Source: Erythrobacter cryptus DSM 12079 (GTDB lineage: Bacteria > Pseudomonadota > Alphaproteobacteria > Sphingomonadales > Sphingomonadaceae). From it: a DNA stretch of 64,000 bases. The translations under genes were made by a program, and so were the position numbers. Each line of letters opens with the position of its first letter. Within the stretch, counting starts at the first letter, position 1. This document shows positions 1 through 64,000 of the stretch, piece by piece. The DNA lies in assembly GCF_000422985.1 (NCBI RefSeq), contig NZ_AUHC01000001.1:496001-560000 (forward strand), read 5' to 3'. The notes under the pieces were generated by a model that was not told the origin of the DNA, ran no database searches, and saw nothing but the letters and a program-made list of their open reading frames with translations.

Positions 1-132
1 ATGCGTTCCTTGTCGTTTCACGCCAGGCCCGATTGCCCGGGGTGTGGGGCAAGGAATGCCCGATTCGCGCTGAGGCATGGCTGAACTGGCGCGACAGGCG
101 CCGTTAATCCTACAACCCCTTTTGATGAACGC

Positions 133-1503
133 CTATCGCGCAGCCAAGGCCGCCAGCACATCGCGGGTGAAGGCTGCGATATCGAAGCCCGAGCCGGGCG
201 GATCCTCCCCCCGCCGCACGATCACCACCTGCCGCGCAGGCACGATCACCACATATTGCCCGCGATTGCCGAAAGCGGCGAAGGTATCGGGCGGCACGCC
301 CTCGGACCTGTTCATCAGCCAGAAGCCAGCACCATAGCCAAAGGGGCCATCGGGCTGCGGGCCGGACGGGGCGGAGACATATTTGACCCAGCCTTCGGGC
401 AGGATACGCTCGCCCGAGGGGAGCTTGCCGTCGTTGAGGTAAAGCTGGCCGAAGCGGATCAGATCCATCGTGCTCGCCCAGACTTGGCTGGAGAGAACAT
501 AATCGCCCTGCCAGTCAGTCTCGGCGATGGTGTCGTGCATTCCGATCCTTGCAAAAAGTTCGGCCGGCGGATGCTCGGCAAAGGTGTGGGCGATGGCCGC
601 AACCGCTGCCAGCGTGTCGTTGTTGGCATAGCGGAACACCGTTCCGGGCTGGTGAACCACCGGCCAGTGCAGCGCTGTTTCGCGCACGGTCGATCCGCCG
701 AAATAGAGCGCATCGGTGCGATTGCCGGGGGTATTGGAATAGCGGCCTGAGGCCATGCGCAAGAGGTGATCGAGGGTAATGGCGCGGCGTGGGTCACTCT
801 CCGACAGGCCAAGGCCAGCCGAGGCCTTGACGTCCGCCTCGCCACGCTGGATCGCTGCGCCTACCAGCGTGGCCGCAATGCTCTTGGCAACTGACCAGGT
901 GCGCTGCGGCGTAAAGGGCGTGAACCCATCTGCAAAGCGCCAATCCCAGCCATCCTCCCCCCAATTGACCGAAACGGCCGTGGTGCGCGCCTTGGCACCA
1001 TAGGCGCCGCCCATTGCGGCCTCCAGCACAGGCGTGACCTTCCCGGGCCTGCGCATGTGCCAGTTGGCAATCGACCCTTGTCGGGCCTCCGGGGGCGTTT
1101 CGGTCACATCGCGCGCTTCCATACCGATGGGGCCGAGCGCGCATCCGCCCCCGCTGCGCTGAAAGGCAATGCGGGGTGGCATGTCCTCTGCCCAATCGAC
1201 CACGACATGGCGGATCGGGTGCGATCCCTCTGGCCAACGCGTGATGCGGTGGGAGAGATCGCCTATGAGCGCATCAAGCGGCTGCTGAATCCCGGTCAGT
1301 TCATAAGCGAGCACACTCTCTTCGCTGCGCTCGGGCCATCCGCTGCGCTCAGCGCTGGCCATCGCCCCGCACAGCATCAGCGCCTTGTATCCGGCGGCAA
1401 GCGCGCGGGTGTAGCGCGCCTCGAGCGCTTGTTGCTGGGTCTGGGCGGCGGCGGGAGCGGCGGCGAGAAGCAGCGCGGCAGCGGCAAGGGTGGTGCGGAT
1501 CAT
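133..1503 (-). CDS. Secreted beta-lactamase-fold serine hydrolase
   Basis: 456 residues. The N-terminus is a signal peptide (MIRTTLAAAALLLAAAPAAA, likely cleaved before Q). The beta-lactamase/penicillin-binding fold is shown by the nucleophile motif S-V-A-K near residues 204-207 and Y-A-N near 292-294, the usual SxxK and YxN pair of class C-like and esterase-type members. The 190 residues before SxxK are longer than in AmpC. The protein is therefore more likely an exported esterase or peptidase of the beta-lactamase-related family than a resistance enzyme. I chose the second Met because the signal peptide starts there; an in-frame Met lies nine codons upstream. It follows rplQ on the same strand but lies beyond a terminator. 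The substrate is unknown. Confidence 0.8.
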   Translation of the reverse strand: MIRTTLAAAALLLAAAPAAAQTQQQALEARYTRALAAGYKALMLCGAMASAERSGWPERSEESVLAYELTGIQQPLDALIGDLSHRITRWPEGSHPIRHVVVDWAEDMPPRIAFQRSGGGCALGPIGMEARDVTETPPEARQGSIANWHMRRPGKVTPVLEAAMGGAYGAKARTTAVSVNWGEDGWDWRFADGFTPFTPQRTWSVAKSIAATLVGAAIQRGEADVKASAGLGLSESDPRRAITLDHLLRMASGRYSNTPGNRTDALYFGGSTVRETALHWPVVHQPGTVFRYANNDTLAAVAAIAHTFAEHPPAELFARIGMHDTIAETDWQGDYVLSSQVWASTMDLIRFGQLYLNDGKLPSGERILPEGWVKYVSAPSGPQPDGPFGYGAGFWLMNRSEGVPPDTFAAFGNRGQYVVIVPARQVVIVRRGEDPPGSGFDIAAFTRDVLAALAAR

Positions 1504-1530
1504 GGGGGCGCAACCTATCCCCCGCTGCAC

Positions 1531-1561
1531 AAAAGGAAAGGGCCGGAAAACCTTTCGGCCC
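1531..1561 (-). terminator. Terminator ending the ribosomal superoperon
   Basis: Read on the minus strand, GGGCCG and CGGCCC form a stem around a 10-base loop and are followed by a T-rich run (TTTCCTTTT). It lies 35 bases after the rplQ stop, where the long ribosomal transcript would be expected to end. The stem is short, so partial read-through into the hydrolase gene is possible. Confidence 0.6.
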
Positions 1562-1595
1562 CGGCCCCTTGCCCGTGTCGCGCAACGGCGCGGTC

Positions 1596-2012
1596 TTACG
1601 CTTCTTCGTATTCGCCGGCCTGCACCGGGCCCGAATCCTGGCCCTTGGCGGCTTCATCGCGGTCAACCAGTTCGATCACCGCCATCTGCACCGCATCGCC
1701 GGCGCGGATGCCGGCACGCAGCACCCGGGTGTAGCCGCCCTCGCGGGTGGCATAGCGCGCGGCGAGCACATCGAAGAGCTTCTTGAGCTGCACTTCATCA
1801 CCCAAGCGGGCCATAGCGAGGCGCCGGTTGGAAAGGCCGCCGCGCTTGGCCAGCGTGATCAGCTTTTCCACATAGGGGCGCAATTCCTTGGCCTTGGGCA
1901 AGGTGGTGATGATCTGTTCGTGCTTGATCAGCGCAGCGGCCATGTTGCGCAGCAGCGCGTTGCGGTGACCCGTGCGGCGGCCCAGCTTGCGGCCCGAAAT
2001 TCCATGACGCAT
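1596..2012 (-). CDS. rplQ: 50S ribosomal protein L17
   Basis: 138 residues beginning [12 protein letters not shown], the invariant L17 N-terminus, followed by the [18 protein letters not shown] block. L17 binds 23S rRNA near the exit-tunnel side of the large subunit. The reading frame extends 27 codons further upstream, but the chosen ATG starts the conserved sequence and has GAAGGA eleven bases before it. The acidic C-terminal tail (about 20 residues, ending EYEEA) is a common alphaproteobacterial addition. It is the last gene of the alpha operon, 196 bases after rpoA, with two hairpins in that spacer. Confidence 0.97.
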
Positions 2013-2061
2013 TGTCTTTTTCCTTCGTTCGTAGGGAGCCCGTGCGAGGTAGCTCCATCCC

Positions 2062-2123
2062 GGTCGGAAAGGGTCCGACCTGCCCTTCTGCAACCCCCGC
2101 CGTCATGGGAAAAAATCCCATGA
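2062..2123 (-). other. Two hairpins in the rpoA-rplQ spacer
   Basis: The spacer contains two perfect inverted repeats: a 7-bp stem GGTCGGA/TCCGACC with a 5-base loop (2062-2080), and an 8-bp stem TCATGGGA/TCCCATGA with an all-A/T loop (2103-2123). Neither has a T-run placed for termination on the minus strand. They more likely affect mRNA processing or stability and the relative dose of alpha subunit and L17. Confidence 0.6.
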
Positions 2124-2208
2124 GGTGGCCTTCGGCCAGCTTCGCTTCCGAACGAGCTTCGTCCGTCGGCAACCTGCGGCTGCCATCAGGCGGCTGCTTC
2201 CCGGATGG

Positions 2209-3264
2209 TTATCCGAGCAGCTCCTGCTCGAGCTTCTTGGCCATTTCCTCGATGTTCTCGGGCGGCCAGCCGGGGATGTCCATGCCCAGGCGCAGGCCCA
2301 TGCTCGAGAGCACTTCCTTGATCTCGTTCAACGACTTGCGACCGAAGTTCGGGGTTCGCAGCATCTCGGCTTCGGTCTTCTGCACCAGATCGCCGATGTA
2401 GATGATGTTGTCGTTCTTGAGGCAGTTGGCGCTGCGCACCGAAAGCTCGAGCTCGTCCACCTTCTTGAGCAGATAGCGATTGAGCTGGTTGGCGTCGCTC
2501 TCCTCGGGCTGCACCGCATGGCCGATCATGGTGCCGACCGGCTGCGGGATGCCATCGTCGAAGTGGACGAACAGCGTGAGCTGGTCCTGGAGGATACGCG
2601 CGGCATAGGCGACCGCGTCTTCCGGAGTGACAGTGCCATCGGTCTCGACCGTGAGCGAGAGCTTGTCATAATCAAGCTCCTGGCCGACGCGCGCATTTTC
2701 AACCTTGTAGCTCACCTGGCGCACCGGCGAATAGAGCGAGTCGACCGGGATCAGCCCGATCGGCGCATCGACCGGGCGGTTCTGCACCGCCGGGGCATAG
2801 CCCTTGCCGGTGTCCGCGGTCAGCTCCATATTGAGCGTGGCGCCCTCATCGAGGTGGCAAATCACCAGATCCTTGTTCATGATCTCGATGTCGCCGGTGA
2901 CCGCGATGTCACCAGCGGTCACCGCGCCCGGGCCGGTGGCCGAAAGCTGCAGGCGCTTGGGGCCTTCGCCTTCCATCTTGAGCGCGATCTGCTTGACGTT
3001 GAGCACGATGTCGGTCACGTCCTCGCGCACCCCGGCAAGGCTCGAGAACTCGTGCAGCACGTTCTCGATCTTGATCGAGGTGATTGCCGCGCCCTGCAGG
3101 CTCGAGAGCAGCACCCGGCGCAGCGCATTGCCGAGCGTCAGGCCGAAACCACGCTCGAGCGGTTCGGCCACGAAGGTCGCCTTGCGCTGACGATCGCCAC
3201 TGTCCTTGATTTCGAGGGCGTTGGGTTTCTTGAGTTCCTGCCAGTTCTTGGTGTTGACGGACAT
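2209..3264 (-). CDS. rpoA: RNA polymerase subunit alpha
   Basis: 351 residues. The N-terminal assembly domain (about 1-235) has the [23 protein letters not shown] signature that dimerises and docks beta and beta'. A linker leads to the C-terminal domain with [13 protein letters not shown] and [12 protein letters not shown], the surface that contacts UP-element DNA and activators. Length is normal for alphaproteobacteria. It sits between rpsK and rplQ in the usual alpha-operon order and begins ATG SVNTKNW. A 122-base spacer with a hairpin separates it from rpsK. Confidence 0.98.
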
Positions 3265-3348
3265 GGATTTCCCCTAATTCGCCTTGTCGGCGGTTCAAAC
3301 TGGGCGGGCCGTAATGCCGGGCGCTCTGCGGCCGCATCAGACCCGATC

Positions 3349-3380
3349 GGGCGGCAGGGGCGCATAGCCCCCGCCTGCCC
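3349..3380 (-). other. Hairpin between rpsK and rpoA
   Basis: GGGGC and GCCCC pair around a 5-base loop, with further GC-rich pairing outside (GGGCGG against CGCCTGCCC). It starts seven bases after the rpsK stop codon on the minus strand. No T-tract follows, so a role in mRNA processing is more likely than termination. Confidence 0.45.
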
Positions 3381-3386
3381 GGCGGA

Positions 3387-3776
3387 TCAGACGCGGCGGC
3401 GCTTGGAGGGGCGCACCCCGTTGTGCGGGATCGGCGTGACGTCGCGGATCGAGGTGATGTTGAAGCCCACCGCGGCAAGGCCACGCAGCGCGCTCTCGCG
3501 GCCCGAACCGGGGCCCTTGACCTCGACCTCGAGCGTGCGCACGCCGTGCTCGGCCGCCTTCTTGCCGGCATCATCGGCGGCCACCTGCGCGGCATAGGGC
3601 GTCGACTTGCGCGAGCCCTTGAAGCCCATCATCCCGGCGCTCGACCAGGCAATGGCATTGCCCTGGGCATCGGTGATGGTGATCATGGTGTTGTTGAAGC
3701 TGGCGTTGATATGGGCAACGCCGCTGGTGATGTTCTTCTTGTCACGGCGCCGGAGACGACCTGGTTCGCGTGCCAT
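3387..3776 (-). CDS. rpsK: 30S ribosomal protein S11
   Basis: 129 residues with the S11 blocks [29 protein letters not shown] and the C-terminal [21 protein letters not shown]11 lines the platform of the small subunit beside 16S helix 45 and the mRNA exit. Length matches the family. The N-terminal RRRDKK stretch is the usual basic leader. It sits between rpsM and rpoA, as in nearly all bacterial alpha operons, 60 bases downstream of rpsM. Confidence 0.98.
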
Positions 3777-3836
3777 TGTTGAAATTCCTCTAGCTCGTCA
3801 GAAGGAAAAAGCGGGAAAGCGCGAGCGCTTGCCGGC

Positions 3837-4205
3837 TTACTTCTTCTTGCCCGCGATGGGCTTGGCCTTGCCCTTGCGGGTGCGGGCGTTGGTGTGGGTG
3901 CGCTGGCCGCGGACCGGCAGGCCCGCACGGTGACGCAGCCCGCGATAGGCGCGCAGGTCCATCAGCCGCTTGATGTTCATCGCCGTCTGGCGGCGCAAAT
4001 CGCCCTCGACGGTGTAGCCGGCATCGATGGTTTCGCGGATGCGCAGGATGTCCTCGTCGGAAAGATCCTGCACCCGGGTGCTGTGGGCAATGCCCAGCTT
4101 GTCAGCGATCTGGATGGCGGTGGTGCGGCCGATCCCGTGAATATAGGTGAGCGCGATGATCACGCGCTTGTTGGTGGGGATATTGACCCCGGCAATACGA
4201 GCCAC
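3837..4205 (-). CDS. rpsM: 30S ribosomal protein S13
   Basis: 122 residues starting [15 protein letters not shown], with IHGIGRTTA and the [25 protein letters not shown] tail that reaches the decoding-site tRNAs. S13 sits in the head of the small subunit and forms the B1 bridges to the large subunit. It ends in the basic [12 protein letters not shown]. It is normally the first gene after adk or rpmJ; here a secreted-protein gene and about 300 bases lie upstream, so it may be transcribed from its own promoter. Confidence 0.98.
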
Positions 4206-4503
4206 TTATTTCTCCATGCTCCACAGGGGTTGGGCCGCGCGGGGCGGCTTCCCCTATCTCAACGCTCATCGAACCTGCCGTCCGCTCGCCGCGCGGCCTG
4301 CCTTTATGACAGGGACACAAACGGCAAAAAGTCCGGTCGGCACGCGCAGCGGCGATGCCTGCCGAACTTGCTTCGAACATGTCGAATGAGCGGCGCGCAT
4401 AGGCCGATTCGCAGGCAAGGTCAACCGCCTGCACCGCGTCCCGGCGTCTTCCCGATCATGAGGCCGTCACCACGGCCAAAGACGGCACGCCGCGCCGGAG
4501 CGA
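4206..4503 (-). other. Spacer upstream of rpsM
   Basis: These 298 bases separate rpsM from the SRPBCC gene. I find no credible ORF in them. On the minus strand there is a T-rich patch at 4321-4330 and an AT-rich hexamer at 4303-4308, but their 13-base spacing is too short for a convincing sigma-70 promoter. A promoter for rpsM-rpsK-rpoA-rplQ would be expected here. Confidence 0.4.
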
Positions 4504-5385
4504 TCAGCGCCCGGGGCCATCGAGATCGCGGAAGGCGTCCTCAAGCTTGGAGGGCTTGGCCTCGGGCTTGTCGGCAGGCTTTGCGGCAGGCTTGGCGGCG
4601 GGCCCAGCGGCCGGGGCGTTGGCCACCGGCGCGGGGACCGCGGGTCTGGCGGCAGGCGCGGGTTCCGCAGGTTTGGCGGCAGGTGCAGGCGCCGCGGGCT
4701 TGGCCGCAGGTCCCGGAGCCGTATCCTTCGCCGGCGCCGGGGCAGGCGCAGGACCAGCGGGCGCAGCGCTGCCGCCTCCGGGCTTGGCGCCCTCGGCGGG
4801 GGCTGGCGCCGGTGCAGGGGCCGGCATCTCCACCACCTTAAGCGGCTTCGCAAGCGCGGCGAGCTGCGCGCCCATCACCCCGTCCACTGCCTTGGAGATC
4901 ACCGGGATCTCGTAGCGCATCGGCCCGCCGACATTGTATTCCCACACGATCCTTGTGCCCTTCTCCACCGTGCTGATGGCAATGGTGAGCACGCCGGTGA
5001 CCGGCTCGCTCTGGAGCGGGCCGAGGCTGCCGACCATCCGCAAGGCCCTTTCGGGATAGGCCTGGATCACGCGCATGTGCTCGACACTGCCCGCAAGCGT
5101 GATGCGTTCAGGATCGTCCGCTTCGGGGATGGTCTCACAGAAACACCCTCCGGCCTGGGGGGTGAGCGTGAGATTGGCGGCATCACCCGACCAGGTATGT
5201 TCCGAGCGCCACCAGTCCGCCGGCGTGATCAGCGCCAGCCACACCGCCTTGGGATCGGCCTCGACCACCACCTCGTGGCGGGTGACAAAGCCATTGTCGG
5301 TGCTGCGGGTCACTTCGGCCGCAGCCGGCGCGGCGGCGATCACCGCGCCAAGCACGGTGGCGGTGACGCGGAAGGCGGTCAGCAT
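4504..5385 (-). CDS. Secreted SRPBCC/START-like protein with Pro-Ala-Lys tail
   Basis: 293 residues. MLTAFRVTATVLGAVIAAAPAAAE is a signal peptide. Residues about 25-185 resemble the SRPBCC (START/AHA1-like) fold: VEADPKAVWLALITPADWW, then a beta-rich core and a long final helix. The last 105 residues are almost only Pro, Ala and Lys (repeats such as PAPAPAPA, KPAAPAPA), a low-complexity envelope-spanning or wall-binding type of segment. The start has GAGGGAGAG upstream; the frame stays open 83 codons further but overlaps adk. It lies 52 bases after adk and before rpsM, inside the ribosomal superoperon, so it may be co-expressed with translation genes. The function is unknown. Confidence 0.75.
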   Translation of the reverse strand: MLTAFRVTATVLGAVIAAAPAAAEVTRSTDNGFVTRHEVVVEADPKAVWLALITPADWWRSEHTWSGDAANLTLTPQAGGCFCETIPEADDPERITLAGSVEHMRVIQAYPERALRMVGSLGPLQSEPVTGVLTIAISTVEKGTRIVWEYNVGGPMRYEIPVISKAVDGVMGAQLAALAKPLKVVEMPAPAPAPAPAEGAKPGGGSAAPAGPAPAPAPAKDTAPGPAAKPAAPAPAAKPAEPAPAARPAVPAPVANAPAAGPAAKPAAKPADKPEAKPSKLEDAFRDLDGPGR

Positions 5386-5437
5386 CGCGGCACTCTCCCT
5401 CTTGCAGCGCCCGGCAAGACCATCGCGGCCGGGGCGC

Positions 5438-6085
5438 CTATCCGCGCAGGATCGCGTCGATGGCCTGCGCCACCGCCTCGATCGATCCCATGCCATCGAC
5501 CCGCGACACGATACCACGCGCTTCATAAAAAGGCAGGATCGGCGCGGTTTTGGCACGATATTCCTGCATCCGCATCCGCACCGTTTCTTCATTGTCGTCC
5601 GGGCGCCGCTTGAACTCGGTGCCGCCGCACACATCGCACACGCCGGGCGTGGCGGGCGGATGGGCGGTGTCGTGATAGAGCGCCCCGCAATTGGCGCAGG
5701 AAAAGCGCCCGGTGATGCGCGCCACCAGCGCGTCCTCGTCCACCGCCAGTTCGATCACGTGGTCGAGCTTGCGCCCGTGCTTGGCGAGGATCGCGTCGAG
5801 CGCCTCGGCCTGGGCCACGGTGCGCGGATAGCCATCGAAGATCGCCCCGGTCTCGGGGGCCATCGCCGCAAGTTCGGCATCGATGAGGTCGGAGACGATC
5901 TCGTCCGAGACCAGCTCGCCGCGCTCCATCACTTCCTTGGCGCGCAGCCCCACCGGGGTGCCGGCCTTGACCGCGGCGCGCAGCATGTCGCCGGTGGAAA
6001 GCTGGCGCATCCCATGCCGCTCGACCAGCCCGGCGCTCTGCGTGCCCTTGCCCGCACCCGGAGGACCAAGAAGAATGATGTTCAC
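5438..6085 (-). CDS. adk: Adenylate kinase
   Basis: 215 residues; interconverts ATP + AMP and 2 ADP in the cytoplasm. The P-loop GPPGAGKGTQ is at residues 7-16 and FDGYPRT marks the AMP site. The LID domain is the long type and carries two CxxC pairs (CANC and CDVC), so it probably binds zinc. The start is a GTG (NIILLGPPG follows) with GAAGGGGGAC upstream; upstream Met codons in the same frame lack family similarity. It follows secY by 105 bases, the classical secY-adk junction. Confidence 0.96.
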   Translation of the reverse strand: MNIILLGPPGAGKGTQSAGLVERHGMRQLSTGDMLRAAVKAGTPVGLRAKEVMERGELVSDEIVSDLIDAELAAMAPETGAIFDGYPRTVAQAEALDAILAKHGRKLDHVIELAVDEDALVARITGRFSCANCGALYHDTAHPPATPGVCDVCGGTEFKRRPDDNEETVRMRMQEYRAKTAPILPFYEARGIVSRVDGMGSIEAVAQAIDAILRG

Positions 6086-6190
6086 GAACCGTCCCCCTTC
6101 AACGCCTCCGGTTCCGATCCGGACGGCTTGTTTGCAGAATGGCGGGTGCACCGCCCGACGCGGCTGCGTCAAGCGGGCTGAAGCGGAAAA

Positions 6191-7555
6191 TCAGCGCATC
6201 CGACCCTTGAGCTTGGCCTTCTTGATGAGGTCGGCATATTGATGCGCCAGCAGATGCGACTGCACCTGGCTGATCGTATCGACCGTGACATTGACCACGA
6301 TCAGCAGCGAGGTGCCGCCGAGGAACAGCGGAATCCCGGTCTGCGCGATCATCGCCTCGGGCACCACGCAAACGATGGTGAGATAGACCGAGCCGAGCAC
6401 GGTGATGCGGGTGAGCACGTATTCCAGATATTCCGCCGTGCGCTTGCCCGGGCGGATGCCGGGGATGAAGCCGCCGTTCTTCTTGAGATTGTCGGCCGTC
6501 TCCTCGGGGTTGAACACCACCGCGGTGTAGAAGAAGCAGAAGAAGATGATGCCGATGGCATAGAGCGCCATGTAGAGCGGCTGGCCGTGCGCGAGATACT
6601 GGTTGAGTGTGACGATCACCTTGCCGAAGGTGCTCTCGGTATCGACCGAATTGCCGGCGAATTGCGAGATCGTCAGCGGCAGCAGCAAGAGCGAGCTGGC
6701 AAAGATCGGCGGGATCACCCCGGCGGTGTTGATCTTGAGCGGCAGGTGCGAGCGCTCGGCCTGCATCATCCCGCGCGCGGTGGCGCGCTTGGGATACTGA
6801 ATCAAGAGGCGGCGCTGGGCGCGCTCGAAGAAGCTGATGCCGAGGATCAGCACCACGACCATCACGAGAAAGCCAATGATGATCCACGGCGCGATCGCCC
6901 CGGTGCGCCCGCCTTCGAACAGGTTGGCAGCAAAATTGGGGAACTGCGCCACAATCCCGGCCATGATGATGAGCGAGATGCCGTTGCCGATTCCGCGGCT
7001 GGTGATCTGCTCACCCAGCCACAAAAGGAACATGGTGCCGCCGACGAGGTTGATGACGGCAACGATGCGGAACAGATAGCCCGGATCGATCACCGCCTGC
7101 AGCCCGCTCTGCGCCGAGAAGCTCTCCAGCCCCACGGCAAGGAAATAGCCCTGGATCGCGCACAGCAGCACCGCACCATAGCGGGTGTATTGGTTGAGCT
7201 TCTGCCGTCCGCTCGCCCCTTCCTTCTTGAGCGCGGCGAGCGTGGGGTGCAGCGCGCTCGCCATCTGCACCACGATCGAGGAAGTAATGTAGGGCATCAC
7301 CCCGAGCGCGATCAGGCTCATGCGTTCAAGGCTGCCGCCGGAAAAGGCGTTGAACAGATCGAGGATGCCGCCGCGGGTCTGCTGATAAAGCTCGCTCAAG
7401 ATCAGTGGGTTAACCCCGGGCAGCGGCACGAAGCTCAGGAAGCGGAACACGATCAGCGCACCGATGGTGAACCAGATGCGCTGCCTCAGTTCGGTTGCCT
7501 TGGCGAAATTGCCGAGGTTGAGATTGCTGGCGATGTTGTCGGCGCGTGATGCCAT
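6191..7555 (-). CDS. secY: Preprotein translocase channel subunit SecY
   Basis: 454 residues with ten hydrophobic membrane segments. It forms the SecYEG channel in the inner membrane, through which SecA (encoded at 45613-48375) drives unfolded proteins. Recognisable blocks are the plug and first segments (RIWFTIGALIVFRFLSFVPLPGVN, shown in part), GIGNGISLIIMAGI, and the cytoplasmic loop with KRATARGMMQAERSHLPLKIN. The basic C-terminus (KKAKLKGRMR) is typical. It lies 160 bases after rplO, across a 10-bp hairpin that could reduce its expression relative to ribosomal proteins. Confidence 0.97.
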   Translation of the reverse strand: MASRADNIASNLNLGNFAKATELRQRIWFTIGALIVFRFLSFVPLPGVNPLILSELYQQTRGGILDLFNAFSGGSLERMSLIALGVMPYITSSIVVQMASALHPTLAALKKEGASGRQKLNQYTRYGAVLLCAIQGYFLAVGLESFSAQSGLQAVIDPGYLFRIVAVINLVGGTMFLLWLGEQITSRGIGNGISLIIMAGIVAQFPNFAANLFEGGRTGAIAPWIIIGFLVMVVVLILGISFFERAQRRLLIQYPKRATARGMMQAERSHLPLKINTAGVIPPIFASSLLLLPLTISQFAGNSVDTESTFGKVIVTLNQYLAHGQPLYMALYAIGIIFFCFFYTAVVFNPEETADNLKKNGGFIPGIRPGKRTAEYLEYVLTRITVLGSVYLTIVCVVPEAMIAQTGIPLFLGGTSLLIVVNVTVDTISQVQSHLLAHQYADLIKKAKLKGRMR

Positions 7556-7670
7556 GTCGGTGTGTCGATCCTAGCTCCTGGCCCCGGCGCCGCCCTGTCA
7601 CGGGCCATGGCGGGGCCATGTCCTGCGCGCCGATCCGGCAGCCGCCCGGCGCGCCCGAGCGTAAATAGGA

Positions 7671-7701
7671 AGCGCGGGGGCGCTTGTCGAACCCCCGCGC
7701 T
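7671..7701 (-). other. Strong hairpin between rplO and secY
   Basis: A perfect 10-bp stem AGCGCGGGGG/CCCCCGCGCT with an 11-base loop begins 15 bases after the rplO stop on the minus strand. It is followed by TCCTATTTA, a weak T-tract. It could be a partial terminator that lowers secY and adk below the ribosomal genes. Confidence 0.65.
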
Positions 7702-7715
7702 CACCATTCCGTCGA

Positions 7716-8240
7716 TTACTTGGCGGGCGCGGCCTTGTTGGCCTCGCGCCGGGCGAGCTTCTTCTCGTGCTCGGGCACCGGGGCGGGCGCCACTTCGACG
7801 CTGCCACCGGCCGCCTCGACCGCGGAGATCGCCCCCTTGGTGGCTCCGGTGACCGCAATCGTCACCTTGGCGCTGATCGCCCCCTTGCCGAGCAGGCGCA
7901 CGCCGTGCTTGCCGCCGCGCACCAGGCCCGCCGCGCGCAGCGCGTCCTCGGTGATGGGGGCCTTGGCATCGAGCTTGCCGGCATCGATGAACTTCTGGAT
8001 CATGCCGGTGTTGACCTCGGCATAGTCCTTGCGGAAGGGGTTGTTGAACCCGCGCTTGGGCAGGCGCATGTGGAGCGGCATCTGGCCGCCCTCGAAGCCG
8101 TTGATCGACACGCCCGAACGCGCCTTCTGGCCCTTCTGGCCGCGCGCGGCGGTCTTGCCCTTGCCCGAACCGATACCGCGGCCCACCCGGATACGCCCCT
8201 TGCGGGCCCCGGCATTGTCGCGCAGGTTATTGAGTTTCAT
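7716..8240 (-). CDS. rplO: 50S ribosomal protein L15
   Basis: 174 residues starting [22 protein letters not shown], with [20 protein letters not shown] and [18 protein letters not shown], the L15 signature that threads into 23S rRNA. The tail after residue 145 is a charged Ala/Glu/Lys extension ([21 protein letters not shown] in part), making it about 25 residues longer than E. coli L15. It stands between rpmD and secY, the standard spc order, with a 142-base spacer after rpmD. Confidence 0.97.
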
Positions 8241-8350
8241 GGTCTTGCACTCGCTGTCATTGGCCCCGGTGAAGTCCGGGTGCGTGGGTTAGCTCTGCCG
8301 CAGAGCGGACGCGCGCGCCGCTCCCGATCCCGGCTGTCACCGGAATGACG

Positions 8351-8371
8351 GGGCAGGACGAATTCCTGCCC
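8351..8371 (-). other. Hairpin between rpmD and rplO
   Basis: A perfect 8-bp stem GGGCAGGA/TCCTGCCC with a 5-base loop lies 11 bases past the rpmD stop on the minus strand. No T-run follows, which fits an mRNA processing or stability element rather than a terminator. Confidence 0.55.
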
Positions 8372-8382
8372 GCCACAGTCTC

Positions 8383-8559
8383 TCAGTCGATCACCTTCAC
8401 AAGATGCGGGATCTTGGCGATCGCACCGCGCACCTCGGGGGTGTCCTGGCGCTCGACCACCTTGTGCATCTTGTTGAGTCCCAGACCGATGAGGATCTTG
8501 CGCTGGCTCTCGGGCCGCCGGATCGGCGAACCGATCTGCTTGATCTTGATGGTAGCCAT
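8383..8559 (-). CDS. rpmD: 50S ribosomal protein L30
   Basis: 58 residues, translated by hand as [15 protein letters not shown], then [15 protein letters not shown], ending IPHLVKVID. The GLGLxKMxKxVE block is the L30 signature. L30 binds 23S domain II and is found in most but not all bacteria. It starts six bases after the rpsE stop, so the two are probably translationally coupled. Its small size makes it easy to miss when only longer frames are considered. Confidence 0.96.
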
Positions 8560-8565
8560 TGTCGA

Positions 8566-9267
8566 TTACTCCACGATCGCCGCGGCTTCGGCCTCGGCCT
8601 CGGTCGCGCTCGCCCCGCCGCGCCCGAGCAGGTCGGCAACCTTCTTGCCGCGACGCTGGGCTACCGACTTGGGCGAGGTCTGCTCGGAGAGCGCCGCAAA
8701 GGTGGCGCGGATCATGTTGTAGGGGTTGGAGGTGCCGACCGACTTGGTCACGACGTCAGCCACGCCAAGGCTCTCGAACACCGCACGCATCGGACCGCCG
8801 GCGATGATGCCGGTGCCCGGAGGCGCGGTGCGCACCGTCACCTTGCCCGCCCCGAAGCGGCCATTGCCGTCATGGTGCAGGGTGCGGCCTTCCTTGAGCG
8901 GCACGCGGATCATCTTCTTGCGCGCCGCCGCGGTCGCCTTGGTGATCGCCTCGGGCACCTCGCGGGCCTTGCCGTGGCCAAAGCCGACCCGGCCCTGGCC
9001 ATCGCCCACCACCACCAGCGCGGCAAAGCCGAAGCGCTTGCCGCCCTTGACGGTCTTGGAGACGCGGTTGATGTGCACCAGCTTCTCGATCAGGCCATCG
9101 TCTTCCTCGGTCTTGCCGCCGCGACGATCATCGCGGTTGCCGCGCCCGCGGCCCCGGCCTTCGCCGCTCTCGCGGCCCCGGCCCCGGCCCCGACGGCCCT
9201 GGGTCTCAGCGGCATCGCCGCCGAACTCGCCGCTTTCCGGCGCCTCGATGGTGTTTTCGTCAGCCAT
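8566..9267 (-). CDS. rpsE: 30S ribosomal protein S5 with RG-rich N-terminus
   Basis: 233 residues. The S5 core starts near residue 57 ([23 protein letters not shown]) and includes the KAREVPEAI and [10 protein letters not shown] blocks. S5 shapes the mRNA entry channel and translational fidelity. The first 55 residues are an addition to the roughly 165-residue core: an acidic start and then repeated RGR/GRG units at about 24-50 ([15 protein letters not shown]). Such RG-rich leaders resemble RNA-binding tails. It is followed six bases later by rpmD and preceded two bases away by rplR. Confidence 0.97.
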
Positions 9268-9269
9268 TC

Positions 9270-9614
9270 TCAGAACTCCAGCCCGCCTTCACGGGCGGCA
9301 TCGGCCAGCGCCTTGACGCGGCCATGGAACAGGAAACCGCCGCGATCGAACACGACAGTGGTCACGCCCGCCTTCTTGGCGGCCTCGGCGATCGCCTTGC
9401 CAACCTCGGCCGCGGCCGCGACATTGGCCCCGCCGTTCTTGGCGCCAAGGGTCGAGGCCGCCGCCAGCGTGCGGCCAGCGGCATCGTCGATGATCTGGGC
9501 GTAGATGTGACGGCCGGTGCGGTGCACCGACAGGCGCGGCTTGCCACCGGCGCGCGCCCGGAGCGCGCTGCGAACCCGGCGCCGCCGCCGTTCGAACAGG
9601 GAGAGCTTGGCCAT
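9270..9614 (-). CDS. rplR: 50S ribosomal protein L18
   Basis: 114 residues starting [19 protein letters not shown], with [19 protein letters not shown] and [26 protein letters not shown], the L18 family core and C-terminal signature. L18 carries 5S rRNA into the large subunit with L5. The frame extends 82 codons upstream into rplF, but the MAKLSLFE Met is the family start and lies one base after the rplF stop. Confidence 0.97.
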
Positions 9615-9615
9615 C

Positions 9616-10149
9616 TTACCTCTTCTTCCCTTCCTTGCGGAAGATATACTCGTCGCGATAGGCGATCCCCTTGCCCTTGTAGGGCTCGGGCTTGCGCCAG
9701 CGGCGGATCTCGGCGGCGAACTGGCCCACGGCCTGCTTGTCGGTGCCGCTGATCTCGATCGTGGTCTGGTCCGGGGTCTTGACCTCCAGCCCCTCGGGCA
9801 CCGGCAGATCGACATCGTGGCTGTAGCCGAGCTGCAGCTTGAGCGTGCGGCCTTGGGCATTGGCGCGGTAGCCGACGCCCTTGATCACCAGCACCTTGGT
9901 AAAGCCCTGGGTGACGCCTTCGACGAGGTTGGCAACCAGCGTGCGCTGCATCCCCCAGAAGGCCCGCGCCTGACGGCTGTCATTGGCAGGCTTCACCGAA
10001 ATCTCGCCCTCGCCGAGATTATATTCGACGAGATCCGACAGGCCCATGGTGAGCGTGCCCTTGGGACCCTTCACCGTGAGCGTGCCATTGTCGATGGTGG
10101 CCGTCACCCCGCCCGGGATCGCCACCGGCTTCTTGCCGATGCGGCTCAT
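9616..10149 (-). CDS. rplF: 50S ribosomal protein L6
   Basis: 177 residues starting [15 protein letters not shown], with the two repeated L6 domains and the C-terminal signature [23 protein letters not shown] (in part). L6 binds near the sarcin-ricin loop where elongation factors dock. Length is normal. Its start codon shares one base with the rpsH stop, so it is tightly coupled to S8. Confidence 0.97.
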
Positions 10150-10544
10150 CAGAACACCTCCGCCAGCACTTCGCCGCCGACATTCTTGGCGCGCGCCTCG
10201 GCATCCGAAAGCACGCCCTTGGGAGTCGAGACGATGGTGATGCCAAGCCCGTTGCGCACCATCGGCAGGTCCTTGGCCCCCGAATAGATGCGCCGGCCCG
10301 GCCGCGAGACGCGCGCGACGTGCTTGATCGCCGGCTCGCCCTCGAAATACTTGAGCTCGATCCGCAGCGCCTTGTGCTTGCCCGAGGTGTCCTCGGAATA
10401 GCCGCGGATATAGCCCTCGCGCTGGAGCACCTCCAGCACGCTGGCACGCAGCTTGCTCGCGGGCGTGAGGACCGAGTCCTTCTTCGCCTGCTGGCCGTTG
10501 CGGATGCGGGTGAGCATGTCACCCAGAGGATCGGTCAATGCCAT
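10149..10544 (-). CDS. rpsH: 30S ribosomal protein S8
   Basis: 131 residues starting [18 protein letters not shown] and ending with [16 protein letters not shown] and GGEVLAEVF, the RNA-binding C-terminal domain. In E. coli S8 binds 16S helix 21 and also represses its own spc operon through a mimic in the rplE region; whether that occurs here cannot be seen. Length is typical. It lies ten bases after rpsN. Confidence 0.97.
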
Positions 10545-10554
10545 GTGTCAGTCC

Positions 10555-10860
10555 TCACCAGCTCGACTTGGTCAGGCCGGGGATCATCCCGGCATTGCCC
10601 AGTTGGCGCAGTTCGATGCGGTTGATGCCGAACTTGCGATAGTAGCCGCGCGGGCGGCCGGTGGTGGCGCAGCGGTTGCGCACCCGGGTGGGGTTCGCAT
10701 TGCGCGGAAGCTCGGCCAGCTTGAGCCGGGCCATCAGCCGCTCGGTCTCGTCGCGCGAGGTGTCATTCGCGATCGCCTTGAGCTTGGCATACTTGGCCGC
10801 ATACTGCTTGACCAGCTTCTTGCGCCGCTCGTTCTTGTTGATCGAACTCAGTTTCGCCAT
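10555..10860 (-). CDS. rpsN: 30S ribosomal protein S14 (zinc-free type)
   Basis: 101 residues starting [20 protein letters not shown], ending [18 protein letters not shown] then KSSW. The length and the absence of paired CxxC motifs identify the long zinc-independent S14 form, common in proteobacteria. S14 sits in the small-subunit head beside S3 and S10. It follows rplE after 42 bases and precedes rpsH. Confidence 0.97.
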
Positions 10861-10902
10861 GGACTTAAGCTCTCTTGTCTCGTGTCTCGGGGAGGAAGCG
10901 GC

Positions 10903-11496
10903 TCACGCCGCCTCCTTGTGCTGGGCACCCTTGGCGCCGGGCGCCTCGCCCTGGAAGGGGAAGCCGAACAGGCGCAGCAGCTCGCGCGCTTCCTCGTCGG
11001 TGCGTGCGGTGGTGGTGATGATGATGTCCATGCCCCGCACCTTCTCGATCTTGTCGTAGCTGATCTCGGGAAAGACAATCTGTTCCTTGAGCCCCATCGC
11101 ATAGTTGCCGCGGCCATCGAACGAGCGCGGGTTGAGGCCGCGGAAGTCACGGATGCGCGGCATGGCGATGGTCACGAGGCGGTCGAGAAACTCGTACATG
11201 CGCTCGCGCCGCAGGGTGACCTTGCAGCCGATCGGCATGCCCTCGCGCAGCTTGAACTGCGCGATCGACTTCTTGGCGAGGGTGATAACCGGCTTCTGCC
11301 CGGCGATCAGCGCCATTTCTTCCGCCGCGGTCTGGACCTTCTTCTTGTCCTGGCTCGCCTCGCCCACGCCCATGTTGAGCGTGATCTTCTCGAGCTTGGG
11401 CACTTCCATCCGGTTCTTGTAACCGAACTTCTCGGTCATCGCCTTGACGATCTCGGCCTCGTACTTGGCCTTCAGCCGGGGGGTGTAATCAGCCAT
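10903..11496 (-). CDS. rplE: 50S ribosomal protein L5
   Basis: 197 residues starting [17 protein letters not shown], with [13 protein letters not shown], the L5 signature, and [20 protein letters not shown] near the end. L5 binds 5S rRNA and forms a bridge to S13. The tail after GFPFQGE adds about 15 residues ([12 protein letters not shown]). The frame opens ten codons earlier, inside rplX; the chosen ATG starts the family sequence and overlaps the rplX end by 8 bases. Confidence 0.97.
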
Positions 11497-11809
11497 CGAT
11501 GGTCTCCCCACTCTTGACGGCGACACGCACCTTCTTGCCGTCCTTCACTTCAAAGCGGACGCGGGTGGGCTTGCCGGTCTTGGGATCGGCAATCGCGACC
11601 TTGCAGATCGGCATCGGCGCGGGGAAGCGCTCGATCCCGCCCTGCGGATTGAGCTGGCTCGGCTTGCGGTGGCGGGCCACGATGTTGATCCCTTCGACCA
11701 CCACCTTGCCATCCTTGGGCAGAACCTTGGCGACCGTGCCGGTGCGGCCCTTGTCCTTGCCCGACAGCACCACGACGCTGTCACCCTTCTTGATCTTGGC
11801 AGCCGACAT
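11489..11809 (-). CDS. rplX: 50S ribosomal protein L24
   Basis: 106 residues starting [21 protein letters not shown], the KOW motif of L24, and containing the family block [19 protein letters not shown]24 is one of the first proteins to bind 23S rRNA during assembly, near the tunnel exit. Its ATG shares one base with the rplN stop (TGATG), and its 3' end overlaps rplE by 8 bases. This compact packing suggests coupled translation. Confidence 0.97.
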
Positions 11810-12177
11810 CACAGCACCTCCGGAGCAAGGCTGATGATCTTCATGAACCCGCGCGAACGCAGCTCGCGCACCACCGGGCCGAAGATACGGGTGCCGATCG
11901 GTTCCTCGTTCTTGTTCACCAGCACCGCGGCGTTGGTGTCGAAGCGGATCACCGTGCCATCGGGACGGCGTACGTCCTTCTTGGTGCGCACGATCACCGC
12001 GCGGTGCACGTCGCCCTTCTTGACCTTGGCGCGCGGCTGCGCCTCCTTGATCGAGACGACGATCACGTCGCCGACGCCCGCGGTCCGGCGCTTCGAGCCG
12101 CCCAGCACCTTGATGCACTGGACGCGCTTGGCGCCGCTGTTGTCCGCGACGTCGAGATTGGATTGCATCTGGATCAT
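11809..12177 (-). CDS. rplN: 50S ribosomal protein L14
   Basis: 122 residues starting [21 protein letters not shown], ending [23 protein letters not shown], the standard L14 length and sequence. L14 sits at the subunit interface next to L19 and is the docking site for silencing factors such as RsfS. It is the first gene of the spc group, 80 bases after rpsQ. Confidence 0.98.
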
Positions 12178-12257
12178 CGATCCGTTGTCCTTCTCATTGG
12201 CTTTCCGGGACGGCCCGATCCGACCGGGGCCCGGGAGTTCCGTTAAACGTCAGTTGC

Positions 12258-12548
12258 TCAATTGCCAGCTTCGGCAACGTCAAGATCGGCTTCCACCGCC
12301 TGCACGCCGCCCGCCACCACCCGGTCGATCACGATCCAGGTCTTGGTCTTGGAAATCGGGCGGGTCTCCTCGATCCGCACCACGTCCCCGACCGAATATT
12401 CATTGTTCTCGTCGTGGGCGTGATACTTCTTCGAGCGGCGGATGATCTTGCCGTAGAGCGGGTGCTTGACCTTGCGCTCGACCAGCACGGTCACGGTCTT
12501 GTCGGTCTTGTCGGAGGTCACAGTCCCGACGAGGATACGCTTGGGCAT
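12258..12548 (-). CDS. rpsQ: 30S ribosomal protein S17
   Basis: 96 residues starting [21 protein letters not shown], with [20 protein letters not shown] and [15 protein letters not shown], the S17 OB-fold core that binds 16S rRNA early in assembly. A C-terminal extension of about 20 residues ([20 protein letters not shown]) is acidic and not part of the core. It follows rpmC by eleven bases and is the last gene of the S10 group. Confidence 0.97.
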
Positions 12549-12559
12549 TGTGGTTCTCC

Positions 12560-12775
12560 TCAGGCCTTGGCCGCCGCGGCCTTGGCCGCGCGTTCGTTCT
12601 GCAGCGTCTTGATCCGCGCGATGGTGCGGCGCACCTCACGGATGCGCGAAGGCGCCTCGAGCTGGTTGGTGGCCGCCTGGAAACGCAGGTTGAACTGCTC
12701 GCGCTTGAGCTCGAGGAGCTCGGCGGCAAGCTGGTCATCGGTCTTGGTGCGAAGATCGGCAATATCGGCCATCAT
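12560..12775 (-). CDS. rpmC: 50S ribosomal protein L29
   Basis: 71 residues: a short two-helix protein with [21 protein letters not shown] and [15 protein letters not shown], the L29 signature. L29 lies at the tunnel exit beside L23 and contributes to the binding platform for trigger factor and SRP. Its start overlaps the rplP stop in ATGA, so it is coupled to L16. The Ala/Lys-rich end ([11 protein letters not shown]) is a mild extension. Confidence 0.97.
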
Positions 12776-13206
12776 TCACCTCCCAGGTGGCTGGTGTCGC
12801 CAAGCCGGGCGACAACCTTGGTCTTGATCGGCAGCTTCATCGCCGCCCGGGCGAAGGCTTCGGCAGCCAGCGGGCCGGCAACGCCGTCGAGCTCGAACAG
12901 GATCCGGCCCGGCTTCACGCGCGCCGCCCAATATTCGACCGAACCCTTGCCCTTGCCCTGGCGCACCTCGGCCGGCTTCTTCGACACCGGAACATCGGGG
13001 AACACCCGGATCCACAGGCGCCCCTGGCGCTTGATGTGGCGGGTGATGGCGCGGCGCGCGGCCTCGATCTGGCGCGCGGTGATCCGCTCCGGCTCGAGCG
13101 CCTTGAGGCCATAGGAGCCGAAGTTGAGGGTGGTACCACCCTTGGCTTCGCCCTTGATCCGGCCCTTGAAGGCCTTGCGGAACTTGGTCTTCTTCGGTTG
13201 CAGCAT
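12772..13206 (-). CDS. rplP: 50S ribosomal protein L16
   Basis: 144 residues starting [19 protein letters not shown], with [18 protein letters not shown] and [22 protein letters not shown] (in part). L16 organises the A-site tRNA binding region and is essential late in 50S assembly. The residue before the GKGKG loop is Gln where many family members have Met. It lies 12 bases after rpsC and overlaps rpmC by four bases. Confidence 0.97.
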
Positions 13207-13218
13207 CGTCTTTAACCT

Positions 13219-13914
13219 TTAGCGGGCCGGCCGGACGCCGGAAGTCTGGGCTTCCATCATCAGGCGGTCCTGGGCGGTGGGATCATGGGCGAGGATCTCG
13301 CCCTTGAAGATCCACACCTTGATCCCGATGACGCCATAGGCGGTGAGCGCTTCGGCCTCGGCATAGTCGATATTGGCGCGCAGCGTGTGCAACGGCACCC
13401 GGCCTTCACGATACCATTCGACACGGGCGATCTCCGCCCCGCCGAGCCGGCCGCCGCAGACGATCTTGACGCCCTCGGCGCCGAGCCGCAGCGCCGATTG
13501 CACCGCGCGCTTCATCGCCCGGCGGAAGGCCACGCGGCGCACCAGCTGATCGGCAATGCCCTGGGCGACGAGCTTGGCGTCGATCTCGGGCTTGCGGATC
13601 TCGACGATGTTGAGCTTGACGTCGCTCTCGGTCATCGTCGCCAGCTTGGCGCGCAGCTTCTCGATGTCGGCGCCCTTCTTGCCGATGATGACGCCGGGCC
13701 GCGCCGCATAGATCGACACCCGGCACAGCTTGGCCGGACGCTCGATCACCACCTTGGAGACCGCCGCCTGGGGCAGGTTCTTCATGATGTAGTTGCGGAT
13801 TTCGACATCTTCCTTGAGCAGCTTGGCATAGTCGCGCCCTTCGGCATACCAGCGGCTGTCCCAGGTGCGGTTGATCTGCAGGCGCAGACCGATCGGATTG
13901 CTCTTCTGACCCAT
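13219..13914 (-). CDS. rpsC: 30S ribosomal protein S3
   Basis: 231 residues starting [22 protein letters not shown]. The KH domain has [14 protein letters not shown], and the C-terminal domain has [30 protein letters not shown] (in part) and the [13 protein letters not shown] strand. S3 forms the mRNA entry pore with S4 and S5 and takes part in helicase activity at the entry. Length is typical. It starts immediately after rplV, with one base between them. Confidence 0.98.
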
Positions 13915-13915
13915 C

Positions 13916-14293
13916 TTACGCCTCCTCGACTTCGCGCACCACGATCCGCAGCCGCGAGAACGGCTTCAGGATCCGGGTCGACTTGCCGCGGCCGCGGGTG
14001 TGGAAGCGCTTCATCGTCACCGACTTGCCCACGCTCGCCTCGGCGACGATCAGCGCGTCGACATCAAGGTTGTGGTTGTTCTCGGCATTGGCGATCGCCG
14101 AGGCGAGCACCTTGCTCGCATCGCGCGCCATCGCCCGCTTCGAGAAGGCGAGAATGTTCATCGCCTCCTCGACCTTCTTGCCGCGGATCATCGCCGCAAC
14201 CAGGTTGAGCTTTTGCGCCGACCCACGGATGGTGGTGCCGACCGCCAGCGCCTCGTTGTCGCCCACGCGGCGGGGTGCCTTTGCCTTGCCCAT
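13916..14293 (-). CDS. rplV: 50S ribosomal protein L22
   Basis: 125 residues starting [19 protein letters not shown], with the L22 core [23 protein letters not shown] and the beta-hairpin [18 protein letters not shown] that lines the exit tunnel beside L4. That loop shows no obvious deletion of the kind linked to macrolide resistance. Its start shares one base with the rpsS stop. Confidence 0.97.
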
Positions 14294-14568
14294 TAGCGCT
14301 TGCCCTTCTTGTCGGCGGCATGGCCGGGGAAGGTGCGCGTCGGCGCGAATTCCCCGAGCTTGTGACCGACCATTTCTTCCGTGACCGAAACGGGAATGAA
14401 CTTGTGCCCGTTATAGACATTGAAGGTGAGCCCGACGAACTGCGGCAGGATCGTCGAACGCCGCGACCAGGTCTTGATCGGCTTGGCGTTGGTGGTTTCC
14501 TGCGCCGCCTCAGCCTTCTTGAGCAGGCTCAGCTCGACAAACGGACCTTTCCAGACGGAACGTGCCAT
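14293..14568 (-). CDS. rpsS: 30S ribosomal protein S19
   Basis: 91 residues starting [16 protein letters not shown], with [18 protein letters not shown] and [24 protein letters not shown] (in part), the S19 signature. S19 lies in the head of the small subunit and contacts the A-site tRNA together with S13. It follows rplB by six bases and is coupled to rplV. Confidence 0.98.
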
Positions 14569-14574
14569 TGTCTC

Positions 14575-15411
14575 TTACCTCTTCTTCTTCGCGTGACGCG
14601 AACGGATGATCATCTTGTCCGTCTGCTTGTTGTGGCGCGTGCGGGCCCCCTTGGTCGGCTTGCCCCACGGAGTCACCGGATGGCGACCACCCGAGGTGCG
14701 GCCCTCACCACCACCATGGGGGTGATCGACCGGGTTCTTGGCCACGCCGCGGGTCAGCGGACGGCGACCCATCCACCGGCTGCGCCCGGCCTTGGCGAAG
14801 TTCTGGTTGGCGTTATCGGGGTTCGACACCGCCCCCACCGTGCCCATGCAGTCGGCGCGCAGATAGCGCTGCTCGCCCGAATTGAGGCGCACGATCACGA
14901 AAGCGCGATCGCGCCCCACCACCTGCACATAGGTGCCGGCGGAACGGGCGATCTGGCCACCCTTGCCCGGCTTCATCTCGACATTGTGGCAGATCGTGCC
15001 GACCGGCATCTGGCCGAGCAGCATGGCATTGCCGGGCTTGGTGTCGACCTTCTCGCCGGCAATCACCTGATCGCCCACGGCCAACCGCTGCGGCGCGAGG
15101 ATATAGGCCTGCTCGCCATCCTCATAGGTGATGAGGGCGATGAAAGCGGTGCGGTTGGGATCATATTCCAGCCGCTCGACCTTGGCCGGCATGTCCCACT
15201 TGCGCCGCTTGAAATCGATGAAGCGGTACTTCTGCTTGTGACCGCCGGCGATGCCACGCGAGGTGACATGACCCTTGTTGTTGCGCCCGCCGGTCTTGCG
15301 CTTGCCTTCGGTCAGCGCCTTGACCGGCTTGCCCTTGTAGAGCGCCGACTTGTCGACCAGGATCAGGCCGCGCCGGGCGGGACTGGTCGGCTTGTAGTTC
15401 TTGAGTGCCAT
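14575..15411 (-). CDS. rplB: 50S ribosomal protein L2
   Basis: 278 residues starting [17 protein letters not shown], with the RNA-binding OB and SH3-like domains and the catalytic-region signature [17 protein letters not shown], whose His is near the peptidyl-transferase centre. L2 is among the most conserved large-subunit proteins and is needed for subunit association. Length is standard. It lies 23 bases after rplW. Confidence 0.98.
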
Positions 15412-15434
15412 CGTTCCTATCCTGTCCCCTGGCC

Positions 15435-15743
15435 TCAGATGCCGCTGGTGATGTCGATCATCTCACCCTCGGCCAGGGTGACGATGGCCTTCTTCACGTC
15501 GCTGCGCTGATAGGCCTTGCCCTTCCAGCGCTTGGTCTTGCCCTTCTGGATCAGGGTGTTCACGGCGACGACCTTCTTGTCGTAGATCGCCTCGACCGCC
15601 TCCTTGATCTGCGGCTTGGTGGCGCCCCGCGCGACCTTGAACACCACGGCGTTCTGCTCCGAGGCAAGGGTCGACTTTTCGGTGATGTGCGGGGCGATGA
15701 TCACGTCATAGTGACGCGCATCGACAGTCTGCTTCTTAGCCAT
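15435..15743 (-). CDS. rplW: 50S ribosomal protein L23
   Basis: 102 residues with the L23 core [42 protein letters not shown] and [22 protein letters not shown]23 is the main docking point at the tunnel exit for trigger factor, SRP and SecYEG. Its start overlaps the rplD 3' end by 8 bases, an arrangement common in this operon. Confidence 0.97.
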
Positions 15744-16359
15744 TGAAGCGCGCCTCCAGCTTCTCGACGGCAGCCTTGGTCAGCACCAGGGTGTCGTGGT
15801 TGAGGATGTCGTAGACATTGGCGCCGATCGCCGGGAGCACGTTGACGCCCGGCAGGTTGCGCGCCGCGATCTTGAAGCCGGCATCGACCTGCTCACCGTC
15901 GATGACCAGCACCTTGCCAGTCAGCCCGGCCTTGGCGAGGTGGCCCTTGAGGGCCTTGGTCTTGGCCTCCTTGAGCGCAAGGCTTTCCACCACCACGAGG
16001 CCCTCGCGCGCCTTGCTCGACAGCGCCATCTTGAGCCCGAGCGCGCGGATCTTCTTGTTGAGCGACTGCTCGAATGTGCGCTTGCGCGCGCCGTGAGCCT
16101 TGCCGCCACCGATGAACACCGGCGCCTTGCGGTCACCGTGACGCGCCGCCCCGCCGCCCTTCTGGCGACCGAACTTCTTGCCGGTGCGGGCAACGTCCGA
16201 ACGCTCGCGCGTCGGGCGCGCCGGCGCGCGGCGGTTCTCGAGCTGCCAGGTCACCACGCGGTGGAGGATGTCTGCGCGCGGCTCGATGCCGAACACCGCG
16301 TCGGACAGCTCGATGTCGCCCGCGGCCCCGCCTTCGATGTTCTGAACCTTGATCTTCAT
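15736..16359 (-). CDS. rplD: 50S ribosomal protein L4
   Basis: 207 residues. The tunnel-wall loop is visible as [40 protein letters not shown] (in part), followed by the Rossmann-like domain with [15 protein letters not shown] and LVIDGEQVD. In E. coli L4 represses its own S10 operon through the rpsJ leader; no equivalent can be assigned here from sequence alone. Three bases separate its start from the rplC stop. Confidence 0.97.
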
Positions 16360-16362
16360 GGC

Positions 16363-17127
16363 TCAGCCTTCCTTGTTCTCTTCGCTGGCCGGAGCCTCGG
16401 CCACAGCCGGCTCCGCCGCCACGGGGGTCTCGTCGGCCACGGGGGCCTTCTTCTCGATCACCGCACCCGGGAACGGCGCGCCGGCGGGAAGCGGCAGCTT
16501 GACCGCATCGCGCACCAGCAGCCAGCCGTTCTTGGCACCGGGCACCGAGCCCTTGACGAACAGCAGGCCGCGCTCGGCATCGGTGCGGACGATCTCGAGG
16601 TTCTGCTGGGTGCGCTGGCGATCACCCATGTGACCGGCCATCTTCTTGCCCTTGAACACCCGGCCCGGATCCTGGCGGTTGCCGGTCGAACCATGGGCGC
16701 GGTGCGAGATCGACACGCCGTGGGTGGCGCGCATACCGCCAAAGCCCCAACGCTTCATCGCCCCAGCAAAGCCCTTGCCCTGGGTGTGGCCGGTGATGTC
16801 GACCATCTGCCCGGCAACGAAATGATCGGCGCTGATCGTGGCGCCCACCGGCACCAGCGCCTCGGCGCTGTCCACCCGAAACTCGGCGACCTTCTTCTTG
16901 AGGCCGACATCGGCCTTGGCGAAGTGCTCGCGCTGCGGCTTGGCCACGTTCTTCTGCTTGGCTTCGCCCGCGCCGAGCTGGACGGCATAATAGCCATCGC
17001 GCTCAGCAGTGCGGTGCGAGACCACCTGGCAATTCTCCAGCGCCAGGACGGTGACCGGCACATGGCGGCCATCCTCCTGGAACAGGCGGGTCATCCCGAC
17101 CTTCTTGGCGATAACGCCGGTGCGCAT
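16363..17127 (-). CDS. rplC: 50S ribosomal protein L3 with acidic tail
   Basis: 254 residues starting [20 protein letters not shown], with [21 protein letters not shown] and the W-loop region that reaches the peptidyl-transferase centre, plus [16 protein letters not shown]. The last 40 residues ([16 protein letters not shown] onward, ending ASEENKEG) are an Ala/Glu/Val-rich acidic addition absent from E. coli L3. The frame extends nine codons upstream, but the chosen ATG is the family start. A 273-base structured spacer separates it from rpsJ. Confidence 0.97.
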
Positions 17128-17189
17128 CGTCTGTTCACTCCTCGACAGAGGCACCCCTGCAGACCATCCACAAGGGTGCGTGAGACCAA

Positions 17190-17391
17190 GGCACCAGGTG
17201 CCCCAGCCGCTTCAGCCCGAAATGTCATGCATCGCCCCGCCTGGGCTGAGTGCACCGCGCCGCGATTGCGGCACCTGGTGCGAGACGGGGGACGCAGCCC
17301 GGATCAGCGATCCGGCGGTATCCACCCTATCGTCTGGCGGGGCGCTTGCGCCCCGACGATAGAGGCCCCTGCCATAACGGCAGGGGCTTTT
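17190..17391 (-). promoter_or_regulatory. Structured leader between rpsJ and rplC
   Basis: Three nested or tandem inverted repeats fill this spacer. GCCCCTGCC/GGCAGGGGC (17365-17387) is a 9-bp stem with a 5-base loop; on the plus strand it is followed by TTTT, so it looks like an intrinsic terminator for antisense transcripts. TATCGTC with GGGGCG/CGCCCC and GACGATA form a second stem with a 4-base bulge (17328-17361). A 12-bp pair (17191-17202 with 17270-17281, GCACCAGGTGCC and its complement) could fold the remainder. No T-run follows any stem on the minus strand, so the transcript probably reads through into rplC. Confidence 0.6.
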
Positions 17392-17400
17392 CTGCCGGCC

Positions 17401-17712
17401 TCAAGCCAGCTTGATCTCAACATTCACGCCGGCAGCCAGGTCGAGCTTCATCAGCGCGTCCACGGTCTGGGCGTTGGGCTGCACGATATCGAGCAGCCGC
17501 TTGTAAGTGCGCACCTCGAACTGCTCGCGCGACTTCTTGTCGACATGCGGGCCGCGGTTCACGGTGAACTTCTCGATCCGCGTCGGCAGCGGAATGGGGC
17601 CCCGAATGAGCGCGCCGGTGCGGCGGGCCGTATCGGCGATCTCGCCGGTCGCCTGGTCGAGAACGCGGTGATCGAACGCCTTGAGGCGAATACGGATATT
17701 CTGAGCTTCCAT
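17401..17712 (-). CDS. rpsJ: 30S ribosomal protein S10
   Basis: 103 residues starting [19 protein letters not shown], with [24 protein letters not shown] and the [19 protein letters not shown] loop. S10 (NusE) is in the small-subunit head and also joins NusB in antitermination complexes. It begins the S10 operon. A promoter lies about 170-200 bases upstream and a terminator for tuf lies before that. The spacer to rplC is unusually long and structured. Confidence 0.98.
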
Positions 17713-17982
17713 GTCCTACTACCGATGCGAAAGAGCCGAGGTCCGGCCGGGTGCCCGGCCATTCCCAAAAAGCAAAGCCGCCCCGCGATGCCCGGTTTCC
17801 CGAAAGCGGGCGGCCCGTCTCGAAACTCGTGCCGGCGGTTCCTTGCCCGTGAAGGCCTACGAATCTCGCCAGCGGATGCGCGCCTATACGGGCGGCGCCC
17901 GGCAATGGCAAGGGGCGATCGCAAGGAAATTGCGTGACCGCGAAACGCCCCGCAGGCACCTTCCCCCAAACCTTCCAGTAAC
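17713..17982 (-). other. Long rpsJ leader region
   Basis: The 349 bases between rpsJ and tuf contain no credible ORF. They hold the tuf terminator (17983-18017), a promoter (17883-17911) and a 5' leader of about 165 bases before the rpsJ ATG. The leader is GC-rich with several short inverted repeats and could host autoregulation by a ribosomal protein. That role is inference; no known S10-leader structure was recognised. Confidence 0.4.
17883..17911 (-). promoter_or_regulatory. Sigma-70-type promoter for the S10 operon
   Basis: On the minus strand TTGCCA and TATAGG are separated by exactly 17 bases, and the -10 is followed by CGCGC. The same -10 with its CGCGC flank occurs before tRNA-Asn (44657-44685). 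It lies between the tuf terminator and rpsJ, the right place for a promoter driving rpsJ onward. Confidence 0.6.
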
Positions 17983-18017
17983 GAAAAGACCCGGCAGCGC
18001 ACTGGGCAGCTGCCGGG
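17983..18017 (-). terminator. Intrinsic terminator after tuf
   Basis: A 9-bp stem CCCGGCAGC/GCTGCCGGG with a 10-base loop is followed on the minus strand by TCTTTTC. It begins about 45 bases after the tuf stop codon and would end the str operon transcript before rpsJ. Confidence 0.75.
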
Positions 18018-18061
18018 CCTGATCGGGAGCGCTCTGGCCCGCGAGGGGCCTAAGCGCAGGC

Positions 18062-19252
18062 TTACTTGGTGATCTTCGAGACCACGCCCGAGCCAACGGT
18101 GCGGCCCCCTTCGCGAATGGCGAAGCGCAGGCCTTCATCCATGGCGATCGGGGCGATCAGCTTGACACCGATCGAGACGTTGTCGCCCGGCATCACCATC
18201 TCGGTGCCTTCGGGAAGGATCACTTCGCCGGTCACGTCGGTGGTGCGGAAGTAGAACTGCGGACGATAGTTGGCGAAGAACGGGGTGTGACGGCCACCTT
18301 CGTCCTTCGAGAGCACGTAAACCTCGGCCTCGAACTCAGTGTGCGGCTTGACCGAACCGGGCTTGCACAGCACCTGGCCGCGCTCGACCTCGTCACGGGC
18401 AACGCCGCGGATCAGCGCACCGATATTGTCGCCCGCCTCGCCGCGGTCGAGCAGCTTGCGGAACATCTCGACGCCGGTCACGGTGGTCTTGCGGGTGTCG
18501 CGCAGACCGACGATCTCGACTTCGTCGCCCACCGAAACCACGCCGGTCTCGACACGGCCGGTCACCACGGTGCCGCGACCCGAAATCGAGAACACGTCTT
18601 CGATCGGCATCAGGAAGTCCTTGTCGATCGGACGGTCGGGCTGCGGGATGTATTCGTCAACCGCCTTGATCAGCTCGAGGATCGAGTTCTTGCCGATCTC
18701 GTCATCGCGCCCTTCGAGCGCGGCCAGCGCCGAACCCTTGATGATCGGAATGTTGTCGCCATCGAAATCGTAGCTCGAGAGCAATTCGCGCACTTCGAGT
18801 TCGACCAGCTCGAGGATTTCCGGATCGTCGACCTGATCGACCTTGTTCATGTACACGACCAGCGCCGGCACGCCGACCTGACGGGCGAGCAGGATGTGCT
18901 CGCGGGTCTGCGGCATCGGGCCGTCAGCCGCGTTCACCACCAGGATCGCGCCGTCCATTTGCGCCGCGCCGGTGATCATGTTCTTCACGTAGTCAGCGTG
19001 GCCCGGGCAGTCGACGTGGGCGTAGTGGCGCTTCTCGCTCTCATACTCGACGTGGGCGGTCGAGATGGTGATGCCGCGCTCGCGCTCTTCGGGGGCCTTG
19101 TCGATGTTGGCGAAATCGACCGCTTCACCGCCATAGGTCTCGGCCATCACCTTGGTGATCGCGGCGGTCAGGGTGGTCTTGCCATGGTCGACGTGACCGA
19201 TGGTGCCGATGTTGCAGTGCGGCTTGGTCCGCTGGAACTTTTCCTTGGCCAT
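18062..19252 (-). CDS. tuf: Elongation factor Tu
   Basis: 396 residues. The G domain has [10 protein letters not shown] (P-loop), [21 protein letters not shown] (in part) and NKVD; domains 2 and 3 follow with [19 protein letters not shown] (in part). It delivers aminoacyl-tRNA to the ribosomal A site as the GTP form. It lies 113 bases downstream of fusA and is the last gene before the terminator at 17983-18017. Whether a second tuf copy exists elsewhere cannot be seen here. Confidence 0.98.
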
Positions 19253-19318
19253 TTCTCTGGTGTACCTTCTTGAATGGAATGAGGTGGCTTGAATGAGGTG
19301 ATGTCATCGCGGGAGAAC

Positions 19319-19346
19319 GGCGGCGCCCGCAGAATCAGGCGCCGCC
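19319..19346 (-). other. Hairpin between fusA and tuf
   Basis: A perfect 9-bp stem GGCGGCGCC/GGCGCCGCC with a 10-base loop begins 19 bases after the fusA stop on the minus strand. There is no T-tract, so it may protect or process the fusA mRNA end while tuf is still transcribed. Confidence 0.55.
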
Positions 19347-19365
19347 CCTAGACCGTCAGGCCGGC

Positions 19366-21498
<2,133 letters not shown>

Positions 21499-21562
21499 GT
21501 GAGGTTCCTTCAATGTCAGGGGGCCGCCGGGACGCGGTCAGGCCCCATATAGGGAAAAATGT

Positions 21563-21626
21563 GACAGCCAGAAGACCCTGCGCCTCGCCAGGGGCAACAA
21601 AACCCCGCGCGCGCCTTCCGGCTGTC
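21563..21626 (-). repeat. Nested inverted repeat between rpsG and fusA
   Basis: GACAGCCAGAAG (21563-21574) and CTTCCGGCTGTC (21615-21626) form a 12-bp stem with one G-T wobble. It encloses an inner GGGGC/CCCC hairpin (21591-21606). It begins 14 bases past the rpsG stop on the minus strand. A possible weak promoter for fusA (TTCTGG, 16 bases, TATATG at 21546-21573) overlaps its left arm. Confidence 0.55.
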
Positions 21627-21639
21627 CCGATCCCGCGTC

Positions 21640-22110
21640 TTACCAGCGATAGTGCGAGAAGGCGCGGTTGGCATCGGCCATGCGGTGGGTGTCCTCGCGC
21701 TTCTTGACGGCATTGCCGCGGTTGTTGGCTGCATCCATCAGCTCGGCCGAGAGCCGCGCGGCCATGGTGGTCTCCGGACGCCCGCGCGCCGCGGCGATCA
21801 GCCAGCGGATGGCCAGCGCCTGGGCGCGCTCGGGGCGCACCTCGACCGGCACCTGATAGGTCGCCCCGCCAACGCGGCGGCTGCGCACCTCGACTTGGGG
21901 CTTCACATTGTTGAGCGCGTCATGGAACAGCTGCAGCGGATCGGTCTTGGCCTTGGCCTCGACCGCGGCAAGCGCGCCATAGACGATCTTCTCGGCCACC
22001 GCCTTCTTCCCGTCGAGCATCAGGTTGTTCATGAACTTCGACAGGATCTGATCCCCGTACTGGGGATCGGGCAGGATGACCCGCTTTTCGGGACGACGAC
22101 GACGTGACAT
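21640..22110 (-). CDS. rpsG: 30S ribosomal protein S7
   Basis: 156 residues starting [20 protein letters not shown], with [24 protein letters not shown] (in part) and the [19 protein letters not shown] hairpin that contacts the E-site tRNA. S7 initiates assembly of the 16S 3' domain and, in E. coli, represses the str operon. It ends FSHYRW. It lies 150 bases after rpsL, across a nested hairpin. Confidence 0.98.
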
Positions 22111-22198
22111 CTTGAATAACTCCTTCGGAGTGGCCGCTTGCCTCGCGCAAGCGCCCTGCGACTCCGGCCCGCTCCGCGTTCGCGACCTTTTTGGCCGG

Positions 22199-22232
22199 CC
22201 ACCCGGAAGCCACCTGGTCGGTGGCTGGGTGG
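22199..22232 (-). other. Nested hairpin between rpsL and rpsG
   Basis: CCACCC/GGGTGG forms an outer stem and AGCCACC/GGTGGCT an inner 7-bp stem with a 5-base loop. It lies about 30 bases after the rpsL stop on the minus strand. In E. coli the rpsL-rpsG spacer is the S7 repressor site; a similar role here is only a possibility from position. Confidence 0.5.
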
Positions 22233-22260
22233 AGCGAAGGACCTTTGCCCCGTTGAAACC

Positions 22261-22632
22261 TTACTTCGGACGCTTGGCGCCGTACTTCGAGCGCGACTGC
22301 TTGCGATCCTTCACCCCCTGCGTGTCGAGCACACCGCGCAGCACGTGATAGCGCACACCCGGCAGGTCGCGCACGCGCCCGCCGCGGATCAGCACCACCG
22401 AGTGCTCCTGCAGGTTGTGGCCTTCGCCGGGGATGTAGGAGATCACCTCGCGGCTGTTGGTCAGGCGGATCTTGGCCACCTTGCGCAGCGCCGAGTTGGG
22501 CTTCTTCGGGGTCGTCGTATAGACGCGGGTGCAGACGCCGCGCTTCTGCGGGTTCTGCTCCATCGCAGGGACCTTGCTCTTGGCCTTCTGCGGCTTGCGG
22601 CCCTTGCGGACCAGCTGGTTGATCGTCGGCAT
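22261..22632 (-). CDS. rpsL: 30S ribosomal protein S12 with Arg at position 88
   Basis: 123 residues starting [20 protein letters not shown], with [21 protein letters not shown] and [18 protein letters not shown]12 sits at the decoding centre and controls accuracy. Lys43 and Lys44 of the PKKPNSA loop are present. The second loop reads [13 protein letters not shown], with Arg at position 88 (codon CGC at 22369-22371), where E. coli and most bacteria have Lys (GGRVKDLPG). Lys-to-Arg at this position gives streptomycin resistance in E. coli and Mycobacterium. First gene of the str operon. Confidence 0.98.
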
Positions 22633-23006
22633 TAAGCGTTTCTCTCTTCACCTGGTTTGCCGGCACGCGCACTTGCGCGGCCGGGGCGCCCCGTTACGGG
22701 CGGAAAGCCACTGCCCCTCTTGCTGGAGGGGCGCCGCTACCTTCCTGAAGGCCGATGCGCCTGCGCGCGCCGACCATCCCGCCGAGGCTGGTGAGCACGG
22801 GTGCCGGGCGATGTTGGGAAGGGAGGATTGCCTTGCGCGAAGCCCTCGCCCCGGATCTGATCCGGGGGACAAGCTGGAAAAATGCCCGCCGCGCAGGCAT
22901 CCTTGCTCACACAAGCCGAAACGCTCCACCCATCTCGCGCGGCCCTTCGGCCACCGGGTTACTTTGCCGGCCGCCACCCTGCGAGAGGACAACGCACCGC
23001 CAATGT
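22633..23006. other. Gene-free region upstream of rpsL
   Basis: This stretch between rpsL and the methyltransferase reading frame has no supported gene. It contains a GCCCCTC/GAGGGGC hairpin (22710-22729) in the expected rpsL leader and a long palindrome at 22849-22867. Short frames here read through these palindromes and have no protein-like composition. The str-operon promoter should lie in this region, but I could not assign a -35/-10 pair. Confidence 0.5.
22849..22867. repeat. Palindromic intergenic repeat
   Basis: CCCCGGATC, a single T, then GATCCGGGG: a perfect 9-bp inverted repeat followed by GACAAGC. Short GC-rich palindromes of this pattern are commonly scattered between genes in alphaproteobacteria. 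A related one lies at 24833-24850 on the other side of the methyltransferase gene. Confidence 0.6.
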
Positions 23007-24785
23007 TCAGCCTTGCCCAAGGGGGCACGCCCCCAAAGGATGCGCGCCCATAGGCGGGTTTGGGGCGGGGGTCAAGGGCGCGTCGGCCTGCCGCTCCCCG
23101 TCATGGCGCGATCGGCTGGCGGCAGGTGCCCCCGTTCGGCACGAATGGGAAGGTGGCAGACGCGGGAGGCGTCTGGCGCAAGGGTCACAGCAAACGTCCC
23201 TGCTTGCCCGCATCCGTATCCTCGCGCCGCGCCTGTTTGCCCACGGCCACATCGACCAGCGGGATGTTGGGCCGCTTGCCCTGGAACATCTCGGCGAGCG
23301 TGAGGATTTGCAGGCGCGGATATTTGCGCCCCGTCGTGGGGTTTTCCCAGAGGCCCACGGCGGCGGCATCGCGCTCCATCGGCGGGTCGGGGCCTGCGCG
23401 GTGATGAGCACGCCGATGGGCGCGCGCTCGCGCTCGATCACCTGCGCGAGGCGGCCGACATCCTTCACCCCCACGCCCCCGCCCTTGACCTCGACAATCG
23501 CGCGCTCGGTCTTCTTGCCATCGGGCTTGAAGTAGATGATGCCATCGATCCCGCCATCGGCGCCCTTGCGCCCGCCCTTCCACGGCTGGGCATCGACCAC
23601 CGACAAGGCCCAGAGTTCAAACTGGTGCTTGTCGCGCGCGGCAAGATCGAGCGCGGAGCCAAGGTGTTGCGGGCGTCCGATCACCTCGAAGGTAAGCCCG
23701 GGGAAGGCCTGCCGCATCCGCTTTTCGATCAGGCCGATGGCCAGGTGGGTGACATCAATCCCGATCCATTGCCGCCCCAGTTTCTGCGCGGCGTGCACCG
23801 CGGTGCCGCAGCCGCAGAAGGGATCGAGCACCACATCGCCCTCGTTGGACGAGGCGGAAATGATGCGCTCGAGCAGCGCCAGCGGCTTTTGGGTGGGGTA
23901 GCCGAGGCGTTCTTGGGCTTGGGAGTTGAGGGGCGGGATGTCAGTCCAAACGCTTGTGATCGCCATACCCTTTTGCTCATCAAGATACCTCTTGAAGCGA
24001 GGCACCTTGCCAGGTGCACTCTGGACGATAAGGCCATCGTCGTAAGCCTTCTGCATTCTTTCTTTCGTCCAACGCCAAACTTTTGTTACGCCAAGAAACT
24101 CATAGGTCAGATTGGGCCTATTTTTGTTTGGGTTCAGAAGGTTATCTAGCTGATAGCGACGGCCAGTTTCTGGCTCAATTTGCGAATAGTGGCTTTCGAC
24201 ATAGCTCTCGTCGTATTCGCCGTATTGCGGATGCCATGCAGCACCTTCGCTCTTTCGATAGAAGAAGATTACGTCATGGCTGGACGGGAACCGCGTGAAA
24301 GCGTGGCCTTTCGGCGCCGTCCGCTCCCAAGCTATTTCGTTAACGAAACAGCGCGCCCCAAACACCCCATCCAGCAGCAGCTTGAGATAATGGCTCGCGG
24401 TAGGGTCGCAGTGCAGATAGAGGCTGCCCGTGGGCTTCAACACGCGGTGCAGCTCGATCAGCCGCACCGCCATCATGGCCAGATAGGCCATCATGTCATT
24501 GTCGCCGAGGAAGCGGCGCATCGCGTTGAGCAGTTCAAAGGCCTGCGTACGCCCGCTTTTCATCACATCGTCAAAGGCTTGCTCGGCGGATGCGTTCCAG
24601 TGCCAGGTGTCCTCGAACGCCTCGATCTGCGCGTCGCTGTCCGCCCCTTCGGGCGATTTGAACAGGATGTTGTAATTGGCGTTCGAGTTGAACGGCGGAT
24701 CGAGATAGACAAGATCGACGCTCTCATCGGCGATGTGCTCGCGCAGCACGGCAAGATTGTCACCGAAATAGAGCTTGTTGGGCAT
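23007..24785 (-). CDS. DNA methyltransferase fused to Mrr-like nuclease domain, probable frameshift
   Basis: As it reads, 592 residues from MPNKLYFGDNLAVLREHIA. Motif IV LDPPF is at about 28-32 and the SAM motif DPFCGCGTA at about 321-329, the beta-class order of N6-adenine/N4-cytosine methyltransferases. After residue 385 comes a restriction-endonuclease-like domain: GADGGIDG (409-416) and VEVKGG (431-436), matching the D...ExK pattern of Mrr-type nucleases. After APT467 the frame becomes arginine-rich and unlike a protein. The expected continuation (PMERDAAAVGLWEN..., YPRLQILTLAEMF, ending at 23185) lies in another frame, so one base is probably missing near 23379-23386. The DNA for residues 150-282 is low in GC. 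It may be an orphan methylase or a type II-like fusion. Confidence 0.8.
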   Translation of the reverse strand: MPNKLYFGDNLAVLREHIADESVDLVYLDPPFNSNANYNILFKSPEGADSDAQIEAFEDTWHWNASAEQAFDDVMKSGRTQAFELLNAMRRFLGDNDMMAYLAMMAVRLIELHRVLKPTGSLYLHCDPTASHYLKLLLDGVFGARCFVNEIAWERTAPKGHAFTRFPSSHDVIFFYRKSEGAAWHPQYGEYDESYVESHYSQIEPETGRRYQLDNLLNPNKNRPNLTYEFLGVTKVWRWTKERMQKAYDDGLIVQSAPGKVPRFKRYLDEQKGMAITSVWTDIPPLNSQAQERLGYPTQKPLALLERIISASSNEGDVVLDPFCGCGTAVHAAQKLGRQWIGIDVTHLAIGLIEKRMRQAFPGLTFEVIGRPQHLGSALDLAARDKHQFELWALSVVDAQPWKGGRKGADGGIDGIIYFKPDGKKTERAIVEVKGGGVGVKDVGRLAQVIERERAPIGVLITAQAPTRRWSAMPPPWASGKTPRRGANIRACKSSRSPRCSRASGPTSRWSMWPWANRRGARIRMRASRDVCCDPCARRLPRLPPSHSCRTGAPAASRSRHDGERQADAPLTPAPNPPMGAHPLGACPLGQG

Positions 24786-24879
24786 GGGCCAGCCTCGCCT
24801 GTTGCTTTCCTGCAAAGAGCAGCACACAGGCGCCCCGGTCAAGCCCGGGGAGACGAAAAGCGAAGGCGAGGCTGGCCCA
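24785..24879 (-). repeat. 16-bp inverted repeat covering the methyltransferase ribosome binding site
   Basis: TGGGCCAGCCTCGCCT (24785-24800) and its exact complement AGGCGAGGCTGGCCCA (24864-24879) flank 63 bases. In mRNA the downstream arm contains the GCGAGG Shine-Dalgarno sequence and the first base of the ATG, so folding would hide the start. The loop also contains the palindrome at 24833-24850. Confidence 0.75.
24833..24850. repeat. Palindromic intergenic repeat, second copy type
   Basis: CCCCGG, six bases, CCGGGG (CCCCGGTCAAGCCCGGGG), followed by AGACG. It is similar in style to the repeat at 22849-22867. It lies in the loop of the larger 16-bp inverted repeat upstream of the methyltransferase. 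Confidence 0.5.
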
Positions 24880-24985
24880 GCGGCGCCCCGCCCTCCATGG
24901 GACGCGCCTTCCCCCTTTCCTACCGCCCCCGCCCCCTGCCACCCTTTGCCTCGTGGACCTGCCGCCCCCGCTCGAGCGCCCGTCG

Positions 24986-25489
24986 ATGCCCAAGTGCAAC
25001 AAGCGTAAGGTGGCGCGGCAGGCGACTTCCGAGGTGGCCTTTGAATTCGCGCCCGCGGTGATTGGTGCAGACGACCCGCTGCTCGACTTCACCCCCTATC
25101 GCCACAAGGCCCTGCGGCGCAATTCGATCACGCCCGATCTCCAGCGCGCCTTCATCGCCCGGCTGGCCGAGACGGGGATCGTCAAATCCGCCGCGGCCCA
25201 TATCGGGCGCAGCCTCGAGGCGCTCTACAAGCTGCGCCACCAGCCCGGCGCGCTGGCCCTATGGGGTGATGTTTTCGACCTGGTTCGGCTGCTATGCCGT
25301 CGTGGGTCTGAGCGCGCCTGGCTGACATCGGCCAAGCGGCGCGAGTCGGCCTTGGGGCCAAATGGGAGCGATTCGCCCGAGACCAACCGAATGCGCAATC
25401 GCGCGGCCAGCCGCGCCGCCTGCGCGGCGGCTTGCGCATCATCTCCCCAGCGCCCCACGGATCCGCAACCGTGCGGCGCCAAAGCCTGA
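24986..25489 (+). pseudogene. Truncated helix-turn-helix protein gene
   Basis: The frame from MPKCNKRKVARQAT codes for 167 residues. Residues about 32-85 (FTPYRHKALRRNSITPDLQRAF, IARLAETGIVKSAAAHIGRSLEALYKLRHQPGA, in part) match the start of a family, common in sphingomonads as I recall it, with a helix-turn-helix-like segment (TGIVKSAAAHIGRS). In that family a FxxAWxxAL helix normally follows. Here the sequence turns into LALWGDVFDLVRLLCRR and then a low-quality Arg/Ala/Ser tail to the stop. I infer a gene broken by deletion or rearrangement. It is divergent from the methyltransferase. If intact instead, it would be a small unknown DNA-binding protein. Confidence 0.5.
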
Positions 25490-25500
25490 AGCGAGGCGAC

Positions 25501-25530
25501 AAAAAAGCCCCGGGGAGCGCCCGGGGCTTT
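25501..25530. terminator. Bidirectional intrinsic terminator
   Basis: AGCCCCGGG/CCCGGGGCT form a 9-bp stem with a 5-base loop (25506-25528). On the minus strand it is followed by TTTTTTG (25500-25506) and on the plus strand by TTTCTG. It would end the short minus-strand unit at 25553-25591 and also stop transcription coming from the plus-strand fragment at 24986-25489. Confidence 0.85.
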
Positions 25531-25552
25531 CTGTCGATCTCAATCAGCTATC

Positions 25553-25591
25553 TCAGCGCGAGCCGAGCAGCCAAAGAAAATAGTTCCACAC
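25553..25591 (-). CDS. Candidate 12-codon hydrophobic peptide
   Basis: Read from GTG the peptide is MWNYFLWLLGSR, then TGA. A near-perfect Shine-Dalgarno AAAGGAG lies seven bases upstream. The peptide is almost wholly aromatic and aliphatic with a basic end, like the first turn of a tiny membrane protein; the MW-F-W-LG pattern recalls the N-terminus of CydX, but it is far shorter. A second frame, starting at the ATG directly after the AAAGGAG, gives MRRVELFSLAARLALR but has no spacing from the Shine-Dalgarno. The unit lies between two CtrA-type boxes and a strong terminator. It could also be a non-coding RNA of about 90 bases. I know of no described gene of this kind. Confidence 0.4.
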   Translation of the reverse strand: MWNYFLWLLGSR

Positions 25592-25602
25592 GGCGCATCT
25601 CC

Positions 25603-25658
25603 TTTAGCGTTTCCGCAAGACACGCGTTAACAGAAAATTAACCTTAATCAACCGTTAA
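25603..25658 (-). promoter_or_regulatory. Two tandem CtrA-type boxes with a -10-like element
   Basis: On the minus strand TTAA-CGGTTGA-TTAA (25658-25644) and TTAA-TTTTCTG-TTAAC (25641-25626) are both perfect TTAA-N7-TTAA sites. The first overlaps the stop codon of the CHASE2-EAL gene. Seventeen bases after the second site is GCTAAA (25608-25603), which resembles the GCTANA part of the Caulobacter -10. In Caulobacter CtrA binds TTAA-N7-TTAAC, often over the -35. Such AT-rich sequence stands out sharply in this GC-rich DNA. Confidence 0.7.
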
Positions 25659-28053
25659 TTGCAGCCCGCCCTCCGCCCATCATCGCGGTCAGCTCGGACA
25701 TGGTGATCGCGCGCGAGAACAGATAGCCCTGCCCAAGGTCGCAGCCCATCGCCCGCAGCATCGCCGCAACGGCCTGGCTCTCGACCCCTTCGGCCACCAC
25801 CACCTTTCCGAGCGCATGGGCGATCTCGATGGTGGCGCGCACCACCGCCCGGCTTTCTTCCGAGCTCACCATGTGCTGGACGAAATGCTTGTCGATCTTG
25901 AGTTCGGAACTCGGCAGCTTCTCGATATATTCGAGGTTTGACTGGCCAGTGCCGAAATCGTCGATCGACAGCCCGATCCCGCGCTGCTTGAGCGCAGCGA
26001 TCTGCGGGGCGATGCGGTCATCCTCGAGCTTGGCGGTCTCGGTCAGCTCGAGCACCAGGTTGCCAGGGGGAAAATCGTGCCGCCCGAGCAGCGTCATCAT
26101 GTCGAACAGCAGCTGGGTGTCGCTCAGGCTCTTGGCCGACATGTTGATCGCCAGCTTGAAATTGGGATCGAGCGCGATGGCGCGCTTGCCCTCGATCAGC
26201 GCCTTTTCCATCACCAGCAAGGTCAGCTCGTTGATACGCTCGCTCGCTTCGGCGGCCAGCACCAAATCCTGCGGATTGATCGGCTCGCTTCCCTGCGGCT
26301 GCCAGCGGATCAGCGTTTCGGCCCCGACGATCCGGCCTGTGGCCAGATCGATCTTGGGCTGATAGGCGACCCCGATGGCGCGCTCGCGCAGGCCCTTCTC
26401 GAGCATGCGCAGCAGTTCGATACGGTGGTTGCGCGCCTCGAGATGGGCTGCATCATTGATCAGCAGGCGCGCCCCGCGCGCGGCGGCTTCCTCGGCCGCC
26501 TGCATCGCCTTCTTGATCCTGAGGCCAAGCGGCAAGTCGCTGTTGGTGTCGATCCCCAGCGCCGGGGCGCCGCTGGCCGATTGCCAATCATGCCCGATCG
26601 CGGTCTTGAGCATCAAGGCAAGGCCATCGGCGTGGCGTTCAAGCTCGAGCCGATCCATGCGCGGCGCCAACCAGACCAGCAGGTCGCGCTCGAAGGCCAC
26701 GTCGCCGGCCTCGCCCGGCCCCCTGACGAAGGCGATCAGACTGTTGACGAAGTCGCCGATCTCGCGCGCCGAAAGTTCCTCGGACATGGCGGTGAGATTG
26801 GCGATCTTGAGCGCATAAACATCGACCCGGGGATTGGGCCGATCCGAACTGATCGCCTGCGGCGAGACGGCATCGACATCGCGGTTGAAATACTTGCGGT
26901 TGAGCCGGGCAAAGCCGAGGCCGGCGGCGCCGAGCGTCAGCAGCGCCGGCATAATGTCGAGATTGAAGCCGAACTCATCTAACACGAGCGGAAGCAGAAG
27001 AAGCGCGGCGATGCACAGCCCCACCACCCGGCGCGAGCGGCCGCGGATGACGGCGATCGTCAGCACCGCGAGGCCCGCCGCCAGCAAGGCCGGGACCCAG
27101 CCCAGATCGACCGGGGTGCCGCGCCTCAGCGTATGCGCGCCCATGATATGAAAATAGGCGCCCGGCAGCACAGAATCCGCTCCGAAAGGCATCACAAAGA
27201 CATCGGTGGAGGCGAAATAGGCCTCGCCGATGATCACCTTCTTGCCCTCGAGCGCACCCCTCGCAATCTTGCCCTCGAGCACGTCAAGGTAACTCAGGCG
27301 CGGGATCGAACGCGGATCGAAAGCATAATCAGGCCGGTAGCGCAGGGCTGGCCCGGCGTAGTCAGCCATCTCGGCCGAAAGCGAGCGATAGGCCTTTTCG
27401 CGCAACTCCGCCCGCGTATCGAGTGTGATCGACAGGCCAAAGGGGCTGCCCATGCCCAACATGCTTGCAAGGCCCGCTCGCGAACGGAAATGCGGCAGCG
27501 GCAAGATTTCCGGCCCTATCTGAGCGCCCAATCGCGTCTCCGGGCTGAAGCCCAGCCACACCTTGCCCCGGTGGCGCGCCAGGGTCTCGGCAAAGCGCGC
27601 ATCGGCCTCGGGGGTTTCGGGATCGGCATGGGCCCGGTCGAACAGGATCTTGGCGGCGCCCGCTGCGGCCAGCCGGTCGATCACCTCGCTGTCCTGGATG
27701 CGCGAGGGGATCCGGCCGCCAAAGGCCGCGATGGTGCGATCATCGATGGCGATGAAGACAATGTCCTGCGGCGCCGGACGCAGGCGCAGCTGCGCACGGG
27801 CAGCGCGGTAGAGATCCTCGGCGGGCAGCGGAAGATCGATCGCGCCTGCGACCACCCCGAACAGGATCGCCAGCAGCGCCGCCATGATCCGCTTGCCACG
27901 CAGCAGATCGCCCTCCTTGCGCCGCCCCAGCTCGCGCCTGAGATCGGACAGGCCATCATCGCCAAGACCGCGCGCGCGCCGCAGTGCCTTGGTGAGCGAT
28001 GTAAAGATTGGGATCATCCGGCCCGGCGCCTTCCTCGGGATTAACCATAGCAA
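25648..28053 (-). CDS. CHASE2-EAL cyclic-di-GMP protein
   Basis: 801 residues. One membrane helix (about 57-74) leads to a periplasmic CHASE2 sensor (about 80-310). Three more helices follow (about 319-336, 344-358, 365-382). A region of about 410-540 sits where a GGDEF domain usually is but shows no GGDEF motif. The EAL domain is 552-795: catalytic positions E579 (motif reads ETL, not EAL), N637, E669, D698-D699, K719, E755 and Q775 are all present, so phosphodiesterase activity on cyclic di-GMP is plausible. A second start at codon 13 (28017) is possible. Its 3' end overlaps a CtrA-type box. The input signal is unknown. Confidence 0.88.
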   Translation of the reverse strand: MLWLIPRKAPGRMIPIFTSLTKALRRARGLGDDGLSDLRRELGRRKEGDLLRGKRIMAALLAILFGVVAGAIDLPLPAEDLYRAARAQLRLRPAPQDIVFIAIDDRTIAAFGGRIPSRIQDSEVIDRLAAAGAAKILFDRAHADPETPEADARFAETLARHRGKVWLGFSPETRLGAQIGPEILPLPHFRSRAGLASMLGMGSPFGLSITLDTRAELREKAYRSLSAEMADYAGPALRYRPDYAFDPRSIPRLSYLDVLEGKIARGALEGKKVIIGEAYFASTDVFVMPFGADSVLPGAYFHIMGAHTLRRGTPVDLGWVPALLAAGLAVLTIAVIRGRSRRVVGLCIAALLLLPLVLDEFGFNLDIMPALLTLGAAGLGFARLNRKYFNRDVDAVSPQAISSDRPNPRVDVYALKIANLTAMSEELSAREIGDFVNSLIAFVRGPGEAGDVAFERDLLVWLAPRMDRLELERHADGLALMLKTAIGHDWQSASGAPALGIDTNSDLPLGLRIKKAMQAAEEAAARGARLLINDAAHLEARNHRIELLRMLEKGLRERAIGVAYQPKIDLATGRIVGAETLIRWQPQGSEPINPQDLVLAAEASERINELTLLVMEKALIEGKRAIALDPNFKLAINMSAKSLSDTQLLFDMMTLLGRHDFPPGNLVLELTETAKLEDDRIAPQIAALKQRGIGLSIDDFGTGQSNLEYIEKLPSSELKIDKHFVQHMVSSEESRAVVRATIEIAHALGKVVVAEGVESQAVAAMLRAMGCDLGQGYLFSRAITMSELTAMMGGGRAAING

Positions 28054-28113
28054 TCCCTAGAGGAGCAAAGTTAAGGCAATGCAAACGCGCCGCTCGGTGC
28101 CCGGTGGCGCGGC

Positions 28114-28569
28114 TCAGATCACCTGTCCGGCGAGCAGCCCGAGAGCGATCGTCAGCCCCCCGAGGCCGAGCGAGAGCTGCCAGCGCAGCCGCAGGAAATC
28201 GCGCGTGGCAAGACCAAGTGCACGGTCGATCAGCGGCGAGAACGCGATCAGGGCGCCGAGATAGAACAACGCCGGGCCGGGCCATTCCCAGCCGAAGGTC
28301 CAGGGCAGGAACAGCGCCACGGCAATGAGGCTCGGCAGCACCGCCACGCCATAGGCCCCAGCGCCCATGCGCCCCGCGGCCAGCACCTGCCCCCACCACA
28401 CCCCGCCAAGAAAGCTGAAGATCGCCGCGGCATAGGCAAAGCCCCCGGCGAGCGCCGAATAGCGCCATTCATGCCCAATGAGGATCAGCGCGATGCAGAT
28501 GATCTGCGGCACGAGCCCGGCATAGCCGAGCGCGCGCGCGGCGGGGGAAAGCTTCAGGTGTCCGTCCAT
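28114..28569 (-). CDS. DUF3429 inner-membrane protein
   Basis: 151 residues with four or five hydrophobic helices: GYAGLVPQIICIALILI, YAAAIFSFLGGVWWG, VLPSLIAVALFLPW, PALFYLGALIAF and LSLGLGGLTIALGLL. The pattern and the FLGGxxWG segment match the DUF3429 family, whose function is not known to me. It is divergently placed to the SDR gene, 90 bases away, and is followed 61 bases later by the CHASE2-EAL gene on the same strand, so the two might be co-transcribed. Confidence 0.75.
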   Translation of the reverse strand: MDGHLKLSPAARALGYAGLVPQIICIALILIGHEWRYSALAGGFAYAAAIFSFLGGVWWGQVLAAGRMGAGAYGVAVLPSLIAVALFLPWTFGWEWPGPALFYLGALIAFSPLIDRALGLATRDFLRLRWQLSLGLGGLTIALGLLAGQVI

Positions 28570-28658
28570 CGCAGCGCCAACCCACGCGCGGCCATGCCGG
28601 TTCCCGCCCGCGCGCGCAAGGCTTGCAGGCGGCGCGCGATTGCGCCACCACGCCCGTC

Positions 28659-29432
28659 ATGGAGCTGTTTGATCTATCGGGCCGGGTGGCGCTCGTCACC
28701 GGGGGCAATGGCGGGATCGGCCTTGCCATGGCCCGCGGGCTGGCAAAGGCCGGCGCAGGCGTGGCGATCTGGGGCCGCAATGCACACAAGAACGCCGCCG
28801 CGGCCGAGGAATTGCGCGCGCTCGGCAAGGGCGAGGTGCTGGCGCTTGACTGCGATGTGGCCGATGAAGCCGCAATCGAGGAGGCCATGGCGGCAACGCT
28901 CGATGCCTTCGGGCGGCTCGATGCGTGCTTTGCCAATGCCGGGATTGCGGGTGCGGGCGCGGCCATCCCTGACATCACCCCCAAAGGCTGGGACCATACG
29001 CTTGCGGTCAACACCCGCGGGGCAGCGCTGGTCTATAAGCACGCCAGCCGCCACATGATCGCCCGCGCCGAAGCCGGCGATCCGGGGGGCAAGCTGATCG
29101 CCACCTCCTCCGGCCAGTCGATCATGGGGGTCAACCGCTCGTCCGACTATGCCGCCTCGAAGGCCGCGCTCAACGGCCTCACCCGCGCCGCGGCCTATGA
29201 GCTGGCGCGCTACCAGATCACCGCCAACGCCCTGCTTTTCGGCTACTATGAGACCGAGATCACCGCCAAGGCCAACCCCAGGTTTGCTGAGTGGATGGCC
29301 AAGCGCATTCCGCTGCGCCGGCCGGGCGATCATGCGGGGCTTGAGGGCCTCGCCGTGTTCTTCGCCTCGCCCCACTCCGATTACATCACCGGGCAATGCC
29401 TGCCGGTCGATGGCGGGCTGTGCATTTCCTGA
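28659..29432 (+). CDS. Short-chain dehydrogenase/reductase
   Basis: 257 residues starting MELFDLSGRVALVTGG. It is a classical SDR: TGGNGGIG at 14-21 binds NAD(P), NAG is at 93-95, Ser150/151, Y164-AAS-K168 is the catalytic pair, and the C-terminal PVDGG segment is typical. It acts in the cytoplasm as an oxidoreductase of the FabG-like type, but nothing nearby defines the substrate. The chosen ATG starts the conserved sequence; an in-frame start 12 codons upstream lacks similarity. The next gene is a COQ8/UbiB-type protein 68 bases downstream on the same strand. Confidence 0.85.
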   Translation: MELFDLSGRVALVTGGNGGIGLAMARGLAKAGAGVAIWGRNAHKNAAAAEELRALGKGEVLALDCDVADEAAIEEAMAATLDAFGRLDACFANAGIAGAGAAIPDITPKGWDHTLAVNTRGAALVYKHASRHMIARAEAGDPGGKLIATSSGQSIMGVNRSSDYAASKAALNGLTRAAAYELARYQITANALLFGYYETEITAKANPRFAEWMAKRIPLRRPGDHAGLEGLAVFFASPHSDYITGQCLPVDGGLCIS

Positions 29433-29500
29433 ACAGGGGAACGCCGCCCCTCGCAGACCGTTAGGCCATCACCCTCTCCCAGTCGGAAGCCCCCCGCCCC

Positions 29501-30886
29501 GTGCCCGAAGACGACAGCATCCCCGATTTCGATCACGCCCCCGATGACCCGCGCCGCCAGCGCGCGGTGCCGGCGGGGCGGATCGCGCGGCTTTCGAGCT
29601 TCGGCCGGCTGGTCGGGGGGGTTGCGGGCGGGATGGTGGCCGAGGGCGCGCGGCGCCTCGCCAGCGGCGACGGGATCAGCGCGCGCGAACTCATCCTCAC
29701 CCCCGGCAATGTCCAGCGCCTCGCCGATCGCCTCTCCCACCTGCGCGGGGCAGCGATGAAGATGGGGCAGATGATCAGCCTTGATGCCGGCGATTTCCTC
29801 CCGGCAGAGCTGTCGCGCATCCTTGCGACCTTGCGCGATCAGGCCCATTTCATGCCCACCCGCCAGCTCGATGCGGTGCTCAAGAGCGAATGGGGGGCCG
29901 ATTGGCGGCGCCATTTCCGCTGGTTCAACCCGCGCCCGATTGCCGCTGCCAGCATCGGCCAGGTGCACAAGGCGCTCACCCGCGAGGGCGAGGAACTGGC
30001 AATCAAGGTGCAATATCCAGGCGTTGCCAAAAGCATCGACAGCGATGTGGACAATGTCATGACGCTGCTGAGGCTCGCCGGCTTTGCCCCGCCCGAGCTT
30101 GAGATCGACAAGCTGCTTGCGGCGGCCAAGCAGCAGCTGCACGAGGAGGCCGATTATGCCCGCGAAGGCCGCCAGATGGAGCTTTACCGCGCGCGCCTCG
30201 CCGACACCCCCGGCTTCGTGGTGCCACGGCTCCACGAGGGTCTGACCCGCGGGGCGATCCTGGCGATGAGCTTCGAGGACGGGGTGAGCATCGAGGAGCT
30301 TGCACACGAGCCGGCCGCGCGGCGCGACGAGGTCTTTGCCCGGCTGATCCGGCTGGTGGCGCGCGAATTGTTCGAATTCGGGGTGATGCAGACCGATCCC
30401 AATTTCGCCAATTACCGCTATCGCCGCTCCACGGGCGAGATCGTGCTGCTTGATTTCGGTGCCTGCCGCCCGGTCGATCCCATGGTTGCCAATGGCTACC
30501 GCCGGATGCTCGAGGCGGGCCTCAAGGGCAATGCCGAGGAGGTGCTCGCCGCCACCATCGCGGCCGGGTTCATGCTGCCGATCGTCGCCGAGAAGCACCC
30601 CGAGCGCGTGGGGCGGATGATCGACATCGTCATCAACGAGATGCGCGCCGATGCGCCCTTCGATTTCGGCGACCGCGCCTTCATTCCGCTGCTGCGCGAG
30701 GAAGGCTGGGCGATCGCGCAGGACAAGGACACCTGGGCCTTCCCGCCGATCGAGACCCTGTTCGTGCAACGCAAGGTTTCGGGCACCGCGCTGCTCGGTG
30801 CGCGGATCAAGGCCAAGGTCAATGTGCGGCGCATCGTCGAGGAGGTGCTCGCCAGCACCGCGCCGCACCCGGCCGCGGCGGCCTGA
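29501..30886 (+). CDS. ABC1/AarF/UbiB (COQ8-type) kinase-fold protein
   Basis: 461 residues with a GTG start. The family marks are the KxGQ segment (MKMGQMISLDAGDFLP, about 86-101), the Ala-rich loop AAASIGQVHKA, the invariant Lys in LAIKVQYPG, and the catalytic and metal region QTDPNFANY followed by LLDFGACR. These are the features of COQ8/ADCK3 atypical kinases, which support ubiquinone synthesis and membrane lipid handling. The QTDPNxxNY form is closer to ADCK3/COQ8 than to E. coli UbiB. No ubiquinone gene is adjacent, so the role is inferred only from the family. Confidence 0.85.
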   Translation: MPEDDSIPDFDHAPDDPRRQRAVPAGRIARLSSFGRLVGGVAGGMVAEGARRLASGDGISARELILTPGNVQRLADRLSHLRGAAMKMGQMISLDAGDFLPAELSRILATLRDQAHFMPTRQLDAVLKSEWGADWRRHFRWFNPRPIAAASIGQVHKALTREGEELAIKVQYPGVAKSIDSDVDNVMTLLRLAGFAPPELEIDKLLAAAKQQLHEEADYAREGRQMELYRARLADTPGFVVPRLHEGLTRGAILAMSFEDGVSIEELAHEPAARRDEVFARLIRLVARELFEFGVMQTDPNFANYRYRRSTGEIVLLDFGACRPVDPMVANGYRRMLEAGLKGNAEEVLAATIAAGFMLPIVAEKHPERVGRMIDIVINEMRADAPFDFGDRAFIPLLREEGWAIAQDKDTWAFPPIETLFVQRKVSGTALLGARIKAKVNVRRIVEEVLASTAPHPAAAA

Positions 30887-31025
30887 CGGCTCCACCCGCG
30901 GGGGCGCAGCGCACAAGCGGCAGCGGCGGCTCCAGCGGCGCGCTTTGCCGCTGCTTGCGCATTACCCGAAAAAGCAAATGCTTGATGCGTGACAGGCGCA
31001 GAAAATTGCGATATTGCCCCGCGCC

Positions 31026-31526
31026 ATGCATGGGGGGGGGCAGCACGATCTGGCGGTTCTGTTCGTGTGCCTTGGCAATATCTGCCGGTCACCGATGGCC
31101 GAGGGCGCGTTCCGCGCGGCGGCGCTGCGCAGCGGGCTTGATTGCGCCGTGGATTCGGCCGGCACGGCGGCCTATCACGTCGGCCAGCCGCCCGATCCGC
31201 GCGCGATTGCCATGGCCCGTGCCCATGGGGTCGAGATTGCCGGCCAGCGTGCGCGCCAGATCGAGCGCAGCGATTTCTACCGCTTCACCCATATCTTCGC
31301 GCTTGATCGCGCCAATCTCGAAGGGCTGCGCGCCCGCGCTCCGCGCGATGCCAGCGCCCGCCTCGCCTTGCTGCTCAATGCGGTGGAAGGGCGCAGGGGC
31401 GAGGCCGTGGCCGATCCCTACCACGGCGATGAAGCCGATTTCCGCGCCGCCTTGCAAGCGATCAACGAAGGGGTCGAGGCGCTGGTGGCGCGCTTCGTGA
31501 AAGATGGCGTGAGCCTCACGCTCTAG
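31026..31526 (+). CDS. Low-molecular-weight protein-tyrosine phosphatase
   Basis: 166 residues from MHGGGQHDLAVLFVCLGN. The active-site loop C-LGNIC-R-S (Cys15, Arg21) and the general-acid DPYHGD near the end identify the LMW-PTP family. Members dephosphorylate tyrosine on proteins such as polysaccharide kinases or arginine-phosphate on other proteins; no partner is visible here. Codons 3-5 are a run of nine G, which could slip. Its stop codon overlaps the recG stop on the opposite strand by four bases (CTAG). Confidence 0.88.
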   Translation: MHGGGQHDLAVLFVCLGNICRSPMAEGAFRAAALRSGLDCAVDSAGTAAYHVGQPPDPRAIAMARAHGVEIAGQRARQIERSDFYRFTHIFALDRANLEGLRARAPRDASARLALLLNAVEGRRGEAVADPYHGDEADFRAALQAINEGVEALVARFVKDGVSLTL

Positions 31527-33598
31527 CCACCGCGCAGCAGCTGCACCCCCCAATCGCGCTCGAACAGGTAGAGCAGCAGCCGCGCCGCCTCACCGCGCGG
31601 CGAGGTCAGCCCCCCGTCGCGCTCCATCAGCAGCCGGGCATCGCCATGGGCGATGGGCAGCAGGCGCTGGGTCTGCTCGAGATCGGCGAGGCGAAAGCCG
31701 GCTTCGCCCGATTGCCTGGTGCCGAGCAGTTCGCCCCCGCCGCGCAGTTGCAGATCCTCCTCGGCGATGCGAAAACCATCCTGCGTCTCACGCATCAGCG
31801 CCAGGCGCCGCTTGGCGGTTTCGGAGAGTTCCTCGCCCCGCAGCAGCAGGCACACCGATTTTTCCGCACCCCGCCCCACCCGACCGCGCAGCTGGTGGAG
31901 CTGGGCAAGGCCGAAGCGCTCGGCCTGCTCGATCACCATCAGCGTGGCGGCAGGCACATCGACCCCCACTTCGATCACCGTGGTGGCCACCAGCAGCCGC
32001 GCCGCGCCGCTGGCAAAGCGCTCCATCGCCGCGTCCTTCACCTCGGGGCGCAATTGGCCGTGCACCAGCACCGCAGCCGCGCCGAACCGCGCCTTGAGCA
32101 TGGCAAAGCGGGCCTCGGCCGCGGCGATGTCTTCCGCTGCCTGCGCCCCTTCGGCCTCGCGCACCATCGGGCACACCCAATAGGCCTGCTGCCCGCTTTC
32201 GAGATGGCGCGCGAGCGCCGCGACCACCTCATCGAGCCGCCCGATCGGCACCACCCGCGTGTCGATCGGCTGGCGCCCGGGGGGCAGCTCGTCGAGGCGG
32301 CTCACATCCATCTCGCCATAATGGGCAAGGGTGAGCGAGCGCGGGATCGGGGTTGCCGTCATCGCCAGGGTGTGTGGGGCGCGGCGGCCCTTGGCGGCGA
32401 GCGCGAGGCGCTGGGCCACGCCAAAGCGGTGCTGTTCATCGATCACCACCAGGGCCAGATCGCGATAGGACACCGCGTCCTGAAAGATCGCATGGGTGCC
32501 CACCACCAGCGGGATTGACCCGTCGATGAGGCCCATCAGCAGCCCCTCGCGCTCGCGCCCCTTGGCACGGCCCGTCAGCAGCGCCACCTCCACCCCGACC
32601 GGGGCGAGCAGGCGGCGCAGGGTTTCGTGATGCTGGCGGGCGAGGATCTCGGTCGGGGCAAGCAGCGCCGCCTGGCGCCCGGCCTCGACCGCGATCAGCA
32701 TGGCGTGGAGCGCCACCACCGTCTTGCCCGCGCCGACATCGCCCTGCAGCAGGCGCAGCATCGGGGCTTCCTGCGCCATGTCGTCCGCGATCTCGCCGAT
32801 CGCGCGGGCCTGCGCGCCGGTGAGACCGAAGGGCAGTTGCAGCCGGCCGCGCAGCCGCCCATCGCCCACCAGCGCCTGCCCGCGCCGCCGCCGCCCCTCG
32901 GCCCTCACCAGCAGCAGCGCCAGGGCATTGGCGAGCAATTCGTCATAGGCCAGCCGGTCGCGCGCCGCCTTGTCTTCGCCGCGGTGCGCCCGCTGCAGCG
33001 CCTCGCGCCACGATGGCCAGTCGGCGCGCGCCAGCTGGCCCGGCTCGATCCACTCGGGCAGCTCGGGCAGCCGCCCCAGCGCCTGGCCGACAAAATCGGC
33101 CATGCGCGGTTGGGTCAACCCCTCGGAGAGGCGATAGACCGGCTCGCACAACCGCGCCATTCCGGCGGTGCTTTCGGCAGCGATGTGATCGGGATGGACG
33201 ATCTGGAGCATGTCGCCATAGCGATCGAGCCGGCCTGCCACCCAGCGCCGCTCGCCCACCGGCACCAGCTTCCTGGCCGCATGGGCAGCCTTGCCGAACC
33301 AGGCGAGCGCGCAGACCGTGCCGGCAGCGTCCTGCATCAGCACGCGATAGGGCGCGCGGCTGCCGGGGCGCGGGGCGCGGTGCTCGATCGCGCTTAGCGG
33401 CACGATCACCTGTTCGCCCTCGCGCGCTGCGGAAAGATCGGCCAGCGCCCGGCGGGTAACGAAACGTTCGGGCAGGTGATAGGCGAGGTCCTTGATGCGG
33501 GTGAGGCCCAGCCGCTCGAGCGGGCGCATCAGCTTGGGCCCCACGCCCTCGAGCGTGGCGACTTCAGCAAACAGCGGGTTCAGGGCCTCGGGGCGCAT
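31523..33598 (-). CDS. recG: ATP-dependent DNA helicase RecG
   Basis: 691 residues. The N-terminal wedge domain begins near TLEGVGPKLMRPLERLG. The helicase core has Walker A GDVGAGKTVVALHA, the DEQH box VIDEQHRFGVAQ, TATPIPRSL and the C-terminal QLRGRVGRG. RecG remodels stalled forks and Holliday junctions. Length and order are standard. It is divergent from sdhE-mfd, placing two DNA-repair translocases back to back, a layout I recognise from other sphingomonads. It converges with the phosphatase gene with a four-base overlap. Confidence 0.97.
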   Translation of the reverse strand: MRPEALNPLFAEVATLEGVGPKLMRPLERLGLTRIKDLAYHLPERFVTRRALADLSAAREGEQVIVPLSAIEHRAPRPGSRAPYRVLMQDAAGTVCALAWFGKAAHAARKLVPVGERRWVAGRLDRYGDMLQIVHPDHIAAESTAGMARLCEPVYRLSEGLTQPRMADFVGQALGRLPELPEWIEPGQLARADWPSWREALQRAHRGEDKAARDRLAYDELLANALALLLVRAEGRRRRGQALVGDGRLRGRLQLPFGLTGAQARAIGEIADDMAQEAPMLRLLQGDVGAGKTVVALHAMLIAVEAGRQAALLAPTEILARQHHETLRRLLAPVGVEVALLTGRAKGREREGLLMGLIDGSIPLVVGTHAIFQDAVSYRDLALVVIDEQHRFGVAQRLALAAKGRRAPHTLAMTATPIPRSLTLAHYGEMDVSRLDELPPGRQPIDTRVVPIGRLDEVVAALARHLESGQQAYWVCPMVREAEGAQAAEDIAAAEARFAMLKARFGAAAVLVHGQLRPEVKDAAMERFASGAARLLVATTVIEVGVDVPAATLMVIEQAERFGLAQLHQLRGRVGRGAEKSVCLLLRGEELSETAKRRLALMRETQDGFRIAEEDLQLRGGGELLGTRQSGEAGFRLADLEQTQRLLPIAHGDARLLMERDGGLTSPRGEAARLLLYLFERDWGVQLLRGG

Positions 33599-33674
33599 CG
33601 CGCCTTCTGGCTAACACCGCCTTGCGCGCATTGCGAGTTGAAGCCGCGCGAAGCTGTGGCTAGGGGACAAAGCC

Positions 33675-33953
33675 ATGAGCGCCACGCCCCCCTTTGCCCA
33701 GCGGCTCGCGCGCGCCCGCTTCCGCGCCTGGCACCGCGGCACGCGCGAGGCCGATTTCCTCATCGGCGGCTTCTTCGATCGCCACCATGGCGCATGGGGC
33801 GAGGAGGAACTTGTCTGGTTCGAGGCCCTGCTCGATGCCGATGATGTTGACGTGATGGCCTGGGCGCTGGGCACGGCGCCGGCGCCCGCGCATCTTTCCG
33901 GCGCCCTGCTCGAAGCCTTGCAGCGGCTCGATTACGTCACCATTGCGCGCTAG
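33675..33953 (+). CDS. sdhE: Succinate dehydrogenase assembly factor SdhE
   Basis: 92 residues. The RGxxE motif is present as WHRGTREADFLIGGFFDRH, and the short helical fold and length match the SdhE/YgfY (SDH5, DUF339) family. It flavinylates SdhA in the cytoplasm. Residues such as WFEALLDADDVDVMAWALG are the usual second half. It lies 70 bases before mfd on the same strand and 76 bases from divergent recG, a typical position in this order although the function is unrelated. Confidence 0.9.
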   Translation: MSATPPFAQRLARARFRAWHRGTREADFLIGGFFDRHHGAWGEEELVWFEALLDADDVDVMAWALGTAPAPAHLSGALLEALQRLDYVTIAR

Positions 33954-34023
33954 GGGCGGCCTTGCGCGCGCCCACGCAGCCCCTTGGGAACGCCGGCGCG
34001 CCCGAGCCGCTTGTTGAAAGCCC

Positions 34024-37000
34024 ATGCCCGATCTTGCCCACATCCTTGCCGCCCGCACCCCGCTGACGCTCTCCGCGCTGCCGCGCGGGGCAGCCCCGCT
34101 GGTGCTTGCCGATCTGGCCCGTGCGGCCCACGCCGGTGGCTCGGCGCGGCGGGCGGTGTTCATCGCCCCCGATGATGCAGCGATGCGCGCGCTGGCCGAG
34201 GCGGCGCGCTTCTTCGCCCCCGAGCTTGAGGTGATCACCTTCCCCGCGTGGGACTGCCTGCCCTATGACCGGGCCAGCCCGGCGCTGGCGATCAGCGCCG
34301 AGCGGCTCGCCGCGCTCCACCGCTTGCAGCACGCCGGCAAGGCGCCGCAATTGCTGGTGACCACCGCCAATGCCGTGCTCCAGCGGGTGCTCACCCCCTT
34401 CCGGGTGCGCGAGAGCGTGCGCGAGCTGCGCGTGGGCGCCCAGATCGGGCGCGAGAGCCTTGCCGCGCTGCTGCTGCGCCAGGGCTACAGCCGCAGCGAG
34501 ACGGTGATCGACCACGGCGAATTCGCGCTGCGCGGCTCGATCGTCGATATCTTCCCCCCGGGCCTCGAGGCGGGCCTCAGGCTCGATTTCTTCGGCGATG
34601 AGCTGGAATCGCTGCGCCTGTTCGATCCCGCCACCCAGCGCACCACCGAAAGGATCGACGCGCACCTGCTGCTTCCCGCCTCCGAAGCGCTGGTGGACGA
34701 GGCCAGCATCAAGCGCTTCCGCACCCGCTATCGCGAGCTGTTCGGCGCAGGCGCCACGCAGGATCCGCTCTATGAAGCGGTGAGCGAGGGGCGACGGCTG
34801 GCCGGCATGGAGCACTGGCTGGCGCTGTTTGAGGAGCGCCTCGCCACGCTGTTCGACCATCTTGGCAAGCACGACGTGGTGGTGATCGATCAGGGGGCGC
34901 TCGCCGCGGCCGAGGAGCGCCTTTCCGACATCGCCGATTACCACGCCCAGCGCTGCGCCACCGCGGGCGAGAAGGCCGGCAGCTATCGCCCGCTCGCGCC
35001 AGAAGCGCTCTATCTTGCTCCCGGCGAATTTGCCGAGGCGCTCGCCGCCCTGCCCGCGCACCGCGCCAGCCCCTTTGCCGCCGATCCGGGCGCGGGCGTG
35101 GTCGATTTCGGCTTTCGCTCGGGCCGCGATTTCGCGCCCGAGCGCGGCCGCGGCGAGAATGTCTATGAGGCTGCTGCCGCCCATCTTGCCGGCGCGCTGC
35201 GCAGCGGGCGTAAGCCGCTCATCGCCGCCTATTCGCAAGGGAGCGCCGCGCGCATCGCCGCCATCCTTGCCGAGGCCGGGGCGCCCACGGTCGTGGCCGA
35301 GGGCTGGCAGCAAGCGCTCGGCCTGTCCGCGCGGGGGAAGGCCGCGGTGGTGGTGCTGCCTCTCGAACATGGCTTTGCCAACGACACGCTCGACCTTCTC
35401 ACCGAGGCCGACGTGCTCGGCGACCGGCTGGTCAGGCGCAAGAAGAAGCGCCGCGATGCCGATGCCTTCCTCGCCGAGCTGCAGGCGCTCGCCCGCGGCG
35501 ATCTGGTCGTGCATGTCGAGCACGGGATCGGGCGCTATCTCGGGCTCGAAGCGATCCCGGTGGGCAAGAGCAAGCACGATTGCGTCGCGCTCGAATATGC
35601 CGGGGGGGACAAGCTGTTCATCCCGGTCGAGAATATCGACGTGCTCAGCCGTTATGGTTCGTCCGAACAGGCCGTGCCGCTCGATCGGCTGGGGGGCGAG
35701 GCGTGGCAGCGCCGCCGGGCGAGGCTGAAGGAGCGCATCACCGCGATCGCCAGCGAGCTGATGCAGGTGGCCGCGGCGCGGGCGCTGCGGCAGGCCCCGG
35801 TGCTCGCCGCCGATCCAGCCAGCCTCACCCAGTTCACCGACCGCTTCCCCTGGGCCGAGACCGAGGACCAGGAACGCGCCATTGCCGAGGTGCTGGCCGA
35901 TCTTGAAAGCGGCCGGCCGATGGACCGGCTGGTGTGCGGCGATGTCGGCTTTGGCAAGACCGAGGTGGCGCTGCGCGCGGCCTTCGTTGCGGCGATGAAC
36001 GGCCAGCAGGTGGCGGTGGTGGCGCCGACCACGCTGCTTGCCCGCCAGCATTACCAGAACTTTGCCGAACGATTTGCGGGTTTCCCCCTCAAGGTCGGGC
36101 GGCTTTCGCGCCTCGTCAGCGCGAGGGAAGCCGCCGAGACCCGCGCCGGCCTTGAAAGCGGGCAGATCGACATCGTCATCGGCACCCACGCGATCCTGTC
36201 CAAGTCGACGAAGTTCAGGAACCTTGGGCTCGTCATCGTCGATGAGGAACAGCGCTTCGGCGTCACCCACAAGGAGCGCCTCAAGCAGCTGCGCGCCGAT
36301 GTCCACGTGCTCACCCTCACCGCCACCCCTATCCCGCGCACGCTGCAGATGGCGATGAGCGGGCTGCGCGAACTTTCCACCATCCAGACCCCGCCGGTCG
36401 ATCGCCTCGCGGTGCGCACCTATGTGATGGAATGGGACGACATGGTGATCCGCGAGGCGCTGCTGCGCGAGCATCACCGCGGCGGGCAGAGCTTCATCGT
36501 CGTGCCGCGCATCTCCGACATGGGCGAGATCGAGGAATGGCTGCGCACCCATGTGCCCGAGGTCAAGGTGGTGGCCGCCCACGGCCAGATGAGCGCCGGC
36601 GAGGTCGAGGAGCGCATGGGCGCCTTCTACGAGCGCAAGTATGACGTGCTGCTCTCGACCACCATCGTCGAAAGCGGGCTCGATATCCCCAGCGCCAACA
36701 CCATCATCATCCACCGGGCCGATCGTTTCGGCCTTGCCCAGCTTTACCAGTTGCGCGGCCGGGTCGGCCGTTCAAAGCTGCGCGCATATGCCTTTCTCAC
36801 GCACGAGGCCGGCGTTGCACTGTCCGAGGTGGCGCAAAAGCGGCTGAAGGTGCTGGGCGATCTCGACAGCCTCGGGGCGGGCTTCCAGCTTGCCAGCCAC
36901 GATCTCGATATCCGCGGGGCGGGCAACCTCTTGGGCGATGAGCAATCGGGCCATATCCGCGAGGTCGGCTTCGAGCTCTATCAGGCGATGCTCGAGGAGG

Positions 37001-37545
37001 CGATCCTTGCTGCCAAGGCGGGCGAGATGGGTCTGGAGCGCCCGCGCGACCGGATCAGCCCGCAGATCACCGTTGATGCGCCGATCATGATACCGGAGGA
37101 CTATGTGCCTGATCTTGCGGTGCGCATGGCGCTCTATCGCCGCCTCAACCAGGCCGAGGGCGAGGCCGAACTCGAAAGCCTTGCCGCCGAGATGATCGAC
37201 CGCTTCGGCCCCTTGCCGCAGCCGACGCAGAACCTCATCCGCCTCATCACCATCAAGCACCAGGCGATCGCCGCCAATATCGCCAAGATCGATGTCGGCG
37301 CGCGCGGCACGCTCGTCACCTTCCATCAGGACGATTTTCCCGATCCTATGGGGCTGGTGGCCTATGTCGAGCGGCTCAATGCCGGGGGCAAGGACACTGC
37401 GCGGCTGCGGCCCGACATGAAGCTCGTCATCAACCGCGCCTGGGGCGATCCGTCAAGCCGCCTCAACGGGCTGTTCCAGCTGACCAAGGGGCTTTCGGCA
37501 ATCGTGCGCAAGGCCAGCGCGCGCAGCGGGCGCAAGGCGGCCTAG
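34024..37545 (+). CDS. mfd: Transcription-repair coupling factor Mfd
   Basis: 1173 residues. A UvrB-homology region fills the N-terminal third. The RNA-polymerase-interacting CarD-like domain starts near ARGDLVVHVEHGIGRYLG. The RecG-like translocase motor has GDVGFGKTEVALRAAF, DEEQRFGV, TATPIPRTLQ and QLRGRVGRS, and the C-terminal TRCF domain closes the protein. Mfd removes RNA polymerase stalled at lesions and recruits UvrA. Length is normal. It begins ATG PDLAHIL, 70 bases after sdhE, and converges with the TonB receptor at 37609. Confidence 0.97.
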   Translation: MPDLAHILAARTPLTLSALPRGAAPLVLADLARAAHAGGSARRAVFIAPDDAAMRALAEAARFFAPELEVITFPAWDCLPYDRASPALAISAERLAALHRLQHAGKAPQLLVTTANAVLQRVLTPFRVRESVRELRVGAQIGRESLAALLLRQGYSRSETVIDHGEFALRGSIVDIFPPGLEAGLRLDFFGDELESLRLFDPATQRTTERIDAHLLLPASEALVDEASIKRFRTRYRELFGAGATQDPLYEAVSEGRRLAGMEHWLALFEERLATLFDHLGKHDVVVIDQGALAAAEERLSDIADYHAQRCATAGEKAGSYRPLAPEALYLAPGEFAEALAALPAHRASPFAADPGAGVVDFGFRSGRDFAPERGRGENVYEAAAAHLAGALRSGRKPLIAAYSQGSAARIAAILAEAGAPTVVAEGWQQALGLSARGKAAVVVLPLEHGFANDTLDLLTEADVLGDRLVRRKKKRRDADAFLAELQALARGDLVVHVEHGIGRYLGLEAIPVGKSKHDCVALEYAGGDKLFIPVENIDVLSRYGSSEQAVPLDRLGGEAWQRRRARLKERITAIASELMQVAAARALRQAPVLAADPASLTQFTDRFPWAETEDQERAIAEVLADLESGRPMDRLVCGDVGFGKTEVALRAAFVAAMNGQQVAVVAPTTLLARQHYQNFAERFAGFPLKVGRLSRLVSAREAAETRAGLESGQIDIVIGTHAILSKSTKFRNLGLVIVDEEQRFGVTHKERLKQLRADVHVLTLTATPIPRTLQMAMSGLRELSTIQTPPVDRLAVRTYVMEWDDMVIREALLREHHRGGQSFIVVPRISDMGEIEEWLRTHVPEVKVVAAHGQMSAGEVEERMGAFYERKYDVLLSTTIVESGLDIPSANTIIIHRADRFGLAQLYQLRGRVGRSKLRAYAFLTHEAGVALSEVAQKRLKVLGDLDSLGAGFQLASHDLDIRGAGNLLGDEQSGHIREVGFELYQAMLEEAILAAKAGEMGLERPRDRISPQITVDAPIMIPEDYVPDLAVRMALYRRLNQAEGEAELESLAAEMIDRFGPLPQPTQNLIRLITIKHQAIAANIAKIDVGARGTLVTFHQDDFPDPMGLVAYVERLNAGGKDTARLRPDMKLVINRAWGDPSSRLNGLFQLTKGLSAIVRKASARSGRKAA

Positions 37546-37564
37546 CCTCATTGCGCGGTGCGAC

Positions 37565-37597
37565 GCGGGCCGGGCGCCTGGAGCGGCCCCGGCCCGC
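37565..37597. other. Hairpin between convergent mfd and TonB-receptor genes
   Basis: A perfect 10-bp stem GCGGGCCGGG/CCCGGCCCGC with a 13-base loop lies in the 63-base convergent gap. It would fold in either transcript. No T-run is seen, so it is at best a Rho-assisted or processing site. Confidence 0.5.
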
Positions 37598-37608
37598 GCC
37601 GGCAAGGC

Positions 37609-40014
37609 TCAGAAGGCGTAGCGCGCCACTACCTGGAACACCGGCCCGGCGCGCTCGGTCTCGAGCTCATACTCGTCGAAATCGCGGTTGCGCTGGTCAG
37701 CCAGGGTGTTGAACTTGTTGAACACCTCGTCCTTGGTGCCATCAAGCAGGTTGGAGCCGACCGCGCGGATGGTGAAGCTGTCACCGAAGCGCTTCTCGAT
37801 GAACACCTCAAGATCGGCGCCATAGCGGGTGAACACTTCCTCGCCGATCACCCGGCCGAAGGCCTCGCCCTGCTTGCGATAGGTGACGCCAAGGGCGGCG
37901 CCGAAATCAGGCAGGTTCTGGATCGCGCCGAAATTGTAGACATATTCGGACTGGTCGTTGAACTGGCGCTTGCCGAATTCGTCGCGGATGGTGCTGTCGA
38001 GCAGCGCGAGATTGCCGAACACGCCGGTGTTGGGCAGGCCAAGGAAGGCGAGGCTGAAGGAGGCGTCGAACTCGATGCCATAGACCTCACCATCGCCGGT
38101 GTTGCGCGGGCTGTAGATGAAGGTGCCCGGTCCTTCCGAACCCTCGAGCGGCTGGCCATTGGGGCCGAGCACGGTCGCCAGTTCGACGAGGTTGCTGACA
38201 TCGCGGTAGAACACGTTGACGCCAACCACCCCGTTGCGGCCGATCTTGTGCTCATAGCCGAGATCCGCGCCCCAGGAGGTTTCGGGCTTGAGCAGCGGGT
38301 TGCCGAGGAAGTCATTATCGCCCAGCTCGGCCTCGAGCAGGCCGGGGGTGATGAAATCGAAGCGCGGACGGCGCAGGGTGCGCGCGCCCGAGAGCGTGAT
38401 GCGCCCGACACCCACCGCGATCTTGACCGAGGCCGAAGGCAGGAAGGCGTCATACTCGTTGCGGATCGTGCCCGCCCCGCCAACCTGCAAATCAGTGATG
38501 GTGGCGTCGGTGTTCTCCCAGCGGATCCCGGCCTCGAAGGTGATGTTGCCGGTCTCACCCTCGATCAGGGCATAAAGATCGCGGCGATCCTCCTCGATGC
38601 GGTTGAAGGCGCTCACCCCCAGCGCCGGGAAGGGGGTGGGCGCGAATTCGCCCGGATTGCGGGTGAACTGGTCATAGCCATCCCGCGCCGATACAGGCAG
38701 GTTGAAGCGACTGCGCACCTCCTGAAGCAGGAAATCGCGATCCTTGTTCTGCAGGAAACCGCCGATCGCCAGTTCCAGCCCCTCGCCAAGATCGAATTCC
38801 TGTTCGAGGTTGATGAAGAACTCATCATCCCTGGTGTCGCGCAACGTCAGATCGCCGGTGAAGCGCGGCGCGCTGCGGTCGAAATCGACCTCATATTCGA
38901 ACTCGTCCTGCAGGTCATCGAAGCGCGAAAAGCCAACCCGCAGCTTGCTTTCGCCAAAACCCCATTCGTGGCTGAGCTTGCCCAGCACCGACCAGCTTTC
39001 GGTGGTGATGTCGTTGACATTGGCATTGTCGGTCAAAAGGTTGCCCGGCGGCGTGGTGCGCACCGGGCCGCTCACCGCCACCGGATCGTTGTATTCGAAG
39101 GAGCGCTCGTCCTCAGTGCGCTCGGTGCGCACGAAATTGCCGAGCAGCTCGAACCGGGTGGTCTCGTTCTCGATCGCCCAGCTGGCATTGAAGGCATAAT
39201 CGGTGCCGTCGCGCACGTCGGTCTGGTCTTCGCGGTTGTCGAAGTCATCGGTGGCGAAATTGGGGTTGTTCTCGGGGCTGTCGCCATAGCGCAGGCTGAG
39301 CTTTTCCTTGGGGTTGTAGCGTCCCTGGATATTGGCGCCGATCAGCACCCTCCCGCCCGCGAGCGCGCCGCCATAGTAAAAGCCGCCCGAGGGCTTGACC
39401 TCGCCGTCATCGAAGAACAGCGCCCCGCCACGGATATAGCCGCCATCGAGGGTGAGGCCGTCGCGCAGCACGATGTTGAGCGAGCCGGCCACCGCATCCC
39501 CGGTGCGCCGCGCCGAGGCGGAGCGCACGATCTCGACCCGCTCGATCAGCTCGGCCGGGATGCGGTCGAGGAAGAAGGAACGGTCGGCATTGCCGCCGGG
39601 CACGCGCTCGCCATTGATGAGGATCTGGGTATAGCCCGGATCGAGCCCGCGCAGACGCGCCCCGTCGCTCTCGATCACGTCGGAAAGGAAGGTGACGCCC
39701 GGCACGCGCTTCAATGCATCGCCCGCGGTCAGCGGCTCGAAGCGCTGGAAATATTCCTCGTCATAGACGAGCACCGGCTCGGCCGCATCGGAACGGTTGC
39801 GAAAGCCGATCGCGCCCTGGACCACGATCTCCTTGGCGGTCTGGATCGGCCCGCCCTGTTCGTCAGCGGCCTGATCGGTATCGGGCGCAATGGAGGTGGC
39901 CTGGGCGGTGACGGCAAGATTGGCCGGGCGCTCCTCGGCGGCAAGCCCCGGGGCGACGAGCCCGGCAGCAAGGGCCACAGCGGCGCTGCCGGCGAACAGA
40001 CGAATGCGGATCAT
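37609..40014 (-). CDS. TonB-dependent outer-membrane receptor
   Basis: 801 residues. Signal peptide MIRIRLFAGSAAVALAAGLV, a plug domain with ALKRVPGVTFLSD, RLRGLDPGYTQILINGERVPG (in part) and IERVEIVRSASARRTGDAVAG (in part), and a long beta-barrel ending in aromatic F (VVARYAF). The TonB-box-like stretch is near KEIVVQGAIGF. It imports a large or scarce ligand across the outer membrane using TonB energy; the ligand cannot be deduced. The frame extends 44 codons upstream, but the signal peptide fixes the ATG. Divergent from the receptor at 40287, with 272 bases between them. Confidence 0.9.
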   Translation of the reverse strand: MIRIRLFAGSAAVALAAGLVAPGLAAEERPANLAVTAQATSIAPDTDQAADEQGGPIQTAKEIVVQGAIGFRNRSDAAEPVLVYDEEYFQRFEPLTAGDALKRVPGVTFLSDVIESDGARLRGLDPGYTQILINGERVPGGNADRSFFLDRIPAELIERVEIVRSASARRTGDAVAGSLNIVLRDGLTLDGGYIRGGALFFDDGEVKPSGGFYYGGALAGGRVLIGANIQGRYNPKEKLSLRYGDSPENNPNFATDDFDNREDQTDVRDGTDYAFNASWAIENETTRFELLGNFVRTERTEDERSFEYNDPVAVSGPVRTTPPGNLLTDNANVNDITTESWSVLGKLSHEWGFGESKLRVGFSRFDDLQDEFEYEVDFDRSAPRFTGDLTLRDTRDDEFFINLEQEFDLGEGLELAIGGFLQNKDRDFLLQEVRSRFNLPVSARDGYDQFTRNPGEFAPTPFPALGVSAFNRIEEDRRDLYALIEGETGNITFEAGIRWENTDATITDLQVGGAGTIRNEYDAFLPSASVKIAVGVGRITLSGARTLRRPRFDFITPGLLEAELGDNDFLGNPLLKPETSWGADLGYEHKIGRNGVVGVNVFYRDVSNLVELATVLGPNGQPLEGSEGPGTFIYSPRNTGDGEVYGIEFDASFSLAFLGLPNTGVFGNLALLDSTIRDEFGKRQFNDQSEYVYNFGAIQNLPDFGAALGVTYRKQGEAFGRVIGEEVFTRYGADLEVFIEKRFGDSFTIRAVGSNLLDGTKDEVFNKFNTLADQRNRDFDEYELETERAGPVFQVVARYAF

Positions 40015-40286
40015 GATGTGGGTTCCCCTTGCGGCCTGGCACGTGCGCCGCCGCTTTGCGCGGGGGCGATAGGGCGAGGCCGTGACAGACAGGCGACCGG
40101 GCGATGTCGGATCGGTTACAGGCCGCGCGCGCGCAAGATTCCGCAAGTCTGTTGCCCGCAGGCCACACTTGGACCGCTTCCATCAGCGCCGCCCCGCGCG
40201 CGCCTTGCCGCGCCCAGCGCTCTGTGACAGCACCGGCGACCCATCCCGCCCGGGATGCAAAGACTTAAAAACAAGGGGAGAAGATA

Positions 40287-42686
40287 ATGACCAACAGGAT
40301 CTTCCGGCGGGCCTTCCACCGTGGCCTGCTGCTCGCCGGCGGTGCTGCCGTGCTGTGCGCCGCCCCGGTAGCGGCGCAGGATGCAGCCGAGACGCGCGCC
40401 ACCGACACCTCCGAGGGCAATGTCATCATCGTCACCGCGACCAAGCGCGACACCCGCATCCAGGACGTGCCCTTTTCGATCAATGCGCTGACGCAGGAGG
40501 ACATTCAGCGCTCGGGCGCGGTGACGCTCGAGGATCTGTCGCGCAGTGTCGCAGGGCTGACCATCCAGAACCTTGGGCCGGGGCAGAGTCAGGTCTCGGT
40601 GCGCGGGATCTCCGCCGGGCAGGTGGTGCGTGACCAGCCGGGGGTGAAGGAGCAGGTCGGCGTCTATCTCGACGAATCGGTGATCTCGCTCTCGCTCTTC
40701 ACCCCCGATCTCGACCTGTTCGATTTAAACCGCGTCGAAACCCTGCGCGGCCCGCAGGGCACACTGTTCGGTTCGGGTTCGGTGGGCGGCACGATCCGCT
40801 ACATCACCAACCAGCCGCGCCTGGGCGTGACTGAGGGCGCTCTCGAGGCCAATCTCAACCTCATCGATGGCGGCAATGCCGGCGGCCACCTCAAGGGCGC
40901 ACTCAATGCCCCGCTGGGCGAGAATGCGGCGATCCGCGCGGTCGGCTATTACACCCGCTATGCCGGGTTCATCGATGCGCTGGGGCCGGCCGGGGGCAAG
41001 AATGTCAATGATGGCGAGCGCTATGGCGGGCGCATTGCGATCACCTTCGAACCCACCGACAGCCTTTCGATCACCCCGCGGGTGGTCTATCAGAAGGTCT
41101 CCGCCAATGGCTTCAACCGGCAGGAGATCTACAACCTCTTTGCCAACCGCTTCACCACCTCGCGCCCGCCGATCCAGCTGGGCAAGCGCGAGCAATATCT
41201 GCTGCTGCGCGAGGCCTTCGAGGATGAGACCTGGATCGCCGACCTCACGGTGAAGCTCGACCTTGGCAGCGTCGATCTCACCTCGGTCACTTCCTATATC
41301 AACCGCGACATCCTGGTGAGCCGCGATGCCAGCGCGCTCACCGGTTCGGTCTCGGTTGATCTGGGCTATCCGGCGGCCGCGGTGCTGCTGCCGTCCAACC
41401 TGCGCGACACCACCGATCTTGAAACCTTCACCCAGGAAGTGCGCCTCGCCTCGGACAACGACGGGCCGTTCCAGTGGCTGATCGGTGCCTTCTATTCGGA
41501 TGTGCAGCGTGATTACAGCCAGCGCCTGCCCACCCCCGGCTATGATGCCTTCACCGATGCGGTGTTCGGCCCGGGCACCTCGGCGGCGGTGGCCAATGGC
41601 TTTCCGGCCAATTCGCCGTTCAACTCCGATCTGCCCTTCGACATCGAGCAGTTCGCGGTGTTTGGCGAGGCGAGCTATGACATCACCGATCGGCTGACCT
41701 TCACCGCCGGCGGGCGCTATTACGACTTCAAGGAGACCCGCACCATCACCACCGGCGGCCTGTTTGCCAATGGCGATCAGGGCGTGGTCGATCGCACCGC
41801 CTCGGACGGCTTCACCCCGCGCTTCCTGCTGAGCTACAAGGCGAGCGAGGATGTCACCGTCAACGCGCAGGTATCGCGCGGCTTCCGCCTCGGCGGGGTC
41901 AACGACCCGCTCAACACCCCGCTGTGCAACGCGCAGGACCTGGCGCTGTTCGGGGGCTTCCAGGACTATGACGATGAAACGCTGTGGAACTACGAACTCG
42001 GGGTGAAGACCCAGGGGACCGGCTTCACCTTCAACGCCGCGGCCTTCTACAATGACATCAGCAACCTTCAGGTCACGCTCGATGCGGGCAGCTGCTCCTC
42101 GCGCATCGTCTTCAACGTGCCCGAGGCCTTTGCCGCCGGGATCGAGGCCGAGCTGGCGCTGACCCCCGCCCCGGGGCTCAACTTCAGCCTGAGCGGCAGC
42201 TATGTCGAATCCGAATTCAAGAGCACCCTGCCCGGCGCGCTCGCCGCGGCAACCGGGATCCGCGATGGCAACCGCCTGCCTTCGGTGCCCGAGTTCCAGC
42301 TCTCGGCCAGCGGCAGCTACGAATGGGATCTGAACGCGAGCACCACCGCCTTCGTGGCCGGCTCGTTCCAGCATGTCGGCTCGCGCTACACCCAGCCGGC
42401 CGACCAGGAGAACAACCCGCGCACCTTCGTGCACAACCTGCCCTTTGGCGGGGCGCCGGCCAATGCCGCGACCACGGTCAACCTGCTGCTGCCCGATTAC
42501 CAGCTGGTCAACCTCAGCGCCGGGGTCGAGCTCGACAGCGGGCTTTCGGTCACGGCCTATGTCAACAACCTGTTCGACGAGAACCCGCTGCTCTCCTTCG
42601 ATCGCGAACGCGGCGGACGGGCGCGGCTCGGGTTCAATGTCGGCCAGCCGCGTACCTTTGGGGTGACGTTGCGGCAGACCTTCTGA
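40287..42686 (+). CDS. TonB-dependent outer-membrane receptor
   Basis: 799 residues. Signal peptide MTNRIFRRAFHRGLLLAGGA with cleavage likely after APVAAQ. A TonB box lies near NVIIVTATKRD, the plug has DVPFSINALTQEDI, VSVRGISAG and RVETLRGPQGTLFGSGSVGG (in part), and the barrel ends GVTLRQTF. The plug sequence is the type widespread in sphingomonads. The start has GGGGAGAAGATA before ATG. The gene pairs with the divergent receptor at 37609 but is of a different subfamily. The ligand is unknown. Confidence 0.93.
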   Translation: MTNRIFRRAFHRGLLLAGGAAVLCAAPVAAQDAAETRATDTSEGNVIIVTATKRDTRIQDVPFSINALTQEDIQRSGAVTLEDLSRSVAGLTIQNLGPGQSQVSVRGISAGQVVRDQPGVKEQVGVYLDESVISLSLFTPDLDLFDLNRVETLRGPQGTLFGSGSVGGTIRYITNQPRLGVTEGALEANLNLIDGGNAGGHLKGALNAPLGENAAIRAVGYYTRYAGFIDALGPAGGKNVNDGERYGGRIAITFEPTDSLSITPRVVYQKVSANGFNRQEIYNLFANRFTTSRPPIQLGKREQYLLLREAFEDETWIADLTVKLDLGSVDLTSVTSYINRDILVSRDASALTGSVSVDLGYPAAAVLLPSNLRDTTDLETFTQEVRLASDNDGPFQWLIGAFYSDVQRDYSQRLPTPGYDAFTDAVFGPGTSAAVANGFPANSPFNSDLPFDIEQFAVFGEASYDITDRLTFTAGGRYYDFKETRTITTGGLFANGDQGVVDRTASDGFTPRFLLSYKASEDVTVNAQVSRGFRLGGVNDPLNTPLCNAQDLALFGGFQDYDDETLWNYELGVKTQGTGFTFNAAAFYNDISNLQVTLDAGSCSSRIVFNVPEAFAAGIEAELALTPAPGLNFSLSGSYVESEFKSTLPGALAAATGIRDGNRLPSVPEFQLSASGSYEWDLNASTTAFVAGSFQHVGSRYTQPADQENNPRTFVHNLPFGGAPANAATTVNLLLPDYQLVNLSAGVELDSGLSVTAYVNNLFDENPLLSFDRERGGRARLGFNVGQPRTFGVTLRQTF

Positions 42687-42747
42687 GCGATTGGCGCACG
42701 CGGCGGGCTGCCCCCCGGGTGCCTGACGCGTGCGCCCTTGCGCTCAG

Positions 42748-42789
42748 CCGTGGCCGATTAACCGCGGCCCATCAACCGTGGCCCATACC
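42748..42789. repeat. Three 14-bp tandem units across a stop codon
   Basis: CCGTGGCCGATTAA, CCGCGGCCCATCAA and CCGTGGCCCATACC lie head to tail. The middle unit contains the stop codon of the EAL gene (TGA, read on the minus strand, at 42772-42774). The units differ by two to four bases, so the array is old or imperfect. Confidence 0.6.
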
Positions 42790-43602
42790 GCGCGCGGTGC
42801 GGGCAAGCGCCACCACCTGTTTGCCCGGCATCGGCGCGGCGCGCAGGAAGCCCTGCCAGCAATCGCAGCCCTCGGCGGTGATCGCGGCGCGCTGGATCTC
42901 GGTCTCGATCCCCTCGGCATAGATCGCCAGGCCGAGCGCCTTGCCGAGCTGGATGATCGCCCGCAGCACCGCGAGCGCGGTGGCATCGCCCGGCACACCC
43001 TCGGCCATCGCCCGATCAAGCTTGAGCGCATCGAGCGGCAATTCGCGCAGATAGCGGAAATTGCAGAAGCCCGCGCCGAAATCGTCGAGCGCGGTGCGAA
43101 AGCCGAGGCCGCGCAGCGCCTTGAGCGCGCTCGCCGCCTGGGCAAGGTTCCTCAGCAGAAGATCCTCGGTGATCTCGAGCATCAGCCGCGCGGGCGCGAT
43201 CGCCGAACGGCCGATCAGCGCAGCGAAATCGGCCGCGAAGCGCTCCTCTCCCAGCTCCTCGGGCGTAATGTTGAGCGAGAGCGTCAGGTGTTCGGGCCAG
43301 ACGGCGGCCTCCTCGAGCGCACGGGCCACCACGTGGCGCGAGAGCGGCGCCACCAGCGCCGCGCGCTCGGCCACCGCAAAGAGATCGCGCGCGCCGATCA
43401 CCCCCAGGCTCGGGTGCTGCCAGCGCGCCAGCGCCTCGGCCCCCACCACCGCCCCGCTGCGGCAGGCAAATTGCGGCTGGAACAGGACCTCGATCTCGCG
43501 CCGGTCGAGCGCGCGCAGCAGATCGGCCTCGAGCACGCCGGGGCTGACACCGGGAAAGCGGCCGCGCAAGGGGCCGCGCAGGGAAGTCAGCCGCTGATCC
43601 AT
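42772..43602 (-). CDS. EAL-domain cyclic-di-GMP phosphodiesterase
   Basis: 276 residues, essentially a lone EAL domain: VLFQPQFACRSGAVVGAEALARW (in part) with a true EAL motif, LNITPEEL (Asn), LEITED (Glu), LDDFGAGFCNF (Asp pair), LKLDR (Lys), AEGIET (Glu) and CWQGF (Gln). All catalytic positions are kept, so it should hydrolyse cyclic di-GMP. There is no membrane helix or sensor domain; it is probably cytoplasmic. The start has AGAGGAGAGGC before ATG and fits MDQRLTSLRG. It converges with the TonB receptor and is divergent from nadK. Confidence 0.9.
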   Translation of the reverse strand: MDQRLTSLRGPLRGRFPGVSPGVLEADLLRALDRREIEVLFQPQFACRSGAVVGAEALARWQHPSLGVIGARDLFAVAERAALVAPLSRHVVARALEEAAVWPEHLTLSLNITPEELGEERFAADFAALIGRSAIAPARLMLEITEDLLLRNLAQAASALKALRGLGFRTALDDFGAGFCNFRYLRELPLDALKLDRAMAEGVPGDATALAVLRAIIQLGKALGLAIYAEGIETEIQRAAITAEGCDCWQGFLRAAPMPGKQVVALARTARGMGHG

Positions 43603-43797
43603 GCCTCTCCTCTTGCGCCCGGCTTGTGTCCTCGGGGCCCTTGCCCCCCAGCCCTCAGCCCCTGCCTTTAACCTTTGTCGCAAGCCGATGCCTGCATCAA
43701 TTGCAATCCGCCCGAATCTGGCACATCACAGCGCCCGCGGCGAGAGGATCAGGGCAAACTGGGCGATTGCCGGAGCGGTTCGGGCAAAGGGGGAGCG

Positions 43798-44592
43798 ATG
43801 GCGAGCAACGGATCGGGCTTTGCGCGGCTGGCGCTCACCGCCTCGGAGACCGAGCGCGCGCAGGAGGCCTATGCCGCGCTGCTGCCCCAGCACGATTGGG
43901 TGCCGCTCGATGAGGCCGAGGCGGTGGTGGTGCTCGGCGGCGATGGCTTCATGCTCCAGGTGCTGCACGCGATGCTCGATGCCGGGCGGGTGATCCCGGC
44001 CTATGGCATGAATCTTGGCACCGTGGGCTTCCTGATGAACCGCTATGACAAGCGCTCGGCAATCGCTGCGCGGGTGGCACGGGCGCGGCGCTGGACAGTC
44101 TCGCCGCTCAAGGTCGAGGCGATCACGCAGGACGGCAAATGCCATGCGCTGATGGCGATCAACGAGATCTCGCTGCTGCGCGAGACCCGCCAGACCGCCA
44201 AGATCGAGGTGACCGTGGGCGAGCGGGTGCGCATCCGCGAGCTGGTGTGCGACGGGGTGCTGGTGGCGACCCCGGCAGGATCGACCGCCTACAACCTTTC
44301 GGCCAATGGCCCGATCCTGCCGCTGGGCTGCGGGATGCTGGCGCTCACCCCGATCAGCCCGTTCCGTCCGCGGCGCTGGCGCGGGGCGATCTTGCCTGAT
44401 CGGATGAAGATCATCCTCAAGGTGCTCGATCCGGCCAAGCGCCCGGTGGCGGCGGTGGCCGACCAGAAGGAGCTGCGCGACATTGCCGAGGTGCGGCTGC
44501 AAATCGCGCACGATGCTGATCTCACCTTGCTGTTCGATCCGGGCCAGAGCCTCGAGGAGCGGATCGTGGCCGAGCAGTTCATCACCGCCTGA
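43798..44592 (+). CDS. nadK: NAD kinase
   Basis: 264 residues. VVLGGDGFML near residue 43 is the catalytic GGDG motif; NEISLLRE and TPAGSTAYNLSANGPI (residues about 160-175) are the conserved NAD-binding blocks. It makes NADP+ from NAD+ and ATP in the cytoplasm and is essential. It lacks a long N-terminal extension, giving the compact form of about 260 residues common in alphaproteobacteria. The ATG has GGGGGAGCG upstream. tRNA-Asn follows. Confidence 0.95.
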   Translation: MASNGSGFARLALTASETERAQEAYAALLPQHDWVPLDEAEAVVVLGGDGFMLQVLHAMLDAGRVIPAYGMNLGTVGFLMNRYDKRSAIAARVARARRWTVSPLKVEAITQDGKCHALMAINEISLLRETRQTAKIEVTVGERVRIRELVCDGVLVATPAGSTAYNLSANGPILPLGCGMLALTPISPFRPRRWRGAILPDRMKIILKVLDPAKRPVAAVADQKELRDIAEVRLQIAHDADLTLLFDPGQSLEERIVAEQFITA

Positions 44593-44656
44593 TCCGCCCC
44601 GCCCGGCCGGGCGGCGCGGATCCACGGCGCGGCGGTGCGGCGGTGGAAAAGCCCTC

Positions 44657-44685
44657 TTGCAATCGTCTCGGCAGGCCCATATAGG
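44657..44685 (+). promoter_or_regulatory. Promoter for tRNA-Asn
   Basis: TTGCAA and TATAGG are separated by exactly 17 bases, followed by CGCGCC. Transcription would start near 44692, about 28 bases before the tRNA. The -10 and its CGCGC flank are the same as in the promoter before rpsJ (17883-17911). Confidence 0.65.
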
Positions 44686-44719
44686 CGCGCCTCTGCCAGC
44701 GGTTGCACCCGCCGGTTGC

Positions 44720-44794
44720 TCCCCGATAGCTCAGCGGTAGAGCATTCGACTGTTAATCGAACGGCCGTAGGTTCGAATCCTACTCGGGGAGCCA
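44720..44794 (+). tRNA. tRNA-Asn (anticodon GTT)
   Basis: 75 bases with CCA encoded. The acceptor stem TCCCCGA/TCGGGGA is perfect, with G as discriminator. The D-loop has AGCTCAGCGGTAGAGC and the T-arm GTTCGAATC. The anticodon stem TTCGA/TCGAA holds the loop CTGTTAA, so the anticodon is GTT (44752-44754), reading AAC and AAU as asparagine. Confidence 0.98.
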
Positions 44795-44822
44795 TCTTCT
44801 TCCAGGAACGGCGCGGTTCTGG

Positions 44823-45578
44823 CTAAAGGCCAAGCAGCAGCCGCATGCCCACCAGCGCCACCAGCAGCGCGGTGAGCCAGCGCAGCCAGTGCAGCGGCAG
44901 GAAGCGCACCGCCAGAAGGCTGCCCACCTGCCCGCCGATCGCCACGGCAACAAGCAGGGGCAGGCCGGCGCCCACCGCCGCGCCCATTAGGCCGGGGCCG
45001 TGCTTGAGCATCTGCCCGGCAAGGCCAAAGAGCGAATTGACGAGGATGAACAGGCTGGAGCTTGCCGCGATCGCGCGGGCGCTCTCCCAGCGGGCAAGGT
45101 GTAGCAGCGGGGCGAGGAACACCCCTCCGCCGATCCCCACCAACCCGGCCAGATAGCCAAGCGGCGCGGCCATCAGCGGCATCAGCCGCGCGGCGCGGGT
45201 GGGTGTGCCGCCGGCCCTCTCGCGCAGTGGGATCAGCATGGCAAGGCTCGTGACCAAGAGACTTGCCCCCAACAAGGCGTGAAAGACGCTTTCGGCAATC
45301 GGGGTCAGCCCACCGAGGAAACTTGCCGGAGCGCCCAGCGCCACCAGCCCCCACGCGCGCCGCCACGGGGTAAGGCGCGCGCGGGCAAAGCGGATGCTGC
45401 CCCCCGCCACCACCACGATGTTGCAGGCCAGCGCCAGCATCGGCAACAGGCGGTAATCCAACCCCGCAAGCGCCAGCAGCGCGGCATAGGTCGATCCCCC
45501 GCCAAAGCCGACGCTGGCATAGACGAGCGCCACCAGCGCAAAGGCAGCCGCGAGCAGCGCCGGAACCGCCCCGATCAT
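44823..45578 (-). CDS. TauE/SafE-family (TSUP) membrane permease
   Basis: 251 residues with about eight membrane helices in two related halves. The family mark GFGGGSTYAALLAL is in the first half and VGIGGGVFLAPLL in the second. TSUP proteins move sulfonates, sulfite or related organic anions across the inner membrane. The gene shows no sulfur-metabolism neighbours, so the substrate is not inferable. It lies 28 bases from the tRNA on the opposite strand, and its start is 34 bases from the secA stop, so it may be co-transcribed with secA. Confidence 0.85.
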   Translation of the reverse strand: MIGAVPALLAAAFALVALVYASVGFGGGSTYAALLALAGLDYRLLPMLALACNIVVVAGGSIRFARARLTPWRRAWGLVALGAPASFLGGLTPIAESVFHALLGASLLVTSLAMLIPLRERAGGTPTRAARLMPLMAAPLGYLAGLVGIGGGVFLAPLLHLARWESARAIAASSSLFILVNSLFGLAGQMLKHGPGLMGAAVGAGLPLLVAVAIGGQVGSLLAVRFLPLHWLRWLTALLVALVGMRLLLGL

Positions 45579-45612
45579 CGCTGAGATCGCCTGGCTTCAG
45601 GCCCCGGAACGC

Positions 45613-48375
<2,763 letters not shown>

Positions 48376-48507
48376 GGGCTGAACCCTTGATGGCATGGCC
48401 CCCGGCAAAGGGGGGGGGCGTGAACGGATGGGACAATATGGCAGGGGTGCGCGCCGGTCGCACGAGGCAGGGCCATGCGCGCGGCAGGGTGGGCGGGCGC
48501 AAAGCGC

Positions 48508-48795
48508 CTATTCGTGGGCGCGCTCGATCCCGATAAGCACCGGCGCTCGCAGCGCCGCAGGCGCGTGGCTGCGCGAGGGCGGCGCCGCATGCTCGCGATC
48601 TTCGCGGATGGTGGCGGGCGCGCTTGCGGCCCGGGCGATCTCGCCGCCGGCCGCCTCGTGCCCGGCAGGCTCGGCCGTGCCGGAATCGCAGGCCAGCGCT
48701 TCGGCCAGCGCCGGGGCAGCCGCCACCGCAGCCGGGCTGCCGAAGGCGGCAAGCCCGGTGATGAGGGCCAGAAGCGCGAAGAAATGCCGGGTCAT
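48508..48795 (-). CDS. Small secreted protein, function unknown
   Basis: 95 residues. MTRHFFALLALITGLAAFGS is a signal peptide, with cleavage likely near AVAAA. The mature part is Ala/Glu/His-rich with a single Cys (ALACDSGTAEPAG) and ends VLIGIERAHE. The frame continues upstream through argJ on the opposite strand, but the signal peptide indicates this Met as start. It lies between secA and divergent argJ. I recognise no family with certainty. Coding status rests on the signal peptide and position. Confidence 0.55.
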   Translation of the reverse strand: MTRHFFALLALITGLAAFGSPAAVAAAPALAEALACDSGTAEPAGHEAAGGEIARAASAPATIREDREHAAPPSRSHAPAALRAPVLIGIERAHE

Positions 48796-48885
48796 TGCCC
48801 TGTCACATAGGCGCAGGCGCCGCTTTCGTCCACCGCCATTCGCTGATTTACTGTGCCGCCCCGCCCGCCTAGAGGCGGTGGCGCC

Positions 48886-50112
48886 ATGGATATTGCCCGC
48901 TCGCCCCTCGCCCGTCCCTTTCCCGATCTGCCCGCAATCGCCGGCGTGACCCTGCGCGTTGCCCGGGCCGGATACAAGGCCTGGGACCGCTGCGACCTGA
49001 CGCTGGCCGAGCTGGCCGAGGGCACGGCCGTGGCAGGGGTCTTCACCAAGAGCGCCTGCGCCTCGTCCGAGGTCGAACTCGGCCGCGCCCATGTGGCGCA
49101 AGGCCGCGCCCGGGCGCTGGTGGTCAATGCCGGCAATTCCAATGCCTTCACCGGCTGGCGCGGGCGCGCGGCGGTGGAGGCGATCATGGATCAGGTGAGC
49201 GCGGCGCTCGGCTGCCCGCGCGCGGAGGTGTTCGTCTCCTCGACCGGGGTGATCGGCGTGCCGCTGCCTCAGGACAAGGCCCGCGCCGGGATCGCCACCG
49301 CGCTGGCAGCCGCGCCTTGCGGCTGGGAGGAGGCCGCCATGGCGATCGGCACCACCGACACCTTCCCCAAAGGCGCGGGGACGAGCGCGATGATCGGCGG
49401 CACGCGGGTGGAACTTGCCGGGATCATCAAGGGCTCGGGCATGATCGCCCCCGACATGGCAACCATGCTTGGCTACATCTTCACCGATGCCGCCATCGCC
49501 CCTGCCTTCCTGCAGGAGCTGCTGGCGCGCGCCAATGCCGAGACCTTCTCCTGCATCACGGTTGATGGCGACACCTCGACCAGCGACACGGTGATGGTCT
49601 TTGCCACCGGCAAGGCCGGCAATGTCGTGATCGAGGGCTGGGACAGCCCCGGCGCCGATGCCTTTGCCGCGGCGCTCTCCGCGCTGTGCCGCGACCTTGC
49701 ACAGCTGGTGGTGCGCGACGGCGAGGGCGCGCAGAAATTCATCACCATCCGCGTGACCGGCGCGGTGAGCGATGCCAGCGCGCGGCGCATTGGCCTTGCG
49801 ATCGCCAATTCGCCGCTGGTCAAGACCGCGATTGCGGGCGAGGATGCCAATTGGGGCCGGGTGGTCATGGCGGTGGGCAAGGCGGGCGAGCCTGCCGACC
49901 GCGACCGGCTCTCGATCGCGTTCGGGGGCGTGTGGACGGCGCGCAATGGCCTGCCGGTCGAAGCCTATGACGAGGCGCCCGTGGCCGCGCATCTCAAGGG
50001 CGAGGAAATCGACATCGCGGTCGATCTTGCCCTTGGTGAGGGGCGCGCCACGGTGTGGACCTGCGATCTCACCCACGGCTACATCAGCATCAACGCGGAT
50101 TATCGTTCGTGA
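48886..50112 (+). CDS. argJ: Bifunctional ornithine acetyltransferase/N-acetylglutamate synthase
   Basis: 408 residues from MDIARSPLARPFPDLPAIAG. ArgJ moves the acetyl group from N-acetylornithine to glutamate in arginine synthesis. The precursor cleaves itself before the conserved Thr; here that region is near MLGYIFTDA and the GDTSTSDT block. ITVDGDTSTSDTVM and VNAGNSNAFTG are family signatures. It ends ...GYISINADYRS. The start codon precedes the family sequence directly; 11 upstream codons are unlikely to be used. hisN overlaps its 3' end by four bases. Confidence 0.95.
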   Translation: MDIARSPLARPFPDLPAIAGVTLRVARAGYKAWDRCDLTLAELAEGTAVAGVFTKSACASSEVELGRAHVAQGRARALVVNAGNSNAFTGWRGRAAVEAIMDQVSAALGCPRAEVFVSSTGVIGVPLPQDKARAGIATALAAAPCGWEEAAMAIGTTDTFPKGAGTSAMIGGTRVELAGIIKGSGMIAPDMATMLGYIFTDAAIAPAFLQELLARANAETFSCITVDGDTSTSDTVMVFATGKAGNVVIEGWDSPGADAFAAALSALCRDLAQLVVRDGEGAQKFITIRVTGAVSDASARRIGLAIANSPLVKTAIAGEDANWGRVVMAVGKAGEPADRDRLSIAFGGVWTARNGLPVEAYDEAPVAAHLKGEEIDIAVDLALGEGRATVWTCDLTHGYISINADYRS

Positions 50113-50903
50113 GCGCGCTCGATCAGGAGATCCACGCGCTTTTGCGCTTTGCCGCCGCGCGTTCGATGCTGCCGCGCTTTCGCAACCTTGCGGCGGGCGA
50201 AGTCGAGATGAAGGGTGCGGACGATCCCGTCACCGTGGTCGACCGCGAGGTCGAGGCCTTTCTCACCGAGGCGCTCACAAGGCTCGCCCCCGGTGTGCCC
50301 GTCGTGGGTGAGGAGGCCGCCCACGCCGACCGCAGCGTGCTCGATCGCCTCAGCGGCCCCTGCTGGATCATCGATCCGCTCGATGGCACCGCGAACTTTG
50401 CCGAGGGCAAGGCGCCCTTCGGTATCATCATCGCCCTTGCCGATGGGGGCGAGGCGGTGGCGGGGTGGCTTTATGATCCGGTGAAAGACCGCCTTTGCCA
50501 CGCCCGCCGCGGTGAGGGCGCCTTTGTCAGTGGCGAGCGGATCGCGGCGCGCAGCACCGGCAACCCCCGCCCGGTGGTGGCGGTGAGCCGCATCTTCCTG
50601 ACCCCTGAGCAATCGGCGCTGGTCGATGCGAAGCTCGCCCCACATTACACCCTCACCGACATTCCGCGCTGCGCGGCCGAGCAATATCCGCGCCTTGCCC
50701 TCGGCGAAAACGACATTTCGAGCTTCAAGCGCACGCTCGCCTGGGATCACGCTGCAGGGGTTCTGTGGCTCAACGAGGCCGGCGGCAAGGCCGCCAGGCT
50801 CGATGGCAGCGCCTATCGAGTCGATCAACACGATGCGCCCGGGCTGGTGGCAGCCGCCAGCCCGGCGCTGTGGGACGCATTCATCGCGAGGCTCGGCGCC
50901 TAG
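50109..50903 (+). CDS. hisN: Inositol-monophosphatase-family phosphatase, probable histidinol-phosphatase
   Basis: 264 residues with a GTG start overlapping the argJ TGA (GTGA). The Li+-sensitive phosphatase fold is shown by the metal-binding motifs VVGEE (Glu), WIIDPLDGTANF (Asp and DGT) and WDHAAG (Asp) near the end. In sphingomonads the gene beside argJ is usually annotated as histidinol-phosphatase or inositol monophosphatase. Both reactions remove phosphate from a sugar-like alcohol. I keep hisN as the likelier choice because an arginine gene neighbours it. The sequence alone does not decide. Confidence 0.7.
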   Translation: MSALDQEIHALLRFAAARSMLPRFRNLAAGEVEMKGADDPVTVVDREVEAFLTEALTRLAPGVPVVGEEAAHADRSVLDRLSGPCWIIDPLDGTANFAEGKAPFGIIIALADGGEAVAGWLYDPVKDRLCHARRGEGAFVSGERIAARSTGNPRPVVAVSRIFLTPEQSALVDAKLAPHYTLTDIPRCAAEQYPRLALGENDISSFKRTLAWDHAAGVLWLNEAGGKAARLDGSAYRVDQHDAPGLVAAASPALWDAFIARLGA

Positions 50904-50907
50904 GCGC

Positions 50908-51228
50908 TCACAGCGCGCTTTCGAGCCAGGCCTTCAATTGGCTCTTGGGCGCCGCGCCCACCTTGTGCGCCACCGGCTTGCCGTTCTTGAACAGCACCAT
51001 CAGCGGGATCGACTGCACCCCCATCTGCGCGGCGATGTCGGTGTTTTCCATGATGTCGATCTTGGCGATCTTGACCTTGCCGGCCAGCTCCTCGCTGATC
51101 TCCTCGAGCGCGGGGGCGATCATCTTGCACGGGCCGCACCAATCGGCCCAGAAATCGACCAGCACGGGGGTGTCGCTTTGAAGCACATCGGCGGCAAAGC
51201 TGGCATCGGTGACGTTGACGGTGGCCAT
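50908..51228 (-). CDS. trxA: Thioredoxin
   Basis: 106 residues with the redox centre WCGPC in [19 protein letters not shown] (in part), cis-Pro in SIPLMVLF, and a standard thioredoxin length. It reduces disulfides in the cytoplasm and supports ribonucleotide reductase. The start MATVNVTD is preceded by AAGGAG. It converges with hisN (4 bases between stops). A promoter lies upstream at 51252-51280, so it need not depend on the addA operon, which ends 70 bases earlier. Confidence 0.96.
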
Positions 51229-51251
51229 GTTCGTTCTCCTTGTTGCGGCCA

Positions 51252-51280
51252 GAATAGGGGCCGAGGCAAAGCCATTGCAA
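51252..51280 (-). promoter_or_regulatory. Probable promoter for trxA
   Basis: On the minus strand TTGCAA and CTATTC are separated by 17 bases. The -35 is identical to that of the tRNA-Asn promoter; the -10 is weaker. Transcription would start 20 or so bases before the trxA ATG. Confidence 0.45.
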
Positions 51281-51298
51281 TCTGGGCCCGCGCGCTTT

Positions 51299-54200
51299 TC
51301 ACACAAGATCTCCCGCTGGCAAGGATTGCTGCGCTGCCTGCAAGCCCTGCTTGTGCGCCGCGAGCAGCGCCGGCGGCAGGGCAAAGAGCACAGGGGTGTG
51401 GGTGTAGAGCACCCCGGCCTCGACCTTCCGCCCCGGATAGATCGCCTCGAGCGCGGCGACATAGGCGGCCATCTGGCGCAAGGTGGGCAGCGGAATCGCC
51501 TCGAGGCGCGCGGGCGGGCGGCGGGTGGTCTTGAAATCAACGACGGTGATGCGCTCGGGCGCGATCAGCAGCCGGTCGGCAGTGCCGGCGATCACCACGC
51601 CGCCAACCGTGGCGGCAAGCGGCACTTCGGCGAGCGCCTCGGGGCCGAAGATCGCGGCAAAGCGCGGATTGGCGATCACCGCCAGCGCCGATGCGGCGAT
51701 CTCGGCGCGCAGGGCCTCATCAAGATCGCCCGCCTGACGCTGGAGCCAGGCCGCTGCCGCCGCAGACCGCTCGGGCACGGGCACCTCGGGCAGGCGCTCG
51801 AGCAGGCGGTGGATCAGGCTACCGCGCCGGGCGGCATACTCCAGCGCGCCTTCCGGCAGGGGCGGTGCCGCCCCGCTCTCCTCGCCCGCCGCTGACGGTG
51901 CAAGCGGGCGCGGCGGGCGCGGCTCGGGGCCGATCGGGCGGGTGAGCCAGGCCGGCAGATCGGGGAGCGGCGCCGCTGTGGCCACGCCGCCGCCAGCCTC
52001 GGCCAAGGTGAGCGGCGCCGCGCGCGTGCCAAACTCCTTGCGCCAGCCCCAGATAGGATCAGCGAGCGCCTCGCCCGCAAACAGCGGCGCGAGCCGGGCG
52101 TGCCAGCTATCGGGATGTGCCCCACCCTGCCTTGCCGCAGCCTTGCCGAGCGAGCCGCCGATAAACAGCGCTTCCTCCGCCCGGGTGAGCGCGACGTAGA
52201 GCAGCCGCCAATGCTCGGCGAGCGCGGCGCGCTCGGCTGCCGCGGCAGCCTCGGCCAGTTTTCCTGCACGGGCCTCCTTGGGGAGGGGCGGGATCGGCAC
52301 CATGCGCGCCCGATCAGCCGCAAGACCGAGCGGATCGTCGGCCAGTTCGAGCGCGCCCGGATCGCCGGGCGGCGCGGCGGCATCGGCCAAGATCACGATC
52401 GGCGCCTCCAGCCCCTTGGCGCCGTGCACCGTCATCACCCGCACCAGCCCGCGCGCGGCATCGGCATCGCGCTTCACGTCGCCGCTGCCGGCATCGAACC
52501 ACGCAAGAAAGCCCGCAAGGCTCGGCCAGTAGGCGGCCTCGTAGGCAAAGGCGGCGTTGATGAGCTCATCGAGCGGGTCATTGGCCTCGCCCCCAAGCCG
52601 CGTGACCAGCCTTGCCCGCCCCTGCCACGGGCCGTTGAGCAGCCAGGCGATCAGCGCCTGCGGGGTCTGGTAATCGGCAAGGCGCAAGAGCGCGCGCAGC
52701 TTGTCTGCCACCGCGGCCACCGCCGGGGGCGCCTCGGGCCGGCGCAGATGATCCCACAGGCCGACATTGTCTGGCCGCGGGACATGGGCAAGCAGATCGT
52801 CCTGGCTCCAGCCGATGAGCGGCGAGGCCAGCAGCGCCGCAAGGCTGAGGTCATCGCGCGGCTGGGCGGCAAAGCGCAGCGCGGCGAGCACGTCGCGCAC
52901 CGCGAGCGGGGCGCCAAGCCGCAGCCGATCCACCCCGGCCACCGGCACGCCGCGGGCGTGAAGCTGGGCCACGATCTGCGCGGCGAGTTCCTTGCGGCTG
53001 CGCACCAGCACCATGATATCGCCCGGACCGGCGTGGCGCCGCCCGCCCTTTTCGAGCACGAAAGGCTCTTCAAGACTGACCCAGCGGCGCACCTGCTCGG
53101 CGATGCGTTCAGCGAGCAGAGTGTCATGGCGTGGCAGCCAGTCGCGCGCGGCGCCCTGCGGGGGGCTTTCCGCCTCCTGCGCGCGCTCATCCTCGCCCTC
53201 ACCTTCGCCGTTCTCGGGCACCACCGGCGGCCACAGCGTCACCAGCCCCGGGCGCGCGGCCCCCTCGTGTGGATCGGGCGCGCGCTCGAGCCCGAAGGCG
53301 GCATGGCCGAGCGCTGCGATCATGCGGTTGACGAAATCGAGCACTCCGTGGGAACTGCGGAAAGAGCGGCCAAGATCAAGCTCGCGCCACTCGGGCACGC
53401 GGCGGTTGGTGCGGCTCTGCGCGATGCCCGCGCGCGCAGAGAGCACCCGCGCCCTGATGCGTTCGCGCGCACGGGCGAAATTTTCCGGGCTCGTGCCCTG
53501 AAAGCCAAAGATCGCCTGCTTGTAATCGCCCACGGTGAAGATGGTGCGCAGCCGATCCCCGCGCGCGCCTTCGCCGCTGAAGAAATCGTCGATCAGCGCC
53601 TCGACAATGTCCCATTGGCTGCGGTTGGTGTCTTGCGCCTCGTCGATGAGGATATGATCGAAGCGGCGATCGAGCTTGTAGCGGATCCAGTCGGCCGCTT
53701 CGGACTGGCCGAGCAGCATGGCGGCCTTGCGGATGAGATCGGCAAAATCAACCAGCCCCTCGTGCGCCTTGCGCGCCTCCCAGCCGAGCGCGAAGGCACG
53801 CCCGACGGTGAGCGCATCGCCGAGCACCCCGGCGCAGGCGAGGAGCGCATGGCGGGTTTCAACGTCGGCGAGCGCAGCGGCCACTTCCTCCTGGCGCTCG
53901 GTGAACCGGGGATCGTGCTTGGCCGCCCCTTCCATCTTGCGCGGCGTGCCATCGGCCTTGAGCAGGGTCTTGCGAAAGCCCGCCGCCGCGGCGGGGCGCC
54001 GGTCGTGATCGCAGGCCAGCCAGGCGCGGATGAAGGCCGCGGTCTCCTGCCCGGTCTTGGCCTTCCACGCTTCGAGCGCGGGCAAGAGGGCGATGAGGGC
54101 GTGATCAGGAAAGACATCGGGATGAAGCGGCGCATTGGCCCAGGCCGCGTCGGCATCGGCGGGGATGCCGAGCAACTGGTTCACCCGCGCGCCAATCGGC

Positions 54201-54844
54201 CCCTGCCAGGCCCCAGGCCCGTGCCACAGCTCATGCGCATCGGCCATGCGCATCAGCCAGCCCTGCAAGGCGCCCGGATCGCTGCGCAGAGTGAAGCGCC
54301 TGAGCGCGCCGAGCAGCGCCACATCGCCCGTTTTTTCGGCGTTTTCGACGACTTCGGTCAGCACCGCGCGCGCCAGCAGCTCGCGCTGGCGATCATCCAT
54401 CACGCGGGTGCCGGGGGCCAGCCCAGCCTCCTCGGGGAAATGGCCGATCAGGAATTGGGAAAAGGCGTGGATGGTGTCGATCCTGAGACCCCCGCCGGGG
54501 CAATCGAGCACGCTCGCAAACAGGCTGCGCGCACGGGCGATGGTGGCAGGGTCTTCGTCCGCGCCGAGATAGCCCAGCTCCTTGGCCAGCACGGTCTCGG
54601 GCAGGCGCACCCAGCGGGCGAGCACGGCGTTGATGCGGTTTGCCATCTCCGCCGCCCCGGCCTTGGTGAAGGTGAGGCACAGAATCTGCGAGGGCGTGAC
54701 ATCCTCCTTGAGCAGCAGCCGCAAGACCCGGGCCGAAAGCACCTGGGTCTTGCCCGTCCCGGCCGAGGCCGAAAGCCAGACATTGGCCTCAGGATCGGCG
54801 GCGGGCCGCTGGTTGCCGGCAAGCGGATAGACCGCGCCGCTCAT
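51299..54844 (-). CDS. addA: AddA helicase-nuclease of the AddAB complex
   Basis: 1181 residues. The UvrD-type helicase has Walker [16 protein letters not shown] near residue 26, [26 protein letters not shown] (in part) and [18 protein letters not shown] (in part). The C-terminal nuclease has VVDFKTTR, matching the D...K pattern of the RecB family. With AddB it resects double-strand breaks and loads RecA, replacing RecBCD. Its ATG overlaps the addB stop in ATGA. Twelve in-frame codons upstream are inside addB, so this Met is preferred. Confidence 0.95.
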
Positions 54845-57800
54845 GCCCCGCCCCCGCTGCCCATCAGCTGCGGCAGCCATTCCTCGAGCCGCATCAAGTG
54901 ATCATATTCGTTATAGCCCTTGTAATCGGGGTTCTCGCGCGCGGTGAAGGGCGCGCGGCCGCGGATGAAGCGGGTGATTGCCTCCTCGAGCCGCGCGGCG
55001 TGGAACGAAAGATAGTCCTCAGGCGCAAGCCCGGTGCGCGCCTGGCCCTCCTTCATCGGGGTTTCGACATAGCCGAAGCCATCGTCCTTGCGCGCCCGGC
55101 CGAGCGACCAATATTCAAACCGGCACGCCGTGCCCGTCACCACCAGGCCATCGCGGGTGAAGCGGCCCTGCCCGGCGATGAGGCCGAGCAGGCCGAGCTG
55201 GAGCGCATAGCCGGCGAGCACCTGCGGCTTGGACGGCGGCTGACCGGTCTTGTAATCGACGATGGCCAGGCTGCCATCGGGCAGGCGGTCGATGCGGTCG
55301 GCCCGGCCTTTGATTTTGACGCCCATGAACGCCATCTCGCCGTCGATCTCGCTTGCGAGCACCTCGCGGCCCTCGGCCTCGGCCGCATCGATCCATCCGG
55401 CAAATCGCTCGAGCGCATCGATCAGGCGCGGCTGCCACAGCGCCCGGAACAGCGGGTGCACCTTGGCCGCGGCAAATTCGGCCTCGGCAAGGGGGCCGAT
55501 AGCGAGCGCCTCGGGGTCGGCGCCGGCAGCGGCGCGGGCCCGGTGCCACTTGTCGAGGATGCGATGCACCAGCGTGCCGCGCAGCGCCGGATCGGCGAAG
55601 GGATCGGCACCCAGCGGCTCCATGCGGGCAAGGCGCAGGATCGCCTGGGCATAGAACTGGTAGGGATCGCCCAGCAGCCGGTCGAGCGCGGTGACCTTGA
55701 GCGGCACGTCGCGCAGCGCTGGGGCCGGATCGGGCGCCGGGCGGGGATAGGGCGGTGCTGGCTCCTGCACCCGGTCAAGCCGGGGGAGCAGCGCGGGGAT
55801 CGTGGTTTCGCGGTGCGCGTCTGCGAGCTTCTCGCCCAGCAGCGCCTCGACCCGCAGCAGGAATCGCGAGGGCCGTGTCGGCCCCTCAGCATCGCGCAGG
55901 GCGCGGCTCAGCACCACTTCGGGCGCGCCCATGCAGCCAGCGAGATCATGCGCGGCAAGCCCGATGCGAAACTCCGCCCCCGGAACCCCGAGCGCGCGCA
56001 GCACCGGCGGGGCAAGCAGCGCATCAGCCACCGGGGGCTGCGGCCATGACCCTTCGTTGAGCCCGGCGCAGATGACAAGATCGGCCCGAGCCATGCGCGC
56101 TTCGAGAAGGCCGTAGATGGCAACGCGCGGATGGCCACCATAGCCGGGGCGCACCGCCACCTCGTCCATCGCATCGCGCAGGATGCCGGCGATGTCGGCA
56201 GTCTCAATGATAGTGCCAAGCACGCTTGCCGGGGCGCGCCAATCCTCGATCAGGCTGCCGAGCGCGCGGCCATCCTCCTTGGCCCACAGCGACTCGCCCG
56301 CAAGGCTTTCCGCGACGCCGGCAAGACGGGTGAGCGCTTCGGCGAGCGGGATCGTTTGGGGCCAGTCGATAAGCGGCGCGATCAGCGCCTCGGCCTCGGC
56401 CCACCAGCGCGCCGCCCCTGCCCTTGCCGCCAGCGCCCGCAGCGGTGCCAGCCCCGGCGCGAGCGCGCGGCCACGCAAGGCCGCATCGAGCGCGCGCAGG
56501 CCCACCAGCCAATCGCGCCGCGCCTCCGCCTCGGCGCGCACCAGCGGATGGGCAAGCGCGGCGACCAGCACCTCGGCCGTTGGGCCTTCGGCAGAGAGCC
56601 GCGCAAGGAGGCCGAACAGGCGCCCGGCGGGGGTGAGCGAGAGCGGCTGGCCGGCGCTGTCGTCTGCGGCGATGTTCCAGCGCGCAAGGTGCTGCACCAC
56701 CCGGCGCGCCAGAGCCCGATCGGCAGTGACCACGGCGATGCGCTTTGCCGGCTGTTCGAGCGCCTCGCGCACCAGCATGGCGATCGCCTGGGCCTCGATC
56801 TCGATCGTCGGGCTGGTCAGCAGCCGTACGCCCGTCAGGCGCCGTGCCTCGGCCGGAAGGCTGGCCCAGCTGCGGCTGGCCTCGGGCGGCAGGAACAGCG
56901 CCGAGATCGCCCGCGCGCGCTCTGGATGGGCGGCGGCGATCCCGCGGCGGTGCCAGGGCCGCACCTCGGCGCGGTTGATGCCCATGCGGTTGAGCAGCAG
57001 CTTCAGATGATACTGCGGGTGGGTGAGCGCATCGCCAGGGCCGAACACCGCCCCGCCCGGCTCGGCGCTCGCCCCGGCAAGGCCCAGCTCCTCCCACGCG
57101 GCATCGTCCATCAGCACGTCAAGATCGGGCAGCACCACCGCGCCCTCGGGCAATTGCGCCACCACCTTGAGCAGCCGCGCCAGCGCCGGGGCGGCGCTGG
57201 TCACCCCGGCGGCGATCACCGGGTGCGGCGGGGGCGCCGCGCGCCAGCGCTCCGCCGCGCGGGCAAAGAGAAGATTGCGCCGCGTGGCGGCATCAACCTC
57301 GCCGCGCTCTGCCAGTTCGGCCTGCCAGCGCGCCTGCACCCGGGCAAAGAGGCGGATCGAACGCTGCCAATGGACGGCAAGATCGCCCATCTGGTCGAGC
57401 ACCGCGGGCGCGAGCAGATCTTCGGGCCGCTTGTCCTCAACCAGCAGGCGATCGATGGTGCGCGCCATCTCGCGCGCAAGGTTGAGCCGGGCGCGCCCGG
57501 GCAGGGGCGCAAGGCCCTCGTCGGCGCGCTCGGCGGCGATCAGCCGGGCGAGCGCGAGCAGGCGGTGGAGCGGATCGCAGGCGGGGGGAATGTCCGCCGC
57601 ACCGAGCGGATCGAGCAGCGCGCCGAGCTTCTCGTCGAGATCGAGATCGCCCACCGTCACCATGCGCGGCATGAGCAGGCCCGCTTCACCCGCCTCTCCG
57701 GCATGGCGGATGAAGGCCTCGGCAAGCGTGCGCGCGGCGCGCTGCGAGGGCACCAGCAAGGTCAGGCGGGCAAGACCGAAGCCCTCGGCGCGGTAGCGCG

Positions 57801-57888
57801 GCACCAGCCCTGCCACCAGCGCATCGGCAAAGCCGCGGTGTGCGGCGATGGTATAGACGCGCAGGTCCCCCGGGCGCGGCTCAGCCAC
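54841..57888 (-). CDS. addB: AddB nuclease subunit of the AddAB complex
   Basis: 1015 residues. The helicase-like half lacks a canonical Walker A (TLLVPSQRAARTL takes that place), as expected for alphaproteobacterial AddB, which scans for recombination hotspots. The C-terminal RecB-like nuclease is seen in LAIVDYKTGQPP. I chose a GTG start (then AEPRPGDLRVYT) because GGAGG lies nine bases upstream and the protein begins there; the frame is open 26 codons further but overlaps murU. It overlaps murU by 8 bases and addA by 4. Confidence 0.92.
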   Translation of the reverse strand: MAEPRPGDLRVYTIAAHRGFADALVAGLVPRYRAEGFGLARLTLLVPSQRAARTLAEAFIRHAGEAGEAGLLMPRMVTVGDLDLDEKLGALLDPLGAADIPPACDPLHRLLALARLIAAERADEGLAPLPGRARLNLAREMARTIDRLLVEDKRPEDLLAPAVLDQMGDLAVHWQRSIRLFARVQARWQAELAERGEVDAATRRNLLFARAAERWRAAPPPHPVIAAGVTSAAPALARLLKVVAQLPEGAVVLPDLDVLMDDAAWEELGLAGASAEPGGAVFGPGDALTHPQYHLKLLLNRMGINRAEVRPWHRRGIAAAHPERARAISALFLPPEASRSWASLPAEARRLTGVRLLTSPTIEIEAQAIAMLVREALEQPAKRIAVVTADRALARRVVQHLARWNIAADDSAGQPLSLTPAGRLFGLLARLSAEGPTAEVLVAALAHPLVRAEAEARRDWLVGLRALDAALRGRALAPGLAPLRALAARAGAARWWAEAEALIAPLIDWPQTIPLAEALTRLAGVAESLAGESLWAKEDGRALGSLIEDWRAPASVLGTIIETADIAGILRDAMDEVAVRPGYGGHPRVAIYGLLEARMARADLVICAGLNEGSWPQPPVADALLAPPVLRALGVPGAEFRIGLAAHDLAGCMGAPEVVLSRALRDAEGPTRPSRFLLRVEALLGEKLADAHRETTIPALLPRLDRVQEPAPPYPRPAPDPAPALRDVPLKVTALDRLLGDPYQFYAQAILRLARMEPLGADPFADPALRGTLVHRILDKWHRARAAAGADPEALAIGPLAEAEFAAAKVHPLFRALWQPRLIDALERFAGWIDAAEAEGREVLASEIDGEMAFMGVKIKGRADRIDRLPDGSLAIVDYKTGQPPSKPQVLAGYALQLGLLGLIAGQGRFTRDGLVVTGTACRFEYWSLGRARKDDGFGYVETPMKEGQARTGLAPEDYLSFHAARLEEAITRFIRGRAPFTARENPDYKGYNEYDHLMRLEEWLPQLMGSGGGA

Positions 57889-58603
57889 GCTTGAGCGCCT
57901 CCTCGGTCGGGCGGATTGCTGCAGGGGTGCCGACCTCGAACCACAGGCCGGTAAAGGACAGGCCATAGAGCCGCCCCTCGGCGATCGCGCGGTCCCACAG
58001 GATATTGGTGGAGAACGGCCCCTGCGGCGCCTCGCGCAGCAGGCGGTGGCTCACCAGCTGGATGCCGGTGAAGATGAAGGGGGCGATGCGCCCGTCGCGC
58101 CGGCGGGACAGGCGCCCGAGCGGATCCATATAAAAATCGCCCGGGCCGGCAAAATTGGCCGCGCGGGTGTGCGGCACCACCAGCAACAGCGCGTCCATGA
58201 TCGCCGGGTCCCAGCGCTGCGACAGATCGGCAAAGGCGCTCCTCGGCCCATCGAGCCAGATATTGTCGGCATTGAGCGCGAAGAAGGGATCGGGCAGCAG
58301 CGGCAGGGCCTTGGCCATCCCGCCCCCGGTCTCGAGCAGGCAAGCCCGTTCGTCCGAGATCGTCACCTTGGGCCTTGCGCGCGCGAGCACATGGGCCTCG
58401 AGCGCATCGGCGAGATAGTGGACATTGACCACCGCCCGCGCCACCCCAGCCTCGGCGAGGCGATCCATGGCATGGTCGATCAGCGCCTTGCCCGCCACCC
58501 GCACCAGCGGCTTGGGCTGAGCGGCGGTGAGCGGGCGCATCCGCTTGCCGAGGCCGGCGGCGAGCACCATCGCCGTGTCAGAGGCAAGCGCGGCGCGGCT
58601 CAT
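57881..58603 (-). CDS. murU: Nucleotidyltransferase, probable N-acetylmuramate-1-phosphate uridylyltransferase
   Basis: 240 residues. MVLAAGLGKRMRPLT is the sugar-nucleotidyltransferase signature (GxGxRxxPLT), with KPLVRVAGKALIDH and ALNADNIW as the metal- and substrate-binding blocks. In the recycling pathway of Pseudomonas and Caulobacter, AmgK phosphorylates MurNAc and MurU makes UDP-MurNAc. The adjacent kinase gene makes this pairing convincing. Start codons of murU and the stop of amgK overlap in ATGA. The role is inferred from family plus context. Confidence 0.85.
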   Translation of the reverse strand: MSRAALASDTAMVLAAGLGKRMRPLTAAQPKPLVRVAGKALIDHAMDRLAEAGVARAVVNVHYLADALEAHVLARARPKVTISDERACLLETGGGMAKALPLLPDPFFALNADNIWLDGPRSAFADLSQRWDPAIMDALLLVVPHTRAANFAGPGDFYMDPLGRLSRRRDGRIAPFIFTGIQLVSHRLLREAPQGPFSTNILWDRAIAEGRLYGLSFTGLWFEVGTPAAIRPTEEALKRG

Positions 58604-59589
58604 GGCAGCATCGCCCCATTGGCGGCGCGCAGCGCGGGCGGAATATTGGCATCAAACCAGCGCGCCACGGGCGCGAGCGCCGGGTGGGCAAGATCGCGCT
58701 CGAGCGCGGCCCACACCCGCGGGATCAGCGCCAGATAGCGCGGCTTGCCATCGCGCACCTTGAGCCGGGTGAAGATGCCGACGATCTTGGCGTTGCGCTG
58801 CGCCCCGAGCCGGGCATAGTCAGCGCGGAAATCCGCGCTGTCCGCGCCCGTGAGCGCGGCGTAATGGGCAAGCATCGCGTCTTCGAGCGGCGCGGGCACA
58901 TCGCGCCGCGCATCCTGGAGCAGTGAGACGAGATCATAGGCCGGGTGGCCCACCAGCGCGTCCTGGAAGTCGATCAGCCCCTGCGGCGCGCCGGGCTGGC
59001 CGCCAAGCAGCATGATGTTCTCGGCGTGATAGTCGCGCAGCACGGTGACCCCGGGCTGCTGGCGGGCGATGAGGGGGGCGAGCACCTCCTCCCAGGCCGC
59101 GGCAAAGCCTGCCGTATCCACCTCCAGCCCCTGCGCCGGGCAATACCATTCGACAATCAGCGCCGCCTCGCGCTGATAGGTCGCCATGTCATAGGGCGGG
59201 AACGGCCCGGGCGGCAGGCGGTGGAGCGCCGCCAGCGCCGCAACCGCGGCCTCATAGGCGGCGCGCTCGTGCTCGGGATGGGTCTCGAGCCAGTCGCGCA
59301 TCCGGTCATTGCCGAAGTCCTCGGTCAGCACGAAGCCGGCCTCTGGCGCGGCGGCAAGGATCGCCGGCGCGCGCATCCCGTGCGCCGAAAGCCAGCGCGC
59401 CACCGCGAGAAAGGGCGCCGGGTCCTCGTGCGGCGGCGGGGCGTGCATCAGCATCGCACGCGCGCCATCGCTGCGGCTGAGGCGGAAATAGCGCCGGAAC
59501 GAGGCATCGCCGGGCAACGGGCTGATGGCGGCCCCTTCCCAGCCGGCTTCGGCCAGAAACGCAGCAAGGCCATCGGGCAGGGTGTTCAT
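58600..59589 (-). CDS. amgK: Aminoglycoside-phosphotransferase-fold kinase, probable anomeric MurNAc/GlcNAc kinase
   Basis: 329 residues from MNTLPDGLAAFLAEAGWEG. The APH fold has a catalytic loop VLRDYHAENIM (Asp and Asn) and a metal motif LIDFQDALVGHP. The AmgK family phosphorylates MurNAc and GlcNAc at carbon 1 and bypasses MurA in peptidoglycan recycling. It overlaps tsaE (ATGA) upstream and murU downstream, matching the known amgK-murU pair. The frame extends 45 codons upstream inside tsaE; this Met is preferred. Antibiotic kinase activity is unlikely. Confidence 0.87.
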   Translation of the reverse strand: MNTLPDGLAAFLAEAGWEGAAISPLPGDASFRRYFRLSRSDGARAMLMHAPPPHEDPAPFLAVARWLSAHGMRAPAILAAAPEAGFVLTEDFGNDRMRDWLETHPEHERAAYEAAVAALAALHRLPPGPFPPYDMATYQREAALIVEWYCPAQGLEVDTAGFAAAWEEVLAPLIARQQPGVTVLRDYHAENIMLLGGQPGAPQGLIDFQDALVGHPAYDLVSLLQDARRDVPAPLEDAMLAHYAALTGADSADFRADYARLGAQRNAKIVGIFTRLKVRDGKPRYLALIPRVWAALERDLAHPALAPVARWFDANIPPALRAANGAMLP

Positions 59590-60050
59590 GGCATGCGCCC
59601 TAGCCAATCGGCCCCGCCGCGGGCAATCGCAATCCGCCCGCCCGCGCCGCTTTCCCCCACCATTTCCAACGCGATCGCAAGGCAGGCAGGTTCGTGGGAA
59701 AAGCCGCCGGCATGTTCGGGCCATTCGGCGATCAGCACCGCGCCCTCGCGATATTCCTCAAGCCCCAGTTCGGCACATTCCTCGGGCCTTTCAAGCCGGT
59801 AGAAATCAGCATGGACCACCGGCAGGCGCAGCGGCGGGGACGGATAGGTTTCGATGATGGTGAAGCTCGGTGAAGGCACTTCGTCGGCGTGGCCGAGCGC
59901 GGAGATGATCGCCCGGGCGAGCGTGGTCTTGCCCGCGCCGAGGCCGCCTTCGAGCGCAACCACGTCGCCCGGCCGCAGCCGCGCTGCGATCGTGGCGCCA
60001 TAAACGGCCACGGCGGCAAGGTCGGGCAAAGGCGTGCGAGTCTCGCGCAA
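59586..60050 (-). CDS. tsaE: tRNA threonylcarbamoyladenosine synthesis ATPase TsaE
   Basis: 154 residues. Walker A is EGGLGAGKTTLARAI, followed by EVPSPSFTIIETY and HADFYRLERPEE, which are standard TsaE blocks, including the Trp-containing IAEWPEHAG end. TsaE helps TsaD and TsaB form t6A37 in ANN-decoding tRNAs. It starts MRETRTPLPDLAAVAV, 12 bases after divL, and heads the overlapping block with amgK, murU, addB and addA. Nothing obvious links these functions; the order resembles that in Caulobacter as I recall it. Confidence 0.93.
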   Translation of the reverse strand: MRETRTPLPDLAAVAVYGATIAARLRPGDVVALEGGLGAGKTTLARAIISALGHADEVPSPSFTIIETYPSPPLRLPVVHADFYRLERPEECAELGLEEYREGAVLIAEWPEHAGGFSHEPACLAIALEMVGESGAGGRIAIARGGADWLGRMP

Positions 60051-60062
60051 GGCCGGCAGCTC

Positions 60063-62408
60063 CTAGGGCAGGCGGATGGTCGCGGTGGTGCCCGCGCCCT
60101 CGCGGCTGACGATCTCGAGCGTGCCCTCGTGCGCGGCGATGAGCTGGCGCGCGAGCGGGATTCCGAGCCCGCTGCGGCGCTCGGGCGCGCCCTCACCCCC
60201 TTGCGCGCGGGCCAGCTCGGCCGCACTCATGCCCCGGCCATTGTCGGTGATGACGATCTCCACCGCCATGGCGCTGCCCTCGGGCGCCTTGCGCAGTTCG
60301 ATCACGATCCTCCCTCCCGCGGGCGTGCCGGCGATGGCATTGTCGATGAGATTGCCGATCGCGCGGCCAAGCTGGCGCGGATCGGCCTCGATCACCCGCC
60401 CGCGGCGCCCCTTGAGATCGAGGCTGAGGCCGACGGCGATGATCGCCTGCTCGCGCGCGCGCACCAGCGTGGTGAGAAGGGCAAGCAGATCGAGGCGCTC
60501 CTTGCGGATCGGCAGCAGGCCGGCCTCGCTTTGCGAAAGGTCGAGCACGTTTTCGACCTGCTCGGTGAGCCGCGCCACCGCGGCAAGGATAGCATCGAGA
60601 AACTCCCCGGCCTGCTCGGGGCCGCTCGCCGCGCCGGCCTTGAGCAGCTCGGCATAGCCGGCGATGGTGGTGAGCGGGGTGCGGAACTCGTAGGACATGT
60701 TGGCAAGGAAGCGCGCCTTGACCGCATCGGCCTCCTCGAGCGCGGCGGCGCGTTCGCGCAGCGCCTGCTCGGCCTTCTGCGAATCGGTGATGTCGAGCAC
60801 GGTCAAAAGGCCATTGCCATCGGGCAGCGGGATCCCGGCAAAGCGCAGGGTGCGCCCATCGGCAAGCGCCACCTGACCGCCCTTCTCGCGCCGGTCGAGC
60901 GTGGCGGCGCGCACCGCCGCGCCGATTTCGGCAGCCTCCGCAGGCCGGGCAAGATTGGCGCTGATCGCGCCCAGCAGTTCCTCGGCGCTGGGATGGGCAT
61001 CGAGCAGTTCGGGGGGCAAACCCCACGTGCCGGCAAAGCTGCGGTTCCACAGCTGCACCGAGCCATCGGGGGCGAAGATCGCCAGCGCCTCGAACAGGCT
61101 GTCGAGCGTGGCGGTGCGGGTGCGCAACAGGGTATCGCGCACCGCCGAGAGCTTGAGGCTCTCGGTCCGGTCCTCGGTGATCAGCACCAGCCCGCCATCG
61201 GGCATGGGCTGAGCGACCACGCGCAAATGGGTGCCGCCGGGCAGCGGCCATTGCTCCTCGATGCTCTCGCGCAGCTCGAACCAGCCCAGCCGCTCGCGCC
61301 GCCACTCGGGAAAATCGCGCACCTCCGGGGTGTGCCCGCCCTCGCGCGCCTCGGCGAGGAAGCGGTCAAACGGCGTGCGCGCCTCGAGCGCCTCCTCGCT
61401 GAGCGCGAACAGGCGGCGGAACGGCAGGTTGGCAAAGGCGAGGCGCTCCTCGGGGTCGAACAGCGCCACCCCGACCGAGAGCTGATCGAGCATCGCCCGC
61501 TGCGCCTCGCGGAAGGCGCGGAAGGCGCGCGCCACCTGCTGCTGTTCCTCGATGTCGATGGCATAACCCGCCACGCCCTCCTTGCCGAGCGGCATTTCGC
61601 TCACCCGCAAGGTGCGGCGCGCGCCGTGGAGCGTGGCGGCAACGATGCGCTCGGACTTGTCCTGGCGCGCGAGCGCGGCGCGGGCGATCTCGGCGGGGGA
61701 GCGCCCGTCCTCAGGCTCGAGCAGTTCGATCTGCTGCTCGACCACCTCGGCGGCGCTGGCTGCGCCCACGGCATCGACATAGGCCTGGTTGACGAGCTGG
61801 AGCGAAAGGTCCGGCCCGCGGAACCACATCGGCGTGGGCGCAGCCTCGATCAGGCCGACGAGCGCGGCAAAATCGCTGGTGGCGCGCGCCGCGGCGGCAC
61901 GCAGGCGGGTGAGTTCGGCGTGGCTTTCGGTGAAGTCGAAAACCCACACCAGCGCCGCCCCGCCGGGCGAGACCTGCGGATCGGCCAGCGTGCCGTGGAA
62001 CATCAGGCTGCGCGCCCCGCCCACGGGGTTTGCCACCATGCGGAAGGGCGCGGCGCTTTTCTGGGTGGTCTGGATCTTCGCCCAGAGCCGATCGAGTTCG
62101 GCCTTGGCAAGCCCGCCGCCCGCCGCCTCGCCCTCGGGCGCGGCAAGCTCGCTCAGATAGGCGGGCATGGCATCGAGGCCGAGCATCCGGGCGAGCCGTT
62201 CCGGCCCTTCGATCCGGCCATCGACTCGCACCAGCAGCGGCACTGCCGGTGAGACATCGAGCAGCGCCTGCATCCGCCTGAGGCTCGCCTTGAGCGTGCG
62301 GGCCCGCCGCAAGGAGGCGCTGGCGCGCAGCACCACCACGCCCGCCCCCGCCGCCCAGGCGGCGAGCACCAACGCGATCAGCACAAGCGAAAGCGGCGAA
62401 AGGCTCAT
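60063..62408 (-). CDS. divL: DivL-type PAS histidine kinase with Tyr in place of His
   Basis: 781 residues. One N-terminal membrane helix (about 5-27) precedes several PAS-like regions (about 45-160, 180-290, 300-410, 425-545). The dimerisation/phosphoacceptor segment at 568-582 reads LANMSYEFRTPLTTI, with Tyr573 where ordinary kinases have His. The ATPase domain keeps NLIDNAIAGTP (N box), DNGRGM and GLGIPLA. Caulobacter DivL has the same His-to-Tyr change (Tyr550) and about the same length and architecture; it senses DivK phosphate and controls CckA and hence CtrA. I infer the same role here. It begins ATG SLSPLS, 99 bases after ahcY. Confidence 0.88.
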   Translation of the reverse strand: MSLSPLSLVLIALVLAAWAAGAGVVVLRASASLRRARTLKASLRRMQALLDVSPAVPLLVRVDGRIEGPERLARMLGLDAMPAYLSELAAPEGEAAGGGLAKAELDRLWAKIQTTQKSAAPFRMVANPVGGARSLMFHGTLADPQVSPGGAALVWVFDFTESHAELTRLRAAAARATSDFAALVGLIEAAPTPMWFRGPDLSLQLVNQAYVDAVGAASAAEVVEQQIELLEPEDGRSPAEIARAALARQDKSERIVAATLHGARRTLRVSEMPLGKEGVAGYAIDIEEQQQVARAFRAFREAQRAMLDQLSVGVALFDPEERLAFANLPFRRLFALSEEALEARTPFDRFLAEAREGGHTPEVRDFPEWRRERLGWFELRESIEEQWPLPGGTHLRVVAQPMPDGGLVLITEDRTESLKLSAVRDTLLRTRTATLDSLFEALAIFAPDGSVQLWNRSFAGTWGLPPELLDAHPSAEELLGAISANLARPAEAAEIGAAVRAATLDRREKGGQVALADGRTLRFAGIPLPDGNGLLTVLDITDSQKAEQALRERAAALEEADAVKARFLANMSYEFRTPLTTIAGYAELLKAGAASGPEQAGEFLDAILAAVARLTEQVENVLDLSQSEAGLLPIRKERLDLLALLTTLVRAREQAIIAVGLSLDLKGRRGRVIEADPRQLGRAIGNLIDNAIAGTPAGGRIVIELRKAPEGSAMAVEIVITDNGRGMSAAELARAQGGEGAPERRSGLGIPLARQLIAAHEGTLEIVSREGAGTTATIRLP

Positions 62409-62507
62409 CCCGCCACCGCTATGCCGAGCCGCGCGTCAGTGCAACGCCCGAGCGGGGGAGGCGTCCGGCCCAAGCCCGCAATGTGGGCGCGCGCACCGGC
62501 GCGGCGA

Positions 62508-63932
<1,425 letters not shown>

Positions 63933-64000
63933 TGTCTCATTCTCCTGGGCACATGTCTGGCACACGCACAGGCGTGTTGGGGTGCTCTTGGCAAAGCCCC

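Follow-up and report, generated by a model that had tools for sequence, protein, structure and literature searches.

The window analyzed here, the whole 64,000-nt stretch from Erythrobacter cryptus DSM 12079 with a GC content of 67%, carries on its minus strand a gene for a CHASE2-EAL protein and, directly behind it, a microprotein gene of only 12 codons (Table 1). Between 25658 and 25626, this strand reads TTAACGGTTGATTAAGGTTAATTTTCTGTTAAC, which holds two perfect TTAA-N7-TTAA sites with 2 bases between them. The first-pass annotation had described this tandem pair, an AAAGGAG element, a GTG-initiated ORF, and a terminator, here a GC-rich stem-loop ending in six T, and all of these were present as claimed. 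The unit does not stand alone, however, as it adjoins the CHASE2-EAL gene; both this pairing and the usually longer forms of the microprotein in other genera had been missed. Elsewhere in the window, a single ORF at 23007-24842 (minus strand) combines DNA N6/N4-methylase and Mrr-like nuclease domains (Pfam PF01555, PF04471/PF22722) and adjoins two short ORFs that by eye resemble ribosomal proteins S12 and S7.

Table 1. Features of the CHASE2-EAL/microprotein locus in window coordinates
Feature	Position	Strand	Basis
CHASE2-EAL gene, 801-aa ORF, likely start ATG at 28017	25648-28053	minus	Pfam CHASE2 and EAL (PF00563)
First TTAA-N7-TTAA site	25644-25658	minus	Aligned in relatives; overlaps with the -35-like element and with the stop codon of the EAL gene
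Second TTAA-N7-TTAA site	25627-25641	minus	Aligned in relatives; final TTAA lies over the -10-like element
Predicted promoter, TTGATT (25651-25646), N16 spacer, TAACGC (25629-25624)	25624-25651	minus	Inferred from the alignment of relatives and from other genera
Leader hairpin, including some of the Shine-Dalgarno AGGAG (25603-25599)	25593-25625	minus	Folding and covariation
12-codon microprotein ORF, GTG start, MWNYFLWLLGSR	25553-25591	minus	Open in 51/51 units; in-frame pN/pS
Intrinsic terminator, AAAGCCCCGGG-CGCTC-CCCGGGGCTTT, six T	25501-25530	minus	Folding and alignment of relatives

The tandem sites resemble those bound by the cell-cycle regulator CtrA, and the TTAA-N7-TTAA motif has been described as functional and conserved throughout the class (PMC9437464). 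No perfect site arose when the window was shuffled 100 times with its dinucleotide content preserved, vs. the two observed, and the window held no further site at one mismatch. The complete genome (2,954,426 bases) contained four perfect sites, two of them the tandem pair, vs. five matches to a reversed control pattern. There is therefore no genome-wide excess of the motif, and the tandem pair is a local feature; the earlier claim that it lies far beyond chance stands locally but not across the genome. A CtrA orthologue is encoded in this genome (L118), scoring 418.5 bits against NCBIfam NF045991 (cut-off 350), and its best PDB sequence match is an entry titled Cell cycle response regulator CtrA (residues 1-117). 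Three TTAAC half-sites lie upstream of this gene (L118:2160-2300) and would suit autoregulation. In Sphingomonas melonis, ctrA is dispensable (PMC8116508).

To follow the locus beyond this genome, we used BLASTN with a 186-base query against 61 genomes, 11 of which matched, mostly at the boxes and with the source genome included. Thus, 10 of the 60 other genomes matched, all of them from the 36 congeneric genomes in the set, and on reading, these loci shared one order: boxes, a hairpin with AGGAG, an ORF opening ATG-TGG, and a terminator. Within the genus (Erythrobacter/Porphyrobacter), a covariance model built from 12 sequences (R1) reached further, with 50 matches spread over 48 of 114 genomes; in the bacterial family, it matched 4 of 298 genomes, in two genera. 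Both runs used stricter filters, which lost weak matches. An initial, wider run had also returned 12 weak second matches (14–19 bits) at the same loci, which we excluded from all counts. Named records carrying the same gene were largely from Erythrobacter and Porphyrobacter, including E. colymbi, E. sanguineus, and E. tepidarius. Boxes, ORF, hairpin, and terminator are thus conserved in the genus.

We assembled a set of 51 units, 50 from the genus and one (G183) from another genus, and the ORF was open in every one of them, at 12–16 codons. Fifty of these ORFs were called by script, and that of L042, owing to its altered Shine-Dalgarno sequence, was identified by eye. Across 40 distinct 12-codon ORFs, Trp2 and Gly10 were invariant (40/40) and Arg12 occurred in 36, with a consensus of about MWGWFSHLFGSR. 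The pN/pS ratio was 0.66 in frame vs. 1.09 and 1.25 out of frame; related sequences entered all of these counts as if independent. By this comparison, the ORF is coding and under purifying selection.

The leader between promoter and ORF is predicted to fold into a hairpin, which in all 12 sequences folded included some or all of AGGAG; its outer pairs vary with the position of the transcript start. Covariation across the 51 units agreed with this fold: 65 cells showed double changes vs. 19.3 in shuffles, 79.8% of cells were paired vs. 62.4% in shuffles, and the covariation score was 0.465 vs. 0.191 shuffled and 0.05–0.12 when the structure was slid. All three measures exceeded every one of 500 shuffles and all slid versions, with the proviso that the structure was named by hand and the alignment fitted to it, so the count leans towards that structure. 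That every pair showed a double change (9/9) was unremarkable in itself, as shuffles averaged 7.5 such pairs and 75 of 500 reached 9. RNAalifold on a MAFFT alignment missed the leader hairpin, presumably because some rows were shifted by one column. Mean base pairing of the Shine-Dalgarno sequence was 0.80 in the genus set vs. 0.56 in the control; in other genera, it was close to the control (0.73 vs. 0.66), and we therefore claim the Shine-Dalgarno hairpin for the genus only. In two loci (L002 and L005), the hairpin loop contains GGTTAACC, an additional CtrA-like half-site.

The microprotein gene was tightly coupled to one kind of neighbor. In the 114 genomes, compared by tblastn and by eye, all 50 model matches lay no more than about 30 bases from the 3' end of a CHASE2-EAL gene. 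The paired homologues include three with only 41% identity to the protein in the window (G013:C1, G025:C7, and G070:C1), two of which share their genome with a close copy. Of 52 tblastn matches above 300 bits in the genus, the two without a model match (G114:C32 and G086:C57) are fragments that end short of the protein's 3' end. Among weaker CHASE2-EAL paralogues in the genus, 18 of 20 sampled flanks were without a comparable ORF by eye; the other two carried MRRSIWDWIFS (L105) and MWNFWRWMFG (L106), neither of which was matched in the wider model run. In 42 of 42 aligned microprotein-bearing homologues, E566, N624, E656, D685, D686, K706, E742, and Q762 were kept (position 1 being residue 14 of the ORF), which we take to be metal- or substrate-binding and catalytic residues. 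Because these residues are intact, the partner, a putative c-di-GMP phosphodiesterase, is probably an active one.

The pairing extended well outside the genus. With the G183 protein as tblastn query, 138 of 296 genomes of the bacterial family were matched, and we read 87 flanks outside the genus, comprising 56 of the 63 listed places at or above 321.5 bits and 31 that scored lower. Behind the nearer EAL homologues, 54 of 56 flanks held a small ORF with a Trp-rich core (the exceptions being L209 and L212); behind the weaker ones, 7 of 31 did, leaving 24 without. Seven of these 61 ORFs were missed by the script pattern and accepted by eye (L164, L171, L173, L176, L178, L196, and L216), while chance ORFs from the micro-ORF script, for example in L171, L222, and L249, were excluded by eye. 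The encoded peptides, such as MKNQKSRPVRGFWDWLFGGSGGAAGGKG, MAKRTKQPVRGFWDWLLGGGWSN, and MKKRTQHQGRGFWEWLLGSGWK, span 11–41 residues around a GFWDWLFGG-like core, and their termini have diverged so strongly that only this Trp-rich core is kept. Eleven close pairs of these ORFs, which are not independent, gave a pooled pN/pS of 0.30, and the pair L191/L203 differed by seven synonymous changes and no other. Seven representatives (20–41 aa) matched no Pfam or NCBIfam family at E up to 1. In L212, an ORF that by eye resembles an insertion-sequence transposase occupies the slot expected for the micro-ORF.

These comparisons bear on what kind of product the unit makes. The first-pass annotation had proposed a CtrA-controlled small RNA or microprotein, and we considered whether the RNA itself could be the regulator, with the ORF incidental or secondary. 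The predicted RNA would suit such a role in being short, structured, and terminated, with a covarying hairpin. However, selection acts in frame on the amino acids, the peptide core is kept between genera while the RNA looks different by eye, and Rfam gave no match at gathering score in the locus (six matches at E up to 5 in window positions 24900-26200). We therefore rejected a pure small RNA, which is unsupported because amino acids are conserved over nucleotides, and we regard a regulatory RNA with an incidental or secondary ORF as very unlikely. The part of the proposal that survives is a CtrA-type microprotein unit in a genome that has ctrA.

The terminator was found in 50 of 51 units of the genus set and in 54 of 61 units of other genera, the latter vs. 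1–5 in five shuffled sets. TrpL and TnaC are leader peptides whose genes likewise consist of a short Trp-bearing ORF and then a terminator, and the microprotein gene shares this layout. Ribosome movement on the Trp-rich ORF could in that case decide whether the terminator forms and so control the next gene, and the Trp codons, the hairpin, and the terminator directly after the ORF are what such an attenuator would need. Yet unlike TrpL and TnaC, the microprotein has no conserved gene beyond its terminator: the ORFs there differed by eye among the 12 loci viewed, with only L002 and L007 sharing one, and in some loci a long ORF lies on the opposite strand. In other genera, moreover, the ORF reaches 20–41 codons with conserved amino acids. 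On these two grounds, we rejected the leader-peptide reading, which strikes us as highly improbable. Beyond the terminator in L002, L005, L007, L009, and L162, we observed GCGAATC-NN-GGTTAA, a GANTC site with a CtrA-like half-site; this pattern had no match among 21 near genomes, and the lead was dropped.

Aligned leaders, read by eye, suggest a promoter at the EAL gene's 3' end in which the second TTAA box lies over the -35 element and the fourth over the -10 element, with transcription predicted to start near 25620-25616. The -10-like TAACGC of the window is weak, the start codon of its microprotein is GTG, and a simple promoter/terminator scan of the locus reported neither element. The first-pass annotation had instead taken GCTAAA as the -10, but that element falls inside the predicted leader hairpin (GC paired, TAAA in an internal bulge) and is not conserved as a -10. 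A leaderless start, which it had also considered, is unsupported. The conserved promoter-like elements overlap the boxes themselves. Leaders of other genera repeat this arrangement in altered form, many of them reading TTAA-N7-nTAACC with TTG immediately ahead of nTAACC. Among the 61 leaders, TTG-n-TAAC occurred in 27 (shuffled mean 0.69), TTAACC in 23 (2.55 shuffled), a -35/-10-like pair in 21 (3.78 shuffled), and a perfect TTAA-N7-TTAA in only 7 (0.30 in shuffles). A sizeable share of the units outside the genus thus have half-sites or imperfect sites only. Within the genus, one locus (L012) likewise has a single half-site.

Two of the four TTAA boxes coincide with a plausible -35 and -10, and full sites are not in genomic excess, so the boxes could be bound by a factor other than CtrA or could merely be AT-rich promoter elements. 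Against this, at least one TTAA-N7-TTAA site was found in 44 of 51 units of the genus set vs. 0.38 in shuffles, 16 of the 61 leaders from other genera contained TTAA-N7-nTAACC vs. 0.05 in shuffles, and a CtrA orthologue is encoded in the genome. We therefore consider control by something other than CtrA unlikely and favor CtrA as the factor that would bind here. CtrA-controlled promoters of Caulobacter and other Alphaproteobacteria (PMC9437464) show the same arrangement, with full sites and TTAACC half-sites over -35 and -10 in genomes with ctrA. The present locus differs in that tandem full sites are predicted to serve a gene of only 12 codons and overlie the stop codon of the gene upstream.

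As two further checks on the family, we searched 296 genomes of the order with a profile of 28 microproteins (A6) and mapped the peptide onto a tree of EAL proteins. At E ≤ 1, 135 of the 296 genomes had a profile match, many surely by chance, but all of the best 30 matches lay 73–269 nt behind an EAL gene, and 15 of those 30 were in genomes whose flanks had not been read before. Across the class, 11 of 289 genomes matched at E ≤ 0.02, one of them in the family of the window and the others weak. In 8 of those other 10 genomes, the best match fell within an open frame of more than 300 codons; because matches in the class lie mostly in such long frames, we claim the microprotein within the family only. 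The tree comprised 55 hand-picked EAL proteins (42 with the peptide, 13 without, and one row partial), and peptide presence required 2 changes on it, vs. 11.8 with shuffled labels (0 of 500 as low). Twelve of the 13 peptide-less proteins fell on one side of a branch, among them the second CHASE2-EAL protein of the genome analyzed here (G000:C11:398-2524; L305, L091). Because peptide-bearing proteins flank this clade on both sides, a single loss is as possible as separate gains.

The pair also occurs on a plasmid of Qipengyuania sp. HL-TH1, where the microprotein is MWRWWNELFGSR (one record opened of five plasmid records matched). There, the CHASE2-EAL gene is followed at L293:3798-3960 by TTAACCAT, a hairpin-like leader, the MWRWWNELFGSR ORF, and a terminator. 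The gene table of this plasmid omits the ORF, and the table is incomplete according to its makers.

Taken on sequence evidence, these patterns suggest a microprotein that is timed by CtrA and tunes the adjoining CHASE2-EAL phosphodiesterase, a proposal to which we would give roughly an even chance. By sequence comparison, the 12-codon ORF of the window is among the shortest members of a family (11–41 aa; core roughly R-G-F-W-D-W-L-F-G-G) whose genes lie immediately 3' of certain CHASE2-EAL subfamilies in this bacterial family. Its transcription would begin at a promoter of its own where the EAL gene ends, and since CtrA-type TTAA/TTAACC sites lie over -35 and -10, phosphorylated CtrA should set the timing of its synthesis. 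In the genus, the hairpin over the ribosome-binding site may damp or condition translation of a short transcript that the terminator would end. The Trp-rich peptide could then dock on the neighboring membrane phosphodiesterase and tune its activity or placement, so that c-di-GMP would fall at the appropriate stage of the cell cycle or lifestyle and at no other. Counting against such tuning, linkage can persist by descent without contact, and distant CHASE2-EAL genes are mostly without the ORF.

A microprotein that is equally real and CtrA-timed might instead act elsewhere, on the membrane, a polar complex, another regulator, or c-di-GMP itself, and be linked to its neighbor through a shared pathway or descent. 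Its own promoter-like elements and terminator would fit such independence, as would the strongly diverged termini around the one conserved core. The EAL protein also offers no clear docking signature: three alignment columns separating proteins with and without the peptide were conserved in the former and six in the latter, too few for a docking site to be named. Still, the presence of the peptide tracks the EAL tree rather than the genome, the second CHASE2-EAL gene of the same genome being without it, and the pair is retained in the plasmid copy and in the second copies of two genomes. We consider a target elsewhere rather unlikely, though a serious competitor to tuning of the adjoining phosphodiesterase.

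Small-protein partners such as CydX and KdpF are encoded beside the enzyme or transporter that they modulate. Like them, the microprotein is tiny and aromatic or hydrophobic, and its gene adjoins, and is conserved with, that of a larger protein. It differs in having its own CtrA-type promoter and in its putative partner, a predicted c-di-GMP phosphodiesterase. A peptide of 12 residues is also too short to cross a membrane as an ordinary transmembrane segment. The YcgZ-YmgABC small proteins of E. coli, another possible parallel, are longer than the microprotein. They are controlled through the BLUF-EAL protein BluF (PMC3509220), and so likewise link small proteins to an EAL protein in a biofilm or lifestyle pathway. 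The EAL domain of BluF is degenerate (PMC3509220), whereas the EAL residues of the family studied here are intact. The link in E. coli, moreover, is a transcriptional one. Among open-licence papers, we recognized no description of the CHASE2-EAL/microprotein pair from titles and abstract openings. A small protein beside its likely partner is an arrangement of a known kind, but both this family and its connection with CtrA and c-di-GMP seem to be undescribed.

Genes this small fall under the usual annotation limits, and comparative support for them over many genera is rare. The microprotein described here is linked to specific enzymes of a major bacterial second messenger and, through its CtrA-type promoter pattern, to the principal regulator of the cell cycle in the class. 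More broadly, CtrA-timed microproteins of as few as ~12 residues may serve as dedicated phosphodiesterase modulators or c-di-GMP-binding peptides, forming a two-gene cassette that is also plasmid-borne, a generalization that we hold tentatively and at somewhat less than even odds. If the peptide does modulate the enzyme, the pair would be a compact link from CtrA to c-di-GMP, wiring the CtrA pathway directly to the turnover of this messenger.
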